NCBI RefSeq assembly: GCF_003752415.1
Contig: NZ_RKHG01000001.1
Coordinates: 186,001 to 250,000 of the forward strand
Source of the DNA: Luteococcus japonicus
Lineage (GTDB): Bacteria; Actinomycetota; Actinomycetes; Propionibacteriales; Propionibacteriaceae
DNA length: 64,000 nt
Reading direction: 5' to 3'
Part shown: in pieces, positions 1 to 64,000 of the stretch
Position numbering within the stretch: position 1 is the stretch's first letter
How the letters are laid out: every line of letters begins with the position of its first letter
Program-made: the position numbers and the translations under genes
The notes under the pieces: generated by a model
Database searches by the model: none
What the model saw: the letters and a program-made list of their open reading frames with translations, nothing else
What the model was told of the DNA's origin: nothing

Positions 1-2
1 AG

Positions 3-3822
<3,820 letters not shown>

Positions 3823-3830
<8 letters not shown>

Positions 3831-5328
3831 TCCGCGCGGATTCATCACCAAGCAGCGCCAGCTGGCCGAGCGTCGTCCCGTCGACGAGCGCCTGACCGAC
3901 TGGCAGGAGGTCTACCCGGGCACGCCCGGCCGCTCGCTGCTGCCGATCATCACCGAGCAGGCAAGCCGGTGCATGGACTGCGGCATTCCCTTCTGCCACA
4001 CCGGATGCCCGCTGGGAAACCTGATCCCGGAGTGGAATGACCTGATCTGGCGCGACGAGTGGACCAGTGCGCTGGAGCGGCTGCACGCCACCAACAACTT
4101 CCCGGAGTTCACCGGGCGGTTGTGCCCGGCGCCGTGCGAGACGGCCTGCGTGGTGGGCATCAGCCGCGAGCCGGTGACCATCAAGAACATCGAGGTCTCC
4201 ATCATCGACAAGGCCTGGGATGACCGACGGGTGGTGCCGCAGCAGCCGCAGTGGCACTCGCTGAAGACCGTCGCTGTCGTCGGGTCCGGGCCGGCCGGCC
4301 TGGCCGTCGCCCAGCAGCTCACCCGGGCCGGGCACACGGTGGTCGTCTACGAGCGGGCCGACGCGATCGGTGGTCTGCTGCGTTACGGCATCCCCGAGTT
4401 CAAGATGGAGAAGGCGGTGGTGGACCGTCGGCTGAAGCAGATGCGGCTGGAGGGGACGGTCTTCAAGACCAATACACCCATCGGTCCCGGTGCGGACAGC
4501 GAGGGCGGCATCTCCGGGGAGCAGCTGCGGGAACGTTTCGACGCGGTGGTGCTGACCATCGGTTCCACCGTGCCGCGCGCCCTGCAGGTGCCGGGCAGTG
4601 ACCTGGACGGTATCCATCAGGCGATGGACTACCTGACCCAGGCGACCCAGCGCCTCGCGACGGCCGAGCCTGTCGAGGCCCGCGAGCCTGCCGAGGGCCA
4701 GATCCACGCCAAGGGCAAGCACGTCGTGGTGATCGGCGGTGGCGACACCTCCAATGATTGCCTGGGCACTGCGCTTCGTCAGGGCGCGGCGTCGGTGACG
4801 CAGTTGGAGATCATGCCGCAGCCGCCCGAGACCAGGCCGGAGAACCAGCCGTGGCCCACCTACCCGATGATCTACCGGATCGCGTCGGCCAATGAGGAGG
4901 GTGGCGAGCGGATGTATGCCGTCAACACCTCCGAGTTCGTCGGGGAAGACGGACACGTCACCGGGCTGCGCCTGTCCGAGGTGACGTTCGAGGGCGGCAA
5001 GCTGGTCACCGTCGAGGGCACCGAGCGGGAGCTGAAGGCGGACCTGGTGCTGCAGGCCATGGGCTTCCTGCACCCGGAGGGCGACGGAATCGTCGCGGAA
5101 CTGGGGCTGGAAGTGGACGAGCGGGGCAACATCCGCCGTGGCGACGACTACCAGACCAATGTTCCCGGTGTCTTCGCCGCGGGTGACTGCGGCCGGGGGC
5201 AGTCGCTGATCGTCTGGGCCATCGCGGAGGGACGGGCGTGCGCCAATGGCATCGACGCCTTCCTGGCCGGGGCGCCCAGCAAGCTGCCGCGCCCCATCGG
5301 TCCCGAGGTGCGCCAGCTGATGGCCTGA
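3823..5328 (+). CDS. gltD: Glutamate synthase small subunit (NADPH, FAD, Fe-S)
   Basis: GltD takes electrons from NADPH through FAD and two 4Fe-4S clusters and delivers them to GltB. The 501-residue length is typical. The N-terminal cysteine-rich cluster domain is visible ([17 protein letters not shown], then [10 protein letters not shown]). It is followed by a dinucleotide-binding motif [12 protein letters not shown], a second one ([13 protein letters not shown]), and the C-terminal FAD motif [17 protein letters not shown] 3823 overlaps the gltB stop by 8 bp, so translation is probably coupled. The gene runs into a hairpin that ends the operon against a convergent regulator-like gene. Confidence 0.97.
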
Positions 5329-5337
5329 GCCTGAAAG

Positions 5338-5375
5338 CCCGGCTACGACTCCCATTCGATGGAGTGGTAGCCGGG
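5338..5375. terminator. Hairpin terminator between convergent gltD and HTH gene
   Basis: A 15-nt arm at 5338-5352 pairs with 5361-5375 with one mismatch, around an 8-nt loop. It starts 10 bp after the gltD stop and contains the last codons and the stop (5343-5345) of the convergent gene, so it could serve both strands. There is no T-tract, as is common in high-GC actinobacteria. Confidence 0.7.
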
Positions 5376-6218
5376 TGCGGCATCGGTCAGTGCGCAATGG
5401 AGCGTGGATTCACCACTCAGCACCGGACGGTCCAGCCGGTGACCAGCGCCGTCGCGCGGGAATGCATGGCATCGGAAGTAGTTGCGGGGGGTCTTGTCGA
5501 CGAAGTCGACGGTGAGGGAGAAGTACTTGGCCGGCATGCCCAACCCGTAGCCGACGGACGTGACGGGCGCGGTGTCGGCAGCGAAGTTCACTTCGTGTTG
5601 CGCCATCACGATCGTGTCCCGCTTGACGGGCTGGTCCAAGCCGAATTCCAGCACCGAGAGATCTGGCGAGACCCGGATCTGTCGGCGTAGGGGAGCAATG
5701 CCGTCTCCGCGGGCCTCCACGTCGGCCTCGCCGGCCCTGTCCACTGCAATGGCCCAACCCTGGGCCCCCGAGACGACGGCGCGGAAGCCGATCCGGGTGG
5801 TGATCGAGCGTTGCCGTCCAGTGCTGTCCACCGTGGCGTGGTGGAAGACCAGCTCGGGACGCCACATCCCCAAGGGGGGAAGGTCGAAGCGCTGCTGCAG
5901 GTCCGCGACGAGCGGGTCCTGTTCCAGTCGTGAGACCAGATCCTGCTGCTCCGGTTGGGTGCGGATGGCGGACGTCAGGTGGTTGCGCGGTACCTGGAGC
6001 ACCGTCTCCAGCGCGTGGACGACGTCGAGGGAGCGGGCCCGGGTGGGCAGTGAACGCCCTGAGCACCAGTAGCTGAGGGTGGCAATGGAGACGGGCTGGC
6101 CCAAAGCTGCCAGATGGGCCTTGACCCGGGCCAGGGAGAGGCCGCGCTCGGTGATGGCATTCGTCAGCAGCGTGCTGAACTGCGCATCTTCCACCGAGCC
6201 GTCGGGGATGGGTTCCAT
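5343..6218 (-). CDS. Helix-turn-helix (XRE-like) protein of unknown role
   Basis: The 291-residue product has an N-terminal XRE-like helix-turn-helix segment (about residues 12-70, with SIATLSYWCSGRSLPTRARS reading as the turn and recognition region). A roughly 200-residue C-terminal part has no family I recognise. No membrane segment or signal peptide is seen. ATG 6218 was chosen over an upstream in-frame start because GAAGGA lies 9 nt before it. The gene stands alone, convergent with gltBD. Its C-terminal end lies within the shared terminator hairpin. It may be a DNA-binding regulator, but its targets cannot be inferred here. Confidence 0.72.
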   Translation of the reverse strand: MEPIPDGSVEDAQFSTLLTNAITERGLSLARVKAHLAALGQPVSIATLSYWCSGRSLPTRARSLDVVHALETVLQVPRNHLTSAIRTQPEQQDLVSRLEQDPLVADLQQRFDLPPLGMWRPELVFHHATVDSTGRQRSITTRIGFRAVVSGAQGWAIAVDRAGEADVEARGDGIAPLRRQIRVSPDLSVLEFGLDQPVKRDTIVMAQHEVNFAADTAPVTSVGYGLGMPAKYFSLTVDFVDKTPRNYFRCHAFPRDGAGHRLDRPVLSGESTLHCALTDAAPGYHSIEWES

Positions 6219-6340
6219 GCAGGGATTTCCTTCAGCCGCAGGGTTTGGCACGTCTGCCCGAGGTTACCCGATCCAGTAGGCGCGAGCCCGCGCAGGGCTT
6301 GGCCGGGGCCGATGCGGCGGTTCGGCCCCGGCGCTCGGCC

Positions 6341-7609
6341 TCAGCGGCGCGGCGGCGTGCCCTCGGCATTGGCGACGACGGCGTCCATCATCACCCTGAC
6401 TCCCTTGGCCAGCGCGGGCACCTGCACCACGCGTCGGGCCGGGACACCACCGGGGAAGTACTCCGCATAGGCGGCCTGCAGCTCGTCGAGCTCGCCCAGG
6501 TCTGCCACGAAGACGTTCACCTTGACCACGTCGGCCAGGCTGTGTCCGATGCTCTCCACGATGGCCTTGAGGTTGGCCAGGCACTGGCCAGCCTGCTCCT
6601 TGGCGCCACCGGCAACCAGTGCACCGGTGGCGTCGAAGGGCAGGAGTGCGGAGACGTTGTTGTAGTGGGAGAAGGCGACGCTCTGGGTGCTCATGGCATC
6701 GCGTGGGGCCTGGTCGGTGTTCGCGGCCCAGATGACCAGCCCGTGGCGGTCCTCGACGGCCTGGGGCGGGGTGCCGTCGCCATGGGAGAGCACGGCCTCC
6801 ACCTGCACTCGGGCGCCCTCCGGGAGCCCGGTGACGGCAACGATGCTGCGGGCCGGCAGGTATCCCGCCGTGCGCGCGATGGCCGAATCGGGGAAGAAGG
6901 TGGAGTACACCTCGTCGACGGCGGGCACATCGGCCAGATCGAGCAGGTGGATGGTGATCTTCACGATGTCGTCGAAGGGGGCGTCGATGCCCTCCATGAT
7001 CGCCTTGATGTTGGCGAGGCACCGGGTGGTCTGTTCCGCGATGCCGCCGGCGACCAGCGTGCCGGTCTCCGGGTCGATCGGCAGCTGCGCCGAGAGGTTG
7101 TTGTAGTGCGAGAAGGCGACGCTCTGGGTGGAGCAGGCGTTGCTGGGGGCCTGCGCCACATTGCGCGCGACCTTGACCAGGTCGCCGGGCTGCGGGGCAT
7201 CGGGGATGGTGCCCACGCCGTTGGAGACGACGGCCTCGATCTGCACCGCTGCCCCCAGCGGCAGGGCCGTCACGGCCAGGTTGGTGCGGGTGGGCAGGTA
7301 GTCGCCGTAGAACTCGCCGCAGACCTCGTCGACCGCAGCCAGGTCGGCAATGTCGGTGAGCATCACGGTGAGGCGGATGACGTCGTCGAGGGTGTGGTCG
7401 ATTCCCTCGATGACGGTCTTGAGGTTGGTGAGGCACTGCCTGGCCTGCTCGGTGATGCCGCCGGCCACGAGCTCCCCGGTGGCGGCCGCGACGGGCAGCT
7501 GGGCAGAAAGGTGGTTGTAGTGCGAGAAGGCGACCGTCTGCGAGGAATGTCCCTCGTCGAGGGGAGCCAGGGAGGTGTTGCGCGCGAGCACTGCATTGCT
7601 GGGTGCCAT
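6341..7609 (-). CDS. Protein of three tandem RidA (YjgF/UK114) domains
   Basis: RidA enzymes hydrolyse reactive enamine/imine intermediates such as 2-aminoacrylate and normally work as homotrimers of about 130 residues. This 422-residue protein carries three RidA units at roughly residues 20-135, 158-278 and 305-418. Each starts with a near-identical segment (VAFSHYNNLSAQLP type, at 26-39, 164-177 and 311-324). Each keeps the PxR arginine that binds the substrate carboxylate (Arg108, Arg254, Arg392) and the following EAVV/DAVV strand. ATG 7609 was chosen for its AAGAAGGAG ribosome-binding site. Upstream in-frame sequence has no RidA similarity. The gene is divergent from dnaE. The RidA assignment is firm; substrate and subgroup are not known. 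Confidence 0.88.
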   Translation of the reverse strand: MAPSNAVLARNTSLAPLDEGHSSQTVAFSHYNHLSAQLPVAAATGELVAGGITEQARQCLTNLKTVIEGIDHTLDDVIRLTVMLTDIADLAAVDEVCGEFYGDYLPTRTNLAVTALPLGAAVQIEAVVSNGVGTIPDAPQPGDLVKVARNVAQAPSNACSTQSVAFSHYNNLSAQLPIDPETGTLVAGGIAEQTTRCLANIKAIMEGIDAPFDDIVKITIHLLDLADVPAVDEVYSTFFPDSAIARTAGYLPARSIVAVTGLPEGARVQVEAVLSHGDGTPPQAVEDRHGLVIWAANTDQAPRDAMSTQSVAFSHYNNVSALLPFDATGALVAGGAKEQAGQCLANLKAIVESIGHSLADVVKVNVFVADLGELDELQAAYAEYFPGGVPARRVVQVPALAKGVRVMMDAVVANAEGTPPRR

Positions 7610-7700
7610 GGTGTGCACTCCTTCTTCGTTGGTGTGACGTCTTGCTCCGGGCTGGAGCCGTCGTCGGCATGTACACACCCAAATTCCGCCGACAACACTG

Positions 7701-7726
7701 GCCGTACGGCAACGCTGCCGTACGGC
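7701..7726. promoter_or_regulatory. Paired 10-bp palindromes, candidate operator
   Basis: Two identical perfect palindromes, GCCGTACGGC, lie at 7701-7710 and 7717-7726, with centres 16 bp apart. They sit in the divergent space between the triple-RidA gene and dnaE, 92 bp before the RidA start. On the minus strand a weak -35-like TTGTCG (7691-7696) and a TACATG -10-like box (7669-7674) lie just downstream. That arrangement would suit an activator or repressor of the RidA gene. Confidence 0.5.
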
Positions 7727-7829
7727 TCGGCCCGGGAGATCGGGCCTGTCCCAGAATGATACACGCGTACCAGATGATGTGAAGGGGATGTCCCCATGTT
7801 CCTGCACGCACGCCCCCGCCCGCTCGGGG

Positions 7830-7835
7830 TAGATT
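7830..7835 (+). promoter_or_regulatory. Likely -10 element of dnaE
   Basis: TAGATT fits the TAGnnT form seen at other promoters in this window and lies 41 nt before the dnaE ATG, giving a leader of about 33 nt. No convincing -35 is visible. Confidence 0.45.
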
Positions 7836-7875
7836 GGCTGCTCCGCAACGCTGAGAAAGAGGGCGCACCCACCCC

Positions 7876-10800
7876 ATGGTTGACAACTTCGTCCACCTGC
7901 ACACGCACACCGAGTACTCGATGCTCGACGGTGCCGCGAAGAACTCCAAGCTCTTCGCCGAGGTTGCCCGTCAGGGCATGCCGGCCATCGCCATGACCGA
8001 CCACGGCAACATGTTCGGTGCCTACGAGTTCCACAAGCTCGGCAAGGACTACGAGGGCGTCAAGGCGATCATCGGCATCGAGGCCTATGTCGCCCCGTCG
8101 TCGCGTCACTCACGGTCGCAGGAGTACTGGGCCACCGGCCGGCATGACAGCGGTGACGCCTCGGTGGAGGGCGGCAAGGACGTTTCCGGCGGTGGCCGCT
8201 ACACCCACATGACCATGTGGGCGCAGAATGCGACGGGTCTTCGCAACCTCTTCCGGTTGAGCTCGCTGGCCAGCTTCGAGGGCTACTACATGAAGCCCCG
8301 CATGGACCGGGAGATCATCAGCGAGTGGTCCGAGGGCATCATCGCCACCACCGGCTGCCCGTCCGGCGAGGTGCAGACGCGGCTGCGGCTGGGGCAGTTC
8401 GACGAGGCCGTCGCGGCAGCCGCCGCCTACCAGGAGATCTTCGGGCGTGAGAACTACTTCCTGGAGCTGATGGACCACGGCATCGACATCGAGCGCAATG
8501 TGCGAGAAGACCTGCTGCGCGTCGCCAAGAAGCTGAACATCCCGCTGCTGGCCACCAACGACTCCCACTACGTCACCGAGGACCAGGCCGACAGCCACGA
8601 CGACCTGCTGTGCGTGGGCGTGGGCCGCAACAAGGACGACCCCAACCGCTTCCGCTTCAACGGCTCCGGCTACTACATCAAGAGCTCCGAGGAGATGCGC
8701 AAGCTCTTCAGTGAGCTGCCGGAGGCGTGCGACAACACCCTCGCGATCGCCGAGCGGATCGAGAGCTACGACGACGTCTTCAAGCACGTCGACCGGATGC
8801 CGCAGTTCGACGTCCCCGAGGGGGAGACCCAGAACTCGTGGCTGCGCAAGAAGGTTGCCGAGGGAATCACCGTGCGTTACGGGGAGAACCCCTCGCAGGA
8901 GGTGCTGGAGCGCGTCGAGACGGAGCTCAAGGTCATCGAGCCGCTGGGCTTCAGCTCCTACTTCCTGGTGGTCTCCGACATCTGCAATGCCGCCCGGGAC
9001 ATGGGCGTGGCCGTCGGACCGGGGCGAGGATCCGCCGCCGGCTCGATGATCGCCTACCTGACCGGCATCATCCAGGTGGACCCCCTGGAACACGGCCTGC
9101 TCTTCGAGCGCTTCCTCAACCCCGAGCGGATCAGCCCGCCCGACATCGACCTCGACTTCGACGACCGCAAGCGTGACAAGGTCATCGACTACGTCACGAA
9201 CAAGTACGGCGAGGCCTACACCAGCCAGGTCAACACCTTCGGCACCATCAAGGCGAAGGCCGCCGTCAAGGACGCCAACCGCATCCTGGGCTATCCCTTC
9301 GGTCTGGGCGACAAGATCACCAAGGCGATGCCCGCCGACGTGATGGGCAAGGGCGTCCCGCTCAAGGACCTGTTCAACGAGAAGCACCCCCGCTATGCGG
9401 AGGGCATGGAGATCCGGGAGCTCTACAACACCCAGGCCGACGTCAAGAAGGTCATCGACACGGGCCTGGGCCTGGAGGGCCTGATCCGTGGCACCGGCGT
9501 GCACGCCTGCGCCTTCATCCTGTCCAGCGAGAAGCTGCTCGACGTGATCCCGATGCACAAGCGGGACAAGGACGGCATGATCATCGCCGGCTTCGCCTAT
9601 CCTCAGCTCGAGGAAATGGGCCTGATGAAGATGGACTTCCTGGGCCTGCGCAACCTGGGCATCATGGACCACGCCGTCAAGATCATCAAGCGCAACCAGG
9701 GCGTCGACGTCGACGTCTCCACGCTCGCACTGGACGACGAGAAGACCTACCAGCTGCTGGCTCGTGGTGACACGCTGGGCGTCTTCCAGCTCGACGGTGG
9801 CGCGATGCGCTCGCTGCTGCGCCAGATGGGGCCGACCGGCTTCGACGACATCACCGCCGTGCTGGCGCTCTACCGTCCCGGGCCGATGGGTGCCAATGCC
9901 CACATCGCCTATGCCGAGCGCAAGAACGGGCGCCAGGAGATCATCCCGATCCACCCGGAGCTCAAGGAGGCCCTGGACCCGCTGATCGGTGACACCTTCC
10001 ACCTGATCGTGTACCAGGAGCAGATCATGGCCATCGCGCGTGCCCTGGCCGGGTACACGCTGGGTGGCGCCGACCTGCTGCGCCGTGCCATGGGCAAGAA
10101 GAAGCCCGAGATCCTGGCCAAGGAGTTCGGCCACTTCCAGGAGGGCATGCGCGGCAACGGCTACTCCGACGACGCCATCCAGACCCTGTGGGACGTCATG
10201 GTCCCCTTCGCCGGCTACGCCTTCAACAAGTCGCACGCCGCCGGCTACGCCCTGGTCTCCTACTGGACTGCCTGGCTGAAGGCCAACTACCCGGCCGAGT
10301 ACGGCGCCGCGCTGCTCACCAGCGTGGGCGACGACAAGGACAAGATGGCGATGTACCTGGGCGACATGCGCGCCCAGCGGATCAAGGTGCTGCCGCCCGA
10401 CGTGAACTCCTCGGAGCTGGAGTTCACCGCCGTCGGCGAGGACATCCGCTTCGGTCTGGGCGCCATCCGCAATGTTGGTGAGCACGTCGTCGAGGGCATC
10501 GTCACGGCTCGTGGGGAGCACGGGGCCTACACCGACTTCTACGACTTCCTGGACAAGGTGCCGTTGCAGGTCTGCAACAAGCGGATGATCGAGTCGCTGA
10601 TCAAGGCCGGAGCCTTCGACGCGCTGGGGCATTCCCGCCGTGCGTTGATGAGCATCTTCGAGGCGGCGGTGGACCAGGTGCTGGACCTCAAGCGCAACCA
10701 GGCCAACGGTCAGGATGACCTCTTCGGTGACTTCGGGCTGGCCGCCGACGAGCCGGAGGCGCAACAGCACCACGAGACGGTGCCGGACATGGAGGACTGG

Positions 10801-11436
10801 GACAAGCGCACCAAGCTCGCCTTCGAACGCGAGATGCTTGGCCTCTATGTTTCCGACCATCCGCTGCAGGGCCTGGAGCACATCCTGGAGTCCGAGCGTG
10901 ACATCTCCATCGGCAACCTCGTCGCGCCCGACGGGCCGAAGGAGGGGATGATGAGCATCGCCGGGATGATCACCTCCATCCAGCGCAAGCAGACCAAGGC
11001 GGGTGCCATCTGGGCGATCCTGCAGGTGGAGGACCTGGAGGCGTCGGTGAACGTGATGTGCTTCCCGAAGGTCTACGAACAGGTACAGATGTACCTGGCG
11101 ACGGACCAGGTGGTGCGGGTCAAGGGACGGATCCGGGAGAAGGAGGACGCCGTCGAACTGCACTGTCAGGAGCTGTCGGTGCCGGACATCTCCGACGGTC
11201 CCACCGGTCCGGTGGTGATCCAGCTGCCCGCCGGCCGCTGCACCCCGCCGGTGGTGGACCAGCTCAAGGAGGTCCTGCACAGCCACCCGGGCATGACGGA
11301 GGTTCGGGTGCGTCTGGTCACCCAACAGAGCAGCACCACCTTGTACCGGCTCGACGACACGCTGCGCGTGACCGCATCGCAACCGCTGATGGCGGACCTC
11401 AAGGCCTTGCTGGGCCCGTCGTGTCTGGCCAGCTAG
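7876..11436 (+). CDS. dnaE: DNA polymerase III alpha subunit
   Basis: This is the replicative DNA polymerase catalytic subunit. The 1186-residue length is typical of actinobacterial DnaE1. The N-terminal PHP domain starts with HLHTHTEYSMLDGAA, keeping the metal-binding histidines. The catalytic aspartates appear in PDIDLDFDD near 9140-9165. The G-rich palm/finger segment (GPGRGSAAGSM) precedes them. A C-terminal OB-fold (around MSIAGMITSIQRKQTKAGA) follows. ATG 7876 gives the conserved start MVDNFVHLHTHTEYS. It stands alone, divergent from the RidA gene. Confidence 0.98.
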   Translation: MVDNFVHLHTHTEYSMLDGAAKNSKLFAEVARQGMPAIAMTDHGNMFGAYEFHKLGKDYEGVKAIIGIEAYVAPSSRHSRSQEYWATGRHDSGDASVEGGKDVSGGGRYTHMTMWAQNATGLRNLFRLSSLASFEGYYMKPRMDREIISEWSEGIIATTGCPSGEVQTRLRLGQFDEAVAAAAAYQEIFGRENYFLELMDHGIDIERNVREDLLRVAKKLNIPLLATNDSHYVTEDQADSHDDLLCVGVGRNKDDPNRFRFNGSGYYIKSSEEMRKLFSELPEACDNTLAIAERIESYDDVFKHVDRMPQFDVPEGETQNSWLRKKVAEGITVRYGENPSQEVLERVETELKVIEPLGFSSYFLVVSDICNAARDMGVAVGPGRGSAAGSMIAYLTGIIQVDPLEHGLLFERFLNPERISPPDIDLDFDDRKRDKVIDYVTNKYGEAYTSQVNTFGTIKAKAAVKDANRILGYPFGLGDKITKAMPADVMGKGVPLKDLFNEKHPRYAEGMEIRELYNTQADVKKVIDTGLGLEGLIRGTGVHACAFILSSEKLLDVIPMHKRDKDGMIIAGFAYPQLEEMGLMKMDFLGLRNLGIMDHAVKIIKRNQGVDVDVSTLALDDEKTYQLLARGDTLGVFQLDGGAMRSLLRQMGPTGFDDITAVLALYRPGPMGANAHIAYAERKNGRQEIIPIHPELKEALDPLIGDTFHLIVYQEQIMAIARALAGYTLGGADLLRRAMGKKKPEILAKEFGHFQEGMRGNGYSDDAIQTLWDVMVPFAGYAFNKSHAAGYALVSYWTAWLKANYPAEYGAALLTSVGDDKDKMAMYLGDMRAQRIKVLPPDVNSSELEFTAVGEDIRFGLGAIRNVGEHVVEGIVTARGEHGAYTDFYDFLDKVPLQVCNKRMIESLIKAGAFDALGHSRRALMSIFEAAVDQVLDLKRNQANGQDDLFGDFGLAADEPEAQQHHETVPDMEDWDKRTKLAFEREMLGLYVSDHPLQGLEHILESERDISIGNLVAPDGPKEGMMSIAGMITSIQRKQTKAGAIWAILQVEDLEASVNVMCFPKVYEQVQMYLATDQVVRVKGRIREKEDAVELHCQELSVPDISDGPTGPVVIQLPAGRCTPPVVDQLKEVLHSHPGMTEVRVRLVTQQSSTTLYRLDDTLRVTASQPLMADLKALLGPSCLAS

Positions 11437-11439
11437 TCT
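11434..11439 (+). promoter_or_regulatory. -10-like element overlapping the dnaE stop
   Basis: TAGTCT overlaps the dnaE stop codon and lies 40 nt before the next ATG, which has a strong GGGGAGGAGG ribosome-binding site. This suggests the membrane-protein gene has its own promoter. Confidence 0.4.
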
Positions 11440-11479
11440 TGGCTGGTCAACGTGAGCACGGTGCAGGGGAGGAGGACCG

Positions 11480-12292
11480 ATGAGGGAAGACCAGGTGGGC
11501 GCGACGGCGCCGCCGGAACTGCCTCCGACGACCACGGACCTCCTGGCCTCGGCGTCGTCGGCATCCTCGGCGCCTGCGCTGGCCGTGACCGCTTCTCCCG
11601 CCACCCCCACCCCGGTGCTCACCGCGCCCTCGGGCACGGACCCGGAGGAGGTGCTTGAGGGCGGGGCCTATCCCGCCACTCCGCGCCTGCCGGTCTTGCT
11701 GCACCGGGCCGTCGTCCGCGGGATGCTCGTCTTCCTGCTGATCGCCATGATGCTCGGATGTCTGGCGGGCGCGCTGTGGAACCTGGTGGTGGACCTGCCG
11801 GCCTACCACGTGGACTCCGCCGGGAATGCGACCACCTCGGAGCGCGGGCTGACGGCGGTCTTCGCCAGCGATGCCTGGTTCTCGATCTTCGGGCTGGCGC
11901 TGGGTCTCACCCTGGGAATCCTTGCCTGGCACTGGTTCCGGCGGATCGGCTGGCCAGTGGTCCTGCTGGCCATGGGTACCGCCACGGTGGCCGGGCTGAT
12001 GTGCTGGTGGGTCGGGGTCCTGATGGGGCCGCACAACTTCAGTCGGCGCATCGCCCAGGCCTCGCCGGGGGACCTGGTCCCCATCGACTTCAAGCTGCAC
12101 GCGTGGTCGGCCTTGCTGGTCTGGCCCTTCTTCGCCACCATCCCCGTGCTGCTGCGCGCTTCGCTGGGTGCCGACGAGCAGGTGGCCACACGCCGATGCC
12201 GGTCCCGCAAGACCGTGAAGGCGGCCAAGCTCCCAGAGCCGTCGGTGACCGAGGAAGAACCTTCCACCCCGGTACCTCCCCCCGCTGCCTGA
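11480..12292 (+). CDS. Uncharacterised four-helix membrane protein
   Basis: The 270-residue protein begins with about 70 Ala/Pro/Thr-rich, probably disordered residues. Hydrophobic segments follow near residues 78-100, 132-150, 156-178 and 211-228, and then a Lys/Pro/Glu tail. A loop between the first two helices contains VDLPAYHVDSAGNATTSERG. This looks like an integral membrane protein with cytoplasmic ends, but no family is recognised. ATG 11480 follows a strong ribosome-binding site (GGGGAGGAGG). It is convergent with the BluB-CobT gene, with only 26 bp between stops. Confidence 0.75.
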   Translation: MREDQVGATAPPELPPTTTDLLASASSASSAPALAVTASPATPTPVLTAPSGTDPEEVLEGGAYPATPRLPVLLHRAVVRGMLVFLLIAMMLGCLAGALWNLVVDLPAYHVDSAGNATTSERGLTAVFASDAWFSIFGLALGLTLGILAWHWFRRIGWPVVLLAMGTATVAGLMCWWVGVLMGPHNFSRRIAQASPGDLVPIDFKLHAWSALLVWPFFATIPVLLRASLGADEQVATRRCRSRKTVKAAKLPEPSVTEEEPSTPVPPPAA

Positions 12293-12318
12293 ACCCTGTT
12301 CCCCGAGTCTGTCGAGGG

Positions 12319-14055
12319 TCAGCGCGTGCGCGCGACGAGGCGACGCATCCGCTGCCCCTGGAGCAGCAGACTGGCCGCCAGACATCCGCCCACGCCCTCT
12401 CCGCTGCGCAGCCGCATGGCCAGCAGCGGTTCCAACCCCAGCTCGGTGAGGACAGCGGCATGTGCCGTCTCGCGGCTCTGCTGCCCCGCGATGAGATAGC
12501 CCTGCACCGCTGGCTCCATGCGCACGGCCAGAAGCGCGGCGACGCTGGTGGCCAGCCCGTCGAGGACGACGACGGCTCCTGCCCCCGCGGCGCCGAGCAC
12601 GACGCCCGACAGCACCGCGAACTCACCCCCGCCGAGGGCGGCGAGCAGTTGCATGGGATCGTCGGAGTGCTTGGCGAGCCACCGCTCGCGCGCGCCGGTG
12701 ACCAGCACGCGCTTTCGGGCCACCATGTCCGCATCGGCGGCGGTGCCCAGGCCCACCGACTGGTCTGCGTCGAGGTCCAACAGGGCGCTGGCCAGGGCAG
12801 AGGCGACGGTGGTGTTGCCGATGCCCACTTCCCCGAGGACGACCATGCCCTGTGCGGCTGCCTCGCAGCCCAGCTGCTTCCCATGCTGGATCAGGGCCTC
12901 CGCGTCATCGCTCGACAGCGCGTCGGTGGCCAGCAGGTCTCCGCGAGGATCCAGTGGCCGGGCCCCGCGCGCGCCGGCCACGGGTGCCTCGACGCCGGCA
13001 TCCACGACGAGGGAGGAGAGACCGGCACCAGCGGCGGCCACGGCGCCCATGCCCTGCCCGGCGACATTGGCTCGCATCACGTCGGCGGTGACATGGGTCT
13101 CGAAGGAACTGATCCGGTGCGAGGTGACGGGGTGGTCGGCAGCGGCCAGCACCAGGCAGCCTCCGTCGACGCCCTGGGGCCGCACGGCCTCGACGCGGTT
13201 GAGGGCGCGGTCCAGGACGCCGAGGGATCCGGGCGTGGTCAGGAGGTCGTCGGCGTCGTCGGTGGCGTGCACGACGCGATCCTGGGCGGGGGCGCGCAGG
13301 TGGCTGGTGGGCTTGACGAGACTGTCGTCGGCGGGCCAACGGTCACGCAGCACCACGTCGTCGACGGGGAGCTTCGTGGACCAGGCCAGGCGCTGCAGGC
13401 CGGGGGCGGGCGGCCGCTCGTCGGGCCAGCCCAGGCAGAGCCAGCCGAGGGTCTCAACGCCTTCGGGCAGGCCCAGCAGCTCGGCGAGTTCTTCGGGCTG
13501 GAAGAGGGTGACCCAGCCCATGCCGAGGCCATGGGCGCGGGCGGTGAGCCACATGTTCTCGATGGCGGCGGCACAGGACCACATGTCGGCGTCGGTGAAG
13601 GTGGCCCGGCCCAGCACCCCGACGGCGGGAGCACGGCGATCACAGGCGACGACGAGCCCGAGCGGCGCCTCCCGCAGGCCCTCCAGCTTCAGGTCCAGGA
13701 GCTGCTGCCCACGTTCGGGCGCCATCCGGGCGGCCTGCCACAGACGCGACTTGTCCGCCATCGCCGCGGCCCGGTCCCGCAGGGCGGCGTCCTCCACGAC
13801 GATGAAGCGCCACGGTTGGGAGTGGCCCACCGAGGGCCCAGCGTGCCCGGCCTCGATCACCGCGCGGACCAGCTCCTCCGGCACCGGATCCGGCCGGAAG
13901 CGACGGATGTCGCGGCGCGCGGTGAGCACGCTGTCCAGTGCCCGGATGGTCTGCTCGTCGAAGGCCCAGCCCCGTGGGTCCGCCGCCCGTTCGTGGGCGG
14001 CGGAGGTGTCCCCGACAGTGGGGACCGGACGGGGGAAACTGGTGGGCTCGGGCAT
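12319..14055 (-). CDS. bluB-cobT: BluB-CobT fusion: DMB synthase plus DMB phosphoribosyltransferase
   Basis: The protein joins two steps of the lower-ligand branch of vitamin B12 synthesis. The N-terminal part (about residues 30-245) is a nitroreductase-fold BluB that uses FMNH2 and O2 to make 5,6-dimethylbenzimidazole (ARRDIRRFRPDPVPEE, GPSVGHSQPWRF, HGLGMGWVTLF). The C-terminal part (about 255-570) is CobT, which attaches the base to nicotinate mononucleotide (GSLGVLDRALNRVEAV, GEVGIGNTTVASAL). CobT keeps a glutamate in GEGVGG that matches the catalytic one. A BluB/CobT2 fusion is described in P. freudenreichii. A TAGAGT box 6 nt before ATG 14055 implies a leaderless message. An FNR-type site lies just beyond it. 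Confidence 0.93.
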   Translation of the reverse strand: MPEPTSFPRPVPTVGDTSAAHERAADPRGWAFDEQTIRALDSVLTARRDIRRFRPDPVPEELVRAVIEAGHAGPSVGHSQPWRFIVVEDAALRDRAAAMADKSRLWQAARMAPERGQQLLDLKLEGLREAPLGLVVACDRRAPAVGVLGRATFTDADMWSCAAAIENMWLTARAHGLGMGWVTLFQPEELAELLGLPEGVETLGWLCLGWPDERPPAPGLQRLAWSTKLPVDDVVLRDRWPADDSLVKPTSHLRAPAQDRVVHATDDADDLLTTPGSLGVLDRALNRVEAVRPQGVDGGCLVLAAADHPVTSHRISSFETHVTADVMRANVAGQGMGAVAAAGAGLSSLVVDAGVEAPVAGARGARPLDPRGDLLATDALSSDDAEALIQHGKQLGCEAAAQGMVVLGEVGIGNTTVASALASALLDLDADQSVGLGTAADADMVARKRVLVTGARERWLAKHSDDPMQLLAALGGGEFAVLSGVVLGAAGAGAVVVLDGLATSVAALLAVRMEPAVQGYLIAGQQSRETAHAAVLTELGLEPLLAMRLRSGEGVGGCLAASLLLQGQRMRRLVARTR

Positions 14056-14061
14056 GGCTCC

Positions 14062-14067
14062 ACTCTA
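14062..14067 (-). promoter_or_regulatory. Leaderless -10 element of bluB-cobT
   Basis: On the minus strand TAGAGT, then GGAGCC (6 nt), then ATG. This puts the transcription start at or next to the start codon. The FNR-like box is then centred about 39.5 bp upstream of +1, close to the classical class II activator position. Confidence 0.55.
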
Positions 14068-14087
14068 GGGAGAAGCCTCTCGGATCC

Positions 14088-14101
14088 TTGACCTGGGTCA
14101 A
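14088..14101. promoter_or_regulatory. FNR/Crp-type binding site
   Basis: TTGACCTGGGTCAA is a perfect inverted repeat (TTGAC-N4-GTCAA) flanked by a further CC/GG pair. It lies between bluB-cobT (33 bp from its start) and the hemerythrin gene (77 bp from its start). A Crp/Fnr-family regulator is encoded next to the hemerythrin gene, and its recognition helix carries the E--SR residues that read TTGA half-sites in FNR. Confidence 0.72.
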
Positions 14102-14177
14102 GGCCTTCGCCAGGCGGGCGTCGTTGACTGGACGTGTGGCCGGGAGATGCCCGGCGAAACGATCCCAGGAGGACGAC

Positions 14178-14651
14178 ATGACCGAGCAGACCATCACCCA
14201 GACCACCACCACGTCGAGCGACGAGCGGGACCTGCAGGAGGCCGAACACATCCGCAGGCACCATGCCCACCTGGTGGCCGAGCTCGACGGGCTGACCCGT
14301 GCCTTCCACGAGGCCCATGATGCGGACACCGATCGGGCCAGGGCTGCGGTGGCCGCCTTCCTGGACGACTCCCTGCTGCCGCATGCACGGGGTGAGGAGG
14401 AAACCATCTACCGGGCCGCGGCCGGATTGGAGTCCGGTGCGCCGCTGGTCGACGCGCTGGTGCGGGAGCACCGGTTGATCCAGCAGATGGTGAGCGCCTT
14501 CGGCTCTTCGTCTCCCGCCGACGCCCGGGTGTGGGGTCTGGCGATCAGCGAGACCTTCCGCAGCCACCAGGCGAAGGAAGACGAGGTGGTGGTGCCGCTC
14601 CTGCTGGCTGCGCCGGGGGTGTCACTGGTCGAGGCGCACGCGGGGCACTGA
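14178..14651 (+). CDS. Hemerythrin-like (HHE) domain protein
   Basis: The 157-residue protein has the helical HHE pattern with candidate di-iron ligands: His in HIRRHHAHLVAEL, HARGEEETIY, VREHRLIQQM and FRSHQAKEDEVV. Such proteins bind a non-haem di-iron centre and take part in O2/NO sensing or iron-sulphur repair. The exact role is not known here. ATG 14178 was chosen because AGGAGG lies 4 nt before it and the HHE homology begins just after; earlier in-frame codons read into the promoter. The perfect FNR-like box upstream and the neighbouring Fnr-type regulator suggest control by oxygen or NO. It is convergent with the regulator gene. Confidence 0.85.
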   Translation: MTEQTITQTTTTSSDERDLQEAEHIRRHHAHLVAELDGLTRAFHEAHDADTDRARAAVAAFLDDSLLPHARGEEETIYRAAAGLESGAPLVDALVREHRLIQQMVSAFGSSSPADARVWGLAISETFRSHQAKEDEVVVPLLLAAPGVSLVEAHAGH

Positions 14652-14654
14652 GCG

Positions 14655-15419
14655 TCAGGGCTTGTCGGGGACGTTCTCCAGCCTGTCATGGTCCAGGAGG
14701 ACGATGCGCCCATCCGGCAGGTGACGCACCAGGCCGGTGTCCTGGAAGCTGCCCAGGCGCCGGCTGAGCGTCTCCGGGGTGGTGCCTAGCCAGGCGGCCA
14801 GGTCTCGTTTGGTGGAGGGCAGGGTGATGCTGTCTGTACCCTGCTCCTCACTGAGCTGCAGGAGCCGGTCCGCGAGGCGACGGGCCACCGACGTGGTGGA
14901 GCTCGCGCCCAGGCGGGACTCCGCGGCCTGCAGGCGGCACGCGAGCGTGGTGGCGAGCTGGAGACCCAGGGCTGGGTTGCCCGAGACGAGGGTGCGGACG
15001 TCGTGGGCGGCGAGGCGGCAGATCTCGGCGTCCTGCATCGCGGTGGCCAGGTGCTCCGGTGGCGCGTCGGTCAGCACGGCCGTCTCGCCGAGGAAGTCCC
15101 CGCCGTCGAGGATGCGCAGCACGTGTTCCGACCCGGAGGAGGCCAGGCGGGTGACCCGGACGCGCCCGCGATGCATCACGAACAGCGCCGCGTCGTCGCC
15201 GGGGCCTTGGATGCGCTCGCCCCGTTGGAAGCGACGGCTGGTGGCCAGGTCCGCGACCTGGGCCAGCGTCTGGGCGTCGAGTCCGCTGAACAGGGGCACC
15301 CGGGAGACGCAGGCGCGTCGATGGTCGGTGTCTATGGCTCCACCGTAGGTGGTGTGGTCGTCCGGTGGGGCCGACGGCGTGTCTCGTCGCGTCGAGTATG
15401 AGCCCCACCGGGATACCAC
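14655..15419 (-). CDS. Crp/Fnr family transcriptional regulator
   Basis: A cyclic-nucleotide-binding-type beta-roll (about residues 42-150 of the 254-residue frame) is followed by a winged helix-turn-helix. The recognition helix TPETLSRRL has the FNR-like E--SR residues. The FNR N-terminal cysteine cluster is absent, so the signal may be haem/NO, redox or a small ligand rather than a 4Fe-4S cluster. The start is uncertain. GTG 15419 is the only canonical start before the family homology, yet it lacks a ribosome-binding site and leaves only 16 bp to the DUF222 stop. An ATA codon at 15335-15333, preceded by TACGGT and the 6-nt spacer GGAGCC, would give the expected N-terminus. The perfect FNR-type box nearby is a plausible target. 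Confidence 0.88.
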   Translation of the reverse strand: MVSRWGSYSTRRDTPSAPPDDHTTYGGAIDTDHRRACVSRVPLFSGLDAQTLAQVADLATSRRFQRGERIQGPGDDAALFVMHRGRVRVTRLASSGSEHVLRILDGGDFLGETAVLTDAPPEHLATAMQDAEICRLAAHDVRTLVSGNPALGLQLATTLACRLQAAESRLGASSTTSVARRLADRLLQLSEEQGTDSITLPSTKRDLAAWLGTTPETLSRRLGSFQDTGLVRHLPDGRIVLLDHDRLENVPDKP

Positions 15420-15435
15420 GGTGGACCCGTTGGCG

Positions 15436-16851
15436 TCAGGGTACGCGGGGTGTGACGGGGTTGTGGATCATCCAGGAGCGTGAGGGCGTGACCAAGTAGG
15501 CGAAACCGTCGGGGGAACGCCAGAAGAACATGCCCGGAGCCAGCTGTCTCAACAACCAGCCGCCGTGGGTCTTGGCCCGGTGCACGGTTCGGGACAGCGG
15601 ACCGAGGTTGTCCGGCCGGGTCGCTGGGGGTTCGGCCGCCGGGGCTGGGGGTGGTGGATGCCAGGGTTCGGTGTGGTCCAGATCGCATGTCTGGGCCGGC
15701 TTCTTCGAGCCGGGGAAGACCTCATACGGATTCCGGGACGTGACGACCTGCCGCATCCGCGCACTGACCTCGTAGGAGTCCGACGGGGTGATGTTCGTGG
15801 CATCCACCACGGGCCTCACCGTGATCCGGGTGTTCTGCAGCAGGTCGGCCATCCACTCCGCCAGGACGGGACCACAGCGCTCCACCCGCGCCACACCATC
15901 CATCTCCGCGACGGTGTTCTCCTCCACATGCACCACCACCGTGGCCTTCGGAAGCAGCAACTCGGGGTCTACGGTGACAGCACCACAGGTGTGACCACGC
16001 AGACCTGCTGCAGGGCAGGAATCCGCGCCCTGGTCCTCGGACACCGCGTCATCGAACGGCAGCTCGGGATCATCCGCGGCATCCAGCAGGCTGGCCTGCA
16101 ACAACTGCAAGGCCCGCGCCGGAGTGGCCAAGATCCCCAACGCGGTCGAGCGCCGCACATCACGGGAATCGGTCGACCCGCCCTGGGCGAGGATCCCCGC
16201 CACCCGGTCCAACTGCGCATCCAGGAAGATCCCATCCGCAGCATTCACCACCCCCGCCACATCGCTCACGCCGAAACCGGACTGACCGATCCACACCCCA
16301 CGCGACGCCTGCGCCCGCTCATAGTCGTCCTGCGCCTGCTCGGCGGGAGTGAGCTCAAGCACGAGACCCTCAGCGGTCGCGATCAACCTGTACGCCGAGA
16401 CACCCTCCACCAACGACGCCAACTCCCGATCCAGCTGCAACGCCTGCTGCAGGGGCAGGCTGGCGGTCTTCGCGACGATTGCCCGGGCGACGCCCACCCG
16501 CAGGAACCCGTCCCGCATCTTCTGCCACACCTTCGGCAACCGGTGCCGCAAGGACAACGCATCCCCGATCAGACAGTCCGCCGCCTCCCGGGTGATGTTC
16601 AACGCCGCCGCAATCTCCAACGACGCGAACTCCGCCACCTCCGGCGTCCCGTCATGACCTGGCCGCACCGACTTCTCCCCGAACAACACCACAGCCGAAC
16701 CGGCCGGCTGCTGTTGCTGCTCGACGGCCTCTCCGGGATGCAGGTCCGCGAAGTGAGCGGCCAACTCGAACTCCTCGGCCTCGGCCATCCACGCCCGACG
16801 ACGCGCGGACAGCATCGCATCGACCGTCTGTGCCGAGGTCAGATCCTGCAT
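15436..16851 (-). CDS. DUF222 / HNH-type endonuclease-like protein
   Basis: The 471-residue protein has the long helical DUF222 region and a C-terminal HNH segment. CDLDHTEPW and DNLGPLSRTVHRAKTHGGW carry the expected histidines, but the usual PLC cysteine is Ser, so zinc binding and nuclease activity may be weakened. This large actinobacterial family is often multicopy and linked to mobile DNA; its function is unsettled. ATG 16851 was chosen over GTG 16854 because GGGGGAGG is well spaced from it. An AT-rich promoter and a near-palindrome lie upstream. Confidence 0.85.
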   Translation of the reverse strand: MQDLTSAQTVDAMLSARRRAWMAEAEEFELAAHFADLHPGEAVEQQQQPAGSAVVLFGEKSVRPGHDGTPEVAEFASLEIAAALNITREAADCLIGDALSLRHRLPKVWQKMRDGFLRVGVARAIVAKTASLPLQQALQLDRELASLVEGVSAYRLIATAEGLVLELTPAEQAQDDYERAQASRGVWIGQSGFGVSDVAGVVNAADGIFLDAQLDRVAGILAQGGSTDSRDVRRSTALGILATPARALQLLQASLLDAADDPELPFDDAVSEDQGADSCPAAGLRGHTCGAVTVDPELLLPKATVVVHVEENTVAEMDGVARVERCGPVLAEWMADLLQNTRITVRPVVDATNITPSDSYEVSARMRQVVTSRNPYEVFPGSKKPAQTCDLDHTEPWHPPPPAPAAEPPATRPDNLGPLSRTVHRAKTHGGWLLRQLAPGMFFWRSPDGFAYLVTPSRSWMIHNPVTPRVP

Positions 16852-16874
16852 CACGCACCTCCCCCGAGAGCGTC

Positions 16875-16904
16875 GAAACCATTTCGAATGATGTTTCTAT
16901 TCTA
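16875..16904 (-). promoter_or_regulatory. Promoter and near-palindromic operator of the DUF222 gene
   Basis: On the minus strand a TAGAAT -10 (16899-16904) lies just before an imperfect palindrome of the form GAAAC-N3-TTCGAA-N4-GTTTC (16875-16897). The palindrome would cover the transcription start. The whole patch 16875-16925 is AT-rich compared with its surroundings. Confidence 0.5.
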
Positions 16905-17095
16905 TGGTTCGCGAACAAAATATGACAAGCAGTTTCATGTGGATTCGTGGGAACTTCCACAGCGCCGGGGACCATCTTGTTCAGGAGCCTGGCGTCGCCG
17001 CTCGGTGCAACAAGAGTCGCCCGGTGCACGACCAGACGTGCCCCGCCCTCGAGGGGAGCGGGGACCAGGTGAGGGTGGCCGGACGCGGCAGGGCC

Positions 17096-17395
17096 TCAGG
17101 CGCCCCACAGCGCCATGGCGATGAACCAGTACAGGGGGAGTGCGAGCAGTCCCACCACGAGGCTCGTGGTGGCCCAGCCCACTCGCGATGCTCCGTCCAG
17201 GCGACGGTCAACGGCGGCCAGCAGGGCGCCCAGCGCCCCCAGGAGGACTGGCCCGAAGGCCAGCAGCCCCATAGCCATCTCGAGCTCGACGATCTTCCAG
17301 ACCACCACGAGCCCCGGGAACCACCCGAGGGCGGCCACCAGACAGCCCACGGTTCCCCACGGAACTGCGCGGCGGGCAGGAGCGGGGCTGGTCAT
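17096..17395 (-). CDS. Small membrane protein, uncharacterised
   Basis: The 99-residue protein has three clear hydrophobic segments (about residues 13-34, 41-60 and 72-96) with RR-containing loops. No family is recognised. It follows ybaK on the same strand with a 39-bp gap, so it may be the last gene of a DUF554-ybaK-small membrane protein unit. The 250 bp between it and the DUF222 start hold no recognisable gene other than the DUF222 promoter. Confidence 0.6.
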   Translation of the reverse strand: MTSPAPARRAVPWGTVGCLVAALGWFPGLVVVWKIVELEMAMGLLAFGPVLLGALGALLAAVDRRLDGASRVGWATTSLVVGLLALPLYWFIAMALWGA

Positions 17396-17434
17396 GTGGG
17401 AGAGCCTATGCTCCGCTGCGTGTCAGGCCATGGA

Positions 17435-17917
17435 TCACCGGGCGATGGCGACGAAGCTCGCGCGGGTGACACGCGCCAGGTCGGCGGGGGAGAGCTCCAC
17501 CTGCAGGCCCCGCTTGCCGGCCGAGACCATCATTGTGGCGAATGCCTGCGCGGAGGCGTCGATGAAGGTGGGCAGGGACTTCCTCTGACCCAGCGGGGAG
17601 ATCCCGCCCACCACATAGCCCGTCGTGCGTTCCGCCACGGCGTGGTCGGCCAGCGCCGCCCTCTTCGCCCCGGCCTCGGAGGCCAGGGCCTTGAGGTCCA
17701 GCTGCTGGGCCACCGGGACGACGGCCACCACCAGCGGTGACGGGCCGCCGGTGCATGCCACCACGAGGGTCTTGAAGACCTGATGCGGATCCTGCCCCAA
17801 GGCCAGGACCGCCTCGTCACCGAAGTGCACATTGGCCGGGTCGTGCTCGTAGGGCAGCAAGGTGTGCGGCACCTTGGCGCGGTCGAGTGCCTTGGTGGCA
17901 GGAGTTCCCGTGGACAT
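17435..17917 (-). CDS. ybaK: Cys-tRNA(Pro) deacylase, YbaK/EbsC type
   Basis: YbaK hydrolyses cysteine wrongly attached to tRNA-Pro. The 160-residue length and the motifs fit the family: an N-terminal HTLLPYEHDP, then QVFKTLVV with the conserved lysine, the GYVVGGISPLGQRKSLPTFID loop, and a final GLQVELSPADL. ATG 17917 has AAAGGA about 8 nt before it. It lies 14 bp downstream of the DUF554 gene and is probably co-transcribed with it. Confidence 0.93.
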   Translation of the reverse strand: MSTGTPATKALDRAKVPHTLLPYEHDPANVHFGDEAVLALGQDPHQVFKTLVVACTGGPSPLVVAVVPVAQQLDLKALASEAGAKRAALADHAVAERTTGYVVGGISPLGQRKSLPTFIDASAQAFATMMVSAGKRGLQVELSPADLARVTRASFVAIAR

Positions 17918-17931
17918 GGGCCGAGGTCCTT

Positions 17932-18684
17932 TCAGGAGGCGAGCTGGACGAACCAGACGAACAGGGGAGCGCAGACCAGCGCGGGCAACATGTCTGCGAC
18001 GCGCATCGGCTTGAGGCCCATCAGTCGGATGGACAAGGCCATCAGCACGACACCGCCGGCAACCGTCAGGGCGTCGATCTGTGCGGCGGGCAGCACATCA
18101 CCCAGCAAGGCCCCGACCAGCGTCAACGTTCCCTGGTACAGGGCGACGGCGACGGCCGAGAGCATCACCCCGACGCCCAGTGAGGAGGCGAAGGCCACCG
18201 CGGCGAAGCCGTCCAGCACTCCCTTGACCAGCAGCTGTTCAGAGCCGCGCCCCAGCCCGTCGGACAGGGCCCCGAGGATGGCCAAGGGTCCGACGCAGAA
18301 GACAAGCGTGGCGGTGACGAAACCGTCGATGAAGTGGTGGTCACCCTCGGCGCCCACCCGGGAGCGGACCCAGCGTCCGAGGTCATCCATCCGCTCCTCC
18401 AGCCGGAGCACCGAACCGATCAGGGATCCGATCACCAGGGCCAGCAGGATCACCACCAGGGCGGCTCCATTGCCCACGGCAGCGTTGAGGGGTTCCTGCA
18501 CCAGCGGCCGGATGGACAAGGCGCCGATCACCAGCACGACCAGAGAGAGCACATCGGTGACGGTGGCGGCGGTGCGCTGGCTCAGCCGCCCGCCCAGGGC
18601 CAGGCCCGCCAGAGAACCGAGGATGATGAGCACCACGTTGACCGCGGTGCCCATCCCGATGAAGCCGTGCTGCAGGAAGTTCAC
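17932..18684 (-). CDS. DUF554 family membrane protein
   Basis: The roughly 250-residue, very hydrophobic protein has the DUF554 (YdfK/YqgA-like) pattern: [20 protein letters not shown] at the start, [19 protein letters not shown] in the middle, and six to seven predicted helices. Its function is unknown. GTG 18684 was chosen because the family usually has a few residues before the FIGMGT motif; ATG 18654 is the alternative. It is divergent from hisD (63 bp apart) and leads into ybaK. Confidence 0.85.
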
Positions 18685-18734
18685 CGATGCATCCCACCAC
18701 AAGGTCGCCGTCGAAGAATGCCAGTCCCGCTCAC

Positions 18735-18740
18735 TAGACT
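18735..18740 (+). promoter_or_regulatory. Leaderless -10 element of the his operon
   Basis: TAGACT, then a 7-nt spacer, then the GTG of hisD. The spacing puts +1 on the start codon, and there is no ribosome-binding site. This fits leaderless transcription of the his operon. No leader peptide or attenuator can fit between this element and hisD. Confidence 0.6.
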
Positions 18741-18747
18741 CGGCCGC

Positions 18748-20112
18748 GTGCCTGACAACTACCTTCTGCGAACCATCGACCTGACCGGCTCCGGACAGGG
18801 CTCCGAGCCCTTCGACTACCGCGCCGCCGTCCCGCGCGCCGCCTTCGACGTGGAGCACGCCGTGGAGAAGGTCCGCCCGATCTGCGACACGGTCGCCTCT
18901 GAGGGCGCTGCCGCGCTCGTGCGCTTCGCAGAGCAGTTCGACAAGGTGACACCGAAGCACTTGCGCGTCCCGGCAGAGGTGCTGGCGCAGTGCGCCGAGC
19001 AGCTCGATCCCAAGCTGCGCGCGGCCTTCGAGGAGTCCATCACGCGCCGCCGCCAGGTGTGCGAGCTGGCGGAGAAGGAGACCTCCTCACCCAGCGTGAC
19101 GGTCGCGCAGGGGGCCATGGTCACCCAGCGCATCATCCCCGTCCATCGCGTCGGGCTCTACGTGCCGGGTGGTCTGGCTCCGCTGGCCAGCTCCGTGATC
19201 ATGAACGTGGTGCCGGCCCAGGTGGCCGGAGTGTCCTCCATCGCCGTGACCAGCCCGCCACAGGCAGAGTTCGACGGGCTGCCACACCCCAACATCCTGG
19301 CCCTGTGTCACATCCTGGGCGTCGACGAGGTCTATGCCGTGGGCGGTGCCCAGGCCATCGCGATGTTCGCGCACGGGGTTCCCGGGTTGTGCGAGCGGGT
19401 GGACATGGTCACCGGCCCGGGCAACATCTACGTCGTCGCCGCCAAGCGGCTGATGCGCGGCACGGTGGGCATCGACTCCGAGGCCGGGCCGACGGAGATC
19501 ATGATCCTGGCCGACGAGACCGCCAATCCCGAGCACGTCGCGGCAGACCTGATCAGCCAGGCAGAGCACGACCCGATGGCGGGCTCCGTGCTGGTCACCG
19601 ATTCGGCCGCGCTGGCCGACGCCGTGCAGCGCGCCACCGCCACTCAAGCGGCCGCCACCCGGCACGCCGAGCGCGTGCACACCGCCCTGACCGGCGAGCA
19701 GTCCGGCATCGTGCTGGTGCGCGACCTCCAGCAGGGCCTGCTGGTCTGCGACGCGTACGCCGCCGAGCACCTCGAGGTGCAGACCCGGGATGCGGAGCAG
19801 TGGGCCGCCCGGGTGCGCAATGCCGGCGCCATCTTCGTCGGAGGTTGGTCTCCCGTCTCGTTGGGTGACTACTCCGCCGGCTCCACCCACGTGCTGCCCA
19901 CCGCCGGCTGCGCCTGCCACAGCTCCGGACTGAGCGTGCGCAGCTTCATGAAGGCCGTGCACGTCATCAACTACAACCAGGAAGCCCTGATGGAGCTCGC
20001 CGACAGCGTGGAGACCTTCGCGCTGGCCGAGAACCTGCCCGGCCACGCCAACGCCATCACCGTGCGTCGCCCCAAGACGTCGCAGGACCAGGACCAGGAG
20101 GCCCAGGCATGA
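18748..20112 (+). CDS. hisD: Histidinol dehydrogenase
   Basis: HisD performs the last two oxidations of histidine synthesis (histidinol to histidine), using Zn and NAD. The 454 residues include the family signature: [13 protein letters not shown], then [16 protein letters not shown], and the ligand-bearing AEHDPMAGS and later [13 protein letters not shown] 18748 gives the conserved start [11 protein letters not shown]; upstream in-frame sequence is not homologous. It heads hisD-hisC-hisB-hisH, each joined by a 4-bp overlap. Confidence 0.97.
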
Positions 20113-21239
20113 GCGAGAAGTTCACCCCGATCACCCTCGACGAACTGCCCCTGAGGCCCGAGCTGGTCGGGGAGGAGCCCTATGGCGCCCCCCAGCTGGA
20201 CGTCCCGGTCTGCCTGAACGTCAACGAGAACCCCTACCCGCCCAGCGACGCGGTCCGGGAGCAGATGGGCAAGGCCATCGCCGAGTCGGCCCGCACCGTC
20301 AACCGTTACCCGGACCGGGAGGCCATTGAGCTGCGCACCGCCCTGGCCACCTATCTGGGCTTCGGGCTGGGGACGGACAACATCTGGGCGGCCAATGGCT
20401 CGAATGAGGTGATGACGCACCTGCTGCAGGCCTTCGGTGGTCCCGGCCGCACCGTGCTGGGCTTCAGCCCCACCTACTCGATGTATCCCGAGTACGCTCG
20501 CAACACACTCACGAACTACGTGGCCGTGCCGCGCAGCGAGGACTTCCGGATCGAGGCCGACGCCGTGCTGGCCGCCGTCGAGGAGCACCGGGCCGACATC
20601 ATCCTGATCACCACGCCCAACAACCCGACCGGCACCACGACTCCCGTGAGCGTCATCGACGAGATCTGCACCCGGCTGGCCGAGGTCAGGCCCGACTGCA
20701 TCGTCGTGGTCGACGAGGCCTACCAGGAGTTCACGGAGTTCCCGGAGGACTCGGCGCTGGCACTGCTGCCACGGCACCAACACCTGGTGGTGAGCCGCAC
20801 CATGAGCAAGGCCTTCGCCTACGCCGGCGGACGCCTGGGCTACCTGGCCGCCACGCCCGCCATTGTGGACGCCTGCCGCATCGTGCGCCTTCCCTACCAC
20901 CTGTCGGGCGCCTCCCAGGCGATCGCCCTGGTGGCGCTGGCGAACTCCCGGGAGATGCTGCACCGGGTCGACGCGCTGCGCGAGCAGTGCCAGCTCCTGC
21001 AGCAATGGCTTCGCGAGCAGGGCTACGACGTGGTCCCCAGCCAGGCCAACTTCTGCCTCTTCGGCCGCTTCGAGGACCGGCACGAGGTGTGGCAGAAGTT
21101 GCTGGACCGGGGCGTGCTGATCCGTGAGACCGGGCCGGACGGATTTCTGCGCGTCTCGGCCGGGACGCCCCGGGAGATGAAGGCCTTCCGTGAAGCCCTG
21201 ACCGCCATCGCCCCGACCATCACCAAGGAGACCCGATGA
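20109..21239 (+). CDS. hisC: Histidinol-phosphate aminotransferase
   Basis: This PLP enzyme (376 residues) transaminates imidazole acetol phosphate with glutamate. Visible motifs are [45 protein letters not shown], and the PLP-lysine segment [22 protein letters not shown] overlaps join it to both hisD and hisB. Confidence 0.97.
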
Positions 21240-21844
21240 GCCGCACCGCCACCGTGGAGCGCACCACCAGCGAGTCCACCATCAAGGTCTCGATCGACCT
21301 GGACGGCACCGGTGCCAGCACCATCAGCACCGGCGTCGGCTTCTACGACCACATGCTCACTGCACTGAGCAAGCACTCCGGCATCGACATGGAGGTCAGC
21401 TGCACCGGCGACGTGCACATCGACGGCCACCACAGCGTCGAGGACACGGCCATCGCGCTCGGGCAGGCCCTGCGACAGGCACTGGGGGACAAGGACGGCA
21501 TCACGCGCTACGGCGATGCGATGGTCCCGCTCGACGAGGCCCTGGCCCAGTGCGTCGTCGACGTCGCCGGCCGTCCCTACTGCGTGTGCACCGGCGAACC
21601 CGAGGGACAGGTCTACGCCCTGATCGGCGGCTCCGGCGTGCCCTATGCCGGCTCGATGACCTACCACGTCTTCGAGTCCTTCGCCCTCAACGCCGGCCTG
21701 TGCATCCACATGCGCCTGCTGGCGGGCCGCGATCCGCACCACATCGTCGAGGCGGAGTTCAAGGCACTGGCCCGGGCGCTGCGTACTGCCATCCGGCTGG
21801 ATCCCAGCGTAAAGGGCATCCCCAGCACCAAGGGCACGCTGTGA
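21236..21844 (+). CDS. hisB: Imidazoleglycerol-phosphate dehydratase
   Basis: The 202-residue monofunctional HisB dehydrates IGP. It has no N-terminal phosphatase domain, as is usual outside enterobacteria. The two duplicated Mn-binding motifs are present: [16 protein letters not shown] and [17 protein letters not shown], with the later [17 protein letters not shown]. Coupled by ATGA to hisC and by GTGA to hisH. Confidence 0.97.
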
Positions 21845-22449
21845 GGGTAGGCGTCCTGGACTACGGCTCGGGAAACCTCCACTCCGCCTGTCGCGCCCTG
21901 GAATCCGCCGGGGCCACCGTCGTGCTGAGCAGTGACCATGCGGCCCTGCGGGCCTGTGGGCGGCTGCTGGTGCCGGGCGTCGGTGCCTTCGCGGCGTGCA
22001 TGCAGGGGCTGCTGGCCGTGGGCGGCGACGACCTGGTGGCGCAGTGGGTGGCCGACGAGAAGCCGCTGCTGGGCATCTGCGTCGGACATCAGATCCTGTT
22101 CCGTGAGGGCACCGAGCACGGAACGCGGAGCGACGGTCTGGCGATCTTCGGAGGCACCGTCGAGCCATTGCGTTCCACCCGTCTGCCGCACATGGGGTGG
22201 AACGGGATCGAGGCACCGCAGGGTACGACGCTCTTCGACGGTCTGGGGAACGAACGCTTCTACTTCGTCCACTCCTACGGTGTGCACGAGGCCCCCGCAG
22301 ATTGCCTTGTCACGTGGGCAGAGCACGGGGGAGACCGGTTCGTCGCCGCGGTGGAGCGCGGAGCGGTCAGCTCCACCCAGTTCCACCCGGAGAAGTCCGG
22401 TCAGGCAGGCGCTCGGTTGCTGCGCAACTGGCTGACCACGGCACGCTGA
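21841..22449 (+). CDS. hisH: Imidazole glycerol phosphate synthase, glutaminase subunit
   Basis: HisH supplies ammonia from glutamine to HisF, which is not in this window. The 202 residues contain the class I amidotransferase nucleophile in [10 protein letters not shown] and the His-Glu pair in [12 protein letters not shown] 21841 overlaps the hisB stop by 4 bp and gives the family start [13 protein letters not shown] 39-bp gap with its own -10 separates it from priA. Confidence 0.95.
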
Positions 22450-22476
22450 GGGCCGGGTTCCTGTGCAGGCATGGGC

Positions 22477-22482
22477 TAGGGT
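22477..22482 (+). promoter_or_regulatory. Leaderless -10 element of priA
   Basis: TAGGGT lies 6 nt before the priA GTG start. This suggests an internal leaderless promoter that drives priA and the coupled reductase gene separately from hisDCBH. Confidence 0.5.
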
Positions 22483-22488
22483 TCAGTC

Positions 22489-23226
22489 GTGAATTCTCTT
22501 GTTCTGCTTCCCGCTGTCGATGTCCAGAATGGCCAGGCCGTGCAGCTCGTCCAGGGCGTGGCCGGTTCCGAGAAGGTCTTCGGTGACCCGCTCGAGGCTG
22601 CCCGCCGATGGCAGAGTGAAGGGGCCGAGTGGATCCACCTGGTGGACCTTGACGCCGCCTTCGGCCGGGGCAGCAATGCCGAGACCCTGGCCCGCATCGT
22701 GAACGAGCTCCACATCAACGTGGAGATGTCCGGTGGCATCCGCGACGACGAGAGTCTCGAGCGGGCGCTGGAGGCCGGCGCGCGTCGCGTGAACATCGGT
22801 ACCGCGGCCCTGGAGAACCCCGAGTGGTGCGAGAAGATCATCGCCGAGCACAGTGACCAGGTGGCCATCGGCCTGGACGTGAAGGGCACCCGGCTGGCCG
22901 CACGCGGCTGGACGGAGGAGGGCGGCGACCTCTTCGAGACGGTGCAGCGCCTCAACGATGCCGGCTGCCAGCGCTATGTCGTCACTGACGTGGCCAGCGA
23001 CGGCATGCTCACCGGCCCCAACTTCGAGCTGCTGGGGCAGGTGTGCGCCCGGACCGAGGCGGCCGTGGTGGCCAGCGGCGGCATCTCCACGCTGGAGGAC
23101 CTGCGCCAGCTACGCGGCCTGATCCCGATCGGCGTCGAGGGCGCGATCGTCGGAACAGCCCTCTACGTCGGCAACTTCACCCTGCCCGAGGCGCTCGAGG
23201 TCGCGAAGGCCGAGGTCGCGCGATGA
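22489..23226 (+). CDS. priA: HisA/PriA isomerase (probably dual histidine/tryptophan)
   Basis: A 245-residue TIM-barrel isomerase of the HisA family. In actinobacteria the PriA form acts on both ProFAR (histidine) and PRA (tryptophan). Seen are [32 protein letters not shown], the active-site aspartate in [14 protein letters not shown], and [13 protein letters not shown]. Whether the TrpF activity is present cannot be shown from this window alone. GTG 22489 is preceded by a leaderless -10. Its stop overlaps the next gene by 4 bp. Confidence 0.93.
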
Positions 23227-25580
23227 ACGCGGCCTTCGCGCAGGGCGCCCCCACCCACGTCCCGCCGCTGCTCGACGGCCGGCTGAAGGACCTCTTGGCG
23301 GGCAAGAAGATCGTGATGACCGGTGTCACCGGGTTCATCGGCGAGCAGATCCTGTGGAAGATCCTCACCGAACTGCCGGACACGCGTGCCGTGGTGCTGG
23401 TGCGTCCCAAGGGTTCGGTGAGCGCCGAACAACGCGTCGTGAGCCTGTTGAAGAAGCCCATCTTCAAGGAATTGGCTTCTGCTGTCGGTGGTGCGCAGGA
23501 ACTGCTGGACCAGCGCGTCGACGTCCTTTCCGGTGACCTGCCGAATGTTCCCGAGCTCCCGCGAGACCTCGACGTGGTCATCCACTGCGCCGGTGACGTC
23601 AGCTTCGACCCGCCTATCGACTCCGCCTTCAAGACCAACGTGTTGGGCACCCAGGCGCTGATGGAGGCCATCCGCGTCGCGTGCAGCGACGGGCAGGGCA
23701 CGCTGGTGCGCGTCCCGCACTATGTCCACATCTCCACCGCCTACACCGCGGGGCGGCGTCGCGGTGCCATCCCGGAGGCCGCGCACGAGCACGATGTTGA
23801 CTACCGCGTGGAGACCGAACAGGCTCTGGCGATGGGCAAGCTGGTGGAGGAGCAGAGCCGCACCGCGGAGATGCTGGCCACTCTGCGCAAGCAGGCGGAG
23901 CGCGAGCACCGGCAGGCCGGCTTCCTGACCACTGCCCACGACACGGAGCGTCGCCGCCAGGAATGGGTGAAGGCGAAGCTGGTGGAGGCTGGCACCGAGC
24001 GCGCGCGTTCCCTGGGCTGGACCGACGTCTACACCTTCGCCAAGGCGATGGGTGAGCGCGTGGTCGTTGACCTGGGCAAGGACTTCAAGGTCTCCATCGT
24101 GCGCCCCGCCATCGTGGAGTCCAGCCTGGTCCACCCCTACCCGGGATGGATCGAGGGCTTCAAGATGGCCGACCCGATCATCCTGGCCTACGGCAAGGGG
24201 CAGCTGAAGGAGTTCCCCGCCTCGCCGGATGCCGCGCTCGACATCGTGCCCTGTGACCATGTCGTCAACGCCATCATCGCGGCCTGCGCGACCGAACCGA
24301 CCATCGGCGAGCCGGAGTTCTACCACTGCTCCACCGGTGCCCGTAACCCGATGACCTTCCGGGAGATCTACGAGTACATCCGCGAGTACTTCGCGCAGCA
24401 CCCCTACACCCGCTCCGACGGCACGGTGGCCCCGCTGGCGACGTGGAAGTTCCCCGGCGAACAGCCGGTGCAGCGCTTCCTGGACGTCGCCGGGAAGGCA
24501 CATGGGGTGGGGGACCGCCTGGTCAGCTGGGCACCCCGAGGCAAGTACACCCGTCAAGCCGCCCTCGCCCTGGACAAGCAGGGCAAGCAGCTGGACTTCC
24601 TGCGTCGCTACCTGAGCCTCTACGGCGAGTACCTGCAGTCCCAGTTGCACTTCGTCGACGACTGCACGATGGCGCTGCACAACTCGCTGCACCCCGAGGA
24701 CCGGGAGGCCTTTGCCTTCGACACCTCCGCGGTGGACTGGCGCACGTACATGATGGAGATCCACACGCCCTCGATCACGGATCCGGTGCGTCGCCTGGAG
24801 GCGCTGCGCAATCGTCGCGGCAAGCGATCGAGCACCTTCAAGGAGCTGAAGCCCGCCGAGCCCGGCACGGTGCTGGCGGTCTTCGACCTGGACGGCACCG
24901 TGATGGACACCAATGTCGTCGAGACCTACCTGTGGGCCCGGCTGCCCGGCCTCTCCCCGGTGGGACGGGTGCGGGAGCTGGCCGAGGTGGCCGCGGCGCT
25001 CCCGGGCTACCTGGGCGCGGACCGCCGCGACCGCGCCAGCTTCCTGCGGTCCATGTACCGCCGGTACGCGGGCATGGAGATGAGCCGCCTGGAGTCCTAT
25101 GTCGACGAGCAGATGGCCCCCTTCGTCAAGGACCGTCTCTCGCCGGAGGCCCTGGCGCGGATCGAGGAGCACCGGGCCGCCGGACACACCACCGTCCTGC
25201 TGACAGGCGTGATCCGCCCCCTGACCCGTCCGCTGGAAGACCTCTTCGACGTGATTGTCGCCGCGGAGCTGGCCACCGATGCCCATGGCGTGTGCACGGG
25301 CTTCCTGACCTCGCCTCCCATGGTGGGCGAGTCGCGCAGCGCCTGGTTGCGGCACTATGCGGAGCTGCACGGCATCGACCTGTCGAAGTCCTTCGCCTAT
25401 GCCGACAGCCACGTGGACCTGCCGATGCTGACCACCGTCGGGAATCCGGTGGCGGTCCAGCCAGATGTGGGCCTGCTGCGCGCCGCCCGCAAGAACGGCT
25501 GGAGCGTGGTGGACTGGCATGCCGACCGTTCCATCCACCGCTGGAAGCTGCCGCGACGCGCCGAACAGACAGCCCGTTGA
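23223..25580 (+). CDS. Fatty acyl-CoA reductase-like domain fused to HAD hydrolase
   Basis: The 785-residue protein joins two parts. Residues about 28-430 are a fatty acyl-CoA reductase/SDR domain with the NAD(P) motif TGVTGFIG (33-40) and a catalytic YTFAK (near 270). Residues about 550-770 are a HAD-IB phosphatase-like domain with [10 protein letters not shown], a central TGV motif and [11 protein letters not shown]. The first part would reduce an acyl-CoA to an aldehyde or alcohol, as for ether lipid or wax synthesis. The HAD part may remove a phosphate from a lipid intermediate. Substrates are inferred. ATG 23223 overlaps the priA stop (ATGA), so it is coupled to histidine synthesis genes. 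Confidence 0.85.
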
Positions 25581-25642
25581 CCCGGCGGATCCACGCGGCC
25601 CCATGATGGGTAGGGTGGAAGTCCCCCCATCTGAGGAGCAGC

Positions 25643-26665
25643 GTGGATCCGTTCGTTGAGGGCAGTCTCGAGTGGTCCAGTCTGGAGGATTCGGACCTGG
25701 GGCAACTCGCCGAACTGCGCATGGCCTTGGAGTACTTCGACGACCCTGTCCAAAGACTGGGTCTGCCGGAACTGCGTGAGCACTTCCACGCGCCGGGCGC
25801 CAACCCGGGAATGGACGCCGTGGTGGGACGGGACAAGGGCGGCACCATCGTCGCCTATGGCTGGAACCACCTGCACGGCTCTGACGTGGGGGAGCCCCAG
25901 ATCTGGCTCGACGGGGGAGTGCACCCGGCATGGCGCCACCAGCACATCGGCCGAGGCATCGTCGAGTGGCAGGTCGCTCGCGGGCAGGAATGGCTCGACG
26001 AGGCCCACGCCCAGGACCCGGCCGTGTGCCATGTGATGCTGAGCCGCTATGTGGACGAGAAGTTCGACGGGTATGCGCGGATGATCGAGGGCGTGGGCTT
26101 CACACCCAGACGGTGGTACTTCGACATGCACGCCCAGTTCAGCGATGAGTGGGGCCACTCGCAGCTGCCCCCGGTGCCACCGACCGACGGGATCCAGCTG
26201 CAGCCCTTCCACCCGGAGCTCAGCGAGGCGGTGCGCCGAGCCCACAACGAGGCCTTCGCGGAGGTACCGGGCGTGCACGCCGTCTCCCGGGCCGCCTGGG
26301 AGCACTCGATGCGGCGCCATGCCGCCCGGCCGCAGTGGTCCTGGGTGGCCACCATGGCCGGCGAGGTGGTGGGTTATGCGATGAACTGCGCCAATGTGCA
26401 GGACTGGGACTCCTTGGGCTACCAGGAGGGGTGGACCGACCGGCTGGGTGTCCGGCCCGCGTGGCGCGGCCACAACCTGGGGCCCGCACTGCTGATCGCC
26501 TCCATGCGTTCCTTCCTGGACGCAGGGCTGGGCGGAGCTGGTCTGGGCGTGGACACCATCAACCCGGAGGGTGCACTGGACCTGTTCGAGTCCGTGGGCT
26601 ACGAATCGGAGGAGATGGTGGTCCTCTACGGACGCGAGTTACGGGTGGACGGGGCAAGCGGCTAG
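25643..26665 (+). CDS. Tandem GNAT-type acetyltransferase
   Basis: The 340-residue protein looks like two GNAT folds. The first has GGVHPAWRHQHIGRGIVEWQV (about residues 91-111) and the second has LGVRPAWRGHNLGPALLIASM (about 270-290), each an acetyl-CoA-binding R/Q-x-x-G segment. Actinobacterial proteins of this layout include mycothiol-synthase-like enzymes, but no specific substrate is claimed. GTG 25643 has GAGGAG close before it, and a TAGGGT box lies at 25611-25616. It stands alone between the reductase fusion and yebC. Confidence 0.8.
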   Translation: MDPFVEGSLEWSSLEDSDLGQLAELRMALEYFDDPVQRLGLPELREHFHAPGANPGMDAVVGRDKGGTIVAYGWNHLHGSDVGEPQIWLDGGVHPAWRHQHIGRGIVEWQVARGQEWLDEAHAQDPAVCHVMLSRYVDEKFDGYARMIEGVGFTPRRWYFDMHAQFSDEWGHSQLPPVPPTDGIQLQPFHPELSEAVRRAHNEAFAEVPGVHAVSRAAWEHSMRRHAARPQWSWVATMAGEVVGYAMNCANVQDWDSLGYQEGWTDRLGVRPAWRGHNLGPALLIASMRSFLDAGLGGAGLGVDTINPEGALDLFESVGYESEEMVVLYGRELRVDGASG

Positions 26666-26668
26666 CAT
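26663..26668 (+). promoter_or_regulatory. Likely -10 element of yebC
   Basis: TAGCAT lies 39 nt before the yebC ATG and overlaps the stop of the GNAT gene. A GAGGTGAGG ribosome-binding region follows it. Confidence 0.4.
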
Positions 26669-26706
26669 TGGCCGGCAGGAATTTCCACGAGAGGTGAGGT
26701 TGACGC

Positions 26707-27507
26707 ATGAGCGGTCACTCCAAATGGGCCACGACGAAGCACAAGAAGGCCGTCATCGATGCCAAGCGCGGCAAGCTGTTCGCCAAGCTGATCAAGAACA
26801 TCGAGGTTGCGGCGCGCGTTGGCGGCGGTGACCCCGGCGGAAACCCCACCCTCTACGACGCGATCCAGAAGGCCAAGAAGACCTCGGTTCCCAATGACAA
26901 CATCGATCGCGCCGTCAAGCGTGGTTCGGGTGTCGGCGCCGATGCCGTCAACTACGAGACGATCATGTACGAGGCGTACGGCCAGGCCGGCGTCGCGATC
27001 CTGATCGAGTGCCTCACGGACAACCGCAACCGCGCCGTCTCCGAGGTCCGTGTGGCCGTCACCCGCAATGGTGGCACCATCGCCGACGGCGGTTCGGTGC
27101 AGCGCCTGTTCGAGCGCAAGGGCGTCGTCACCGTTGCCAAGACCATGGAGATCCCGGGAGAGGGCCGCAAAACCGAGACCCGTGAGATCACCGAGGACGA
27201 GCTGCTCGAGGCCACCATCGAGGCCAATGTCGAGGATGTCAACGACAATGGCGACGAGTTCGAGCTGGTCTGCGACCCCAACGACATGGTCGAGGTCCGC
27301 AAGGCCGTCCAGGCCGCCGGCATCGACTACAACTCCGCCGATGTCGCCTTCGTGCCCACCTTCGGGCAGGTCGTCTCCGAGCGCGAGGTCGTCGAGAAGA
27401 TCGAGAAGCTCGTCGACGCCTTGGAAGAGTCCGACGACGTGCAGAATGTCTACACCAATGTCGAGCTCAGCCCCGAGCTGCAGGCCGAGATGGACGCCGA
27501 GGACTGA
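26707..27507 (+). CDS. yebC: YebC/PmpR family protein
   Basis: The 266-residue protein begins with the invariant [20 protein letters not shown]. Later YebC landmarks are [19 protein letters not shown] and [19 protein letters not shown]. The family acts as a DNA-binding regulator in some bacteria and as a ribosome-associated factor that relieves stalling in others; the role here is not defined. It commonly lies upstream of ruvC, as here, but the TRIC gene is inserted in the opposite direction between them. Confidence 0.96.
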
Positions 27508-27526
27508 TCCACCGACTTTGCCTGAG

Positions 27527-27568
27527 CGGCCCCCTTTTGACGTGCTCCTGAGCCCGTCGAGGGGGCCG
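27527..27568. terminator. Inverted repeat between convergent yebC and TRIC gene
   Basis: CGGCCCCC (27527-27534) and GGGGGCCG (27561-27568) are perfect 8-bp arms around a 26-nt loop. The loop contains CCTGAGCCCGTCGAGGG, a repeat-like sequence also seen in degenerate form at 12300. It is probably a bidirectional terminator. Confidence 0.5.
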
Positions 27569-27569
27569 T

Positions 27570-28178
27570 TCATTCGCGTTCGGGGCGCCGCGGGGTCGGT
27601 GACTTCCAGTTGAACTTCACCGCGGCGATCCGCAGGGCGCAGACAAGGGCCACCAGGAGCCACTGCGTGAGCGGTCCGCCAAGCCCGAGCCGCTGCGTGA
27701 CATCCACCAGCACGGACCCCAGCAGGGCAGGCAGCGCGTAGAGCTCGGGGGAGAAGACGCTGGGCACCTGTCCGGCCAGCACGTCGCGGATGGCCCCACC
27801 TCCGGCAGCGGTGATCACTCCCACCAGGATGGCCTCCATCCCGGGGTGTCCGGCGTTGATGGCGGTCAACGTGCCGGTGACGCAGAAGGCGGCCAGCCCG
27901 ACGGCGTCGGCCACCAGCACCAGGCGTCGCAGTCTCTCGACGGTGCCCTCGAAGAAGAAGGTGAACAGGCCGGCCCCCAGCGCCAGCACCACCAGGGGAA
28001 GGTTCGTGATGTTGCGTGGGGGTGTGATGCCCAACAGCAGGTCCCGGACGATGCCGCCACCGAGGGCGGTGACAACGGCCAGGGTCAGGATCCCGAAGAT
28101 GTCGAAATGGCGGCGCACGCCCACCAGTCCGCCGGACAGGGCGAAGGCGAACACACCGATGACATCAAGCAATTCCAC
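27570..28178 (-). CDS. TRIC-like membrane protein (UPF0126, YadS/YicG type)
   Basis: The 202-residue, seven-helix protein contains the duplicated family motif GGGxxRD (ALGGGIVRDLLLG and AAGGGAIRDVLAG) and proline kinks typical of trimeric cation channel homologues. The bacterial members are thought to be ion channels or glycine-related transporters. The function here is not settled. It is convergent with yebC and divergent from ruvC, with 66 bp before ruvC. Confidence 0.88.
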   Translation of the reverse strand: MELLDVIGVFAFALSGGLVGVRRHFDIFGILTLAVVTALGGGIVRDLLLGITPPRNITNLPLVVLALGAGLFTFFFEGTVERLRRLVLVADAVGLAAFCVTGTLTAINAGHPGMEAILVGVITAAGGGAIRDVLAGQVPSVFSPELYALPALLGSVLVDVTQRLGLGGPLTQWLLVALVCALRIAAVKFNWKSPTPRRPERE

Positions 28179-28196
28179 CCCTCGACCCTACTGGAG

Positions 28197-28218
28197 TAGG
28201 ATTCCGAACATCTGTTCG
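28197..28218 (+). promoter_or_regulatory. ruvCAB promoter with LexA (SOS) box
   Basis: A TAGGAT -10 (28197-28202) is followed directly by CGAACATCTGTTCG (28205-28218), a perfect match to the actinobacterial LexA consensus CGAAC-N4-GTTCG. The box would cover the transcription start, so LexA should block initiation until DNA damage. Confidence 0.85.
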
Positions 28219-28244
28219 AGAGTTGCTGTGGCCGGGAGGTTGGT

Positions 28245-28790
28245 GTGCGAGTTCTGGGTGTGGATCCCGGCCTGACCCGGTGTGGCATCGGGATCGTGGA
28301 CGGCGTTCCCGGACGGCAGCTGGATCTGGTGGGTGTCGGTGTGGTGCGCACCCCGCACGACCTGGACCACGCCCAGCGCCTGCTGCGGATCCACGACGGC
28401 ATCGAGGAATGGGTGGTCAGCCACCGGCCCGATGCGATCGCGGTGGAGCGGGTCTTCGCCCAGCACAACCTTCAGTCGGTCACCGGGACCAGTCAGGCCG
28501 CGGGCATCGCGATGATGATCGCGGCCCGGCACTCCATCCCCGTCGCCCTGCACACGCCCAGTGAGGTCAAGGCGGCCATCACCGGCTCCGGGCGGGCCGA
28601 CAAGGCCCAGGTGGGCGCGATGGTCGCCCGAATCCTGAAGCTGGCTGAACCCCCGAAACCCGCGGATGCCGCCGATGCGGTGGGTCTGGCCATCTGCCAT
28701 GTCTGGCGCGGAGCCGCCACCAACCGCTATGCCGAGGCCGTTGAGAGGGCCCGTGCCACACCCCGTCGCAGTTATAGGAGCCATGCATGA
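28245..28790 (+). CDS. ruvC: Holliday junction resolvase
   Basis: RuvC cuts Holliday junctions symmetrically. The 181 residues carry the acidic active site: Asp in [16 protein letters not shown], Glu in [10 protein letters not shown], and the final aspartates in [18 protein letters not shown] 28245 has GGGAGG just upstream and gives the family N-terminus. First gene of ruvCAB, behind a LexA box, and coupled by ATGA to ruvA. Confidence 0.97.
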
Positions 28791-29392
28791 TCAGTCACCT
28801 CACTGGTACCGTCGCCGCCATCGGCGCCACCTACGTGGTGCTGGACGTCAACGGCTTCGGGATGCGGACCCTGTGCACCCCGGCCACCGCAGCCTCGGTG
28901 CGGCTGGACGCCACCAGCACCCTGCACACGTCGATGGTGGTCCGTGAGGACTCGATGACACTCTACGGCTTCGCCTCGGCCGACGAGCGTGACCTGTTCG
29001 AGCTGGTGCAGTCCGCCAGCGGCATCGGGCCCAAGATCGCCCAGGCCGTGGTCAGCGTGATGAGCCCAGACGACTTCCGGGCCGCGATCGCTTCGGAGAA
29101 CCTCGTCGCGCTGTGCAAGGTACCCGGCATCGGACGCAAGGGCGCGCAGAAGATGGTGATCGAGCTCAAGGACAAGGTCAACGCCCTGGGGGCCGTGACC
29201 GCGCCCACGCCGAGCGGTGCCGGTGCCGCGCAATGGCGGGAGCAGGTTTCCGACGGGCTGCAGGGGCTGGGCTGGTCCGCGAAGGACGCCGAGGCTGCCT
29301 GCGACAATGTCGCCCACCTGGTGGACGAGGACCCGGGCGTCGGCATCGCGGTGCTGATGCGCCAGGCCCTGGTCTCCCTGGCGCGCAAGTAG
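28787..29392 (+). CDS. ruvA: Holliday junction DNA helicase subunit A
   Basis: RuvA (201 residues) binds the junction and loads RuvB. It has an N-terminal OB-fold ([20 protein letters not shown]), helix-hairpin-helix motifs ([14 protein letters not shown] and [20 protein letters not shown]) and a C-terminal RuvB-contacting domain ([16 protein letters not shown]). It overlaps ruvC by 4 bp. Confidence 0.97.
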
Positions 29393-29402
29393 GGTTGAGC
29401 AC

Positions 29403-30422
29403 GTGGAACATTCACCCGTCGACCCGCACGCCGAACCGGAGGAACGCGCCGTCGAGGCCGCCCTGCGCCCCTCACGCCTCGCGGACTTCGAGGGCCAGCC
29501 CCGGGTCAGCGACCAGCTGGGGCTGGTGCTCGAGGCGGCACGGCATCGCGGCTCGACGCCGGACCACGTGCTGCTCTCCGGCCCACCGGGCCTGGGCAAG
29601 ACGACGCTGGCCATGATCATCGCGGCAGAGATGGGGACGCAGCTGCGCATCAGCTCCGGCCCGGCGATCCAGCATGCGGGAGACCTGGCGGCGATCCTGT
29701 CCGGCCTGACGGAGGGGGAGGTCTTCTTCCTCGACGAGATCCACCGGATGAGCCGCCCTGCGGAGGAGATGCTCTACCTGGCGATGGAGGACTTCCGGGT
29801 GGACGTCGTGGTGGGCAAGGGGCCTGGGGCGACGGCGATCCCGATCGACATCCCACCCTTCACGCTGGTGGGGGCCACCACTCGTTCCGGCATGCTGCCC
29901 GGCCCACTGCGTGACCGTTTCGGCTTCACCGCGAACCTGGACTTCTACGATGCCAACGCGTTGCAGCACATCGTGATGCGCTCGGCCGACGTGCTGGGCG
30001 TGGCCCTGGATGCCGCCTCCGGCATGGAGATCGCCTCCCGGTCGCGCGGCACGCCCCGCATTGCGAATCGGCTGCTGCGTCGGGTGCGGGACTACGCCGA
30101 GGTCAAACACGCGGGCCGGGTGGATCCGCGCATCACGTCGGAGGCGCTGGAGCTCTACGAGGTCGACCCGCTGGGGCTGGACCGGCTGGACCGTGCGGTG
30201 CTGGAGAGCATCTGCACCAAGTTCGGCGGTGGTCCGGTGGGCCTGTCGACGCTGGCGATCAGTGTGGGCGAGGAGACCGAGACCGTCGAGGAGGTCGCCG
30301 AACCCTTCCTGGTCCGGCTCGGCTTCCTGATGCGTACCCCGCGCGGCCGGGTGGCCACCGTCAGGGCCTGGCAGCACCTGGGGCTGACGCCCCCGGCACA
30401 GCAGGACCTGTTCGGCGCCTGA
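29403..30422 (+). CDS. ruvB: Holliday junction branch migration ATPase
   Basis: RuvB (339 residues) is the AAA+ motor of branch migration. It shows Walker A ([13 protein letters not shown]), Walker B (FFLDEIHRM), sensor residues ([20 protein letters not shown]) and a C-terminal winged helix ([13 protein letters not shown]). GTG 29403 follows ruvA by 10 bp in the SOS-controlled operon. Confidence 0.97.
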
Positions 30423-30558
30423 GATGCTTCGCGGCACCGAGTGGCCTGTTGAATCGTGCCTGCACGGAGTCAGTGGGTACGCTGTCCGATGGGCCGTGCC
30501 GAGTTCCGCGCGCAGCCGGCCCGTGACGACTTCGTCCTCGACGGAAGGCAACCCCTTG

Positions 30559-30969
30559 ATGACTCCGATGTTCGCTGGTGGCAGCATGCTGCTGTGGATG
30601 GTGGTTGGCCTGCTGGTCTTCACCTTTCTCATGCAGCGGCCGATGAAGAAGCAGGCCGAGGCCCAGCGCAAGGTGCGTGAGTCGATCACCGACGGCAGCC
30701 GGGTGCTGCTCACCAGCCAGTTCTTCGGCACCGTGACGCACGTGGGTGACGAGCAGCTGATCGTCGAGATCGCTCCGGGCGTGGAGGTCACCGCCATGAA
30801 GCAGGCCGTGATCCGCGTGGTGGAGCCCCAGGAGGAGGAGTTCGAGTTCGCGGACGAGCTCCCCTGGACAAGCTCGGGCACTGAGCCGACAGGTTCGGAG
30901 TACGCGGCGGATGCGGCGGCCGAGCCCGTCGAGGCCGCCGACGGCACTCCTGACACCCGCCAGATCTGA
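30559..30969 (+). CDS. yajC: Preprotein translocase accessory subunit YajC
   Basis: YajC is the small membrane partner of SecDF. The 136-residue protein has one N-terminal membrane helix (about residues 5-25), the basic QRPMKKQAEAQRKVRESI segment, a compact domain (GSRVLLTSQFFGTVTHVGDE) and an acidic, Ala-rich tail. ATG 30559 was chosen because the family helix starts immediately. A GGAAGG lies 10 nt upstream. It leads the yajC-secD-secF group. Confidence 0.93.
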   Translation: MTPMFAGGSMLLWMVVGLLVFTFLMQRPMKKQAEAQRKVRESITDGSRVLLTSQFFGTVTHVGDEQLIVEIAPGVEVTAMKQAVIRVVEPQEEEFEFADELPWTSSGTEPTGSEYAADAAAEPVEAADGTPDTRQI

Positions 30970-31004
30970 ACCGCCCCGCGGACCCCCTGACAAGGACAAC
31001 AACT

Positions 31005-32654
31005 GTGGCAACGAGCACGGGCCGGTCACATCCCGGCCGCACGCTGATCATCTTCACCCTCATCGCGGCGGCTCTCTACGGGCTGATGGCACTGGCCAAC
31101 ACCTGGAAGCCGCGGCTGGGCCTCGACCTCGCCGGTGGTTCGACCATCACCCTGACGGCGTCGAACACCAATGGCCAGGGCTCCATCTCGCCGGAGAACC
31201 TCGAGCAGGCGCGGATGATCATCCAGCAGCGCGTCGACGGACTGGGCGTCGGGGAATCCTCCGTGGCCACCCAGGGCGGCAGCCACATCGTGGTGAGCGT
31301 GCCCAATGTCGGCAGCGACGACCTGACAAAGATGGTCGGGCAGACGGCCCAGCTGATGTTCCGCAATGTCTACCAGATGGCACCCGTCACGCCGTATGCC
31401 CAGCCGTCGGCCACCCCGGGAGCCTCGGCGACACCCACCGCGCCCGGCCTGCCCACGGCTCCGGCGAAGGCGCGTGGCAAGTCGACCGGTGAGCTGCTGG
31501 ACCTGAAGACGGCAATGGCCTTCCAGCCAACCGCTGAGGATGCTGCCGACTTCGAGAAGTTCGACTGCAAGCAGGAATACCCGGACAATCCGGACCAGCC
31601 GCTGATGACCTGTGACCGTGAGGGCACCGCCAAGTACCTGCTCGGCCCGGTGGTGATCGAGGGCAAGCACGTCAAGGAGGCCAGTTCCGGCGTTCCTCAG
31701 GGTGACCTGCAGACGGTGGTGAACCTGACCTTCGACGACAAGGGCAAGAAGGACTTCGGCACCGTCACGACGGCGCTGGTCAACAAGCAGCAGCCGCTGA
31801 ACCAGAACGCCATCGTGCTGGACTCCAAGGTCGTCTCCGCACCCGCCATCCAGTCCGCCATCCTCAACGGGCAGGCGCGGATCTCCGGCAGCTTCACCCA
31901 GAAGACCGGTCAGGACCTCGCCAATGTGCTGAACTACGGTGCCCTGCCCCTGAAGTTCGACGTGTCCGAGGTCCAGACCGTCAGCCCGACGCTGGGCGGC
32001 GAGCAGCTGCGTGCCGGCATCATCGCGGGTCTGGTGGGCCTGGCCCTCGTCGTGGCCTACTCCTTCCTGTATTACCGAGGACTGGGCATCATCGTGGTGG
32101 GTTCGCTGGTCATCGCGACGGTCATCACCTGGGCCACCATGACCCTGCTCGGCACCTCGATGGGCTTCGCCCTGAACCTGCCCGGCATCGCGGGCGCGAT
32201 CATGGCCATCGGTGTCACGGCGGACTCCTTCATCATCTACTTCGAACGCATCCGTGACGAGATCCGCGACGGCCGTAGTCTGCGCACCGCCATCGAGACC
32301 GGCTGGAAGAAGGCCCGAGGCACCATCGTGATCGCCGACGGTGTCTCCCTGCTGAGTGCCGTGGTGCTCTTCGTCCTGGCTGTCGGCGCCGTCAAGGGCT
32401 TTGCCTTCACCCTGGGCCTCACGACCCTGATCGACATGGCCATCGTCTTCTGGTTCACCAAGCCGCTGATGAGCCTGCTGGGCCGCACCAAGTTCTTCGG
32501 TGAGGGCCACAAGTGGTCCGGCCTGGACGCCGAACACATGGGAGTCAGCCGCAACTCGCTGCTGGGAATCCGTACCCGTACCCCGCGCACCAGCGACGGG
32601 CGTCGCACCCGCACCCGTCGTGGCCAGGTGGCCACCAGCACCGAGGAGGCCTGA
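31005..32654 (+). CDS. secD: Protein translocase subunit SecD
   Basis: SecD with SecF pulls secreted proteins from the outer side using the proton gradient. The 549 residues have an N-terminal helix, the LGLDLAGGSTITL motif, a large extracellular P1 domain with an Ala/Pro/Thr-rich linker (near residues 130-160), and six C-terminal helices with the RND-like GVTADSFIIYFERIRDEIRDG. GTG 31005 follows yajC by 35 bp. Its stop overlaps the secF start by one base. Confidence 0.97.
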   Translation: MATSTGRSHPGRTLIIFTLIAAALYGLMALANTWKPRLGLDLAGGSTITLTASNTNGQGSISPENLEQARMIIQQRVDGLGVGESSVATQGGSHIVVSVPNVGSDDLTKMVGQTAQLMFRNVYQMAPVTPYAQPSATPGASATPTAPGLPTAPAKARGKSTGELLDLKTAMAFQPTAEDAADFEKFDCKQEYPDNPDQPLMTCDREGTAKYLLGPVVIEGKHVKEASSGVPQGDLQTVVNLTFDDKGKKDFGTVTTALVNKQQPLNQNAIVLDSKVVSAPAIQSAILNGQARISGSFTQKTGQDLANVLNYGALPLKFDVSEVQTVSPTLGGEQLRAGIIAGLVGLALVVAYSFLYYRGLGIIVVGSLVIATVITWATMTLLGTSMGFALNLPGIAGAIMAIGVTADSFIIYFERIRDEIRDGRSLRTAIETGWKKARGTIVIADGVSLLSAVVLFVLAVGAVKGFAFTLGLTTLIDMAIVFWFTKPLMSLLGRTKFFGEGHKWSGLDAEHMGVSRNSLLGIRTRTPRTSDGRRTRTRRGQVATSTEEA

Positions 32655-33817
32655 TGAGCATGCAGTACGTCCCCAGTGACGAGCAGCTCTCCGGCGAGAC
32701 CCCCAAGAATGTGGATTCGCACGGCAAGAAGCTGGGCCTGGCGCACCGGCTCTACATCGGCGACATCTCGTGGGACTTCATCGGCCACCGCAAGCTCTTC
32801 TTCGCGATCTCCGCGGCCATGCTGGGCATCGCGCTGGGTGCCCTGGTCCTGATGGGTCTCAAGCTGGGCATCGAGTTCAAGGGCGGTGCGGACTTCTCGG
32901 CTCCGATGGCCGTCAACGCCCAGACCGTCGACACGGTGCGTGACGCCGTGCAGGGCACCAAACTGGCAGACCTGGACTCCACCCAGGTGCTCACGGTGGG
33001 CTCGAACGAGGTCAAGGTGCAGACCCGCACCCTGACCCCGGACGAGGTGACCAAGGTGCGCGCGGCCATCGCCAAGACGGCCGGCACCACCAATGACAAG
33101 GTCACCTACTCGCTGATCGGCGCCTCGTGGGGCAAGCAGATCACCGCGAAGGGCGTCCAGGCCCTCGGTGTCTTCATGGTCCTGGTCAGCCTGCTCATCT
33201 GGGCCTATTTCCGGGACTGGAAGATGTCGATCGCGGCCATCGTGGCGCTGGTCCACGACCTGATCCTCACCGTCGGTATCTACGCCCTGGTCGGCTTCAC
33301 CGTCACGCCGGCGACCCTCATTGGTGTGCTGACCATCCTGGGCTACTCGCTGTACGACACGGTGGTGGTCTTCGACAAGGTCAAGGAGAATGTCCAGGGC
33401 CTGACCGGTCAGCGGCGAACCTACTCCGAGGCCGCCAACATGGCCGTGAACCAGGTGCTGGTGCGTTCCCTGAACACCACCATCATCGGCGTGCTGCCCG
33501 TGGCGGCCCTGCTCTTCGCCGGTGTGGCCGTGCTGGGGTCAGGTCCGCTGATGGACCTGGGCCTGGCCCTGTTCGTCGGCATGATCGCCGGCGCCTACTC
33601 CTCGATCTTCATCGCCACCCCGCTGCTGGCCTGGCTGAAGGAGAAGGAGCCGGCCATGAAGGAGCACCGCGCCAAGCTGGAGCGTAGCTCCCAGCGCAGT
33701 GCTTCCCGGAACACGGAAGCCGCTGCCGCCACCGTCGGTGCCCAGGCCGCAAGCCTGACAGATGCCGGCCGGACCCAACGTACCCGCACCACGCGTGCGA
33801 CGCGCAAGAACAAGTGA
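32654..33817 (+). CDS. secF: Protein translocase subunit SecF
   Basis: The 387-residue partner of SecD. It shows the GIEFKGGADFSA motif, the tail helices and the conserved GYSLYDTVVVFDKVKENV, then LNTTIIGVLPVAALLFAG. The C-terminus is a basic, Ser/Thr/Ala-rich cytoplasmic tail. ATG 32654 (TGATG junction) was chosen over earlier in-frame codons that lie inside secD. Confidence 0.97.
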   Translation: MSMQYVPSDEQLSGETPKNVDSHGKKLGLAHRLYIGDISWDFIGHRKLFFAISAAMLGIALGALVLMGLKLGIEFKGGADFSAPMAVNAQTVDTVRDAVQGTKLADLDSTQVLTVGSNEVKVQTRTLTPDEVTKVRAAIAKTAGTTNDKVTYSLIGASWGKQITAKGVQALGVFMVLVSLLIWAYFRDWKMSIAAIVALVHDLILTVGIYALVGFTVTPATLIGVLTILGYSLYDTVVVFDKVKENVQGLTGQRRTYSEAANMAVNQVLVRSLNTTIIGVLPVAALLFAGVAVLGSGPLMDLGLALFVGMIAGAYSSIFIATPLLAWLKEKEPAMKEHRAKLERSSQRSASRNTEAAAATVGAQAASLTDAGRTQRTRTTRATRKNK

Positions 33818-33836
33818 GAGAACGAAGGTAGAAGCC

Positions 33837-34370
33837 ATGACCGATGATCGCGCCCTGATCAAGTCGCTGATCGCAGACGTCCAGGACTTCCCCAAGCCCG
33901 GGGTCACGTTCAAGGACATCACACCGCTGCTGGCCTCACCGCAGGGCTTCAAGGCCGCCGTCGACCAGCTGGTGGCCAGCGCTCCCGGGGAGATCGACGT
34001 CGTGGTGGGCATGGAGGCCCGTGGCTTCATCTTCGCCGCCCCGGTGGCCGTGGCCCTGGGCGCCGGCTTCGTCCCGGTCCGCAAGCCGGGCAAGCTGCCC
34101 CGCCCCGTGTACGAGGAGGCCTTCGCACTGGAGTACGGCACGGAGACGCTGACCATGCACCGGGACGCGATCAAGCCGGGTGCCCGAGTGATGGTCGTCG
34201 ACGATGTGCTGGCAACTGGCGGTACGATCGGCGCCACGGCAAAGCTGCTGAGGAAGCTCGACGTCAACCTGGTCCACGTGGCCGTGGTGATGGAACTGAG
34301 CTTCCTCAACGGCCACGCCGCGTTGGACGAGACCGGTATCGACTCGTACAGCGCCATCCTGACCGTCTGA
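33837..34370 (+). CDS. apt: Adenine phosphoribosyltransferase
   Basis: Apt makes AMP from adenine and PRPP. The 177 residues contain DFPKPGVTFKDITPLL, a MEARGFIFAAPVA segment, and the PRPP loop VMVVDDVLATGGTIGAT. ATG 33837 has GAAGGTAG before it and gives the family start. It lies between secF and rel, a standard actinobacterial order. Confidence 0.97.
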   Translation: MTDDRALIKSLIADVQDFPKPGVTFKDITPLLASPQGFKAAVDQLVASAPGEIDVVVGMEARGFIFAAPVAVALGAGFVPVRKPGKLPRPVYEEAFALEYGTETLTMHRDAIKPGARVMVVDDVLATGGTIGATAKLLRKLDVNLVHVAVVMELSFLNGHAALDETGIDSYSAILTV

Positions 34371-34406
34371 GCCCCAGGCTCACTGAGAACACCCGGGAGG
34401 CCCCCT

Positions 34407-36743
34407 GTGAGCTCCGACGGCGTCTACGGACCCTACTCGCAGGGGGCGTCCAGCCCCTCGTCAGCGACGCAGGACCGCTTCACCACCGGCCCCGAAGCAC
34501 CGCGGATGCGGATGCGCCAGCGCCTGGCCCGGCTGGGAGCCAGCAAGTCCGCCACCTCGGCGGTGCTGGACCCGCTGTTCAAGGTGGTGCGGGCCAACCA
34601 TCCCAAGGCTGACCTGGCGCTGCTGGAGCGGGCCTACAACACCGCCGAGCACTACCACCGCGGCCAGACCCGCAAGTCCGGCGATCCGTACATCACCCAC
34701 CCGCTGGCGGTCACCACGATCCTGGCGGAACTGGGCATGACCGAACCCACCCTCGTCGCGGCCCTGCTGCACGACACGGTGGAGGACACCTCCTACACGA
34801 TGGAGCAGCTCACCGCCGACTTCGGTGGGGAGGTGGCGCTGCTCGTCGACGGCGTCACGAAGCTGGACAAGGTGACCTACGGCGAGTCCGCCAAGGCCGA
34901 GACGCTTCGCAAGATGGTCATCGCGATGAGCCGCGACATCCGCGTGCTGGTGATCAAGCTGGCGGACCGGCTGCACAACATGCGCACGCTGAGCTTCCTG
35001 CGGCCGGACAAGCAGTACCGGATTGCCAACGAGACGCTGGAGATCTTTGCCCCGCTGGCCCACCGCCTCGGCATGAATGCCGTCAAATGGGAGCTGGAGG
35101 ACCTCTCGTTCGCGGCCATGCACCCGAAGGTCTATGACGAGATCGTCCAGCTGGTCGCGGACCAGGCGCCGCAGCGGGAACGCCAGCTGCGTGAGGTGAT
35201 CAAGCAGGTGGAGCTGGACCTGGCGGCTGCGAACATCCGCGCCACCGTCTATGGGCGTCCGAAGCACTACTACTCGATCTACCAGAAGATGGTGGTGCGC
35301 GGGCGCGAGTTCAAGGACATCTACGACCTGGTGGGCCTGCGGATACTGGTGGACACCCCGCGCGACTGCTATGCCGCGCTGGGCGTGATGCACGTGCGCT
35401 GGAACCCCCTGCCGGGGCGGTTCAAGGATTACATCGCGATGCCGAAGTACAACATGTACCAGAGCCTGCACACCACGGTGCTGGGCCCCGGCGCGAAGCC
35501 CGTCGAGCTGCAGATCCGCACCTACGAGATGCACCGTCGCGCCGAATACGGCGTGGCGGCCCACTGGAAGTACAAGGAGGCGCTGCGCAATCCCGTGGCG
35601 GGCAGCACCTCCGAGGCCGAGGGCACGGACCTGACGTGGGTGCACAACCTCAACCAGTGGAGCAAGGAGACCGAGGACCCGGGCGAATTCCTCGACTCGC
35701 TGCGCTTCGAGATCAACTCCACCGAGGTCTATGTCTTCACGCCCAAGGGTGACGTGCAGGCGCTGCCCGCCGGCGCCACTCCGGTCGACTTTGCCTACGC
35801 CGTTCACACCCAGGTGGGTGCCCGCTGCATCGGCGCACGGGTCAATGGCCGGCTCATCCCGTTGGAGTCCAAGCTCAACAACGGCGACGTCGTGGAGATC
35901 CTGACCAGCAAGGACGAGAATGCCGGCCCGTCGCGGGACTGGTTGAACTTCGTCACCAGCCCCCGGGCACGGAGCAAGATCAAGGCGCACTTCAGCAAGG
36001 AACGACGCGAGGAGGCCATCGAGCGGGGCAAGGAGGACCTTGCGCGCCAGATGCGCAAGTCCGGTCTGCCCCTGCAGCGGATCCTCACGGCCGAACACCT
36101 CACGAGCGTCTCTGACGGGATGAAGCTGGGGGACATCCCCAGTCTCTACGCGGCGATCGGGGAGGGGTCCGTCAGCGCCCAGGCCGTCATGCACCGGTTG
36201 ATCTCGCTGGCTGGTGGAGCAGAGGCTGCGGCGGAGGAGTCGCTGGAGGAGGCGCCGGTCGGTGGTCGTCGTCGGCGCGGGCGCAGCTCGCGCTCGGAGA
36301 CGGGTGTGGTGGTGGCGGGAGACGCGTCGCTCTACGTCAAGTTGGCCAAGTGCTGTACCCCGATGCCGGGTGACGAGATCCTGGGATTCGTGACACGTGG
36401 TGAGGGCGTCAGCGTGCACCGTCGGGACTGCACCAATGCCGGCAACCTGCTGAACAATCCCGAGCGGATCGTGCAGGTCAGTTGGGACACCACCGGCGCG
36501 ACGGGCTACTTGGTGAACATCCAGATCGAGGGTCTGGACCGGCAGGGCGCCTTCGCAGACATCAGCCGCGTGATGGCCGAGCATCACCTCAACATCACCC
36601 AGGCGACGATGAACACCACCCGAGGCCAGTTGTACAAGATGCGGGTGAGCTTCGAGTCCCCGGACCCCTCGCACCTGGACCACGTGCTGGGCCAATTGCG
36701 GCGCGTCCCCGGCGTCTACGACGTCTACCGCGTGCGTTCCTGA
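34407..36743 (+). CDS. rel: Bifunctional (p)ppGpp synthetase/hydrolase
   Basis: This RelA/SpoT homologue makes and degrades (p)ppGpp in the stringent response. The 778 residues show the HD hydrolase domain (GDPYITHPLAV, AALLHDTVEDTSYT, KLADRLHNMRTL), the synthetase domain (GRPKHYYSIYQKM and SLHTTVLGPGAKPVELQIRT), a TGS domain (VYVFTPKGDVQALPAGATPVDFAY), a region with CCTPMPGDEI, and a C-terminal ACT domain. Both active sites look intact. GTG 34407 has GGGAGG upstream. Confidence 0.97.
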   Translation: MSSDGVYGPYSQGASSPSSATQDRFTTGPEAPRMRMRQRLARLGASKSATSAVLDPLFKVVRANHPKADLALLERAYNTAEHYHRGQTRKSGDPYITHPLAVTTILAELGMTEPTLVAALLHDTVEDTSYTMEQLTADFGGEVALLVDGVTKLDKVTYGESAKAETLRKMVIAMSRDIRVLVIKLADRLHNMRTLSFLRPDKQYRIANETLEIFAPLAHRLGMNAVKWELEDLSFAAMHPKVYDEIVQLVADQAPQRERQLREVIKQVELDLAAANIRATVYGRPKHYYSIYQKMVVRGREFKDIYDLVGLRILVDTPRDCYAALGVMHVRWNPLPGRFKDYIAMPKYNMYQSLHTTVLGPGAKPVELQIRTYEMHRRAEYGVAAHWKYKEALRNPVAGSTSEAEGTDLTWVHNLNQWSKETEDPGEFLDSLRFEINSTEVYVFTPKGDVQALPAGATPVDFAYAVHTQVGARCIGARVNGRLIPLESKLNNGDVVEILTSKDENAGPSRDWLNFVTSPRARSKIKAHFSKERREEAIERGKEDLARQMRKSGLPLQRILTAEHLTSVSDGMKLGDIPSLYAAIGEGSVSAQAVMHRLISLAGGAEAAAEESLEEAPVGGRRRRGRSSRSETGVVVAGDASLYVKLAKCCTPMPGDEILGFVTRGEGVSVHRRDCTNAGNLLNNPERIVQVSWDTTGATGYLVNIQIEGLDRQGAFADISRVMAEHHLNITQATMNTTRGQLYKMRVSFESPDPSHLDHVLGQLRRVPGVYDVYRVRS

Positions 36744-36775
36744 GGTTCCCCACTGGCACTGAAGGGGTGATTCGA

Positions 36776-36943
36776 GTGTTCGACCATTCGCGAGGCACTT
36801 ATGCGGTGGTGGAGAATGCGGATGTTCAGACGGCGCAGATGGAGCACATCAGCTTCATGGGGGACGGGTGTTGTGAGATCGCGGCGCGTGTGTCGATCGT
36901 CGTCCAGACAGCTACTCCAGTCGAGGCCTTGCTTACTGGGTGA
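36776..36943 (+). CDS. Small hypothetical ORF (55 aa)
   Basis: GTG 36776 has GAAGGGG 8 nt before it and opens a 55-codon frame containing VENADVQTAQMEHISFMGDG. No domain is recognised. It starts 33 bp after rel and its stop overlaps the next small frame by 4 bp (GTGA), which argues that both are translated. GC at third positions is lower than in neighbours, so these may be acquired or decaying. It could also be a fragment of a larger lost gene. Confidence 0.4.
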   Translation: MFDHSRGTYAVVENADVQTAQMEHISFMGDGCCEIAARVSIVVQTATPVEALLTG

Positions 36944-37206
36944 ATGCCGGTCAACCAACAGGTTTCCGTGTCCTCGACTTCACGACGGTTCGGGCGGTGC
37001 ATGCGGCGGACTTAGCCGACTACCTGATTCTTGAGGGGGACACAAGAGTGGCGCTGGTGGACCGTGACGGTTGCCTCCGGTGGCGAACTGGCCATCTGGT
37101 GTCTGATGGTTTCGACGAGGTCAGGGTGACTTCGTCTGTCGTCGTGCTCCGGGGATACTCCGCGCCTCAGGCTGCAGAGCTGGAGTTCGTGCTTGATCCG
37201 GGGTGA
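36940..37206 (+). CDS. Small hypothetical protein (88 aa)
   Basis: An 88-codon frame from GTG 36940, overlapping the previous ORF by 4 bp. The product is acidic and soluble with alternating hydrophobic residues (for example DYLILEGDTRVALVDRDG), suggesting a small beta-rich fold. No family is recognised. A perfect hairpin terminator follows 20 bp after the stop, supporting an expressed unit. Codon use is less GC-biased than in rel. Confidence 0.5.
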   Translation: MNAGQPTGFRVLDFTTVRAVHAADLADYLILEGDTRVALVDRDGCLRWRTGHLVSDGFDEVRVTSSVVVLRGYSAPQAAELEFVLDPG

Positions 37207-37226
37207 AGGCCCAAGCACGAGACGAC

Positions 37227-37261
37227 AGCAGCCCCACGACCATCACGGTCGTGGGGCTGCT
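37227..37261. terminator. Strong bidirectional hairpin terminator
   Basis: Perfect 15-bp arms (37227-37241 and 37247-37261) around a 5-nt loop lie between the convergent small ORF and the DUF349 gene. There is no T-tract, but the stem is very stable. Confidence 0.85.
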
Positions 37262-37277
37262 GCGTTGACGGGATGCG

Positions 37278-38522
37278 TCAGGCCTTGAACTCGTCGAGTG
37301 CCTTCTGTGCCTGGTCCAGCAGGGACTGGTTGAAGGCGATGGACTCGCGGGCCTCCTTGGCCTTCTTGTCCTTGCCCTCGGCCTCGAGCTTGTCCGCCTG
37401 CTTGGTCAGCTTCTCGATCTGCGAGGTGAACATCGCGACGGTGTCGGTGGCGCGCTGACGGGCCTCGGGATCGGTGCGACGCCATTCTTCGGCCTCGGCG
37501 TCCTTGACGGCATTCTCCAGCTTGCGGACGCGGGCATCCAGCGGGCGGATCGCGTCGCGCGGCACCTTGCCGTACTCGTTGAACCTCGTCAGGAAGTCAC
37601 GGAACTGGGTGCGGGCGGTGGCCAGGTCGGTGACCGGGAGGATGGTCTTCTCGGCCTCGTCGAGCAGCGCCTCCTTGGCCTGCTGGTTGCCCACGAACTC
37701 CTGGTCCTGCTCGGCCATGGCGGCGTCACGGGCGGCGAAGAACTCGTCCTGGATGCCACGGAAGGTGGCCCACAGCTTGTCATCCTCGGCGCGCGGGGCG
37801 GAGCCGGCGGCCTTCCAGCGGGTCATCAGGTCACGGAAGGCGGCCGCGGTGGGGCCCCACTCGGTGGAGGTGGCCAGCGGACGGGCCTCCTCGATGATCC
37901 GCTCCTTGAGCTGCTTGGCGCCCTCACGCTTGGCATTCTGCTCGGCGAACTGGGCCTTGCGACGGCGGGTGTAGGTGGTGCGGGCGCTCGAGAAACGGTG
38001 CCATAGGGCATCGTCGGTGGTGCGGTCGATGCGGGGGAGCGCCTTCCACTCCTCCAGCAGTGCGCGGAAGCGGTTCACACCGCCGCGCCAGTCATTGCCT
38101 TGGGCGAGCTTCTCGGCCTCGGCGACCATCCGCTCCTTCTCCGCCTTCGCGGCCTGGGCGGCCTGCGCCTTCTCTGCCTTCTTGGCCTCGGCGGCCGCCT
38201 CCAGCGTGGGAGCCAGCGCGTCCAACCGGGCCAGCAGACTGGCCAGGTCGCCCACGGCATTGGCATCGGTGATGCTCTTGCGGTGGGCGTTGACGGACTT
38301 GCGCGCCTCCTCGACGCCGACGGTGCCGGACTTCACGCGGGATTCGAGCAGACCCACCTCGGTCTCGAGGGTCTGGAAACGTCGCACGTAGAAGGCGAGG
38401 GCTTCGGAGGGATCGACATCGGGGACCTGGCCAACGCGGCGCTCACCCTCGGGGGTGATCACGTACACCGTGCCATCGTCTTCAACGCGACCGAACGGAT
38501 TCGGACCTGCAGTTTCGCTCAT
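37278..38522 (-). CDS. DUF349 repeat protein
   Basis: The 414-residue, highly charged protein consists mostly of helices with at least three DUF349 units (W-x-R/A segments such as NDWRGGVNRFRALLEEWKAL, STEWGPTAAAFRDLMTRWKAAG and the ATARTQFRDFLTRFNEYGKV unit). The N-terminal domain begins NPFGRVEDDGTVYVITPEGER. Coiled-coil segments rich in Ala/Lys/Glu lie near 100-140 and 360-410. The function is unknown. It is divergent from the MBL gene, with about 30 bp between the starts. Confidence 0.88.
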   Translation of the reverse strand: MSETAGPNPFGRVEDDGTVYVITPEGERRVGQVPDVDPSEALAFYVRRFQTLETEVGLLESRVKSGTVGVEEARKSVNAHRKSITDANAVGDLASLLARLDALAPTLEAAAEAKKAEKAQAAQAAKAEKERMVAEAEKLAQGNDWRGGVNRFRALLEEWKALPRIDRTTDDALWHRFSSARTTYTRRRKAQFAEQNAKREGAKQLKERIIEEARPLATSTEWGPTAAAFRDLMTRWKAAGSAPRAEDDKLWATFRGIQDEFFAARDAAMAEQDQEFVGNQQAKEALLDEAEKTILPVTDLATARTQFRDFLTRFNEYGKVPRDAIRPLDARVRKLENAVKDAEAEEWRRTDPEARQRATDTVAMFTSQIEKLTKQADKLEAEGKDKKAKEARESIAFNQSLLDQAQKALDEFKA

Positions 38523-38539
38523 GGTTCCATCTTGCCCGA

Positions 38540-38545
38540 TATGGT
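38540..38545 (+). promoter_or_regulatory. Leaderless -10 element of the MBL-hisS operon
   Basis: TATGGT, then 7 nt, then GTG 38553. This supports GTG 38553 rather than ATG 38541 as the start, because the ATG lies inside the -10. Confidence 0.5.
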
Positions 38546-38552
38546 GCCCTTT

Positions 38553-39281
38553 GTGCTCATTGCCTCATTTCCCGCTGGCCCCTGGCAGGCGAACTGTTAT
38601 CTCCTCGCGCAGGCCGAGGGCGGCCCGTGCGTCGTGGTCGATCCCGGAGTCGATGCCGCACATGGTGTTCGACAAGGGTTGAAGCAGTATGGCCTGTCTG
38701 TTGACGCGGTCCTGCTGAGCCACGGCCACGTCGACCACGTTGCCGCGGCACGCGAGATCGCCGATGAGGCGGAAGTCCCCGTCTGGGTCCACGAGGCGGA
38801 CGTCGACCTGCTCAGCGAACCGATGTTGGCCCTCAGCGAGGATGCCCGCGGCATCCTCGAGATGATGTACGGCAGCACCACCTTCACCCCGCCGAAGGAC
38901 GTGCGGCACTATGAGGGCGACGTGACGGTGGCCGGCATCCGCTTCGCCACGCGGCACGCTCCCGGTCACACGCCCGGATGCACGCTCCTGCTGCCCGAAC
39001 TGGACCAGCACCAGCTGGTCTTCACTGGGGACGTCATCTTCGCCGGCTCCATCGGGCGCACGGACCTGCCGCGCGGCGACGCCTTCGCCATGGCCGCCAG
39101 CCTCGCCACCCAGGTGTTGTCGCTCCCGGACGAGGCGAACCTGCTGCCCGGCCACGGTCCCACCACCACGATGGCGCAGGAGCGCAGCGCCAACCAGTGG
39201 CTCCACCCCCAGAACCTGATGGCGATGCAGGCCCAGGCCTCCGCCACCAACCGCACCGACAATGATGGAAGTGATCTGTGA
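38553..39281 (+). CDS. MBL-fold metallo-hydrolase (glyoxalase II-like)
   Basis: The 242-residue protein has the metallo-beta-lactamase metal motif HGHVDHVAAA, further metal ligands in HAPGHTPGC and FTGDVIFAG, and GHGP near the end. This subgroup is usually found directly upstream of hisS in actinobacteria, as here. The true substrate is unknown; thioester hydrolysis is likely. GTG 38553 gives the family start MLIASFPAGPWQANCYLL. ATG 38541 is an alternative. Coupled to hisS by TGATG. Confidence 0.9.
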   Translation: MLIASFPAGPWQANCYLLAQAEGGPCVVVDPGVDAAHGVRQGLKQYGLSVDAVLLSHGHVDHVAAAREIADEAEVPVWVHEADVDLLSEPMLALSEDARGILEMMYGSTTFTPPKDVRHYEGDVTVAGIRFATRHAPGHTPGCTLLLPELDQHQLVFTGDVIFAGSIGRTDLPRGDAFAMAASLATQVLSLPDEANLLPGHGPTTTMAQERSANQWLHPQNLMAMQAQASATNRTDNDGSDL

Positions 39282-40624
39282 TGGCTCGTCCCAAGCCACT
39301 GTCCGGTTTCCCGGAATTCCTGCCCTCTGGCCGGATCGTCGAGCAGCGCGCGCTGGACATCCTGCGTGAGACCTTCGAACTGCACGGCTTCGGCAACATC
39401 GAGACCCGCGCCGTGGAGACCATGGAGACCCTGACCCGCAAGGGTGAGATCACCAAGGAGGTCTACGTGGTGCGTCGCCTGCACGCCGACCCTGACGAGA
39501 GGGCCGGCGCGAACGACGACCTGGGCCTGCACTTCGACCTCACGGTGCCCTTCGCGCGCTATGTGCTGGAGAATGCCGGGCACCTTGCCTTCCCCTTCCG
39601 CCGCTACCAGATCCAGAAGGTGTGGCGGGGCGAGCGCCCGCAGGAGGGTCGCTACCGCGAATTCCTGCAGGCCGACATCGACATCGTCGGGCAGGACACG
39701 CTGGCGAGCCACTTCGACGTCGAGGCGCCGCTGGTGATGCTGCAGGCCCTGGAGCGGATGCACGTGGAGCTGGGGCTGCCCGAGGCCCGGATGCACGTGA
39801 ACAACCGCAAGCTGGCCGAGGGCTTCTACCGGGGCCTGGGCATCACCGAGACGCTTGAGGTGCTGCAGCGCGTCGACAAGTTCGACAAGATCGGTGGCGA
39901 AGCCGTGGCCGAACTGCTCGTCGACGAACTGGGCCTGTCTGCGGAGGTTGCCGCCAAGTGCGTCGCCCTGGCAGGCATCTGCACCCCCGACGACTCCTTC
40001 GTGGAGCAGGTGCGCGCGCTGGGTGTTGAGCACGAGATGCTCGACGAGGGGCTGGAGGCCCTGCGAGCCGTCGTGAATGCCGCCAACAAGCGGGTGCCCG
40101 GGCGGATCGTCGCCGACATGAAGATTGCCCGCGGCCTGGACTACTACACGGGCACCGTCTACGAGACCGAACTGGTGGGGCACGAGAAGTTGGGTTCGAT
40201 CAGCTCCGGAGGCCGTTACGACTCGCTGGCCAGCGACGGCAAGGTGACCTTCCCCGGCGTCGGCATCTCCCTGGGTGTCACCCGCCTGCTCGGCCCGATG
40301 ATCACCAAGGGCAGGATCACCGCGAACCGCAGCGTGCCCAGCGCGGTGCTGGTGGCCGTCGATGCCGAGGAGACCCGGGAGGTGGCCGAGGACGTCGCAG
40401 CGGCCCTGCGCAGCCGCGGCATCTGCTGCGAGGTCGCGCCGAAGGCGGACAAGTTCGGCAAGCAGATCAAGCACGCAGACCGGCGCGGCATCCCCTTCGT
40501 CTGGTTCGGTGGAATGCATGGCCAGGTCAAGGACATCCGCTCCGGGGACCAGGCCGACGCCGACGCGAGGTCGTGGACGCCGCCGGCAGAGGACCTGCGA
40601 CCTTCGGTGACGACGGGGGACTGA
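39281..40624 (+). CDS. hisS: Histidyl-tRNA synthetase
   Basis: A class II synthetase (447 residues) that charges tRNA-His. It shows PLSGFPEFLPSGRIVEQRAL, motif 2 (RYQIQKVWRGERPQEGRYREF), the histidine-binding GLDYYTGTVYE segment, motif 3 (GVGISLGVTRLLGPM) and a C-terminal anticodon domain. ATG 39281 has GGAAG 9 nt before it; GTG 39278 in the same frame is an alternative. Co-transcribed with the MBL gene. Confidence 0.97.
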   Translation: MARPKPLSGFPEFLPSGRIVEQRALDILRETFELHGFGNIETRAVETMETLTRKGEITKEVYVVRRLHADPDERAGANDDLGLHFDLTVPFARYVLENAGHLAFPFRRYQIQKVWRGERPQEGRYREFLQADIDIVGQDTLASHFDVEAPLVMLQALERMHVELGLPEARMHVNNRKLAEGFYRGLGITETLEVLQRVDKFDKIGGEAVAELLVDELGLSAEVAAKCVALAGICTPDDSFVEQVRALGVEHEMLDEGLEALRAVVNAANKRVPGRIVADMKIARGLDYYTGTVYETELVGHEKLGSISSGGRYDSLASDGKVTFPGVGISLGVTRLLGPMITKGRITANRSVPSAVLVAVDAEETREVAEDVAAALRSRGICCEVAPKADKFGKQIKHADRRGIPFVWFGGMHGQVKDIRSGDQADADARSWTPPAEDLRPSVTTGD

Positions 40625-40633
40625 GGTCCACAG

Positions 40634-41158
40634 ATGATTGCCATCGAGGTGGCACTGGTCGGCATCGCCATCATGACGACGGTGCTGGCCGCCCTCTTTG
40701 GCTGGCTCCACCACCGGGACCAGGTGCACCACTTCATCGCGGACCACGACTTCGTGGCCTGGACCGACATCTTCCGCCTGCAGGGCCGCCAGTTCGGACC
40801 GGACCGGATCGGCCCGGTGTGTCGCTGCTACCGAGCACTGGCCCATGACGTCCCGGTGGAACTACTGGTGGAGATCCCTCCGGCGGGGCACGGGAGTCCC
40901 CACCGGCCCCGCTGGATCCTGGCGGCACAGGTGCCTCGCACCCTGGCCTTTGTGGCCACCGCCACGGGCATCGAGGGAACAGTGCCGCAGCCCGTCCACC
41001 AGGCGGTGGACGAGCTGCGAGCAGATCCCAGGATCAATGCCACCCTCTGCGGCCACGGACTCTTCCTGGTGCGAGTCCAGAAGGCCGCCGGTCTGGAATC
41101 CGCCCTGGCCCTGGTGGCCTACACGGTGCCGCTGCTGCGCGGGTACTTGGCCAGGTAG
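40634..41158 (+). CDS. Hypothetical membrane-anchored protein
   Basis: The 174-residue protein has one N-terminal membrane helix (about residues 4-24) and a soluble domain with WTDIFRLQGRQFGPDRIGPV. No family is recognised. It starts 9 bp after hisS and is probably co-transcribed. Its 3' end meets the tail of a decayed transporter gene on the other strand, so the last few codons may have been altered by that rearrangement. Confidence 0.6.
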   Translation: MIAIEVALVGIAIMTTVLAALFGWLHHRDQVHHFIADHDFVAWTDIFRLQGRQFGPDRIGPVCRCYRALAHDVPVELLVEIPPAGHGSPHRPRWILAAQVPRTLAFVATATGIEGTVPQPVHQAVDELRADPRINATLCGHGLFLVRVQKAAGLESALALVAYTVPLLRGYLAR

Positions 41159-41164
41159 GCCTGG

Positions 41165-42500
41165 ACGAAAGGTCGTAGTAGTCGTCGCTGTACGGATCCC
41201 AGTGGAGGAGCCGTCCGGAACGTGGAAGGATCCGAGGGCGCTGTGCAGGATGAAGGCCGCATTGCGGCCCATCACGACGCCACCGTCGCTGACGGCTTCC
41301 AACACCTCTCGAGTGGCCTGGTCTGCCAGACGGTTGTCCACGGACTCCTCCAGGGCCTGGGCCAGTGCGGACTCCGACGTGCCGGACAGGACAGGGAGCG
41401 GACGAAACGGTCGAAGCCATTGGGCGTGACCACGTCGTCGTCCAACTGGGAGATCTCGCGGGAGCTGAAACGCTGACCGGTGAAGCCCACGCCCAGGGCC
41501 TGGGCCACCTTCGAGCCGATCTCGGTGCCCCCCGGGCCCTCGCGCTCGAAGAGGGGGATGACGGGGGCATCGCTGCGGGTCAGGCGCAGGCTGCGGCCGT
41601 CGCCGAGCTGGACCACACCCAGTTCCTCGGCGTCCAGCCCCAGCGTCTCCCCGGCTGCCCGGCGGGTACGACACTCGTTCAACTCCGCCACGAGGCTGCG
41701 GTGCTCGGTGGCGGTGAGGGGGTAGAAGAACATCACCGCGACGGCCGCCACGGCCAGCACCGCGGGAGCACCACCGGCTGCCAGCCTGATGCCGTGCAGC
41801 ACGTCTGGGGACCGCGTGGGTGCCTTTGCCACATATCCGAAGGCGCCGATGATGGCCGCGCCCATCGCGCCACCGATGCCCTGACCACACTTGCGGATGA
41901 AGGAGAGGATCGAGTAGCTGCCGCCCTCGGAGCGGATGTCGGTCTTCCACTCGCCGTAGTCGACGGAGTCGGCCCGCATGGAGAACATCATCGCGTTGGT
42001 GCCGCCGGTGCCGGCGCCGAAGAGGAACCAGGCGATCACGGCAACGGGGAGGCTGCGCCGGGCACCAGGCAGATCACCACAAAGCCCAGCACGGCCACCA
42101 CGCCCAGCGCGACATAGGCCTTGCGCTTGCCGAAGGCCACCGTGAGCCGGGGGAGGATGGAGGCGACCCGACAGCGAGCCGTAAGGGATGTTGACGAAGG
42201 AGTAGCGCAGCTGGAAGGCCGCGTCGAAGAGCAGGATCCACGCGATGGCGGTCCGCTCACTGATGCCGGCCGGGGTGCTGAACAACAGGACGAAGCAGAT
42301 GGCCAGCGGCACGCCGCCAATCCACAGGCATGACCGCAGGTGTCCCCAGCGGCTGTTGAACTTGTCGACGGTGTTGCCGGCGAACAGGTCGCAGAATCCT
42401 GCCCAGATCTTCGTGACGCCGTAGATGGTGCCGCCGGCACGCCGGCGATGTCGGTCATGTACACCATCAGGAACATCGATCCCGCCGGGGGCGCCCGAGG
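41165..42500 (-). pseudogene. Decayed GPH-type sugar transporter fused to cytidylate kinase-like domain
   Basis: Transporter sequence can be followed in three minus-strand frames. Near 42470 is MFLMVYMTDIAGVPA. Then GNTVDKFNSRWGHLRSCLWIGG to SFVNIPYGSLS, ending near 42180. Then LTVAFGKRKAYVALGVVAVLGFVV near 42130-42070. Then WFLFGAGTGGTNAMMFSMRADSVDYGEWKTD onward. Helices normally lying between the second and third parts are missing, so there is an internal deletion plus several frameshifts. Below 41580 the frame continues as a kinase-like domain (GPGGTEIGSKVAQALGVGF, then after another shift GGVVMGRNAAFILH). No continuous product is possible. Family names are from motif recall and remain inference. 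Confidence 0.78.
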
Positions 42501-42519
42501 AGTCGTGGAGGGCACCGAC

Positions 42520-43014
42520 CTGGCCGTCGGGGGTCCGTTACGTCAACGAGACGGCGCCAGGTCTCGCCGCGGTACGCAACCGAGCCCTGGACGAGGCAGG
42601 CAACGCGAACTTGCTGGCCTTCATCGACGACGACGAGACCCCGGCAGCCGGGTGGCTACAGCACCTCGTGCGGACCTGGCGGGCCACGGGGCGCCGGCGG
42701 TGACAGGCCCGGTCCGTTCGGTGCCGGTGCGTGAGCTCGAGGAGTGGACGCGAGGCACCGCGATCTTCCGTCGGGAGACGGGCACCACCGGAGCGGAGCG
42801 ACGTGGAATGGCCACCAACAACCTGCTGTTGGACATGAATTGGATCCGGGCCCCCGGGGTGCGCACCGGCAAGGAGCAGACGGGGCTGCTCATTGCCTCT
42901 CGTCGCGGTGACCAGCTGGCCGAGGGGCGGGCGGCAGCCGAGCGCGCAGGAGGCTTGGGGCTGCTGCGGGGGGCCATCGGCATCAATCGTGAGGAGTACG
43001 GGCGAAAGGCCTGA
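42520..43014 (+). pseudogene. Fragment of a family 2 glycosyltransferase
   Basis: A plus-strand fragment reads RYVNETAPGLAAVRNRALDEAG and LLAFIDDDETPAAGWLQHLV, the nucleotide-sugar and DDD segment of GT2 enzymes. It then shifts frame near 42690 into VTGPVRSVPVRELEEWTRGTA and a C-terminal GLLRGAIGINREEYGRKA. The N-terminal part is missing and the middle is shortened. It abuts the 5' end of the decayed transporter, so one deletion probably removed the 5' ends of both genes. Confidence 0.75.
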
Positions 43015-43036
43015 GCAGTCCCCGGCACCGATGCCC

Positions 43037-43042
43037 TAGGCT
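43037..43042 (+). promoter_or_regulatory. Likely -10 element of aspS
   Basis: TAGGCT lies 57 nt before the aspS ATG, giving a leader of about 50 nt. The aspS ribosome-binding site is AAAGGA at 43088-43093. Confidence 0.45.
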
Positions 43043-43099
43043 GGACGGGCAACCTACGGCACCACACCGTCTATGTGAGTGCCCCAGAAAGGAATACGC

Positions 43100-44941
43100 A
43101 TGCTGCGCACCCATGAGGCCGGGACCCTGTCCAGGGCCGACGTCGGAACCACAGTCACTCTCGCCGGATGGGTCGCCAAGCGGCGTGACCACGGCGGCGT
43201 TGCCTTCCTCGACCTGCGCGACGCGTCGGGCATCTGCCAGGTCGTCGTGCGCGACGAGTACCTGGAGAAGGCAGGCATCCACGACCTGCGCAATGAGTTC
43301 TGCATCCAGGTGGCCGGCGTCGTCGACGCCCGCACCGAGGAGAACATCAACCCGAACATCGCGACCGGCGAGATCGAGGTCGCCATCCGCGAGCTCGAGG
43401 TGCTCAGCGCCGCCGCGACCCTGCCCTTCCAGATCGACGAGCGCACCGGTGTCGGCGAGGATGCCCGCCTGAAGTACCGCTACCTGGACCTGCGCCGGCC
43501 CCGTATGCACGACGCGATGGTGCTGCGCTCCCAGGTGACCCACACCATCCGTCGCGTGCTCGACGAGGCCAAGTTCTACGACGTCGAGACCCCGACGCTG
43601 ACCCGCTCCACCCCCGAGGGTGCCCGCGACTTCTTGGTGCCGGCCCGCCTGCACCCGGGCAGCTGGTACGCCCTGCCGCAGAGCCCCCAGCTGTTCAAGC
43701 AGCTCCTCATGGTGGCCGGCATGGAGCGCTACTACCAGATTGCCCGTTGTTACCGCGACGAGGACTTCCGCGCCGACCGCCAGCCCGAGTTCACCCAGCT
43801 GGACATCGAGATGAGCTTCGTCGACCAGGACGACGTGATCGCCCTGGCCGAGAAGGTGATGGCCGAGTGCTGGAAGCTGATAGGCGTCGAGATGCCGACC
43901 CCGCTGCCGCGGATGACCTGGCACGACGCCATGGACAACTACGGCTCCGACAAGCCGGACCTGCGCTTCGAGAACCCGATCCGCGAGGTCACGGAGTTCT
44001 TCAAGGACACCCCCTTCCGCGTCTTCCAGAACCCCTACGTCGGGTGCGTCGTCATGCCCGGCGGAGCCTCGCAGCCCCGTCGCCAGTTCGACGCCTGGCA
44101 GGAGTGGGCCAAGCAGCGCGGCGCCAAGGGCCTGGCCTACATAACCGTCGGTACCGACGGCGAGCTCGGTGGCCCGGTTGCCAAGAACATCTCCGAGACG
44201 GAGAAGGCCGGCATCGCCGAGGCCGCCGGTGCCAAGCCCGGCGACTGCATCTTCTTCGCCGCCGGTGAGCGCGAGACCTCGCAGGAGCTGCTGGGCGCTG
44301 CCCGTCTGGAGATCGGCAAGCGCTGCGGCCTCATCGACGAGAACGCGTGGAGCTTCCTGTGGGTGGTGGATGCGCCGATGTTCAAGTCGACCGCTTCGGC
44401 CACCGCGTCGGGTGACGTCGCCCTGGGCAACTCGAAGTGGACGGCCGTGCACCATGCCTTCACCTCGCCGAAGCCCGAGCACCTGGACAGCTTCGACACC
44501 GACCCCGGTTCGGCGCTGAGCTACGGCTACGACTTCGTCTGCAATGGCAACGAGGTGGGCGGCGGCTCGATCCGTATCCACCGTCCCGACGTGCAGCAGC
44601 GTGTCTTCAGCGTGATGGGGACCAGCGAGGAGGAGGCCAAGGAGAAGTTCGGCTTCCTGCTGGATGCCTTCGCCTTCGGCGCCCCGCCGCACGGTGGCAT
44701 CGCCTTCGGCCTGGACCGGCTGGTGATGTTGCTGGGCAAGTTCGAGACCATCCGCGACGTCATCGCCTTCCCGAAGTCGGGTGGCGGCTTCGACCCGCTG
44801 ACATCCGCACCTGCGCCGATCACGCCGCAGCAGCGCACGGAGGCCGGCGTCGACGCCAAGCCCAAGAAGGATGAGGACAAGGACAAGGCTGACAAGGCAC
44901 AGGCGGCCGAGGACAAGGCGAAGCCGGCTGACAAGAACTGA
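43100..44941 (+). CDS. aspS: Aspartyl-tRNA synthetase
   Basis: A class II synthetase (613 residues). It has the N-terminal OB anticodon-binding domain ([26 protein letters not shown]), motif 2 ([25 protein letters not shown]), the bacterial GAD insertion and motif 3 ([13 protein letters not shown]). The C-terminus is an unusual Lys/Asp/Ala-rich tail of about 30 residues. ATG 43100 was chosen over an upstream in-frame ATG for its AAAGGA site and the conserved LRTHEAG start. Whether it also charges tRNA-Asn cannot be told here. Confidence 0.97.
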
Positions 44942-44970
44942 CCCGGTCTGGCTCGCGACGTCGCCCAGGC

Positions 44971-45008
44971 ACTGGGCCCGGCCCCTCACGCGAGGAGCCC
45001 GGCCCAGT
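44971..45008. terminator. Imperfect hairpin after aspS
   Basis: ACTGGGCC (44971-44978) pairs with GGCCCAGT (45001-45008). A further GC-rich inner stem has two mismatches. It lies 30 bp after aspS and just before the tail of a convergent pseudogene. Confidence 0.55.
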
Positions 45009-45029
45009 CCCGTGCGTGGTGGCGGCGCG

Positions 45030-45695
45030 TCACACCGCGGTGACCCGGTGGATGGGCGCGTAGGTGCAGCCGGGGCCGTAGCCCGTCACGAGCCACACCG
45101 TGGATGCTCCATTCGTGACCACTGCCTGCACGTCCGGGAAGACCGGAACCGGGCCAGACGTGGGAGCAGGCCCTCAGCGGGGGCAAAGACCCGCACCGGT
45201 GCCGGGTCGACCATCTGGACGGGGAAGTCCACCGTCTGGTCGGCCGAGCCGTCAGCGCCCAGGGACCGGAGGGCAACGCTGGCGCCGGCCTTGTTGAACA
45301 GGGCGAGTTGGTCGGGGACCAAGCACATCGGGTCCGTCCACGCCTTGCCCGGCGCGGACAGGGGCACAGTCCTCGCGGACCGGCGGCCCTCGGCCAGGTC
45401 CCGGTCACGGGCGAAGCCGGTGGCGTCCGCCCTGCCCACCACGGTGCCCTGACGGTCCCGTCCCGTGACGACGGCGGCAGCGCCGCCGACCATCCTCATG
45501 CCGGGAGCCGAGGCCGTCGCGGCCTGGCCAGGGACCCCGGAGGACAGCAGGATTGCGTCGTAGAGGGCGGCAACGCGTGCGCCACCGGTGAGTCGGGCGG
45601 GCGCCGGCAGGGGAGTGCTGCCCCACCGGCCCGTGGCGAGCGAGAGGGTCCGCAGCTGCGTGTCGTCGGCGACGGCGACGGCGAGGTCCTTGTCC
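45030..45695 (-). pseudogene. 3' part of an unidentified gene, frameshifted and lacking its 5' end
   Basis: A minus-strand frame with coding character runs from about 45695 (LPDKDLAVAVADDTQLRTLS) through GAAAVVTGRDRQGTVVGRAD to VRVFAPAEGLLP near 45170. After a one-base shift it continues as VFPDVQAVVTNGASTVWLVT to a stop at 45030. Short repeated beta-like segments suggest a propeller or secreted domain, but no family is recognised. The upstream side is replaced by an IS110 transposase fragment, so the gene is broken twice. Confidence 0.6.
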
Positions 45696-45696
45696 G

Positions 45697-45993
45697 GCAG
45701 TTGCGGGAGTCCATCCGGGGCGCCTCGACCACGGTGTAGCCGGTTTCGGTGGCGGCGTGCGCCAGTCGTGCCCCATAGGTCCCAGTGCCCTCAATGACCC
45801 ACAGGACATCGAGGTCTCCAGCGGTGCGACGACCGACCCAGGCCAACGCTCGTCGCAGGCCGGCGGTGGTGGTCGGGAATTGTGCCTGGTCGAAGACTTC
45901 GGCGGTGGGACAGGCAAGGATCGCCAGCGCGTGGGTACGGGCGTGGGTGTCCACGCCAATGACGAACGGGTGATGGTGCGCGACGATGGTCAT
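45697..45993 (-). mobile_element. IS110-family transposase, N-terminal fragment
   Basis: About 98 codons from ATG 45993 match the N-terminal DEDD (RuvC-like) domain of IS110 transposases: VIGVDTHARTHALAIL with the first Asp, and LWVIEGTGTYGARLAHAATE with the next acidic residue. The C-terminal Tnp20 serine domain is absent; the frame runs directly into the broken gene near 45697. No terminal repeats are evident, as expected for IS110. The element must be inactive. Confidence 0.8.
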
Positions 45994-46607
45994 GGTGATC
46001 GGTGGCCTCCAGGATCGTGAACGGGCGGGCAGTGGTCGCCCGCGGCCGGCGTCGTTCGGGAAGAGGTCACTTCGAGACACATCTGTGATGGGTCACAACC
46101 GTTACGTTGGACAGTCTCCTGATCAGGTCATCGAGGTGGGCCGGACGATGCCAGCCGCGCCGACGGGATGGACAATTCAACGGAAAGGCACCACCGTGAT
46201 GGGCCAATAGCTTCGAGGGTCACATCCGCGTCAGCACGACCAACACCATCCTGACCAGCCGATCCCGGACCAGCCACCCCCCAGACTCACAGATGGCCTC
46301 GGGTCCGGCCGAGACGTCGCACTTCGGGGATGGGTCAGGTCGGCCCCTACCCCCACACAGTGCTCAACCCACGCTCAAGTCCGAAGAGCCGCAAAAGGCT
46401 CAAGGGCAAGCACCTCGTCGCGAGCAAACGCTCCTACAACCGACTCCAGCGCGCGCTACGCGCGGCAGTCGGGCGCGGTAAATGCAGTCAGGGGCGCGCC
46501 TCCCCGATAGTGGCGCACCCCTGGCCGCGTGGACGACGATGTCGATGCGGCGACCGCGGCTGGCCGACGGTGGTCGACCAGCCGAGGTCGTTCAGCGGGT
46601 CAGACCG
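45994..46607. other. Non-coding or remnant stretch between IS110 fragment and fdhA
   Basis: About 610 bp with only short, overlapping frames and no recognisable product. It contains a basic stretch (46370-46450, frame reading SRKRLKGKHLVASKRSYNRL) that could be a remnant of a DNA-binding or mobile-element gene. A GC-rich palindrome (GCCGCGCGTAGCGCGCGC-like) lies near 46450-46467. It probably includes the IS110 upstream end and other debris. Confidence 0.5.
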
Positions 46608-47801
46608 TCAGGCCTTGATCATGCCGTGCGGGTCGATGATGAACTTGTCGGTGGAGCCCTTGTCGAAGGTCTCGTAGGCCGCCGGGGCGTCGTCGAGGCT
46701 GATGATCTTCGTGTTGAGCATGTCTGACAGGTACGGCATGCGGTCCCACAGGATCGCGTTCATGAGGTTCCGGTTGTAGCTCATGATCGGGGCTTGGCCA
46801 GCGCTGATACGCGGGGACTTGATCCACGCGGTACCGAAGTCGATCGGGTACGTGCCCTTCTGCTCCTTCGGGTCCTTGGCCAGCGGGGCGGGACCGTACA
46901 CGCCGATGACACCGGTGGCGCCGCCGGCGCGCGTGGCGTCGAGCACTTGGTTGATGGCGTGCGCGGGGTCCATGTCACCGGACTGGGAGCCGATGCCGTG
47001 GGCCTCGGTGCCGACGTAGTCGACCGCGCAGTCGACCATGGGCTCGCCGAGGATGGCCTCGATCTGGTCGGTCAGCGGGATGTCCTGGGACAGGTCGATC
47101 GTCTCGCAGCCGTTGCGCTTGACCAGCTCCAGGCGATCCTTGTCGTGGTCACCGACGATGATGCACGACGCGCCAAGCAGGCGGGCCGCGGCGGCACCGC
47201 AGCGGCCGACGGGGCCGGCGCCGGCGATGTAGACGGTCGACCCGGGCTTCGCGCCGGCCTCCATGAGCCCGTGGAAGGCGGTAGGCAGGATGTCGGACAG
47301 CAGCGCGAGGTCGCGGATCTTCTCCATCGCCTGGTCACGGTCGGGGAAGCGCAGCAGCTGGAAGTCGGCGTAGGGGACGAACAGGTACTCAGCCTGACCG
47401 CCGTCCCAGTTGCCGAGGTTGAACCCGTACGCACCGCACGCGGTCTCCGGGTTCGTGGTCTCGCACACGTCGGTGCGCCCCGCGCGACAGTTGCGGCAAC
47501 GGCCACAGGCCACATTGAACGGGACCGACACGAGGTCACCCTCGGAGAGGAACTCGACGTCGGGACCGACTTCGACGATCTCACCAGTCATCTCGTGACC
47601 CACGAGCATGCCCTCGGGCACGGGGAACGAACCACGGTAGATGTGCAGGTCGCTACCACAGATGTTCGTGGCGACGATCTTCAGGATGACGCCGTGCGGC
47701 GCCTTCTTGCCGTTCGGCATGACGAGCTTCGGGTAGTCCACCGTGTCGACACGCATGTCCCGGGCGCCGTGGAACACCACTGCGCGATTTCCGTTGGCCA
47801 T
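46608..47801 (-). CDS. fdhA: Glutathione-independent formaldehyde dehydrogenase
   Basis: A zinc-dependent medium-chain dehydrogenase (397 residues) of the FdhA type, oxidising formaldehyde (or other aldehydes/alcohols by dismutation) with tightly bound NAD. Catalytic Zn ligands lie in NICGSDLHIYRG and GHEMTGEIVE. The structural zinc cysteines lie in CGRCRNCRAGRTDVC. The NAD motif is AGAGPVGRCGAAAA. ATG 47801 has GGGAGG 7 nt before it. It is intact but surrounded by broken genes, suggesting recent arrival or selective retention. A role in formaldehyde detoxification is inferred. Confidence 0.9.
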   Translation of the reverse strand: MANGNRAVVFHGARDMRVDTVDYPKLVMPNGKKAPHGVILKIVATNICGSDLHIYRGSFPVPEGMLVGHEMTGEIVEVGPDVEFLSEGDLVSVPFNVACGRCRNCRAGRTDVCETTNPETACGAYGFNLGNWDGGQAEYLFVPYADFQLLRFPDRDQAMEKIRDLALLSDILPTAFHGLMEAGAKPGSTVYIAGAGPVGRCGAAAARLLGASCIIVGDHDKDRLELVKRNGCETIDLSQDIPLTDQIEAILGEPMVDCAVDYVGTEAHGIGSQSGDMDPAHAINQVLDATRAGGATGVIGVYGPAPLAKDPKEQKGTYPIDFGTAWIKSPRISAGQAPIMSYNRNLMNAILWDRMPYLSDMLNTKIISLDDAPAAYETFDKGSTDKFIIDPHGMIKA

Positions 47802-48111
47802 GGAACTGCCTCCCTGTGTAGCGGCCACGCCGAGCTGCGCGGCCGGGGATCGCACATCTGTACGACGCTGTCACGCTAACGGCCCCACCTTGATCACGTC
47901 TACCCCCGCACCGGTCCGGCGATCGAGTCCACAGACCACCCGGATCGGCCAGCACCCCCGGACATTTTGAACAACCCCTGAAACACAATAACGAGAACGA
48001 TTCGCATTGTCATGAATTGTCGACTGGTCATCCTGCCCTACGCGCGAACGTCTGCCGCCGTGTGCCTATACCCGCGCCCGGCCGCCACCACCCCCACTCC
48101 CACTCTCACTC
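47802..48111. other. Intergenic region with AT-rich metal-regulator-like site
   Basis: The 310 bp between fdhA and the oxidoreductase remnant hold no gene. The patch 47975-48020 is AT-rich. On the minus strand it reads TGACAATGCGAATCGTTCTC and then GTTATT, resembling Fur/Zur-type operators (an inverted, roughly 7-1-7 pattern around AATCGTT). It lies about 200 bp before fdhA and faces no other intact gene. A CT-rich simple repeat (48090-48116) follows. Confidence 0.35.
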
Positions 48112-49025
48112 TCACTGCAGGGTGGTGTCGCAGGCGGGCTCTGAGCCAGCGCGCCGCTCCCGAACCAGGTGACCTACCGAGTGCGCATGAGGCGAGGGCA
48201 GGGTGGGGCTGTGCGATGCCCAGGTGGTGAGGGTGAGGATCTGCCGGCCGCGAAGGTGCCCCGGGGTGAGACGGTGGTGTGCGGCCGCGGCGTCGTCCAT
48301 CGGCAGGACGTCGGCGACGCGGGTCGCCAACTCGCCCTCGCCGGCCAGCGTCACTATCTCGCGGATCGCGTCGGCGTTGCTGAGCTGGTCGACCACGGTG
48401 GTATACAGCACGTGAATCCCGATGAACACGGGATCATCGCCCCAGTGGCGGTAGATCGCCATGCGGCCGCCCGACGTGAGGGCCGGCAGCATCGCCGCGT
48501 GCAGGTTGGCGGCACCGGCCACGTCGACGCCCTCGGGCGCAGCCTCCCGGAAGCCCTCTACCCCCTCAGCACGGCCCACGAAGGCGTCCGCGCCGAAGCC
48601 CCGCACGAGGTCCTCGTCCGCGGCGGAGGCGCTGGCCAGGACCCGCACGCCCTGGCGGTGCGCCGGCTGCACCAGGTAGCCGCCGAGCGCACCGGCCGCC
48701 CCGGTAACGGCGAGCGTCTGCCCCGGGTGCAGGTCGAGGGCGCGCAGGGAGCCCCACGCGGTGAGGGCGTTCATGACGAAGCTGGCGGCCTGGGCATCGG
48801 ACAGGGTGGCCGGGGCCGGGGCCGGGGCCACCGACTCCGACGGCACCGACACCAGCTCGGCGTAGCTCGGCATAGCTGCCGCGCGTGCCACCCGGGCGGG
48901 TGACGCCCACCACACGCTCACCGCCCTCAGGTGCGCCGATGCCGGCACGTCCGCGCCCGCCTCGTCGATCACCCCGCACAGGTCCATGCCCGGCACAGAC
49001 GGCAATGGCACCCCGGGCTGGAGAA
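48112..49025 (-). pseudogene. Quinone oxidoreductase-like protein, 5'-truncated
   Basis: A zinc-independent medium-chain reductase whose frame begins mid-domain (GVPLPSVPGMDLCGVIDEAG). It continues through the NADPH motif VTGAAGALGGYLVQPA to about residue 260. The N-terminal 50-60 residues found in the family (substrate-binding GroES-like part) are missing; an in-frame stop lies just beyond 49030, where the sequence switches to a symporter on the other strand. The C-terminus has about 30 unusual residues. A product from an internal ATG would lack part of the catalytic fold. Confidence 0.72.
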
Positions 49026-49548
49026 TCCGGCGGCCCAGCTATACCCGCTGCTCACCGACACCTACCTGCCACAGGGGCTGATCGGCCTCGTGCTGGCCAG
49101 CATGTTCGCCAGCACCATGGGCATGACGGTCTCTGACATCAACACGCTGTCCGCCGTCACCCAGCGTGACATCCTGCCCGTGCTGAGCCGCGCCTTCGAC
49201 GAGTCCCGCCTGGGTGGTGCAGCCTCGCTGCGGCTGGACCGCATCATCACCGTCTGCTTCACCGTCGTCACCGTCGTGGTGGGCCTCAACAAGGACTCCT
49301 TCGGTGACATTATCGGCATGATCATCACCTGGTTCGGTGCCTTGGTGGGTGTCACCGGCATGCCGCTGCTGCTCGGCCTGTTCAAGCGATTCCGTCACTG
49401 CGACGGCCGGGCCACCATCGTCGGGATCGTGGGCGGAATGCTCACCTTCGCCGCCCGTCAGGTCTGGAAGGCCGACTTCCCGAAGGACTGGGTCACCGTG
49501 GGGTCGATGCTCGTCACCGCAGCCATCTACATCGCCTGGGAGCGGTGA
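49025..49548 (+). pseudogene. Sodium:solute symporter, C-terminal fragment
   Basis: The frame from about 49025 reads NPAAQLYPLLTDTYLPQGLIGLVLA, then SMFASTMGMTVSDINTLSAVTQRDI and further hydrophobic helices to a stop at 49548. It corresponds to roughly the last four or five helices of an SSS-family transporter. More than half of the gene, including its start, is gone. It joins the truncated oxidoreductase head to head, which marks a deletion or recombination junction near 49025. Confidence 0.78.
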
Positions 49549-49649
49549 ACAAGGCCCGGGGACAGCGGGTGCCGGAAGAGGTCGACGCGATGCTGGACTA
49601 CGTGTCGCGCAACGACGACCACTGGAAGGCGAACCCGCTGGTCCCCTGA
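49545..49649 (+). CDS. 34-aa ORF coupled to the symporter fragment
   Basis: A GTG start overlapping the symporter stop by 4 bp opens a 34-codon frame (EEVDAMLDYVSRNDDHWKAN). It may be a small accessory protein normally made with the symporter, and is then an orphan. No family is recognised. Confidence 0.35.
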   Translation: MNKARGQRVPEEVDAMLDYVSRNDDHWKANPLVP

Positions 49650-49673
49650 GACCCCGCCTCGTGAGCCCTTGGC

Positions 49674-51110
49674 TCAGTGTGCACCAGCCGAGTCCAGCAG
49701 CCTGCTGAGATCTGCCGGGTGCATCAGGTTCTGGACGCTGAAGACCTGCTCCAGCGTCTGCGCGTCGAGCAGGCCACGTTCCAGCACCACCTCAGTGACG
49801 GACTTGCCGGTGGCAGCGCACTCCTTGCCGATGCTGTCACCGGCGTGATGGCCGATCAGGTCATTGAGGTAGGTGACGATGCCGATGGAGTTCATCACGT
49901 AGTCACGGCAGTCCTCGACATTGGCGGTGATGCCCGTGACACACCTGTCCTGAAGGGTCTGGCAGGCGGCGGACAACAGGCCGATGGACTCGAACATGGC
50001 CTGCCCGATCACCGGTTCCATCACATTCAGCTGCAACTGGCCCGCGTCGGCGGCCATCAGCACCGTGATGTCATTGCCGTAGACCTTGAAACAGACCTGG
50101 TTGACGACCTCCGGGATCACCGGGTTCACCTTGGCAGGCATGATCGAACTGCCCGCCTGCATCTCCGGCAGGTTGATCTCGTTCAGGCCGGCCCGCGGGC
50201 CAGAAGACAGCAGGCGCAGGTCATTGCAGATCTTCGAGAGCTTCAGGGCGAGCCGCTTCAGTGCGGCGTGCACCATCACATAGGCACCGCAGTCGCTGGT
50301 GGCTTCGATCAGGTTGGGTGCCGGGATGCAGGAGTATCCGGTCACATCGGACAGCTTGCGGACCGCCAACGGAGCGTAGCCGCGGGGCGTGTTCAGGCCG
50401 GTGCCGATGGCCGTGGCACCTAGATTCACCTCCAGCAGCAGGCGAGAGGTGCCCTCCAACTGGGCGAGCTCCTCGTCGAGGGTGGAGGCCCAGCCCAGGA
50501 ATTCCTGACCCATGGTCATCGGCACGGCGTCCTGGAGCTGGGTGCGACCCATCTTGAGCACCTCGGAGAACTCGTCGCCCTTGGCGCGCAGCGACATAGC
50601 CAGTTCATGGACGACGGTCTGCAACTCCTGCAGGGCCGCGTAGACGCCCAGCCGGAAACCCGTCGGATAGGCATCATTGGTCGACTGGCTACGGTTGACG
50701 TGGTCATTGGGGTTGACGGTGCCGTACTCGCCCTTGGGCTTGCCCAGGTGCTCCAGCGCCAGGTTGGCGATCACCTCGTTGGTGTTCATGTTCACCGAGG
50801 TCCCGGCGCCGCCCTGGAAGACGTCCAGGGGGAACTGGTCCATGCAGCGCCCCTCGTCGAGGATCTGGTGGCAGGCCCACTGGATGGCGTCGGCCACGTC
50901 CTGGGGGATGGCACCCAGTTCTGCATTGGCCAGGGCACAGGCCAGTTTGACCTGGACCATGCCTCGCACGAAGGCCGGTACCCGGTTGAGAGTCACCCCC
51001 GAGATCCGGAAGTTCTCGATCGCACGGACGGTGTGGATGCCGTAGTAGGCCTCTGCAGGTACCTCGCGGATGCCCAGAAGATCCTCTTCATGACGGATCG
51101 GGGAATTCAT
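49674..51110 (-). CDS. aspA: Aspartate ammonia-lyase
   Basis: AspA splits aspartate to fumarate and ammonia, feeding fumarate respiration, which is important in propionibacteria. The 478 residues carry [11 protein letters not shown], the [14 protein letters not shown] and [14 protein letters not shown] segments and the catalytic serine loop [19 protein letters not shown] 51110 has GAGGAG 12 nt upstream and gives the family start. It lies near asparaginase and the asparagine-type permease, so asparagine to aspartate to fumarate can be assembled from this region. Confidence 0.96.
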
Positions 51111-51246
51111 GACGTCGTCGTCTCCTCGCACAGTGCGTGACCGCAGCGGTGCGGCCACAGGATTTGTGGTTTGACCATCAGACTGTCACGGATTGATGTG
51201 GAGGGCATCCCTCAAACGCGCGAATATTTCGCGCTGCCGATCGCGG

Positions 51247-51252
51247 TAGGTT
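51247..51252 (+). promoter_or_regulatory. Leaderless -10 element of the phosphatase-DLH operon
   Basis: TAGGTT, then 7 nt, then ATG 51260. No ribosome-binding site is present. Confidence 0.55.
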
Positions 51253-51259
51253 TGTTGCC

Positions 51260-52111
51260 ATGAGCGCAGACCTGCCAGAGATCGGATGGATCGACCTTCC
51301 CGGGGTGGTGAACATGCGGGATCTCGGTGGAAAGCCGGCGGTCGACGGGGGGTCCACCGTGGCCGGGCGCGTGATCCGCACCGACAACCTGCAGGACCTG
51401 CCCGCGGACTCGGTGCGCCGACTGGTGGACGAGTTCGGCGTGACCGACGTGGTGGACCTGCGCACGAATGTGGAGCGGACCAGCACTGGCGATGGACCGC
51501 TGAAGGCCGAGCAGCTGACCTTCCACGAGCTCAGCCTCTACGCGGAGGACTCCACCGAGCACGGCATCCCCGACGTCGATGACGACCCCGATCCCAGCCT
51601 TCCGTGGCAGGACGACTTCACCGCGGAGTCCAAGCAGGCCATCGGACACGAGCAGCACCTGGCCGAGCACTACTCGGGCTACCTGGAGCGCCGTCCGGAC
51701 AACGTCGTGCGCGCGCTGCGGGCCATCGCCCAGGCCTCCGGCACGGTGCTGGTGCACTGCGCCGCGGGCAAGGACCGTACAGGCACCATCTGCGCCATGG
51801 CCCTCACCGAGGTGGGTGTCGACCGCGCGGCCGTCGTGGCGGACTACGACGCCACCAACCAGCGGGTGGAGCTGATCTTCCAGCGGCTGGCCACGACCCC
51901 GACCTACGCCGCAGACCTCGCCACGCAGGAGGTGGTGGACCAGACCACCCCGGCCGGCACCATGCGTCGCCTGCTGGACTTCCTCGACGCACACCACGGT
52001 GGCGTCCACGGGTGGCTGGTGAGCCAGGGCTGGACCGACGAGGACCACGAGCGGCTGGTCACCAAGCTGCTGGCCACCGAGCCCCGCGAGAACACCGAGG
52101 AGAACCGATGA
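51260..52111 (+). CDS. Tyrosine-protein phosphatase-like protein
   Basis: The 283-residue protein has the P-loop phosphatase signature HCAAGKDRTG (Cys-x5-Arg) near residues 170-180, preceded by DVVDLRTNVER and the GVVNMRDLGG start typical of the DUF/Y_phosphatase3 group (LipA/PtpB-like). Substrates may be phosphotyrosine or phosphoinositide; this is unknown. ATG 51260 directly follows a leaderless -10. Coupled by ATGA to the dienelactone hydrolase gene. Confidence 0.9.
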   Translation: MSADLPEIGWIDLPGVVNMRDLGGKPAVDGGSTVAGRVIRTDNLQDLPADSVRRLVDEFGVTDVVDLRTNVERTSTGDGPLKAEQLTFHELSLYAEDSTEHGIPDVDDDPDPSLPWQDDFTAESKQAIGHEQHLAEHYSGYLERRPDNVVRALRAIAQASGTVLVHCAAGKDRTGTICAMALTEVGVDRAAVVADYDATNQRVELIFQRLATTPTYAADLATQEVVDQTTPAGTMRRLLDFLDAHHGGVHGWLVSQGWTDEDHERLVTKLLATEPRENTEENR

Positions 52112-52893
52112 GCACCCTGCCGCGCGCATGGGAGGCCACCACGGCCGTCACCATGACCGATGAGAACATCGAGGTGCCGGACGGCACCATCCCCGCCAAG
52201 CTCTTCCGCCCCGAGGGTGGGACGGGTGCCGGGATCGTCCTGGTGCAGGAGATCTTCGGCATCAGCAACTACATCCTGCAGCGTGCCGCAGACCTGGCCG
52301 ACAAGGGGTGGACCGTCCTGGTGCCCAACCTCTACTGGCGGATCGGTGGCGACGTGCTGCAGGGTGACGAGCCCGACGCAATGCCTCGCGCCATGGACCT
52401 GCTGGGGCGCAACCCATGGGACGACACGGTTGCCGACATCCGAGCCTGCATCGCTTCCCTGCGCGCTGACGAGAAGGTGGGCGGACGCGTTGCGCTGCTG
52501 GGCTTCTGCCACGGCGGAGGCCTGGCCTACGCGGCGTCCTCCGACGTGGAGGGCGATGAATGCCCCGACGCCCTGGTCAGCTACTACGGCTCCGCGCTGC
52601 CGGATCTGGTGGACAAGATCCCCGTCGTCGACGTGCCCAGCCTGCACCACTTCGGTGAGGCCGACAAGTACATCCCCTTCTCCACCGTGCAGCACATCCA
52701 TGAGGTGGTGACCCGGGGCAGGGACGTCGAGTTCAGCTCCTGGCCCGGAGCAGGGCACGCCTTCGACAATCCGCTGCCGATCTTCCACCACGCCCAGGCC
52801 AGCGAGGATGCCTGGCGCGAGACCTACGTCTGGCTGCTCGAGCACCACCCGGATGAAATTGACAGGGTCCCTGCCAGCAGGACCCTGGGCTGA
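52108..52893 (+). CDS. Dienelactone hydrolase family protein
   Basis: A 261-residue alpha/beta hydrolase. The Cys-Asp-His triad is visible: nucleophile in GFCHGGGLAYA, Asp in HFGEADKYIPF and His in GAGHAFDNP. The N-terminal VQEIFGISNYI oxyanion segment fits DLH. ATG 52108 overlaps the phosphatase stop. The physiological substrate is unknown. The last codons (RTLG, stop) form the left arm of a terminator hairpin shared with asparaginase. Confidence 0.9.
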   Translation: MSTLPRAWEATTAVTMTDENIEVPDGTIPAKLFRPEGGTGAGIVLVQEIFGISNYILQRAADLADKGWTVLVPNLYWRIGGDVLQGDEPDAMPRAMDLLGRNPWDDTVADIRACIASLRADEKVGGRVALLGFCHGGGLAYAASSDVEGDECPDALVSYYGSALPDLVDKIPVVDVPSLHHFGEADKYIPFSTVQHIHEVVTRGRDVEFSSWPGAGHAFDNPLPIFHHAQASEDAWRETYVWLLEHHPDEIDRVPASRTLG

Positions 52894-52913
52894 GTTTCCT
52901 CAGCCCAGGGTCC
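52880..52913. terminator. Perfect bidirectional hairpin covering both convergent stop codons
   Basis: Perfect 15-bp arms (52880-52894 and 52899-52913) around a 4-nt TTTC loop. The stop of the hydrolase gene (52891-52893) and the stop of ansA (52900-52902) both lie inside it, so each protein ends in the same residues (TLG) encoded by the palindrome. Confidence 0.85.
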
Positions 52914-53916
52914 CCGCGCCGACGGCCGCCCGGATCTCGTCGGGCGACAACCCCTGGCTGAGCAGGAAGGTGAGCCAGGCCACCAGAGCGTCAGTGGTCA
53001 GGTCACCGCCCGCGACGGCCCCTGTTGCGAGCAAGCCCTGACTCACGGCGTACTGCCCCAGGTGGACGGCGCCGTGCGGGCACTGCGTGGTCACCACCAC
53101 GACGGTGCCTGCCTGGCTTGCGGCACTCAACGCGCCCAGGAGCGCCGGCTGGTTGTCCGGGGCATTTCCCGTCCCGTAGGCACGTAGCACCACGGCCTCC
53201 GGCGCAGGCGTCAACTGCGCGGCGACACGCTCGGAGCGCAGCCCCGGGTGCAGGGTCATCACCACGATGTCCACGTCCCGGTATGGCTTGACCACCACCT
53301 GCGCAGCGCTGGCGGGGGAGTGGGCCTCCGCTTCGGTGAAGACCAGTTCGCCGTCGTCGGTGAGCAGGGCCAGCGGTGCGATGTTGACGCTCTCGAAGGC
53401 GTGGTCATCCTCCGAGGAGATCTTCGTCGCGTGGTGACCCGCCATCAGGGTGCCGTCGAAGTAGATCGCCACGCAGCGGTTGCGCTGCTCAAGCGCACAG
53501 CGGATGGCGCCACGAACATTGGCGGGGGCGTCGGAATCATCGACGACGAAGGAGCGCTGCGCGCCGGTGAGGACGACGGGCTTGCCCAACCCGCGCAGGG
53601 CGAAGTGGACCGCGGCGGCGGCGAAACCCATCGTGTCGGTGCCGTGCAGCACCACGTAGCCGTCGTGGGTCGTCTCGTGCTGAAGCACGGCGTCGACGAT
53701 GCGTTGCCATTCGGCGGGCCCGGCATTGGAGGAGTCGATGAGTGGATCGAGGCTGACCAGGTCCCAGTCCAGCCCCGGGAAGTCCCGGGCCACCAGATCG
53801 CTGAGCCATCCGGCCAGGTCGGCTCCGGGCTCCCAACCACGGTCGGTCAGCTGCATGCCCAGCGTGCCACCGGTGTAGACCACCAGCAGTCGCCTCGGTC
53901 CGCTCATCGGCGTCAT
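52900..53916 (-). CDS. ansA: L-asparaginase
   Basis: This enzyme hydrolyses asparagine to aspartate and ammonia. The 338 residues carry both threonine motifs: VVYTGGTLGMQ near the start and VLHGTDTMGFAA near residue 90, and the lysine region around TGAQRSF. No signal peptide, so it is cytoplasmic (type I-like). ATG 53916 overlaps the permease stop by 4 bp, which makes permease and asparaginase one operon. An in-frame ATG at 53907 is an alternative. Confidence 0.94.
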   Translation of the reverse strand: MTPMSGPRRLLVVYTGGTLGMQLTDRGWEPGADLAGWLSDLVARDFPGLDWDLVSLDPLIDSSNAGPAEWQRIVDAVLQHETTHDGYVVLHGTDTMGFAAAAVHFALRGLGKPVVLTGAQRSFVVDDSDAPANVRGAIRCALEQRNRCVAIYFDGTLMAGHHATKISSEDDHAFESVNIAPLALLTDDGELVFTEAEAHSPASAAQVVVKPYRDVDIVVMTLHPGLRSERVAAQLTPAPEAVVLRAYGTGNAPDNQPALLGALSAASQAGTVVVVTTQCPHGAVHLGQYAVSQGLLATGAVAGGDLTTDALVAWLTFLLSQGLSPDEIRAAVGAGTLG

Positions 53917-55384
53917 CGTTCGGCCTTCTCCTCGTCGGCGGGCAGGGCTCCGTCGAGGAAGCTCGATTCCAGGACCGTCGCATCGATCTTGTTGCGCACG
54001 ACGTACCAGCCGCCCACCATGATCAGCGCGATGATGCAGAACAGGCCAATCGTCGGCTTGCCGATGTCATCAGCGAACCACATCATGATGATCACGCTCA
54101 CCAGGAAGATGATGGTCGCCAGGTTGGTCCAAGGAGCCCAGAACAGTCGGTACTTCGGACGCTCGTAGAGCCCCTGCTTGGCCTTGTTCACGAAGATCCA
54201 GTGACTGACCATGATGCTCATCCAGGTACCGGCGATGCCGATGCCTGCCAGGTTCATCACGATGTCGAAGGCCTGCGAGGGCCACACGTAGTTGATCATG
54301 ACGCCGATCAGGCCCAACGCGGAGGTGATCACGATGCCGCCGTAGGGCACCTTGTTGCGGTTCAGGCGAGCGGCGAAGGCCGGTGCGGAGCCCGCGACGG
54401 CCATCGAGCGCAGGGTGCGGCCGGTGGCGTACAGGCCGGCATTGAGGCCGGACAGGGCCGCGGTCAGCACGACGAGGTTCATGATGGTGCCGGCATTCTG
54501 GATGCCGATCGCGCTGAAGAAGGTCACGAAGGGGGACTCGCCCTTGGAATAGGCGGTCCACGGCATCAGCATGGTGAACAGCACGACGGAGCCGACGTAG
54601 AACAGCGCGATGCGCCACATCATGGAGTTCACTGCCCCCGGCATGATCTTCTCGGCATCCTTCGCCTCACCGGCCGCGACGCCCACCATCTCCGTACCGC
54701 CGAAGGCGAAGACCACGCCCAGCGCCAGGGTCACCATGGGAGCAAGACCCTTGGGGAAGAAACCACCGTTGTCGGTGATCAACTGGGGGCCGGGGGTGTG
54801 ACCGGCGACAGTGTGCCCGGTTGCGATGAAGAAGACCGCAATCAGCATGAAGCCGACGATGGCCGCCACCTTGATCATGGCGAACCAGAACTCGAACTCG
54901 CCGAAGAACTTCACGCTCAGCATGTTCATGCAGAAGACGATCGCCAGCGCGATCAGGGCGATCACCCACTGCGGGACAGTGCTGAAGAAGCTCCAGAAGT
55001 GCATGTACAGCGCCACCGCGGTGATGTCGGCCATCACCGTCGTGCACCAGTCGAGGAAGAAGAGCCAACCCGTGACGTAGGCGCCCTTCTCCCCCATGAA
55101 CTCGCGGGCATAGGAGACGAAGGCGCCCGAGCTGGGGCGGTGGATGGTGAGCTCACCCAGGGCGCGCACCATCAGGAAGGCGAACAGGCCGCACAGGGCG
55201 AGACGATCGCCAGCGACGGTCCGCCGGCCGCAAGACGGCCGCCGGCACCGAGGAAGAGGCCGGTACCGATCGAGCCGCCGATGGCGATCATCCGGATGTG
55301 GCGCGGCTTGAGCTGCTTCTCATAGCCGTGGTCAGCCTTGTCCGTGGACGTGGGGGCAGCGTGAGGGGAATCCTGCGCCTGCAT
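53913..55384 (-). pseudogene. ansP: Amino-acid (asparagine-type) permease, interrupted by a one-base frameshift
   Basis: ATG 55384 has GGGAG well placed and begins a typical APC permease ([25 protein letters not shown]). In the first frame it ends after GGPSLAIV with a stop at 55172. The remainder ([20 protein letters not shown] and eleven further helices) is read from -1/+1 to the stop at 53913. Inserting one base near 55200 (restoring a Tyr codon) would join both parts into a normal protein of about 490 residues. It is either a recent pseudogene or a sequencing error. AnsP is inferred from its coupling with asparaginase. Confidence 0.82.
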
Positions 55385-55484
55385 GGTGAATCTCCCGATC
55401 GTTCGTGGGGAGTGAGACGACATTGTCTCGCTCGTCGGAACACTACTCACTCCGGGGTCGGCCGGTGCCCACCGGGCCAGCACC

Positions 55485-55490
55485 TAGGAT
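55485..55490 (+). promoter_or_regulatory. Leaderless -10 element of rarA
   Basis: TAGGAT, then 6 nt, then GTG 55497. This argues for GTG 55497 as the start and against the TTG at 55494. Confidence 0.55.
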
Positions 55491-55496
55491 GAATTG

Positions 55497-56855
55497 GTGA
55501 CTGATCTGTTCGGCAACCCGGATGAAGCACCCTCGCGCCCCGCACCGGGAGGCACACTGGGTGGCGCCAGTCATGACCAGCTGCCGCTGGCGGTCCGGCT
55601 CAGGCCTCGCAGCATCGACGAGATCGTCGGGCAACAACACCTGCTGGGTGCCGGCTCGCCGTTGCGTCGGCTGGCGGAGGGCAACAGCGCAATGAGCGTC
55701 TTCCTCTGGGGCCCACCCGGTGTGGGCAAGACCACCATCGCCTCCGTGGTCTCACACGCCACCAATCGTCGCTTCGTGGAGATCAGTGCCGTCACCGCCG
55801 GGGTCAAGGAGGTCCGCGCGGAACTGGACCTGGCGCGTCGGGAGCTGGCACAGGGGCGGGCCACCGTGCTCTTCGTCGACGAGGTTCATCGCTTCAGCAA
55901 GGCCCAGCAGGACGTGCTGCTGCCCGCCGTCGAGAACCGTCTGGTGACCTTGATCGCCGCCACCACGGAGAATCCGTCCTTCAGCGTCATCTCGCCGCTG
56001 TTGTCGAGGTCCTTGCTGCTGACGCTGAAGCCGCTGACCGATGACGACATCGGCACCCTGGTGGACCGTGGGTTGACCGACGAGCGGGGACTGGGCGGGC
56101 GATACCAGCTGGACCAGGAGGCGCGGTCCACCATCATCCGGCTTGCCGGGGGAGATGCCCGCCGCAGCCTGACCTACCTGGAGGAGTCCGCAGCCGGAGC
56201 AGATGCGGTGGATTCCACGGCGATCACCCCTGAGATCGTGGAGAAGTCCGTCGACCGTGCCGCCCTGCGCTATGACAAGGACGGCGACCAGCACTACGAC
56301 GTGATCAGCGCCTTCATCAAGAGCGTGCGCGGTTCCGATGTCGATGCCTCCCTGCACTACCTGGCCAGGATGCTGGAGGCGGGGGAGGACCCGCGCTTCA
56401 TTGCCCGGCGGCTCATCATCAGTGCCAGCGAGGACATCGGGATGGCCGCGCCCTCGGTGTTGCAGACCTGCGTCGCTGCGGCACAGGCGGTGCAGCTGAT
56501 CGGGATGCCGGAGGCACAGCTCACCTTGGCGCACGCGACGATCGCCGCCGCGACGGCCCCGAAGTCCAATGCCGTCACGATGGCCATCGGTGCTGCCCGC
56601 GCCGACGTCTCCGCGGGGCGGGCCGGTCTGGTGCCGCCCCACCTGCGCGACGCCCACTATTCCGGCGCCCAACAGCTAGGGCATGGCAAGGGCTATATCT
56701 ACGCCCACGACGCGCCACACGCCATCGCCCGCCAGCAGTACCTGCCGGACGAACTCGTCGACGCTGTCTACTACCAGCCCACCGACCACGGCAACGAGGC
56801 GGGCATCAAGGACCGGTTGGCCACCATCAAGCGGCTGCTGGGGCGAGAGGCTTGA
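55497..56855 (+). CDS. rarA: Replication-associated recombination protein A (MgsA/RarA)
   Basis: A 452-residue AAA+ ATPase acting at stalled forks. Visible are [20 protein letters not shown], Walker A ([13 protein letters not shown]), Walker B ([10 protein letters not shown]), sensor residues (ATTENPSF) and a C-terminal MgsA tetramerisation domain ([11 protein letters not shown]-like segment and [13 protein letters not shown]). Leaderless GTG start at 55497. It is divergent from the permease gene. Confidence 0.96.
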
Positions 56856-56907
56856 CGGAAGGGAGCCAGCCCCAGGACTTGGGATTGTGTGGGCTTCTTT
56901 GTGACTG

Positions 56908-56937
56908 TTGCATTCGCGCGTGATCGTGCGGCAGGAT
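56908..56937 (+). promoter_or_regulatory. Possible promoter of the GH32 gene
   Basis: TTGCAT (56908-56913) and CAGGAT (56932-56937) are 18 bp apart, with the GH32 ATG about 72 nt downstream. A GGAGG ribosome-binding site precedes that ATG. Confidence 0.35.
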
Positions 56938-57008
56938 CGGACCAAGCCTCTGACGTCAGGGACCCCCACTCAGGCACGGTGTCGTGCCAAGTCCCGGAGG
57001 TTCCACCC

Positions 57009-59594
57009 ATGCACAAGTTCACACGCTCCCTGCTCGCACTCGGCTGTGCGGCAACTTGTCTCGGCGCGGCTCTCCCCGCGTCGGCCCAGCAGGGAGACAT
57101 CACCGAGCCCTACCGGCCCGGCTACCACTTCACGCCCGACCGAAATTGGATGAACGATCCGAATGGACTCGTCTTCCACAAGGGCACCTATCACCTGTTC
57201 TTCCAGCACAATCCCTTTGGCAATTCCTGGGGCAACATGAGCTGGGGACACGCCACGTCCACTGACCTGGTGAACTGGAAGCAGCAGCCGGTCGCCATCC
57301 AGCAGACCAAGAATGCCGACGGTGTCAGCACCGAGGACATCTTCTCCGGCTCCGTCGTGGTGGACAAGACGAACTCGACGGGCTTCGGCACGCGGAAGAA
57401 CCCACCCCTGGTGGCCATCTACACCTCGGCCTACACCGCTGCGGATTCCGAACGTCCCAACACCCAGGCCCAGTCCCTGGCCTACAGCCTCGACGACGGC
57501 CGTACCTGGACCAAGTACCAGGGAAATCCCGTCCTGGAGGCGGGGGCGGATGACTTCCGTGACCCGAAGGTCTTCCGGTACGACGGCCCGGCCGGCAGCT
57601 ACTGGGTGATGGCCGTGGTGCGAGCCAACAAGCACATCGTGCAGCTCTACCGCAGCGATGACCTGCGGACCTGGAGTCACCTGTCGGACTTCGGCCCCGC
57701 AAACGCGGTGGGTGGGCAGTGGGAGTGCCCGGACCTGTTCCCGATGAAGGTCAAGGGGACCAACCAGACCAAGTGGTTGATGTTGGTCAACATCAACCCC
57801 GGCGGTGTCAATGGGGGCAGCGCTGGACAGTACTTCGTCGGTGACTTCGACGGACGCACCTTCACCGCGAACAATGTCGTCAAGGATGTCCCGAGCCCCA
57901 CAGGCAACATGCTGGCCGACTTCGAGGGAGACCTGGACGGTTGGATCCCGGCAAACGAGCCCGTCGCCGCCGAGGACGGGCCTTGGGGCACGGCCCCCGT
58001 CGCCGGCTCCATCGGAGGGCAGCAGACCGTGACCGGTTTCGAGGGCCGTGGCTACGTGAACGGTTTCCACGGCGGGGACGGCCCGACGGGCACCCTGACG
58101 TCGCCGGAGTTCACCGTCGACACGTCACACCTGAACTTCTTGATCGGTGGCGGGAACCATCCCCGTGTGGAGGGAACACAGTTGGAGAACACGCCTCCGG
58201 CAGGAAGCCTGCTCTTCGATGGCTTCGAGTATGCCGGCACGAGCTCCCTGTCAGACCACGGCTGGACCCTGTCCGGGGACCTGGTTGCGGGCCGCAATCC
58301 TTCCACCAATGGTGGGTCCAATGTCATCGGCAATGGCCGGATCAACACCTGGGAAGGCGGTGCGAAGGGCGATGACAATGTCGGTGACCTCACCTCGCCC
58401 GAGTTCACGATCGACCAGGACTGGATCAGTTTCCTGGTGGGTGGCGGACGACGCGACGACGGTTCGCTGGCCGTCGAGCTGCTCGTGGATGGCACGGTGG
58501 TGCGTACCTCCACGGGCAAGGATGACGGCACCCTCAACTGGCAGTCCTGGAAGGTCGACGACCTGCGCGGGCGCACCGCCCAACTGCGGGTCCACGATGC
58601 GGCGACCGGGGGCTGGGGCCACCTGACACTGGACCACGTGGTGATGGGCCCCGAGAAGGCACAACAGGTCAGCAATGAGGTGTCGGCCAACCTCGTCGTG
58701 GACGGGAGGGCGGTGCGCAGCGCCACCGGCAAGGACTCCGAGTCCCTGGACTGGCAGAGCTGGGACGTCACGGACCTGGCCGGCAAGAAGGCACGGGTGC
58801 AGCTCGTCGACAACAATCGCGACGGGTGGGGCCACCTGCTCTTTGATTCGTTGATGGCCTCGGACGCCCCCGCACGCAGCAGGTTGACGGCCTATGACTG
58901 GCTGGACTGGGGCCGCGACGACTACGCCACGGTCACCTTCTCCAATGTGCCGGGCAACAAGGTCGTGAGCCTCGGCTGGATGAACAACTGGGACTATGCC
59001 GGCGTCAGCCCCACTCCCACCTGGCGCAGCGCCAACACCCTGCCGCGCGAACTGAGCCTGGTGCAGACCGCGCAAGGTCCCAAGCTCTCGAGCCAGCCGG
59101 TGAAGCAACTCAGGACCCTGCAGGGGCGCCCGGTTCTCAAGAACGCCCGGATCACGGTGGACGGCCGCAAGGTCCTTCCCGCCACGGGTGACATGGTGCG
59201 TGTCGACGCCACGATCGAGCCGGGCAAGGCTTCCGCGGCAGGAATCGATGTCCTGGCCTCGGGTTCCGAACGGACCCGGATTGGCTATGACAAGGCCACG
59301 GGCGAGATGTACGTCGACCGGACCCGCTCGGGCAGGACGGACTTCTCGTCGCGCTTCGCCTCTGTCGACAGGGCACCGGTCCAGCTGCGCAAGGGCAAGC
59401 TGGAGCTGACCATCTACGTCGATCGTTCCAGCGTGGAGGTCTTTGCCCAGGACGGCACACGAACCATCACTGACACCGTCTACCCGAGCGCGGGCTCGGA
59501 TGACATCGCGGTGTGGTCCGAGGGCGGAACAGCGAAGGTGTCGAAGCTCACCGTGACGCCCATGAAGCCGATGGACTCCCGTCGCCCCAGCTGA
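57009..59594 (+). CDS. Secreted GH32 levanase/fructanase with nested inserted domains
   Basis: This enzyme should cleave fructans or sucrose outside the cell. The 861 residues start with a signal peptide (about 1-27, ending ASAQQ). The five-bladed GH32 propeller holds the triad: WMNDPNG (Asp50, nucleophile), FRDP (about 183-186) and WECPDLF (Glu239). The propeller is interrupted at about residues 298-622 by two similar beta-sandwich units, one apparently inside the other, and resumes at AYDWLDWGRDDYATV. The C-terminal sandwich ends with TIYVDRSSVEVFAQDG. ATG 57009 follows GGAGG. There is no LPXTG-type anchor. Levan specificity is inferred from the insert. Confidence 0.9.
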   Translation: MHKFTRSLLALGCAATCLGAALPASAQQGDITEPYRPGYHFTPDRNWMNDPNGLVFHKGTYHLFFQHNPFGNSWGNMSWGHATSTDLVNWKQQPVAIQQTKNADGVSTEDIFSGSVVVDKTNSTGFGTRKNPPLVAIYTSAYTAADSERPNTQAQSLAYSLDDGRTWTKYQGNPVLEAGADDFRDPKVFRYDGPAGSYWVMAVVRANKHIVQLYRSDDLRTWSHLSDFGPANAVGGQWECPDLFPMKVKGTNQTKWLMLVNINPGGVNGGSAGQYFVGDFDGRTFTANNVVKDVPSPTGNMLADFEGDLDGWIPANEPVAAEDGPWGTAPVAGSIGGQQTVTGFEGRGYVNGFHGGDGPTGTLTSPEFTVDTSHLNFLIGGGNHPRVEGTQLENTPPAGSLLFDGFEYAGTSSLSDHGWTLSGDLVAGRNPSTNGGSNVIGNGRINTWEGGAKGDDNVGDLTSPEFTIDQDWISFLVGGGRRDDGSLAVELLVDGTVVRTSTGKDDGTLNWQSWKVDDLRGRTAQLRVHDAATGGWGHLTLDHVVMGPEKAQQVSNEVSANLVVDGRAVRSATGKDSESLDWQSWDVTDLAGKKARVQLVDNNRDGWGHLLFDSLMASDAPARSRLTAYDWLDWGRDDYATVTFSNVPGNKVVSLGWMNNWDYAGVSPTPTWRSANTLPRELSLVQTAQGPKLSSQPVKQLRTLQGRPVLKNARITVDGRKVLPATGDMVRVDATIEPGKASAAGIDVLASGSERTRIGYDKATGEMYVDRTRSGRTDFSSRFASVDRAPVQLRKGKLELTIYVDRSSVEVFAQDGTRTITDTVYPSAGSDDIAVWSEGGTAKVSKLTVTPMKPMDSRRPS

Positions 59595-59614
59595 GCACTT
59601 CGCATGACGTGAGT

Positions 59615-59646
59615 GAGCCCCGTGGAGCAGTGCTTCCACGGGGCTC
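59615..59646. terminator. Hairpin between convergent GH32 and glutaminase genes
   Basis: Perfect 12-bp arms (59615-59626 and 59635-59646) with an 8-nt loop, 20 bp after both stops. Confidence 0.75.
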
Positions 59647-59665
59647 GCCGAGCCTTGGTCGTGGT

Positions 59666-60583
59666 TCAGCGGCGTGACCCCATGACGTGCAGGTCCAGCT
59701 CCCTGCTGACGACCTCGCAGGTGCGCACCCCGCGGACACTGGAGCCGTGCTCGTTGAGGCGCGGGGAGAAGGCGGCGAGCCCCAACTGACCGGGGGCGAC
59801 GGCGATCAGTCCACCGCCGACACCCGACTTGCCCGGCAGCCCGACCCTGACCATCCACCAGCCGGCCTCGTCGTACATGCCAGACATGGTCATCACGGAC
59901 AGGACGCGCTGCACCACCAGTGGTTCCACGAGTTGCTCGCCGGTGGTGGGCTGGCGTCCGGAATTGGCCAGGGTGGCCGCCATCCACGCCAGGTCCGCGG
60001 CGGTGATCATCGTCGCGCAGGCGGCGCAGTAGTCGCGGGTTGTCTCCACCGGGTCGTCGCCCAGGACGTCGAAGGAACGCATCAGGTGGGCCATGGCCAA
60101 GTTGCGGTGGCCGTTCTCGACCTCCTCCATGGCGATCGACGCGTCGGCGTGCAGCTGCCGGCCTGCCAGCGACGAGTAGAAGCGCAACAGTCGGGACATG
60201 CGGCCCTTGTGGGGCAGCAGGCTCGTCGCGGCAATGGCGCCGGCATTGATCAGGGCATTGTCCGGGTGCCCGGTCTCGTCCTGGAGGGAGATCATGTTGT
60301 AGGCCTCGCCGGAGGGCTCCACGTCGATGGCGGCGTCGACGGCCTCGAAGCCGGCCTCCTGCAGGGCAAGCGCGTAGGTGAACGGCTTGGAGACCGACTG
60401 CAGCGAGAACTGGGTGCGAGAATCGCCCGCCTCGTGCAGCTGCCCGTCGACCGTGGCGATGGCGATGCCGAAGGGCTCGGGGTCCGCCTCCGCGAGGGCC
60501 GGAATGTAGGAGGCCACCTCGCCATCGGTGAAGGGCAGCACCCGGCGGTGCACGTCGGCCAGGTAACCGGTCAGGTCGTCCAT
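59666..60583 (-). CDS. glsA: Glutaminase
   Basis: GlsA (305 residues) deamidates glutamine to glutamate. It is a serine-dependent beta-lactamase-fold enzyme; the Ser-x-x-Lys motif is SLQSVSKPF, followed by NALINAGAIA and the GKSGVGGGL loop. ATG 60583 is preceded by CAGGAT and a 7-nt spacer, a leaderless-type arrangement. It fits the region's amide-nitrogen catabolism but stands as a single gene. Confidence 0.95.
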   Translation of the reverse strand: MDDLTGYLADVHRRVLPFTDGEVASYIPALAEADPEPFGIAIATVDGQLHEAGDSRTQFSLQSVSKPFTYALALQEAGFEAVDAAIDVEPSGEAYNMISLQDETGHPDNALINAGAIAATSLLPHKGRMSRLLRFYSSLAGRQLHADASIAMEEVENGHRNLAMAHLMRSFDVLGDDPVETTRDYCAACATMITAADLAWMAATLANSGRQPTTGEQLVEPLVVQRVLSVMTMSGMYDEAGWWMVRVGLPGKSGVGGGLIAVAPGQLGLAAFSPRLNEHGSSVRGVRTCEVVSRELDLHVMGSRR

Positions 60584-60667
60584 GGCACAGATCCTGTCAT
60601 GGCGAGCCGGTAGGGCGCCCATCGGACCGTGCAGCAGGTCTCGACGGGCGTCCGATGTGCAGCGACG

Positions 60668-61537
60668 TCACTTGTGCCGGTCCACGGGAAGATCCCGCGG
60701 GCGGCTTCCCCATGCATGATTGGGCGCGTCATCCAGGTCGAACCGGAGGACAACACCCTGATTCATGATCCGCTCCGGGATCCACGACTTGTGCCACTGG
60801 CGCCCGTTGACTCGGGCTCCGGCGATGTAGGCATTCTCGGCCGATGCCTCCGGTGCCTCGATGACGATGTCGACGCCATTGCCACGATGGAGGACGACCC
60901 TCGGGAAGAGAGGCGTCGTCAAGAGCATCTCTGCCCGGGCCGGGTTCTGTGGGTAGTTGGCTCGGTGCTCACCGGGGCCTTCTGCGGCCGCCGGGGACCG
61001 TGCGACGGTCACGGTCAATGGAGATCTCGGCGTCCTCCGAGCCATTGAGGGAGTTGGACGTGCGGAAGAGCAGGTTGGCCTGCTTCTCCTTCGGGAAGGA
61101 GAAGGTTCCGACTCCGGCCCGAGTCGTGGCCGCGAAGTCCGTGGCAGTGCCGTTGGCGAGCTTCAGGGAATAGCGGCCGGGGGTTGCCTGTTCGTCAGCA
61201 TGCGAGAAGTCGGAGGCGAAGACCTCGTCCTTGGTGTCGGCGCTGGGAGAACTGGTGACTTCGCCGCTCATCGGCATGATGGGCACGTCGCCCATCGCGC
61301 CCGGGTGGCATCCAGCCCCGTTCACGTGGGTGAGTGCGAAGCCCCGAATCCGAGTGGTGTCGTACTGGTAGCCGCCTGCGGCCCCGGTATTGGTCTGGTC
61401 GCCCTTGGTCGATGTCGAGCTGAACGAGAGCATGCCAAAAGGCATCACGGCGCCTGGGCTCGTGCGGCGGCAGCTGAGCTGCCGAGCGCTCCTGCCAGCA
61501 GTGTGGCCACGGCCACACACAACGCGGGTCCACGCAT
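60668..61537 (-). pseudogene. GH92 alpha-mannosidase with its catalytic core deleted
   Basis: ATG 61537 (AGGAGG upstream) begins a clear signal peptide (MRGPALCVAVATLLAGALG). After a frameshift near 61450 the sequence reads PFGMLSFSSTS and GGYQYDTTRIRGFALTHVNG, typical of the GH92 N-terminal domain, through DAEISID near 61010. It then jumps, near 60960, to a GH92 C-terminal end (NPARAEMLLTTPLFPRVVLH to RDLPVD). Several hundred central residues containing the catalytic acids are missing. It is a clear deletion pseudogene. Confidence 0.82.
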
Positions 61538-61657
61538 TTTTCCTCCTGGGGGGATGGATGGTTCGTCCCACTCATCCGAGCAGCCGCCGCCGAAGGGAGA
61601 AACCACCGGAGGCTGAACGCTGGCTGAACTTCCAGCTTGCTGCATTCCCTCCCCGGG

Positions 61658-63142
61658 TCACCAGGCGAAGGGCTTGTAGTCCTTCAGGAAGACGCCGTAC
61701 AGGTCGGTGCCATGTTCACCCATCACCACGGGGTCGTAGACGCGCGCGGCACCGTCCACCAGGTCGAGCGGCGCGTGCCAGCCCTCGGCGGCGATCCGCA
61801 GCTTCTCGTCATGTGGACGCTCATCGGTGATCCAGCCGGTGTCGACGGCGGTCATCAGGATCTGGTCGCTCTCGAACATCTCCTGTGCACTGGTGCGGGT
61901 GAGCATGTTCAGGGCGGCCTTGGCCATGTTGGTGTGCGGGTGCCCGGCGCCCTTGTAACGACGGCCGAACTGCCCCTCCATCGCCGAGACGTTCACCACG
62001 TACTTGCGACGGGCGGTACTGGCCCGCATCGCCTCCCGCAACCGGCTGATCAGGATGAACGGGGCCGTGGAATTGCACAGCTGGACCTCCAACATCTCCA
62101 ACGGGTCCACCATGTCGACGGTCTTGGTCCAGGAATTCTCCGTGGCCAGGTCGGGCAGCAGGCCGCCCGCGTCGATCGCGGTGCCCGCGAGGTGACGCTC
62201 CAGCGAAGCGTTGCCGGCCTGCAGGGCCAAGGACGTCATCTCCGCCGCGGACTGGAGGGCCAGCTCTCCGCCGAGTCCCGCTCCGGCGCCCACGAGGGCA
62301 GCGGGGTGGGCCTCGCTGATCCGGTCAAAGGTGAGTATCCGCGGCAGGCGGGCATCGCTGGGCAGTGGGGCCTTCTCGCCCTCCACCAGGTGTGAGTAGG
62401 CGCCGGGGGAGCGGCGCACGGTCTGGGCGGCATTGTTGATCAGGATGTCCAGCGGCCCACCGGCGGCGACCTCGTCGGCCAGACTGACCACCTGGGTGGG
62501 GTCGCGCAGGTCGATCCCGACGATGCTGAGCCGGTCGATCCATTCGGCGCTGTCCGGCAGTGAGCTGAATCGCCGGGCGGCGTCGTGCGGGAAGCGAGTG
62601 GTGATGGTCAGGTCCGCGCCGTCGCGCAACAGGCGTAGGGCGATGTACATCCCGATCTTGGCCCGGCCACCGGTCAGCAGCGCGCGTCGGCCCGAGAGGT
62701 CGCAACGCTGGTCCCGCTTGGTGTGGCTGAAGGCCGCGCACTCGGGGCAGAGCCAGTGGTAGAAGGCATCGACGGTGGTGTACTCCGTCTTGCAGATGTA
62801 GCAGGAGCGCGGCTCCTTGAGCTCACCCGCGGTGGCGCCGGGCGCGTGCGAGACCAACGGGATGCCCGCGGTCTCGTCGTCGATCCGCTCGGGCGATCCC
62901 GTGGCGGTGAGCTCGAGGATCGCGTTGTCGTGGTCCTCGATGGGTTGGCGCACCACGCGCTTGCGACGGTGGCGGATGGTGCGGTTCATCCGGTTGACGG
63001 CCTGCTTGAAGGCGATCTGGTCCGGGTGTTCCAGCTCCAGGGCCGCCAGCTCGTCTAGCACGCGCATCGTGGTGGCCATGTCGTCGGGGGCGATTCCCGG
63101 GCCGAAGGCGTCGTCACTGGGTCGTCCGGGCTGAATCTTCAC
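61658..63142 (-). CDS. SDR oxidoreductase with N-terminal zinc-ribbon domain
   Basis: The 494-residue protein has a roughly 145-residue N-terminal part with a zinc-ribbon-like pair (Cys114, Cys117, Cys132, Cys135 in CYICK and CPEC), followed by a Rossmann fold (TGGRAKIGMYIALRLL at about 157-172; LINNAAQ). The catalytic Ser is seen in VNVSAMEG. The expected YxxxK tyrosine is Thr (HTNMAK), so ordinary SDR chemistry is doubtful. GTG 63142 was chosen because TATCAT lies 6 nt upstream (leaderless). TTG 63169 would add nine residues. The function is unknown. Confidence 0.78.
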   Translation of the reverse strand: MKIQPGRPSDDAFGPGIAPDDMATTMRVLDELAALELEHPDQIAFKQAVNRMNRTIRHRRKRVVRQPIEDHDNAILELTATGSPERIDDETAGIPLVSHAPGATAGELKEPRSCYICKTEYTTVDAFYHWLCPECAAFSHTKRDQRCDLSGRRALLTGGRAKIGMYIALRLLRDGADLTITTRFPHDAARRFSSLPDSAEWIDRLSIVGIDLRDPTQVVSLADEVAAGGPLDILINNAAQTVRRSPGAYSHLVEGEKAPLPSDARLPRILTFDRISEAHPAALVGAGAGLGGELALQSAAEMTSLALQAGNASLERHLAGTAIDAGGLLPDLATENSWTKTVDMVDPLEMLEVQLCNSTAPFILISRLREAMRASTARRKYVVNVSAMEGQFGRRYKGAGHPHTNMAKAALNMLTRTSAQEMFESDQILMTAVDTGWITDERPHDEKLRIAAEGWHAPLDLVDGAARVYDPVVMGEHGTDLYGVFLKDYKPFAW

Positions 63143-63148
63143 CGGGCG

Positions 63149-63154
63149 ATGATA
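63149..63154 (-). promoter_or_regulatory. Leaderless -10 element of the SDR gene
   Basis: On the minus strand TATCAT, then 6 nt, then GTG 63142. Confidence 0.45.
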
Positions 63155-63262
63155 GACCCCTTGGTCCAACGGACCCGCATCCTGACCGGCCGGAGGCAGC
63201 CGAGCGTGCCCCGCACCGACGACATCGATGCAGGAGGCGCTCAGGGAGTTTGGTGCCAGAGG

Positions 63263-64000
63263 TCAGCGGTTCACGCGTCCCAGGAAAGCTCTGGTGCGTT
63301 CCTCGCGGGGATTGTCGATGACCTCCGCAGGCGTGCCCTGCTCGACGACCACGCCGCCGTCCATGAAGACCACCCGATCCGCCACCTCGCGGGCGAAGCC
63401 GATCTCGTGGGTGACCACGATCATCGTCATGCCCTTGCCAGCGAGGTCCTTCATCACGGTCAGCACCTCGCCGACGAGCTCCGGGTCCAAGGCGGAGGTG
63501 GGCTCGTCGAAGAGCATCAGATCCGGATCCATCGCCAGCGCCCGCGCAATGGCGACGCGCTGCTGCTGCCCGCCGGACAGGTGGCTGGGGAAGGAATCGG
63601 CGCGGTCCTCCAGGCCGACCTGGGCCAGCAACTCGCGGCCGCGCGCCTCAGCGGTGGCTTTCGCGGTCTTCTTGACCACGATCGGCGCCTCGGTGACGTT
63701 CTCCAGCGCCGTCTTGTGGGGGAACAGGTTGAAGCGCTGGAAGACCATGCCGATGCTGGAACGCTGCCGCGCGATGTCCTTGTCGGTGCGCTGGTACAGC
63801 TTCCCGTCGCGTTCCTCGACGCCGATCAGCTCACCGTCGACCCAGATGCGGCCACCGGTCAGGGACTCCATCTGGTTGATCAGGCGCAGAAAGGTCGTCT
63901 TGCCCGAGCCGGACGGGCCGAGCAGCACGACGACCTCGCCGCGACGCACCTCCAGGTCGATTCCCTTCAACACCTCGAGGTTGCCGAAGCGCTTGTGCAC
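63263..64000 (-). CDS. Polar amino-acid ABC transporter ATPase, truncated by window edge
   Basis: A GlnQ/HisP-like ATPase; 245 residues are present and the frame stays open to the window edge, so only the first few residues are missing. Walker A ([14 protein letters not shown]), Q-loop ([13 protein letters not shown]), signature ([12 protein letters not shown]) and Walker B ([14 protein letters not shown]) are intact, with the [19 protein letters not shown] switch. It probably belongs to a glutamine/glutamate or other polar amino-acid importer whose other genes lie upstream, outside the window. Confidence 0.94.

Follow-up and report, generated by a model that had tools for sequence, protein, structure and literature searches.

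The 64,000-nucleotide stretch of Luteococcus japonicus DNA analysed here, called the window below, carries a real, intact and conserved, though somewhat divergent, member of the known 3x-RidA group, in which three RidA domains stand in tandem in one chain. The explanation that best accounts for our results, to which we assign a probability of roughly 0.6, is that the chain forms a packed single-chain Rid trimer that stands alone and most likely serves as an imine/enamine hydrolase acting on metabolite damage. The frame comprises 422 codons without an internal stop, begins with ATG and ends with TGA (Table 1), and its GC content at codon positions one, two and three (0.70, 0.46 and 0.91) is as expected for a real gene in GC-rich DNA. 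An earlier note on this DNA had read three RidA units in one 422-residue chain, and the profile searches bear this out: PF01042 matches the intact frame in three stretches (213.5 bits, E 8e-64; Pfam search), as does TIGR00004, for which the 251.5 bits obtained against a cut-off of 106.25 are the score of the whole protein and not of individual domains. Alignment likewise confirmed the arginines that the note had placed in PxR motifs (Arg108, Arg254 and Arg392) and the likeness of the opening segments of the three domains, SQTVAFSHYNHLSAQLP, TQSVAFSHYNNLSAQLP and TQSVAFSHYNNVSALLP. Pairwise identity among the three domains is 57, 47 and 49%.

Two further signals were observed around the gene. 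Just past its stop codon lies a perfect 11-base inverted repeat with a 9-base loop (window 6302-6332), situated between the gene and the next frame on the same strand (5343-6251, minus, 302 codons), which had no Pfam match at E 1. This stem, which has no T run, is a possible terminator; as such, it would render the 3x-RidA gene monocistronic. Upstream, the palindrome GCCGTACGGC occurs twice, six bases apart (window 7701-7726), between the gene and a divergent frame (7876-11436) that was judged dnaE-like by reading of the sequence. Even when two mismatches are tolerated, the pair occurs at a single place in the genome, and among the relatives' loci examined it was seen in the window's own only. 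It is possibly a dedicated operator.

Table 1. Features of the 3x-RidA gene in window coordinates. Domain limits are our own cut, made for the domain tree; counts refer to 87 aligned 3x-RidA proteins.
Feature	Position	Strand	Basis
3x-RidA gene, 422 aa	6341..7609	-	ORF, TIGR00004/PF01042 matches, codon GC
Likely ribosome-binding site AAGGAG	7618..7623	-	Read from sequence; eight bases from ATG
RidA domain 1, residues 8-133	7211..7588	-	Pfam; limits own cut
RidA domain 2, residues 147-279	6773..7171	-	Pfam; limits own cut
RidA domain 3, residues 294-418	6356..6730	-	Pfam; limits own cut
SHYN motif domain 1, residues 29-32	7514..7525	-	87/87 including window; 0/57 single Rid domains
SHYN motif domain 2, residues 167-170	7100..7111	-	87/87
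SHYN motif domain 3, residues 314-317	6659..6670	-	87/87
Arg108, substrate Arg domain 1 (TdcF Arg105)	7286..7288	-	R in 68/87
Arg254, substrate Arg domain 2	6848..6850	-	R in 83/87
Arg392, substrate Arg domain 3	6434..6436	-	R in 86/87
Gln123, TdcF Glu120 position, domain 1	7241..7243	-	Q in 87/87
Gln269, Glu120 position, domain 2	6803..6805	-	Q in 87/87
Met407, Glu120 position, domain 3	6389..6391	-	Q in 85/87; Met only in window and L006 (G067)
Domain-2-specific insert DSAIARTA, 8 residues, just before PAR motif	6866..6889	-	PDSAIAR in 72/87, near-identical forms in other 15
Conserved linker domains 1-2, residues 131-146	7172..7219	-	Alignment of relatives
Conserved linker domains 2-3, residues 275-292	6734..6787	-	Alignment of relatives; SHGDGTPPQAVEDRHG in many

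A scan of genome contigs identified 454 relatives of the window protein. The best 80 of these extend from residue 1 (residue 5 in one case) to residue 421 or 422 at 61-67% identity, and by NCBI rank they comprise 54 Bacillota, 19 Pseudomonadota, six Actinomycetota and one Krumholzibacteriota (a bin). In total, 86 relatives could be aligned along almost the full length of the protein, which excludes a chance origin of the three-domain frame; together with the window protein they form the set of 87 proteins, 66 of them 423 residues long, that underlies the residue counts below. Dropped from this set were L001-L003, L005 (window itself), L067 (the same protein as L006), L007 (a split frame) and L008 (partial), while the near-copies L036 and L037 were kept. 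Plasmid-collection records of Enterococcus, Photobacterium and Vibrio also contain 3x-RidA.

The intersubunit contacts of Arabidopsis RidA, given in the available text of a 2016 study as S80, S92, K136, S166 and E182 (PMC4960622), were mapped onto the window protein by their offset from the substrate arginine. The equivalents of S80 and S92 are S23/T161/T308 and S35/S173/S320, and those of K136 and E182 are R79/K217/K363 and E125/E271/D409; the last three residues mark the interface glutamate (Arg+17), which is distinct from the Glu120 position at 123/269/407 (Arg+15). Over the three domains of the 87 proteins, the S80 position holds Ser or Thr in 251 of 261 domains (Ala in 10), the S92 position Ser or Thr in 258 (Ala in three), the K136 position Lys or Arg in 260 (Asn in one) and the E182 position Glu or Asp in all 261. 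The S166 position is occupied by T109, S255 and R393 in the window protein, and 83 of the 87 proteins have Arg at this position of their third domain; single Rid domains likewise vary there. No unit of the window protein thus lacks the contacts at Ser/Thr18, Ser30, Lys/Arg76 and Glu/Asp122, and the further contact at S166 is Arg393 in domain 3.

AlphaFold2 models, whose input alignments comprised 46 close relatives and whose confidence is low for the linkers and for the insert of domain 2, gave a pTM of 0.84 and a pLDDT of 75.9 for the window protein and 0.90 and 86.2 for a Neobacillus relative (L045). We read these pTM values as predicting that the three domains pack in a definite way; in our judgment, domains strung together like unpacked beads should score much lower. 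In a fold search, a one-domain stretch of the model aligned with solved RidA structures at TM 0.79-0.91 to the target among the matches listed. In sequence searches of the PDB, solved single-domain RidA chains differed in whether domain 1, 2 or 3 was their best match, and no three-domain relative of the window protein was found, the longest matched chain having 165 residues. Because most trimer contacts are kept and the predicted packing is definite, a single-chain pseudo-trimer is likely, and the earlier proposal of a single-chain trimer is supported as a prediction. The long linkers and the low confidence of their models might instead suit a chain that is cut after translation into three separate RidA subunits. 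However, few parts of the protein are as conserved as these linkers (residues 275-283 and 286-290 are each identical in 85-87 of the 87 proteins), and each of the best 80 relatives matches as one continuous place, so that such cleavage appears very improbable.

The similarity of the three units had been taken to suggest duplication within the gene. This holds for an old event only. In a domain tree of 126 columns, whose finer forks are unsure, all 60 domains of 20 3x-RidA proteins are separated from 26 single Rid domains with a support of 100; domains 2 and 3 each form one group (98 and 96), and domain 1 is not resolved. Holding domain 1 together as one group was not rejected (p-AU 0.568). Identity of the window protein's domains to their counterparts at the same position in other genera goes up to 67-71%, which exceeds their identity to their neighbors in the chain, so the copies do not stem from a recent duplication. 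A recent duplication was also rejected by the domain trees. The simplest reading of these trees is that one triplication preceded the spread of the family, and the likeness of the three domains would then be old and held by selection.

For the substrate pockets, the 3x-RidA domains were compared with 57 single Rid domains (45 from Actinomycetota and 12 from the genomes searched for further PF01042 genes, leaving out weak, partial and multi-domain frames, among them the second Rid of the window genome, L004). The Glu120 position, set as Arg+15 as in TdcF (Arg105, Glu120) in an ungapped part of the alignment, is occupied by Gln in 259/261 domains and by Met in the remaining two, whereas Glu is present in 53/57 single domains. 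At the Gly31 position Ala was found in 258/261 (87/87, 87/87 and 84/87 in domains 1, 2 and 3, with three Gly in domain 3) against Gly in 56/57 single domains. The Tyr17 position is Tyr in 62/87 of the first domains, in none of the second and in 6/87 of the third, against Tyr or Phe in 55/57. Residues 24-27 (Rid numbering) read SHYN in every one of the 261 domains and in none of the 57 single ones; at position 27, the 60 3x domains included in this comparison have Asn, whereas 53/57 single domains have a hydrophobic residue (V/I/L). The substrate arginine is retained to differing degrees (Table 1): it is lost from domain 1 in 19 of the 87 proteins, in 15 of them to Leu, all of these being from Pseudomonas or from beta-proteobacterial relatives such as Craterilacuibacter, Aquitalea and Crenobacter. 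In the window protein itself, all three pockets keep the arginine, as the earlier note had stated, but not their other marker residues, with Gln/Gln/Met at the Glu120 position, Ala at Gly31 and Ser at Tyr17. By their aligned residues, the pockets of 3x-RidA are thus changed alike in all three domains. Since the arginine is lost in some domains and SHYN never is, selection is not centered on the known catalytic residue.

In the mechanism that we favor, the three Rid folds of one chain would pack like an ordinary RidA homotrimer and form three clefts between domains 1/2, 2/3 and 3/1, whose arginines would bind small 2-imino or 2-oxo acids. The protein would speed up imine/enamine hydrolysis as a general metabolite-damage protein and would act alone, outside any operon. 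Both the RidA-like clefts and the imine hydrolysis are what we infer; such hydrolysis is plausible and most likely in the clefts that keep their arginine, with a different reaction possible. According to the available text of Niehaus et al. (PMC4433059), an Arg-to-Ala change nearly abolishes the activity of Salmonella RidA, while Ala at Glu120 or Tyr17 has little effect, so the loss of Glu120 does not rule out activity. The clefts are probably unequal, given that domain 1 can lose its arginine, domain 2 carries an insert, and Tyr17 is missing from the second domain of 87/87 and the third domain of 81/87 proteins. The suggestion that a fused chain could carry three different active sites is accordingly possible, with the 8-residue insert of domain 2 and the replacement of the domain-1 arginine in 19/87 as the features that bear on it.

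Several observations count against the favored mechanism: Gln or Met occupies the Glu120 position in 261/261 domains, the essential arginine is absent from 19/87 first domains, and R393 stands at the S166 position. The main alternative is that the single-chain Rid trimer carries out another chemistry or serves in binding; SHYN, Gln and Ala would then constitute the true site and the arginine clefts would be partly vestigial. This would account for the invariance of SHYN (261/261), the near-invariance of Gln (259/261) and Ala (258/261), the Asn at position 27 and the loss of the domain-1 arginine. Yet the arginine persists in 68, 83 and 86 of the 87 proteins, Gln is shaped like Glu and could still hold a water, and this alternative comes with no known substrate, partner gene or ligand; we consider it rather unlikely. 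A more speculative proposal, which we regard as improbable, is that 3x-RidA constitutes a separate Rid subfamily in which the three SHYN hairpins meet at the pseudo-threefold axis, for example as a three-histidine site, with the arginine clefts secondary. In that case the fusion would lock in place a site whose formation requires a trimer; that SHYN lies near the axis is inferred from the topology of the strands.

Near the window, 3x-RidA is rare in the genome samples searched. Within its family, a strong match was found in three of 146 other genomes, namely a full chain, a chain divided between two frames and one present in pieces; in class and phylum surveys, which scored up to four first-look candidates per genome, the window genome was the only one among 394 of its class at E 1e-60, and full-length copies were present in 10 of 396 genomes of its phylum, the window's included, the other nine belonging to one family. 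The split chain (L007, G075:C1:1340346-1341607) covers residues 1-339 and 333-421 in its two frames and may be a broken gene or a sequencing error. In a protein tree of 45 rows, the window protein and that of Propioniciclava lie among actinomycetes, as a pair with SH-aLRT 83 within a group of five with SH-aLRT 100. Phyla are partly mixed in this tree, with six changes against a minimum of three, a pattern that suggests transfer without proving it.

The window protein sits on the longest end branch of the same tree (0.74 against a median of 0.13), and it alone among the 87 departs from near-invariant residues at 210, 196 and 396, and at 322 together with L041 only. Such divergence, the splitting of the related chain in G075, the mere pieces in G109 and the scarcity of strong matches in the family would fit a window copy that is a decaying gene of little function. 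The frame is nevertheless open and of normal length, has a ribosome-binding site and keeps every SHYN motif and arginine, and Met407 is common to the G067 copy and Leu322 to L041, which implies that some of the odd residues were inherited. We therefore hold decay to be quite unlikely.

PF01042 was also searched in 23 genomes with the 3x gene, which is split in G075 and in pieces in G109. In seven of nine genomes of one family of the phylum, no PF01042 match was found apart from the 3x protein, and each of the other two has one further match, which in one case spans two frames. A single further Rid, a divergent one, is present in the window genome (53 bits with PF01042, and 42.5 of 106 with TIGR00004); this protein of about 153 residues (L004, G000:C1:1608172) lies next to frames that read as Crp-like and WhiB-like. 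One or two more matches were found in each of the three relatives in the window's family, and at least one in each of the ten genomes reached through scan loci. All eight Bacillota and Pseudomonadota genomes examined carry a strong separate PF01042 gene of at least 116 bits, which leaves no obvious need there for a further copy of this activity. The suggestion that fusion prevents mixing with other RidA proteins is weakened accordingly: since most genomes of one family have no other PF01042 protein, the avoidance of mixed trimers is not a general reason for the fusion, although it may play a part where both kinds occur.

Neighboring genes were clustered for 88 loci (six genes either side, 909 proteins from a crude longest-frame gene call, with several loci short). 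No gene was fixed beside 3x-RidA in these loci, which fits a stand-alone repair protein. A conserved operon was rejected, the largest cluster, an ABC-type ATPase by reading, occurring in 16 of the 88 loci at scattered positions; at E 1e-15, none of the other frames in the first 20 kb of the window was matched in the loci of the relatives. On the Vibrio parahaemolyticus plasmid pHLC (L040), the 3x-RidA gene lies behind an APC permease gene, aguA and an argF-like gene on its own strand, with arcC on the opposite strand. This neighborhood is in line with a link between RidA and carbamoyl phosphate noted in the available text of PMC4433059, and no similar group was seen elsewhere in the clustering of the 88 loci.

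Fused RidA trimers are widespread, and if their pocket changes matter, it may be wrong to annotate them as Rid hydrolases of the ordinary detoxifying kind. Some genomes, such as the seven of nine mentioned above, would then lack any ordinary Rid within reach of a PF01042 search. Furthermore, each of the three clefts of a fused trimer can be mutated singly, unlike those of an ordinary homotrimer, and the shared pocket signature makes the assumed activity of 3x-RidA worth testing.

Among known systems, the closest is 3x-RidA itself, a name given by Niehaus et al. in 2015 with EF_0115 of Enterococcus faecalis V583 as the example; the available text (PMC4433059) files the group in the RidA subfamily and proposes, or presumes, a covalently linked trimer. 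The three-domain architecture and its simplest interpretation are therefore already published and not new. The shared pocket changes were not found described in that available text, and no assay, activity or structure of any 3x-RidA was found in searches of the open-access literature. The window protein has the three tandem RidA domains that define the group, and an E. faecalis RidA-family protein of 422 residues (L037), which served as comparator rather than EF_0115 itself, aligns over residues 1-420 at 60%. As to the markers of the RidA subfamily, the window protein exceeds the TIGR00004 cut-off and has Arg105 in each domain, but has Q123, Q269 and M407 in place of Glu120 and Ser22, Ser160 and Ser307 in place of Tyr17. 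RutC is a single-domain protein encoded in the rut operon; the window protein matches its model, TIGR03610, below the cut-off (114.7 against 169.1 bits). A 538-codon frame of Actinomycetota (L146, G543:C57:7249-8310, minus) resembles 3x-RidA in having three PF01042 stretches, but its sequence is different, it has no SHYN and its middle unit is weak; it is perhaps an independent fusion of three Rids. The same pattern of three PF01042 matches was observed at G574:C6:3052-4110. With the single-domain imine deaminases RidA, TdcF, YabJ and UK114, the window protein shares the domain family, the substrate arginine and most trimer-contact residues, whereas those proteins consist of a single domain of about 130 residues, mostly keep Glu120, Gly31 and Tyr17, and lack the SHYN motif (0/57) that every 3x-RidA domain carries.
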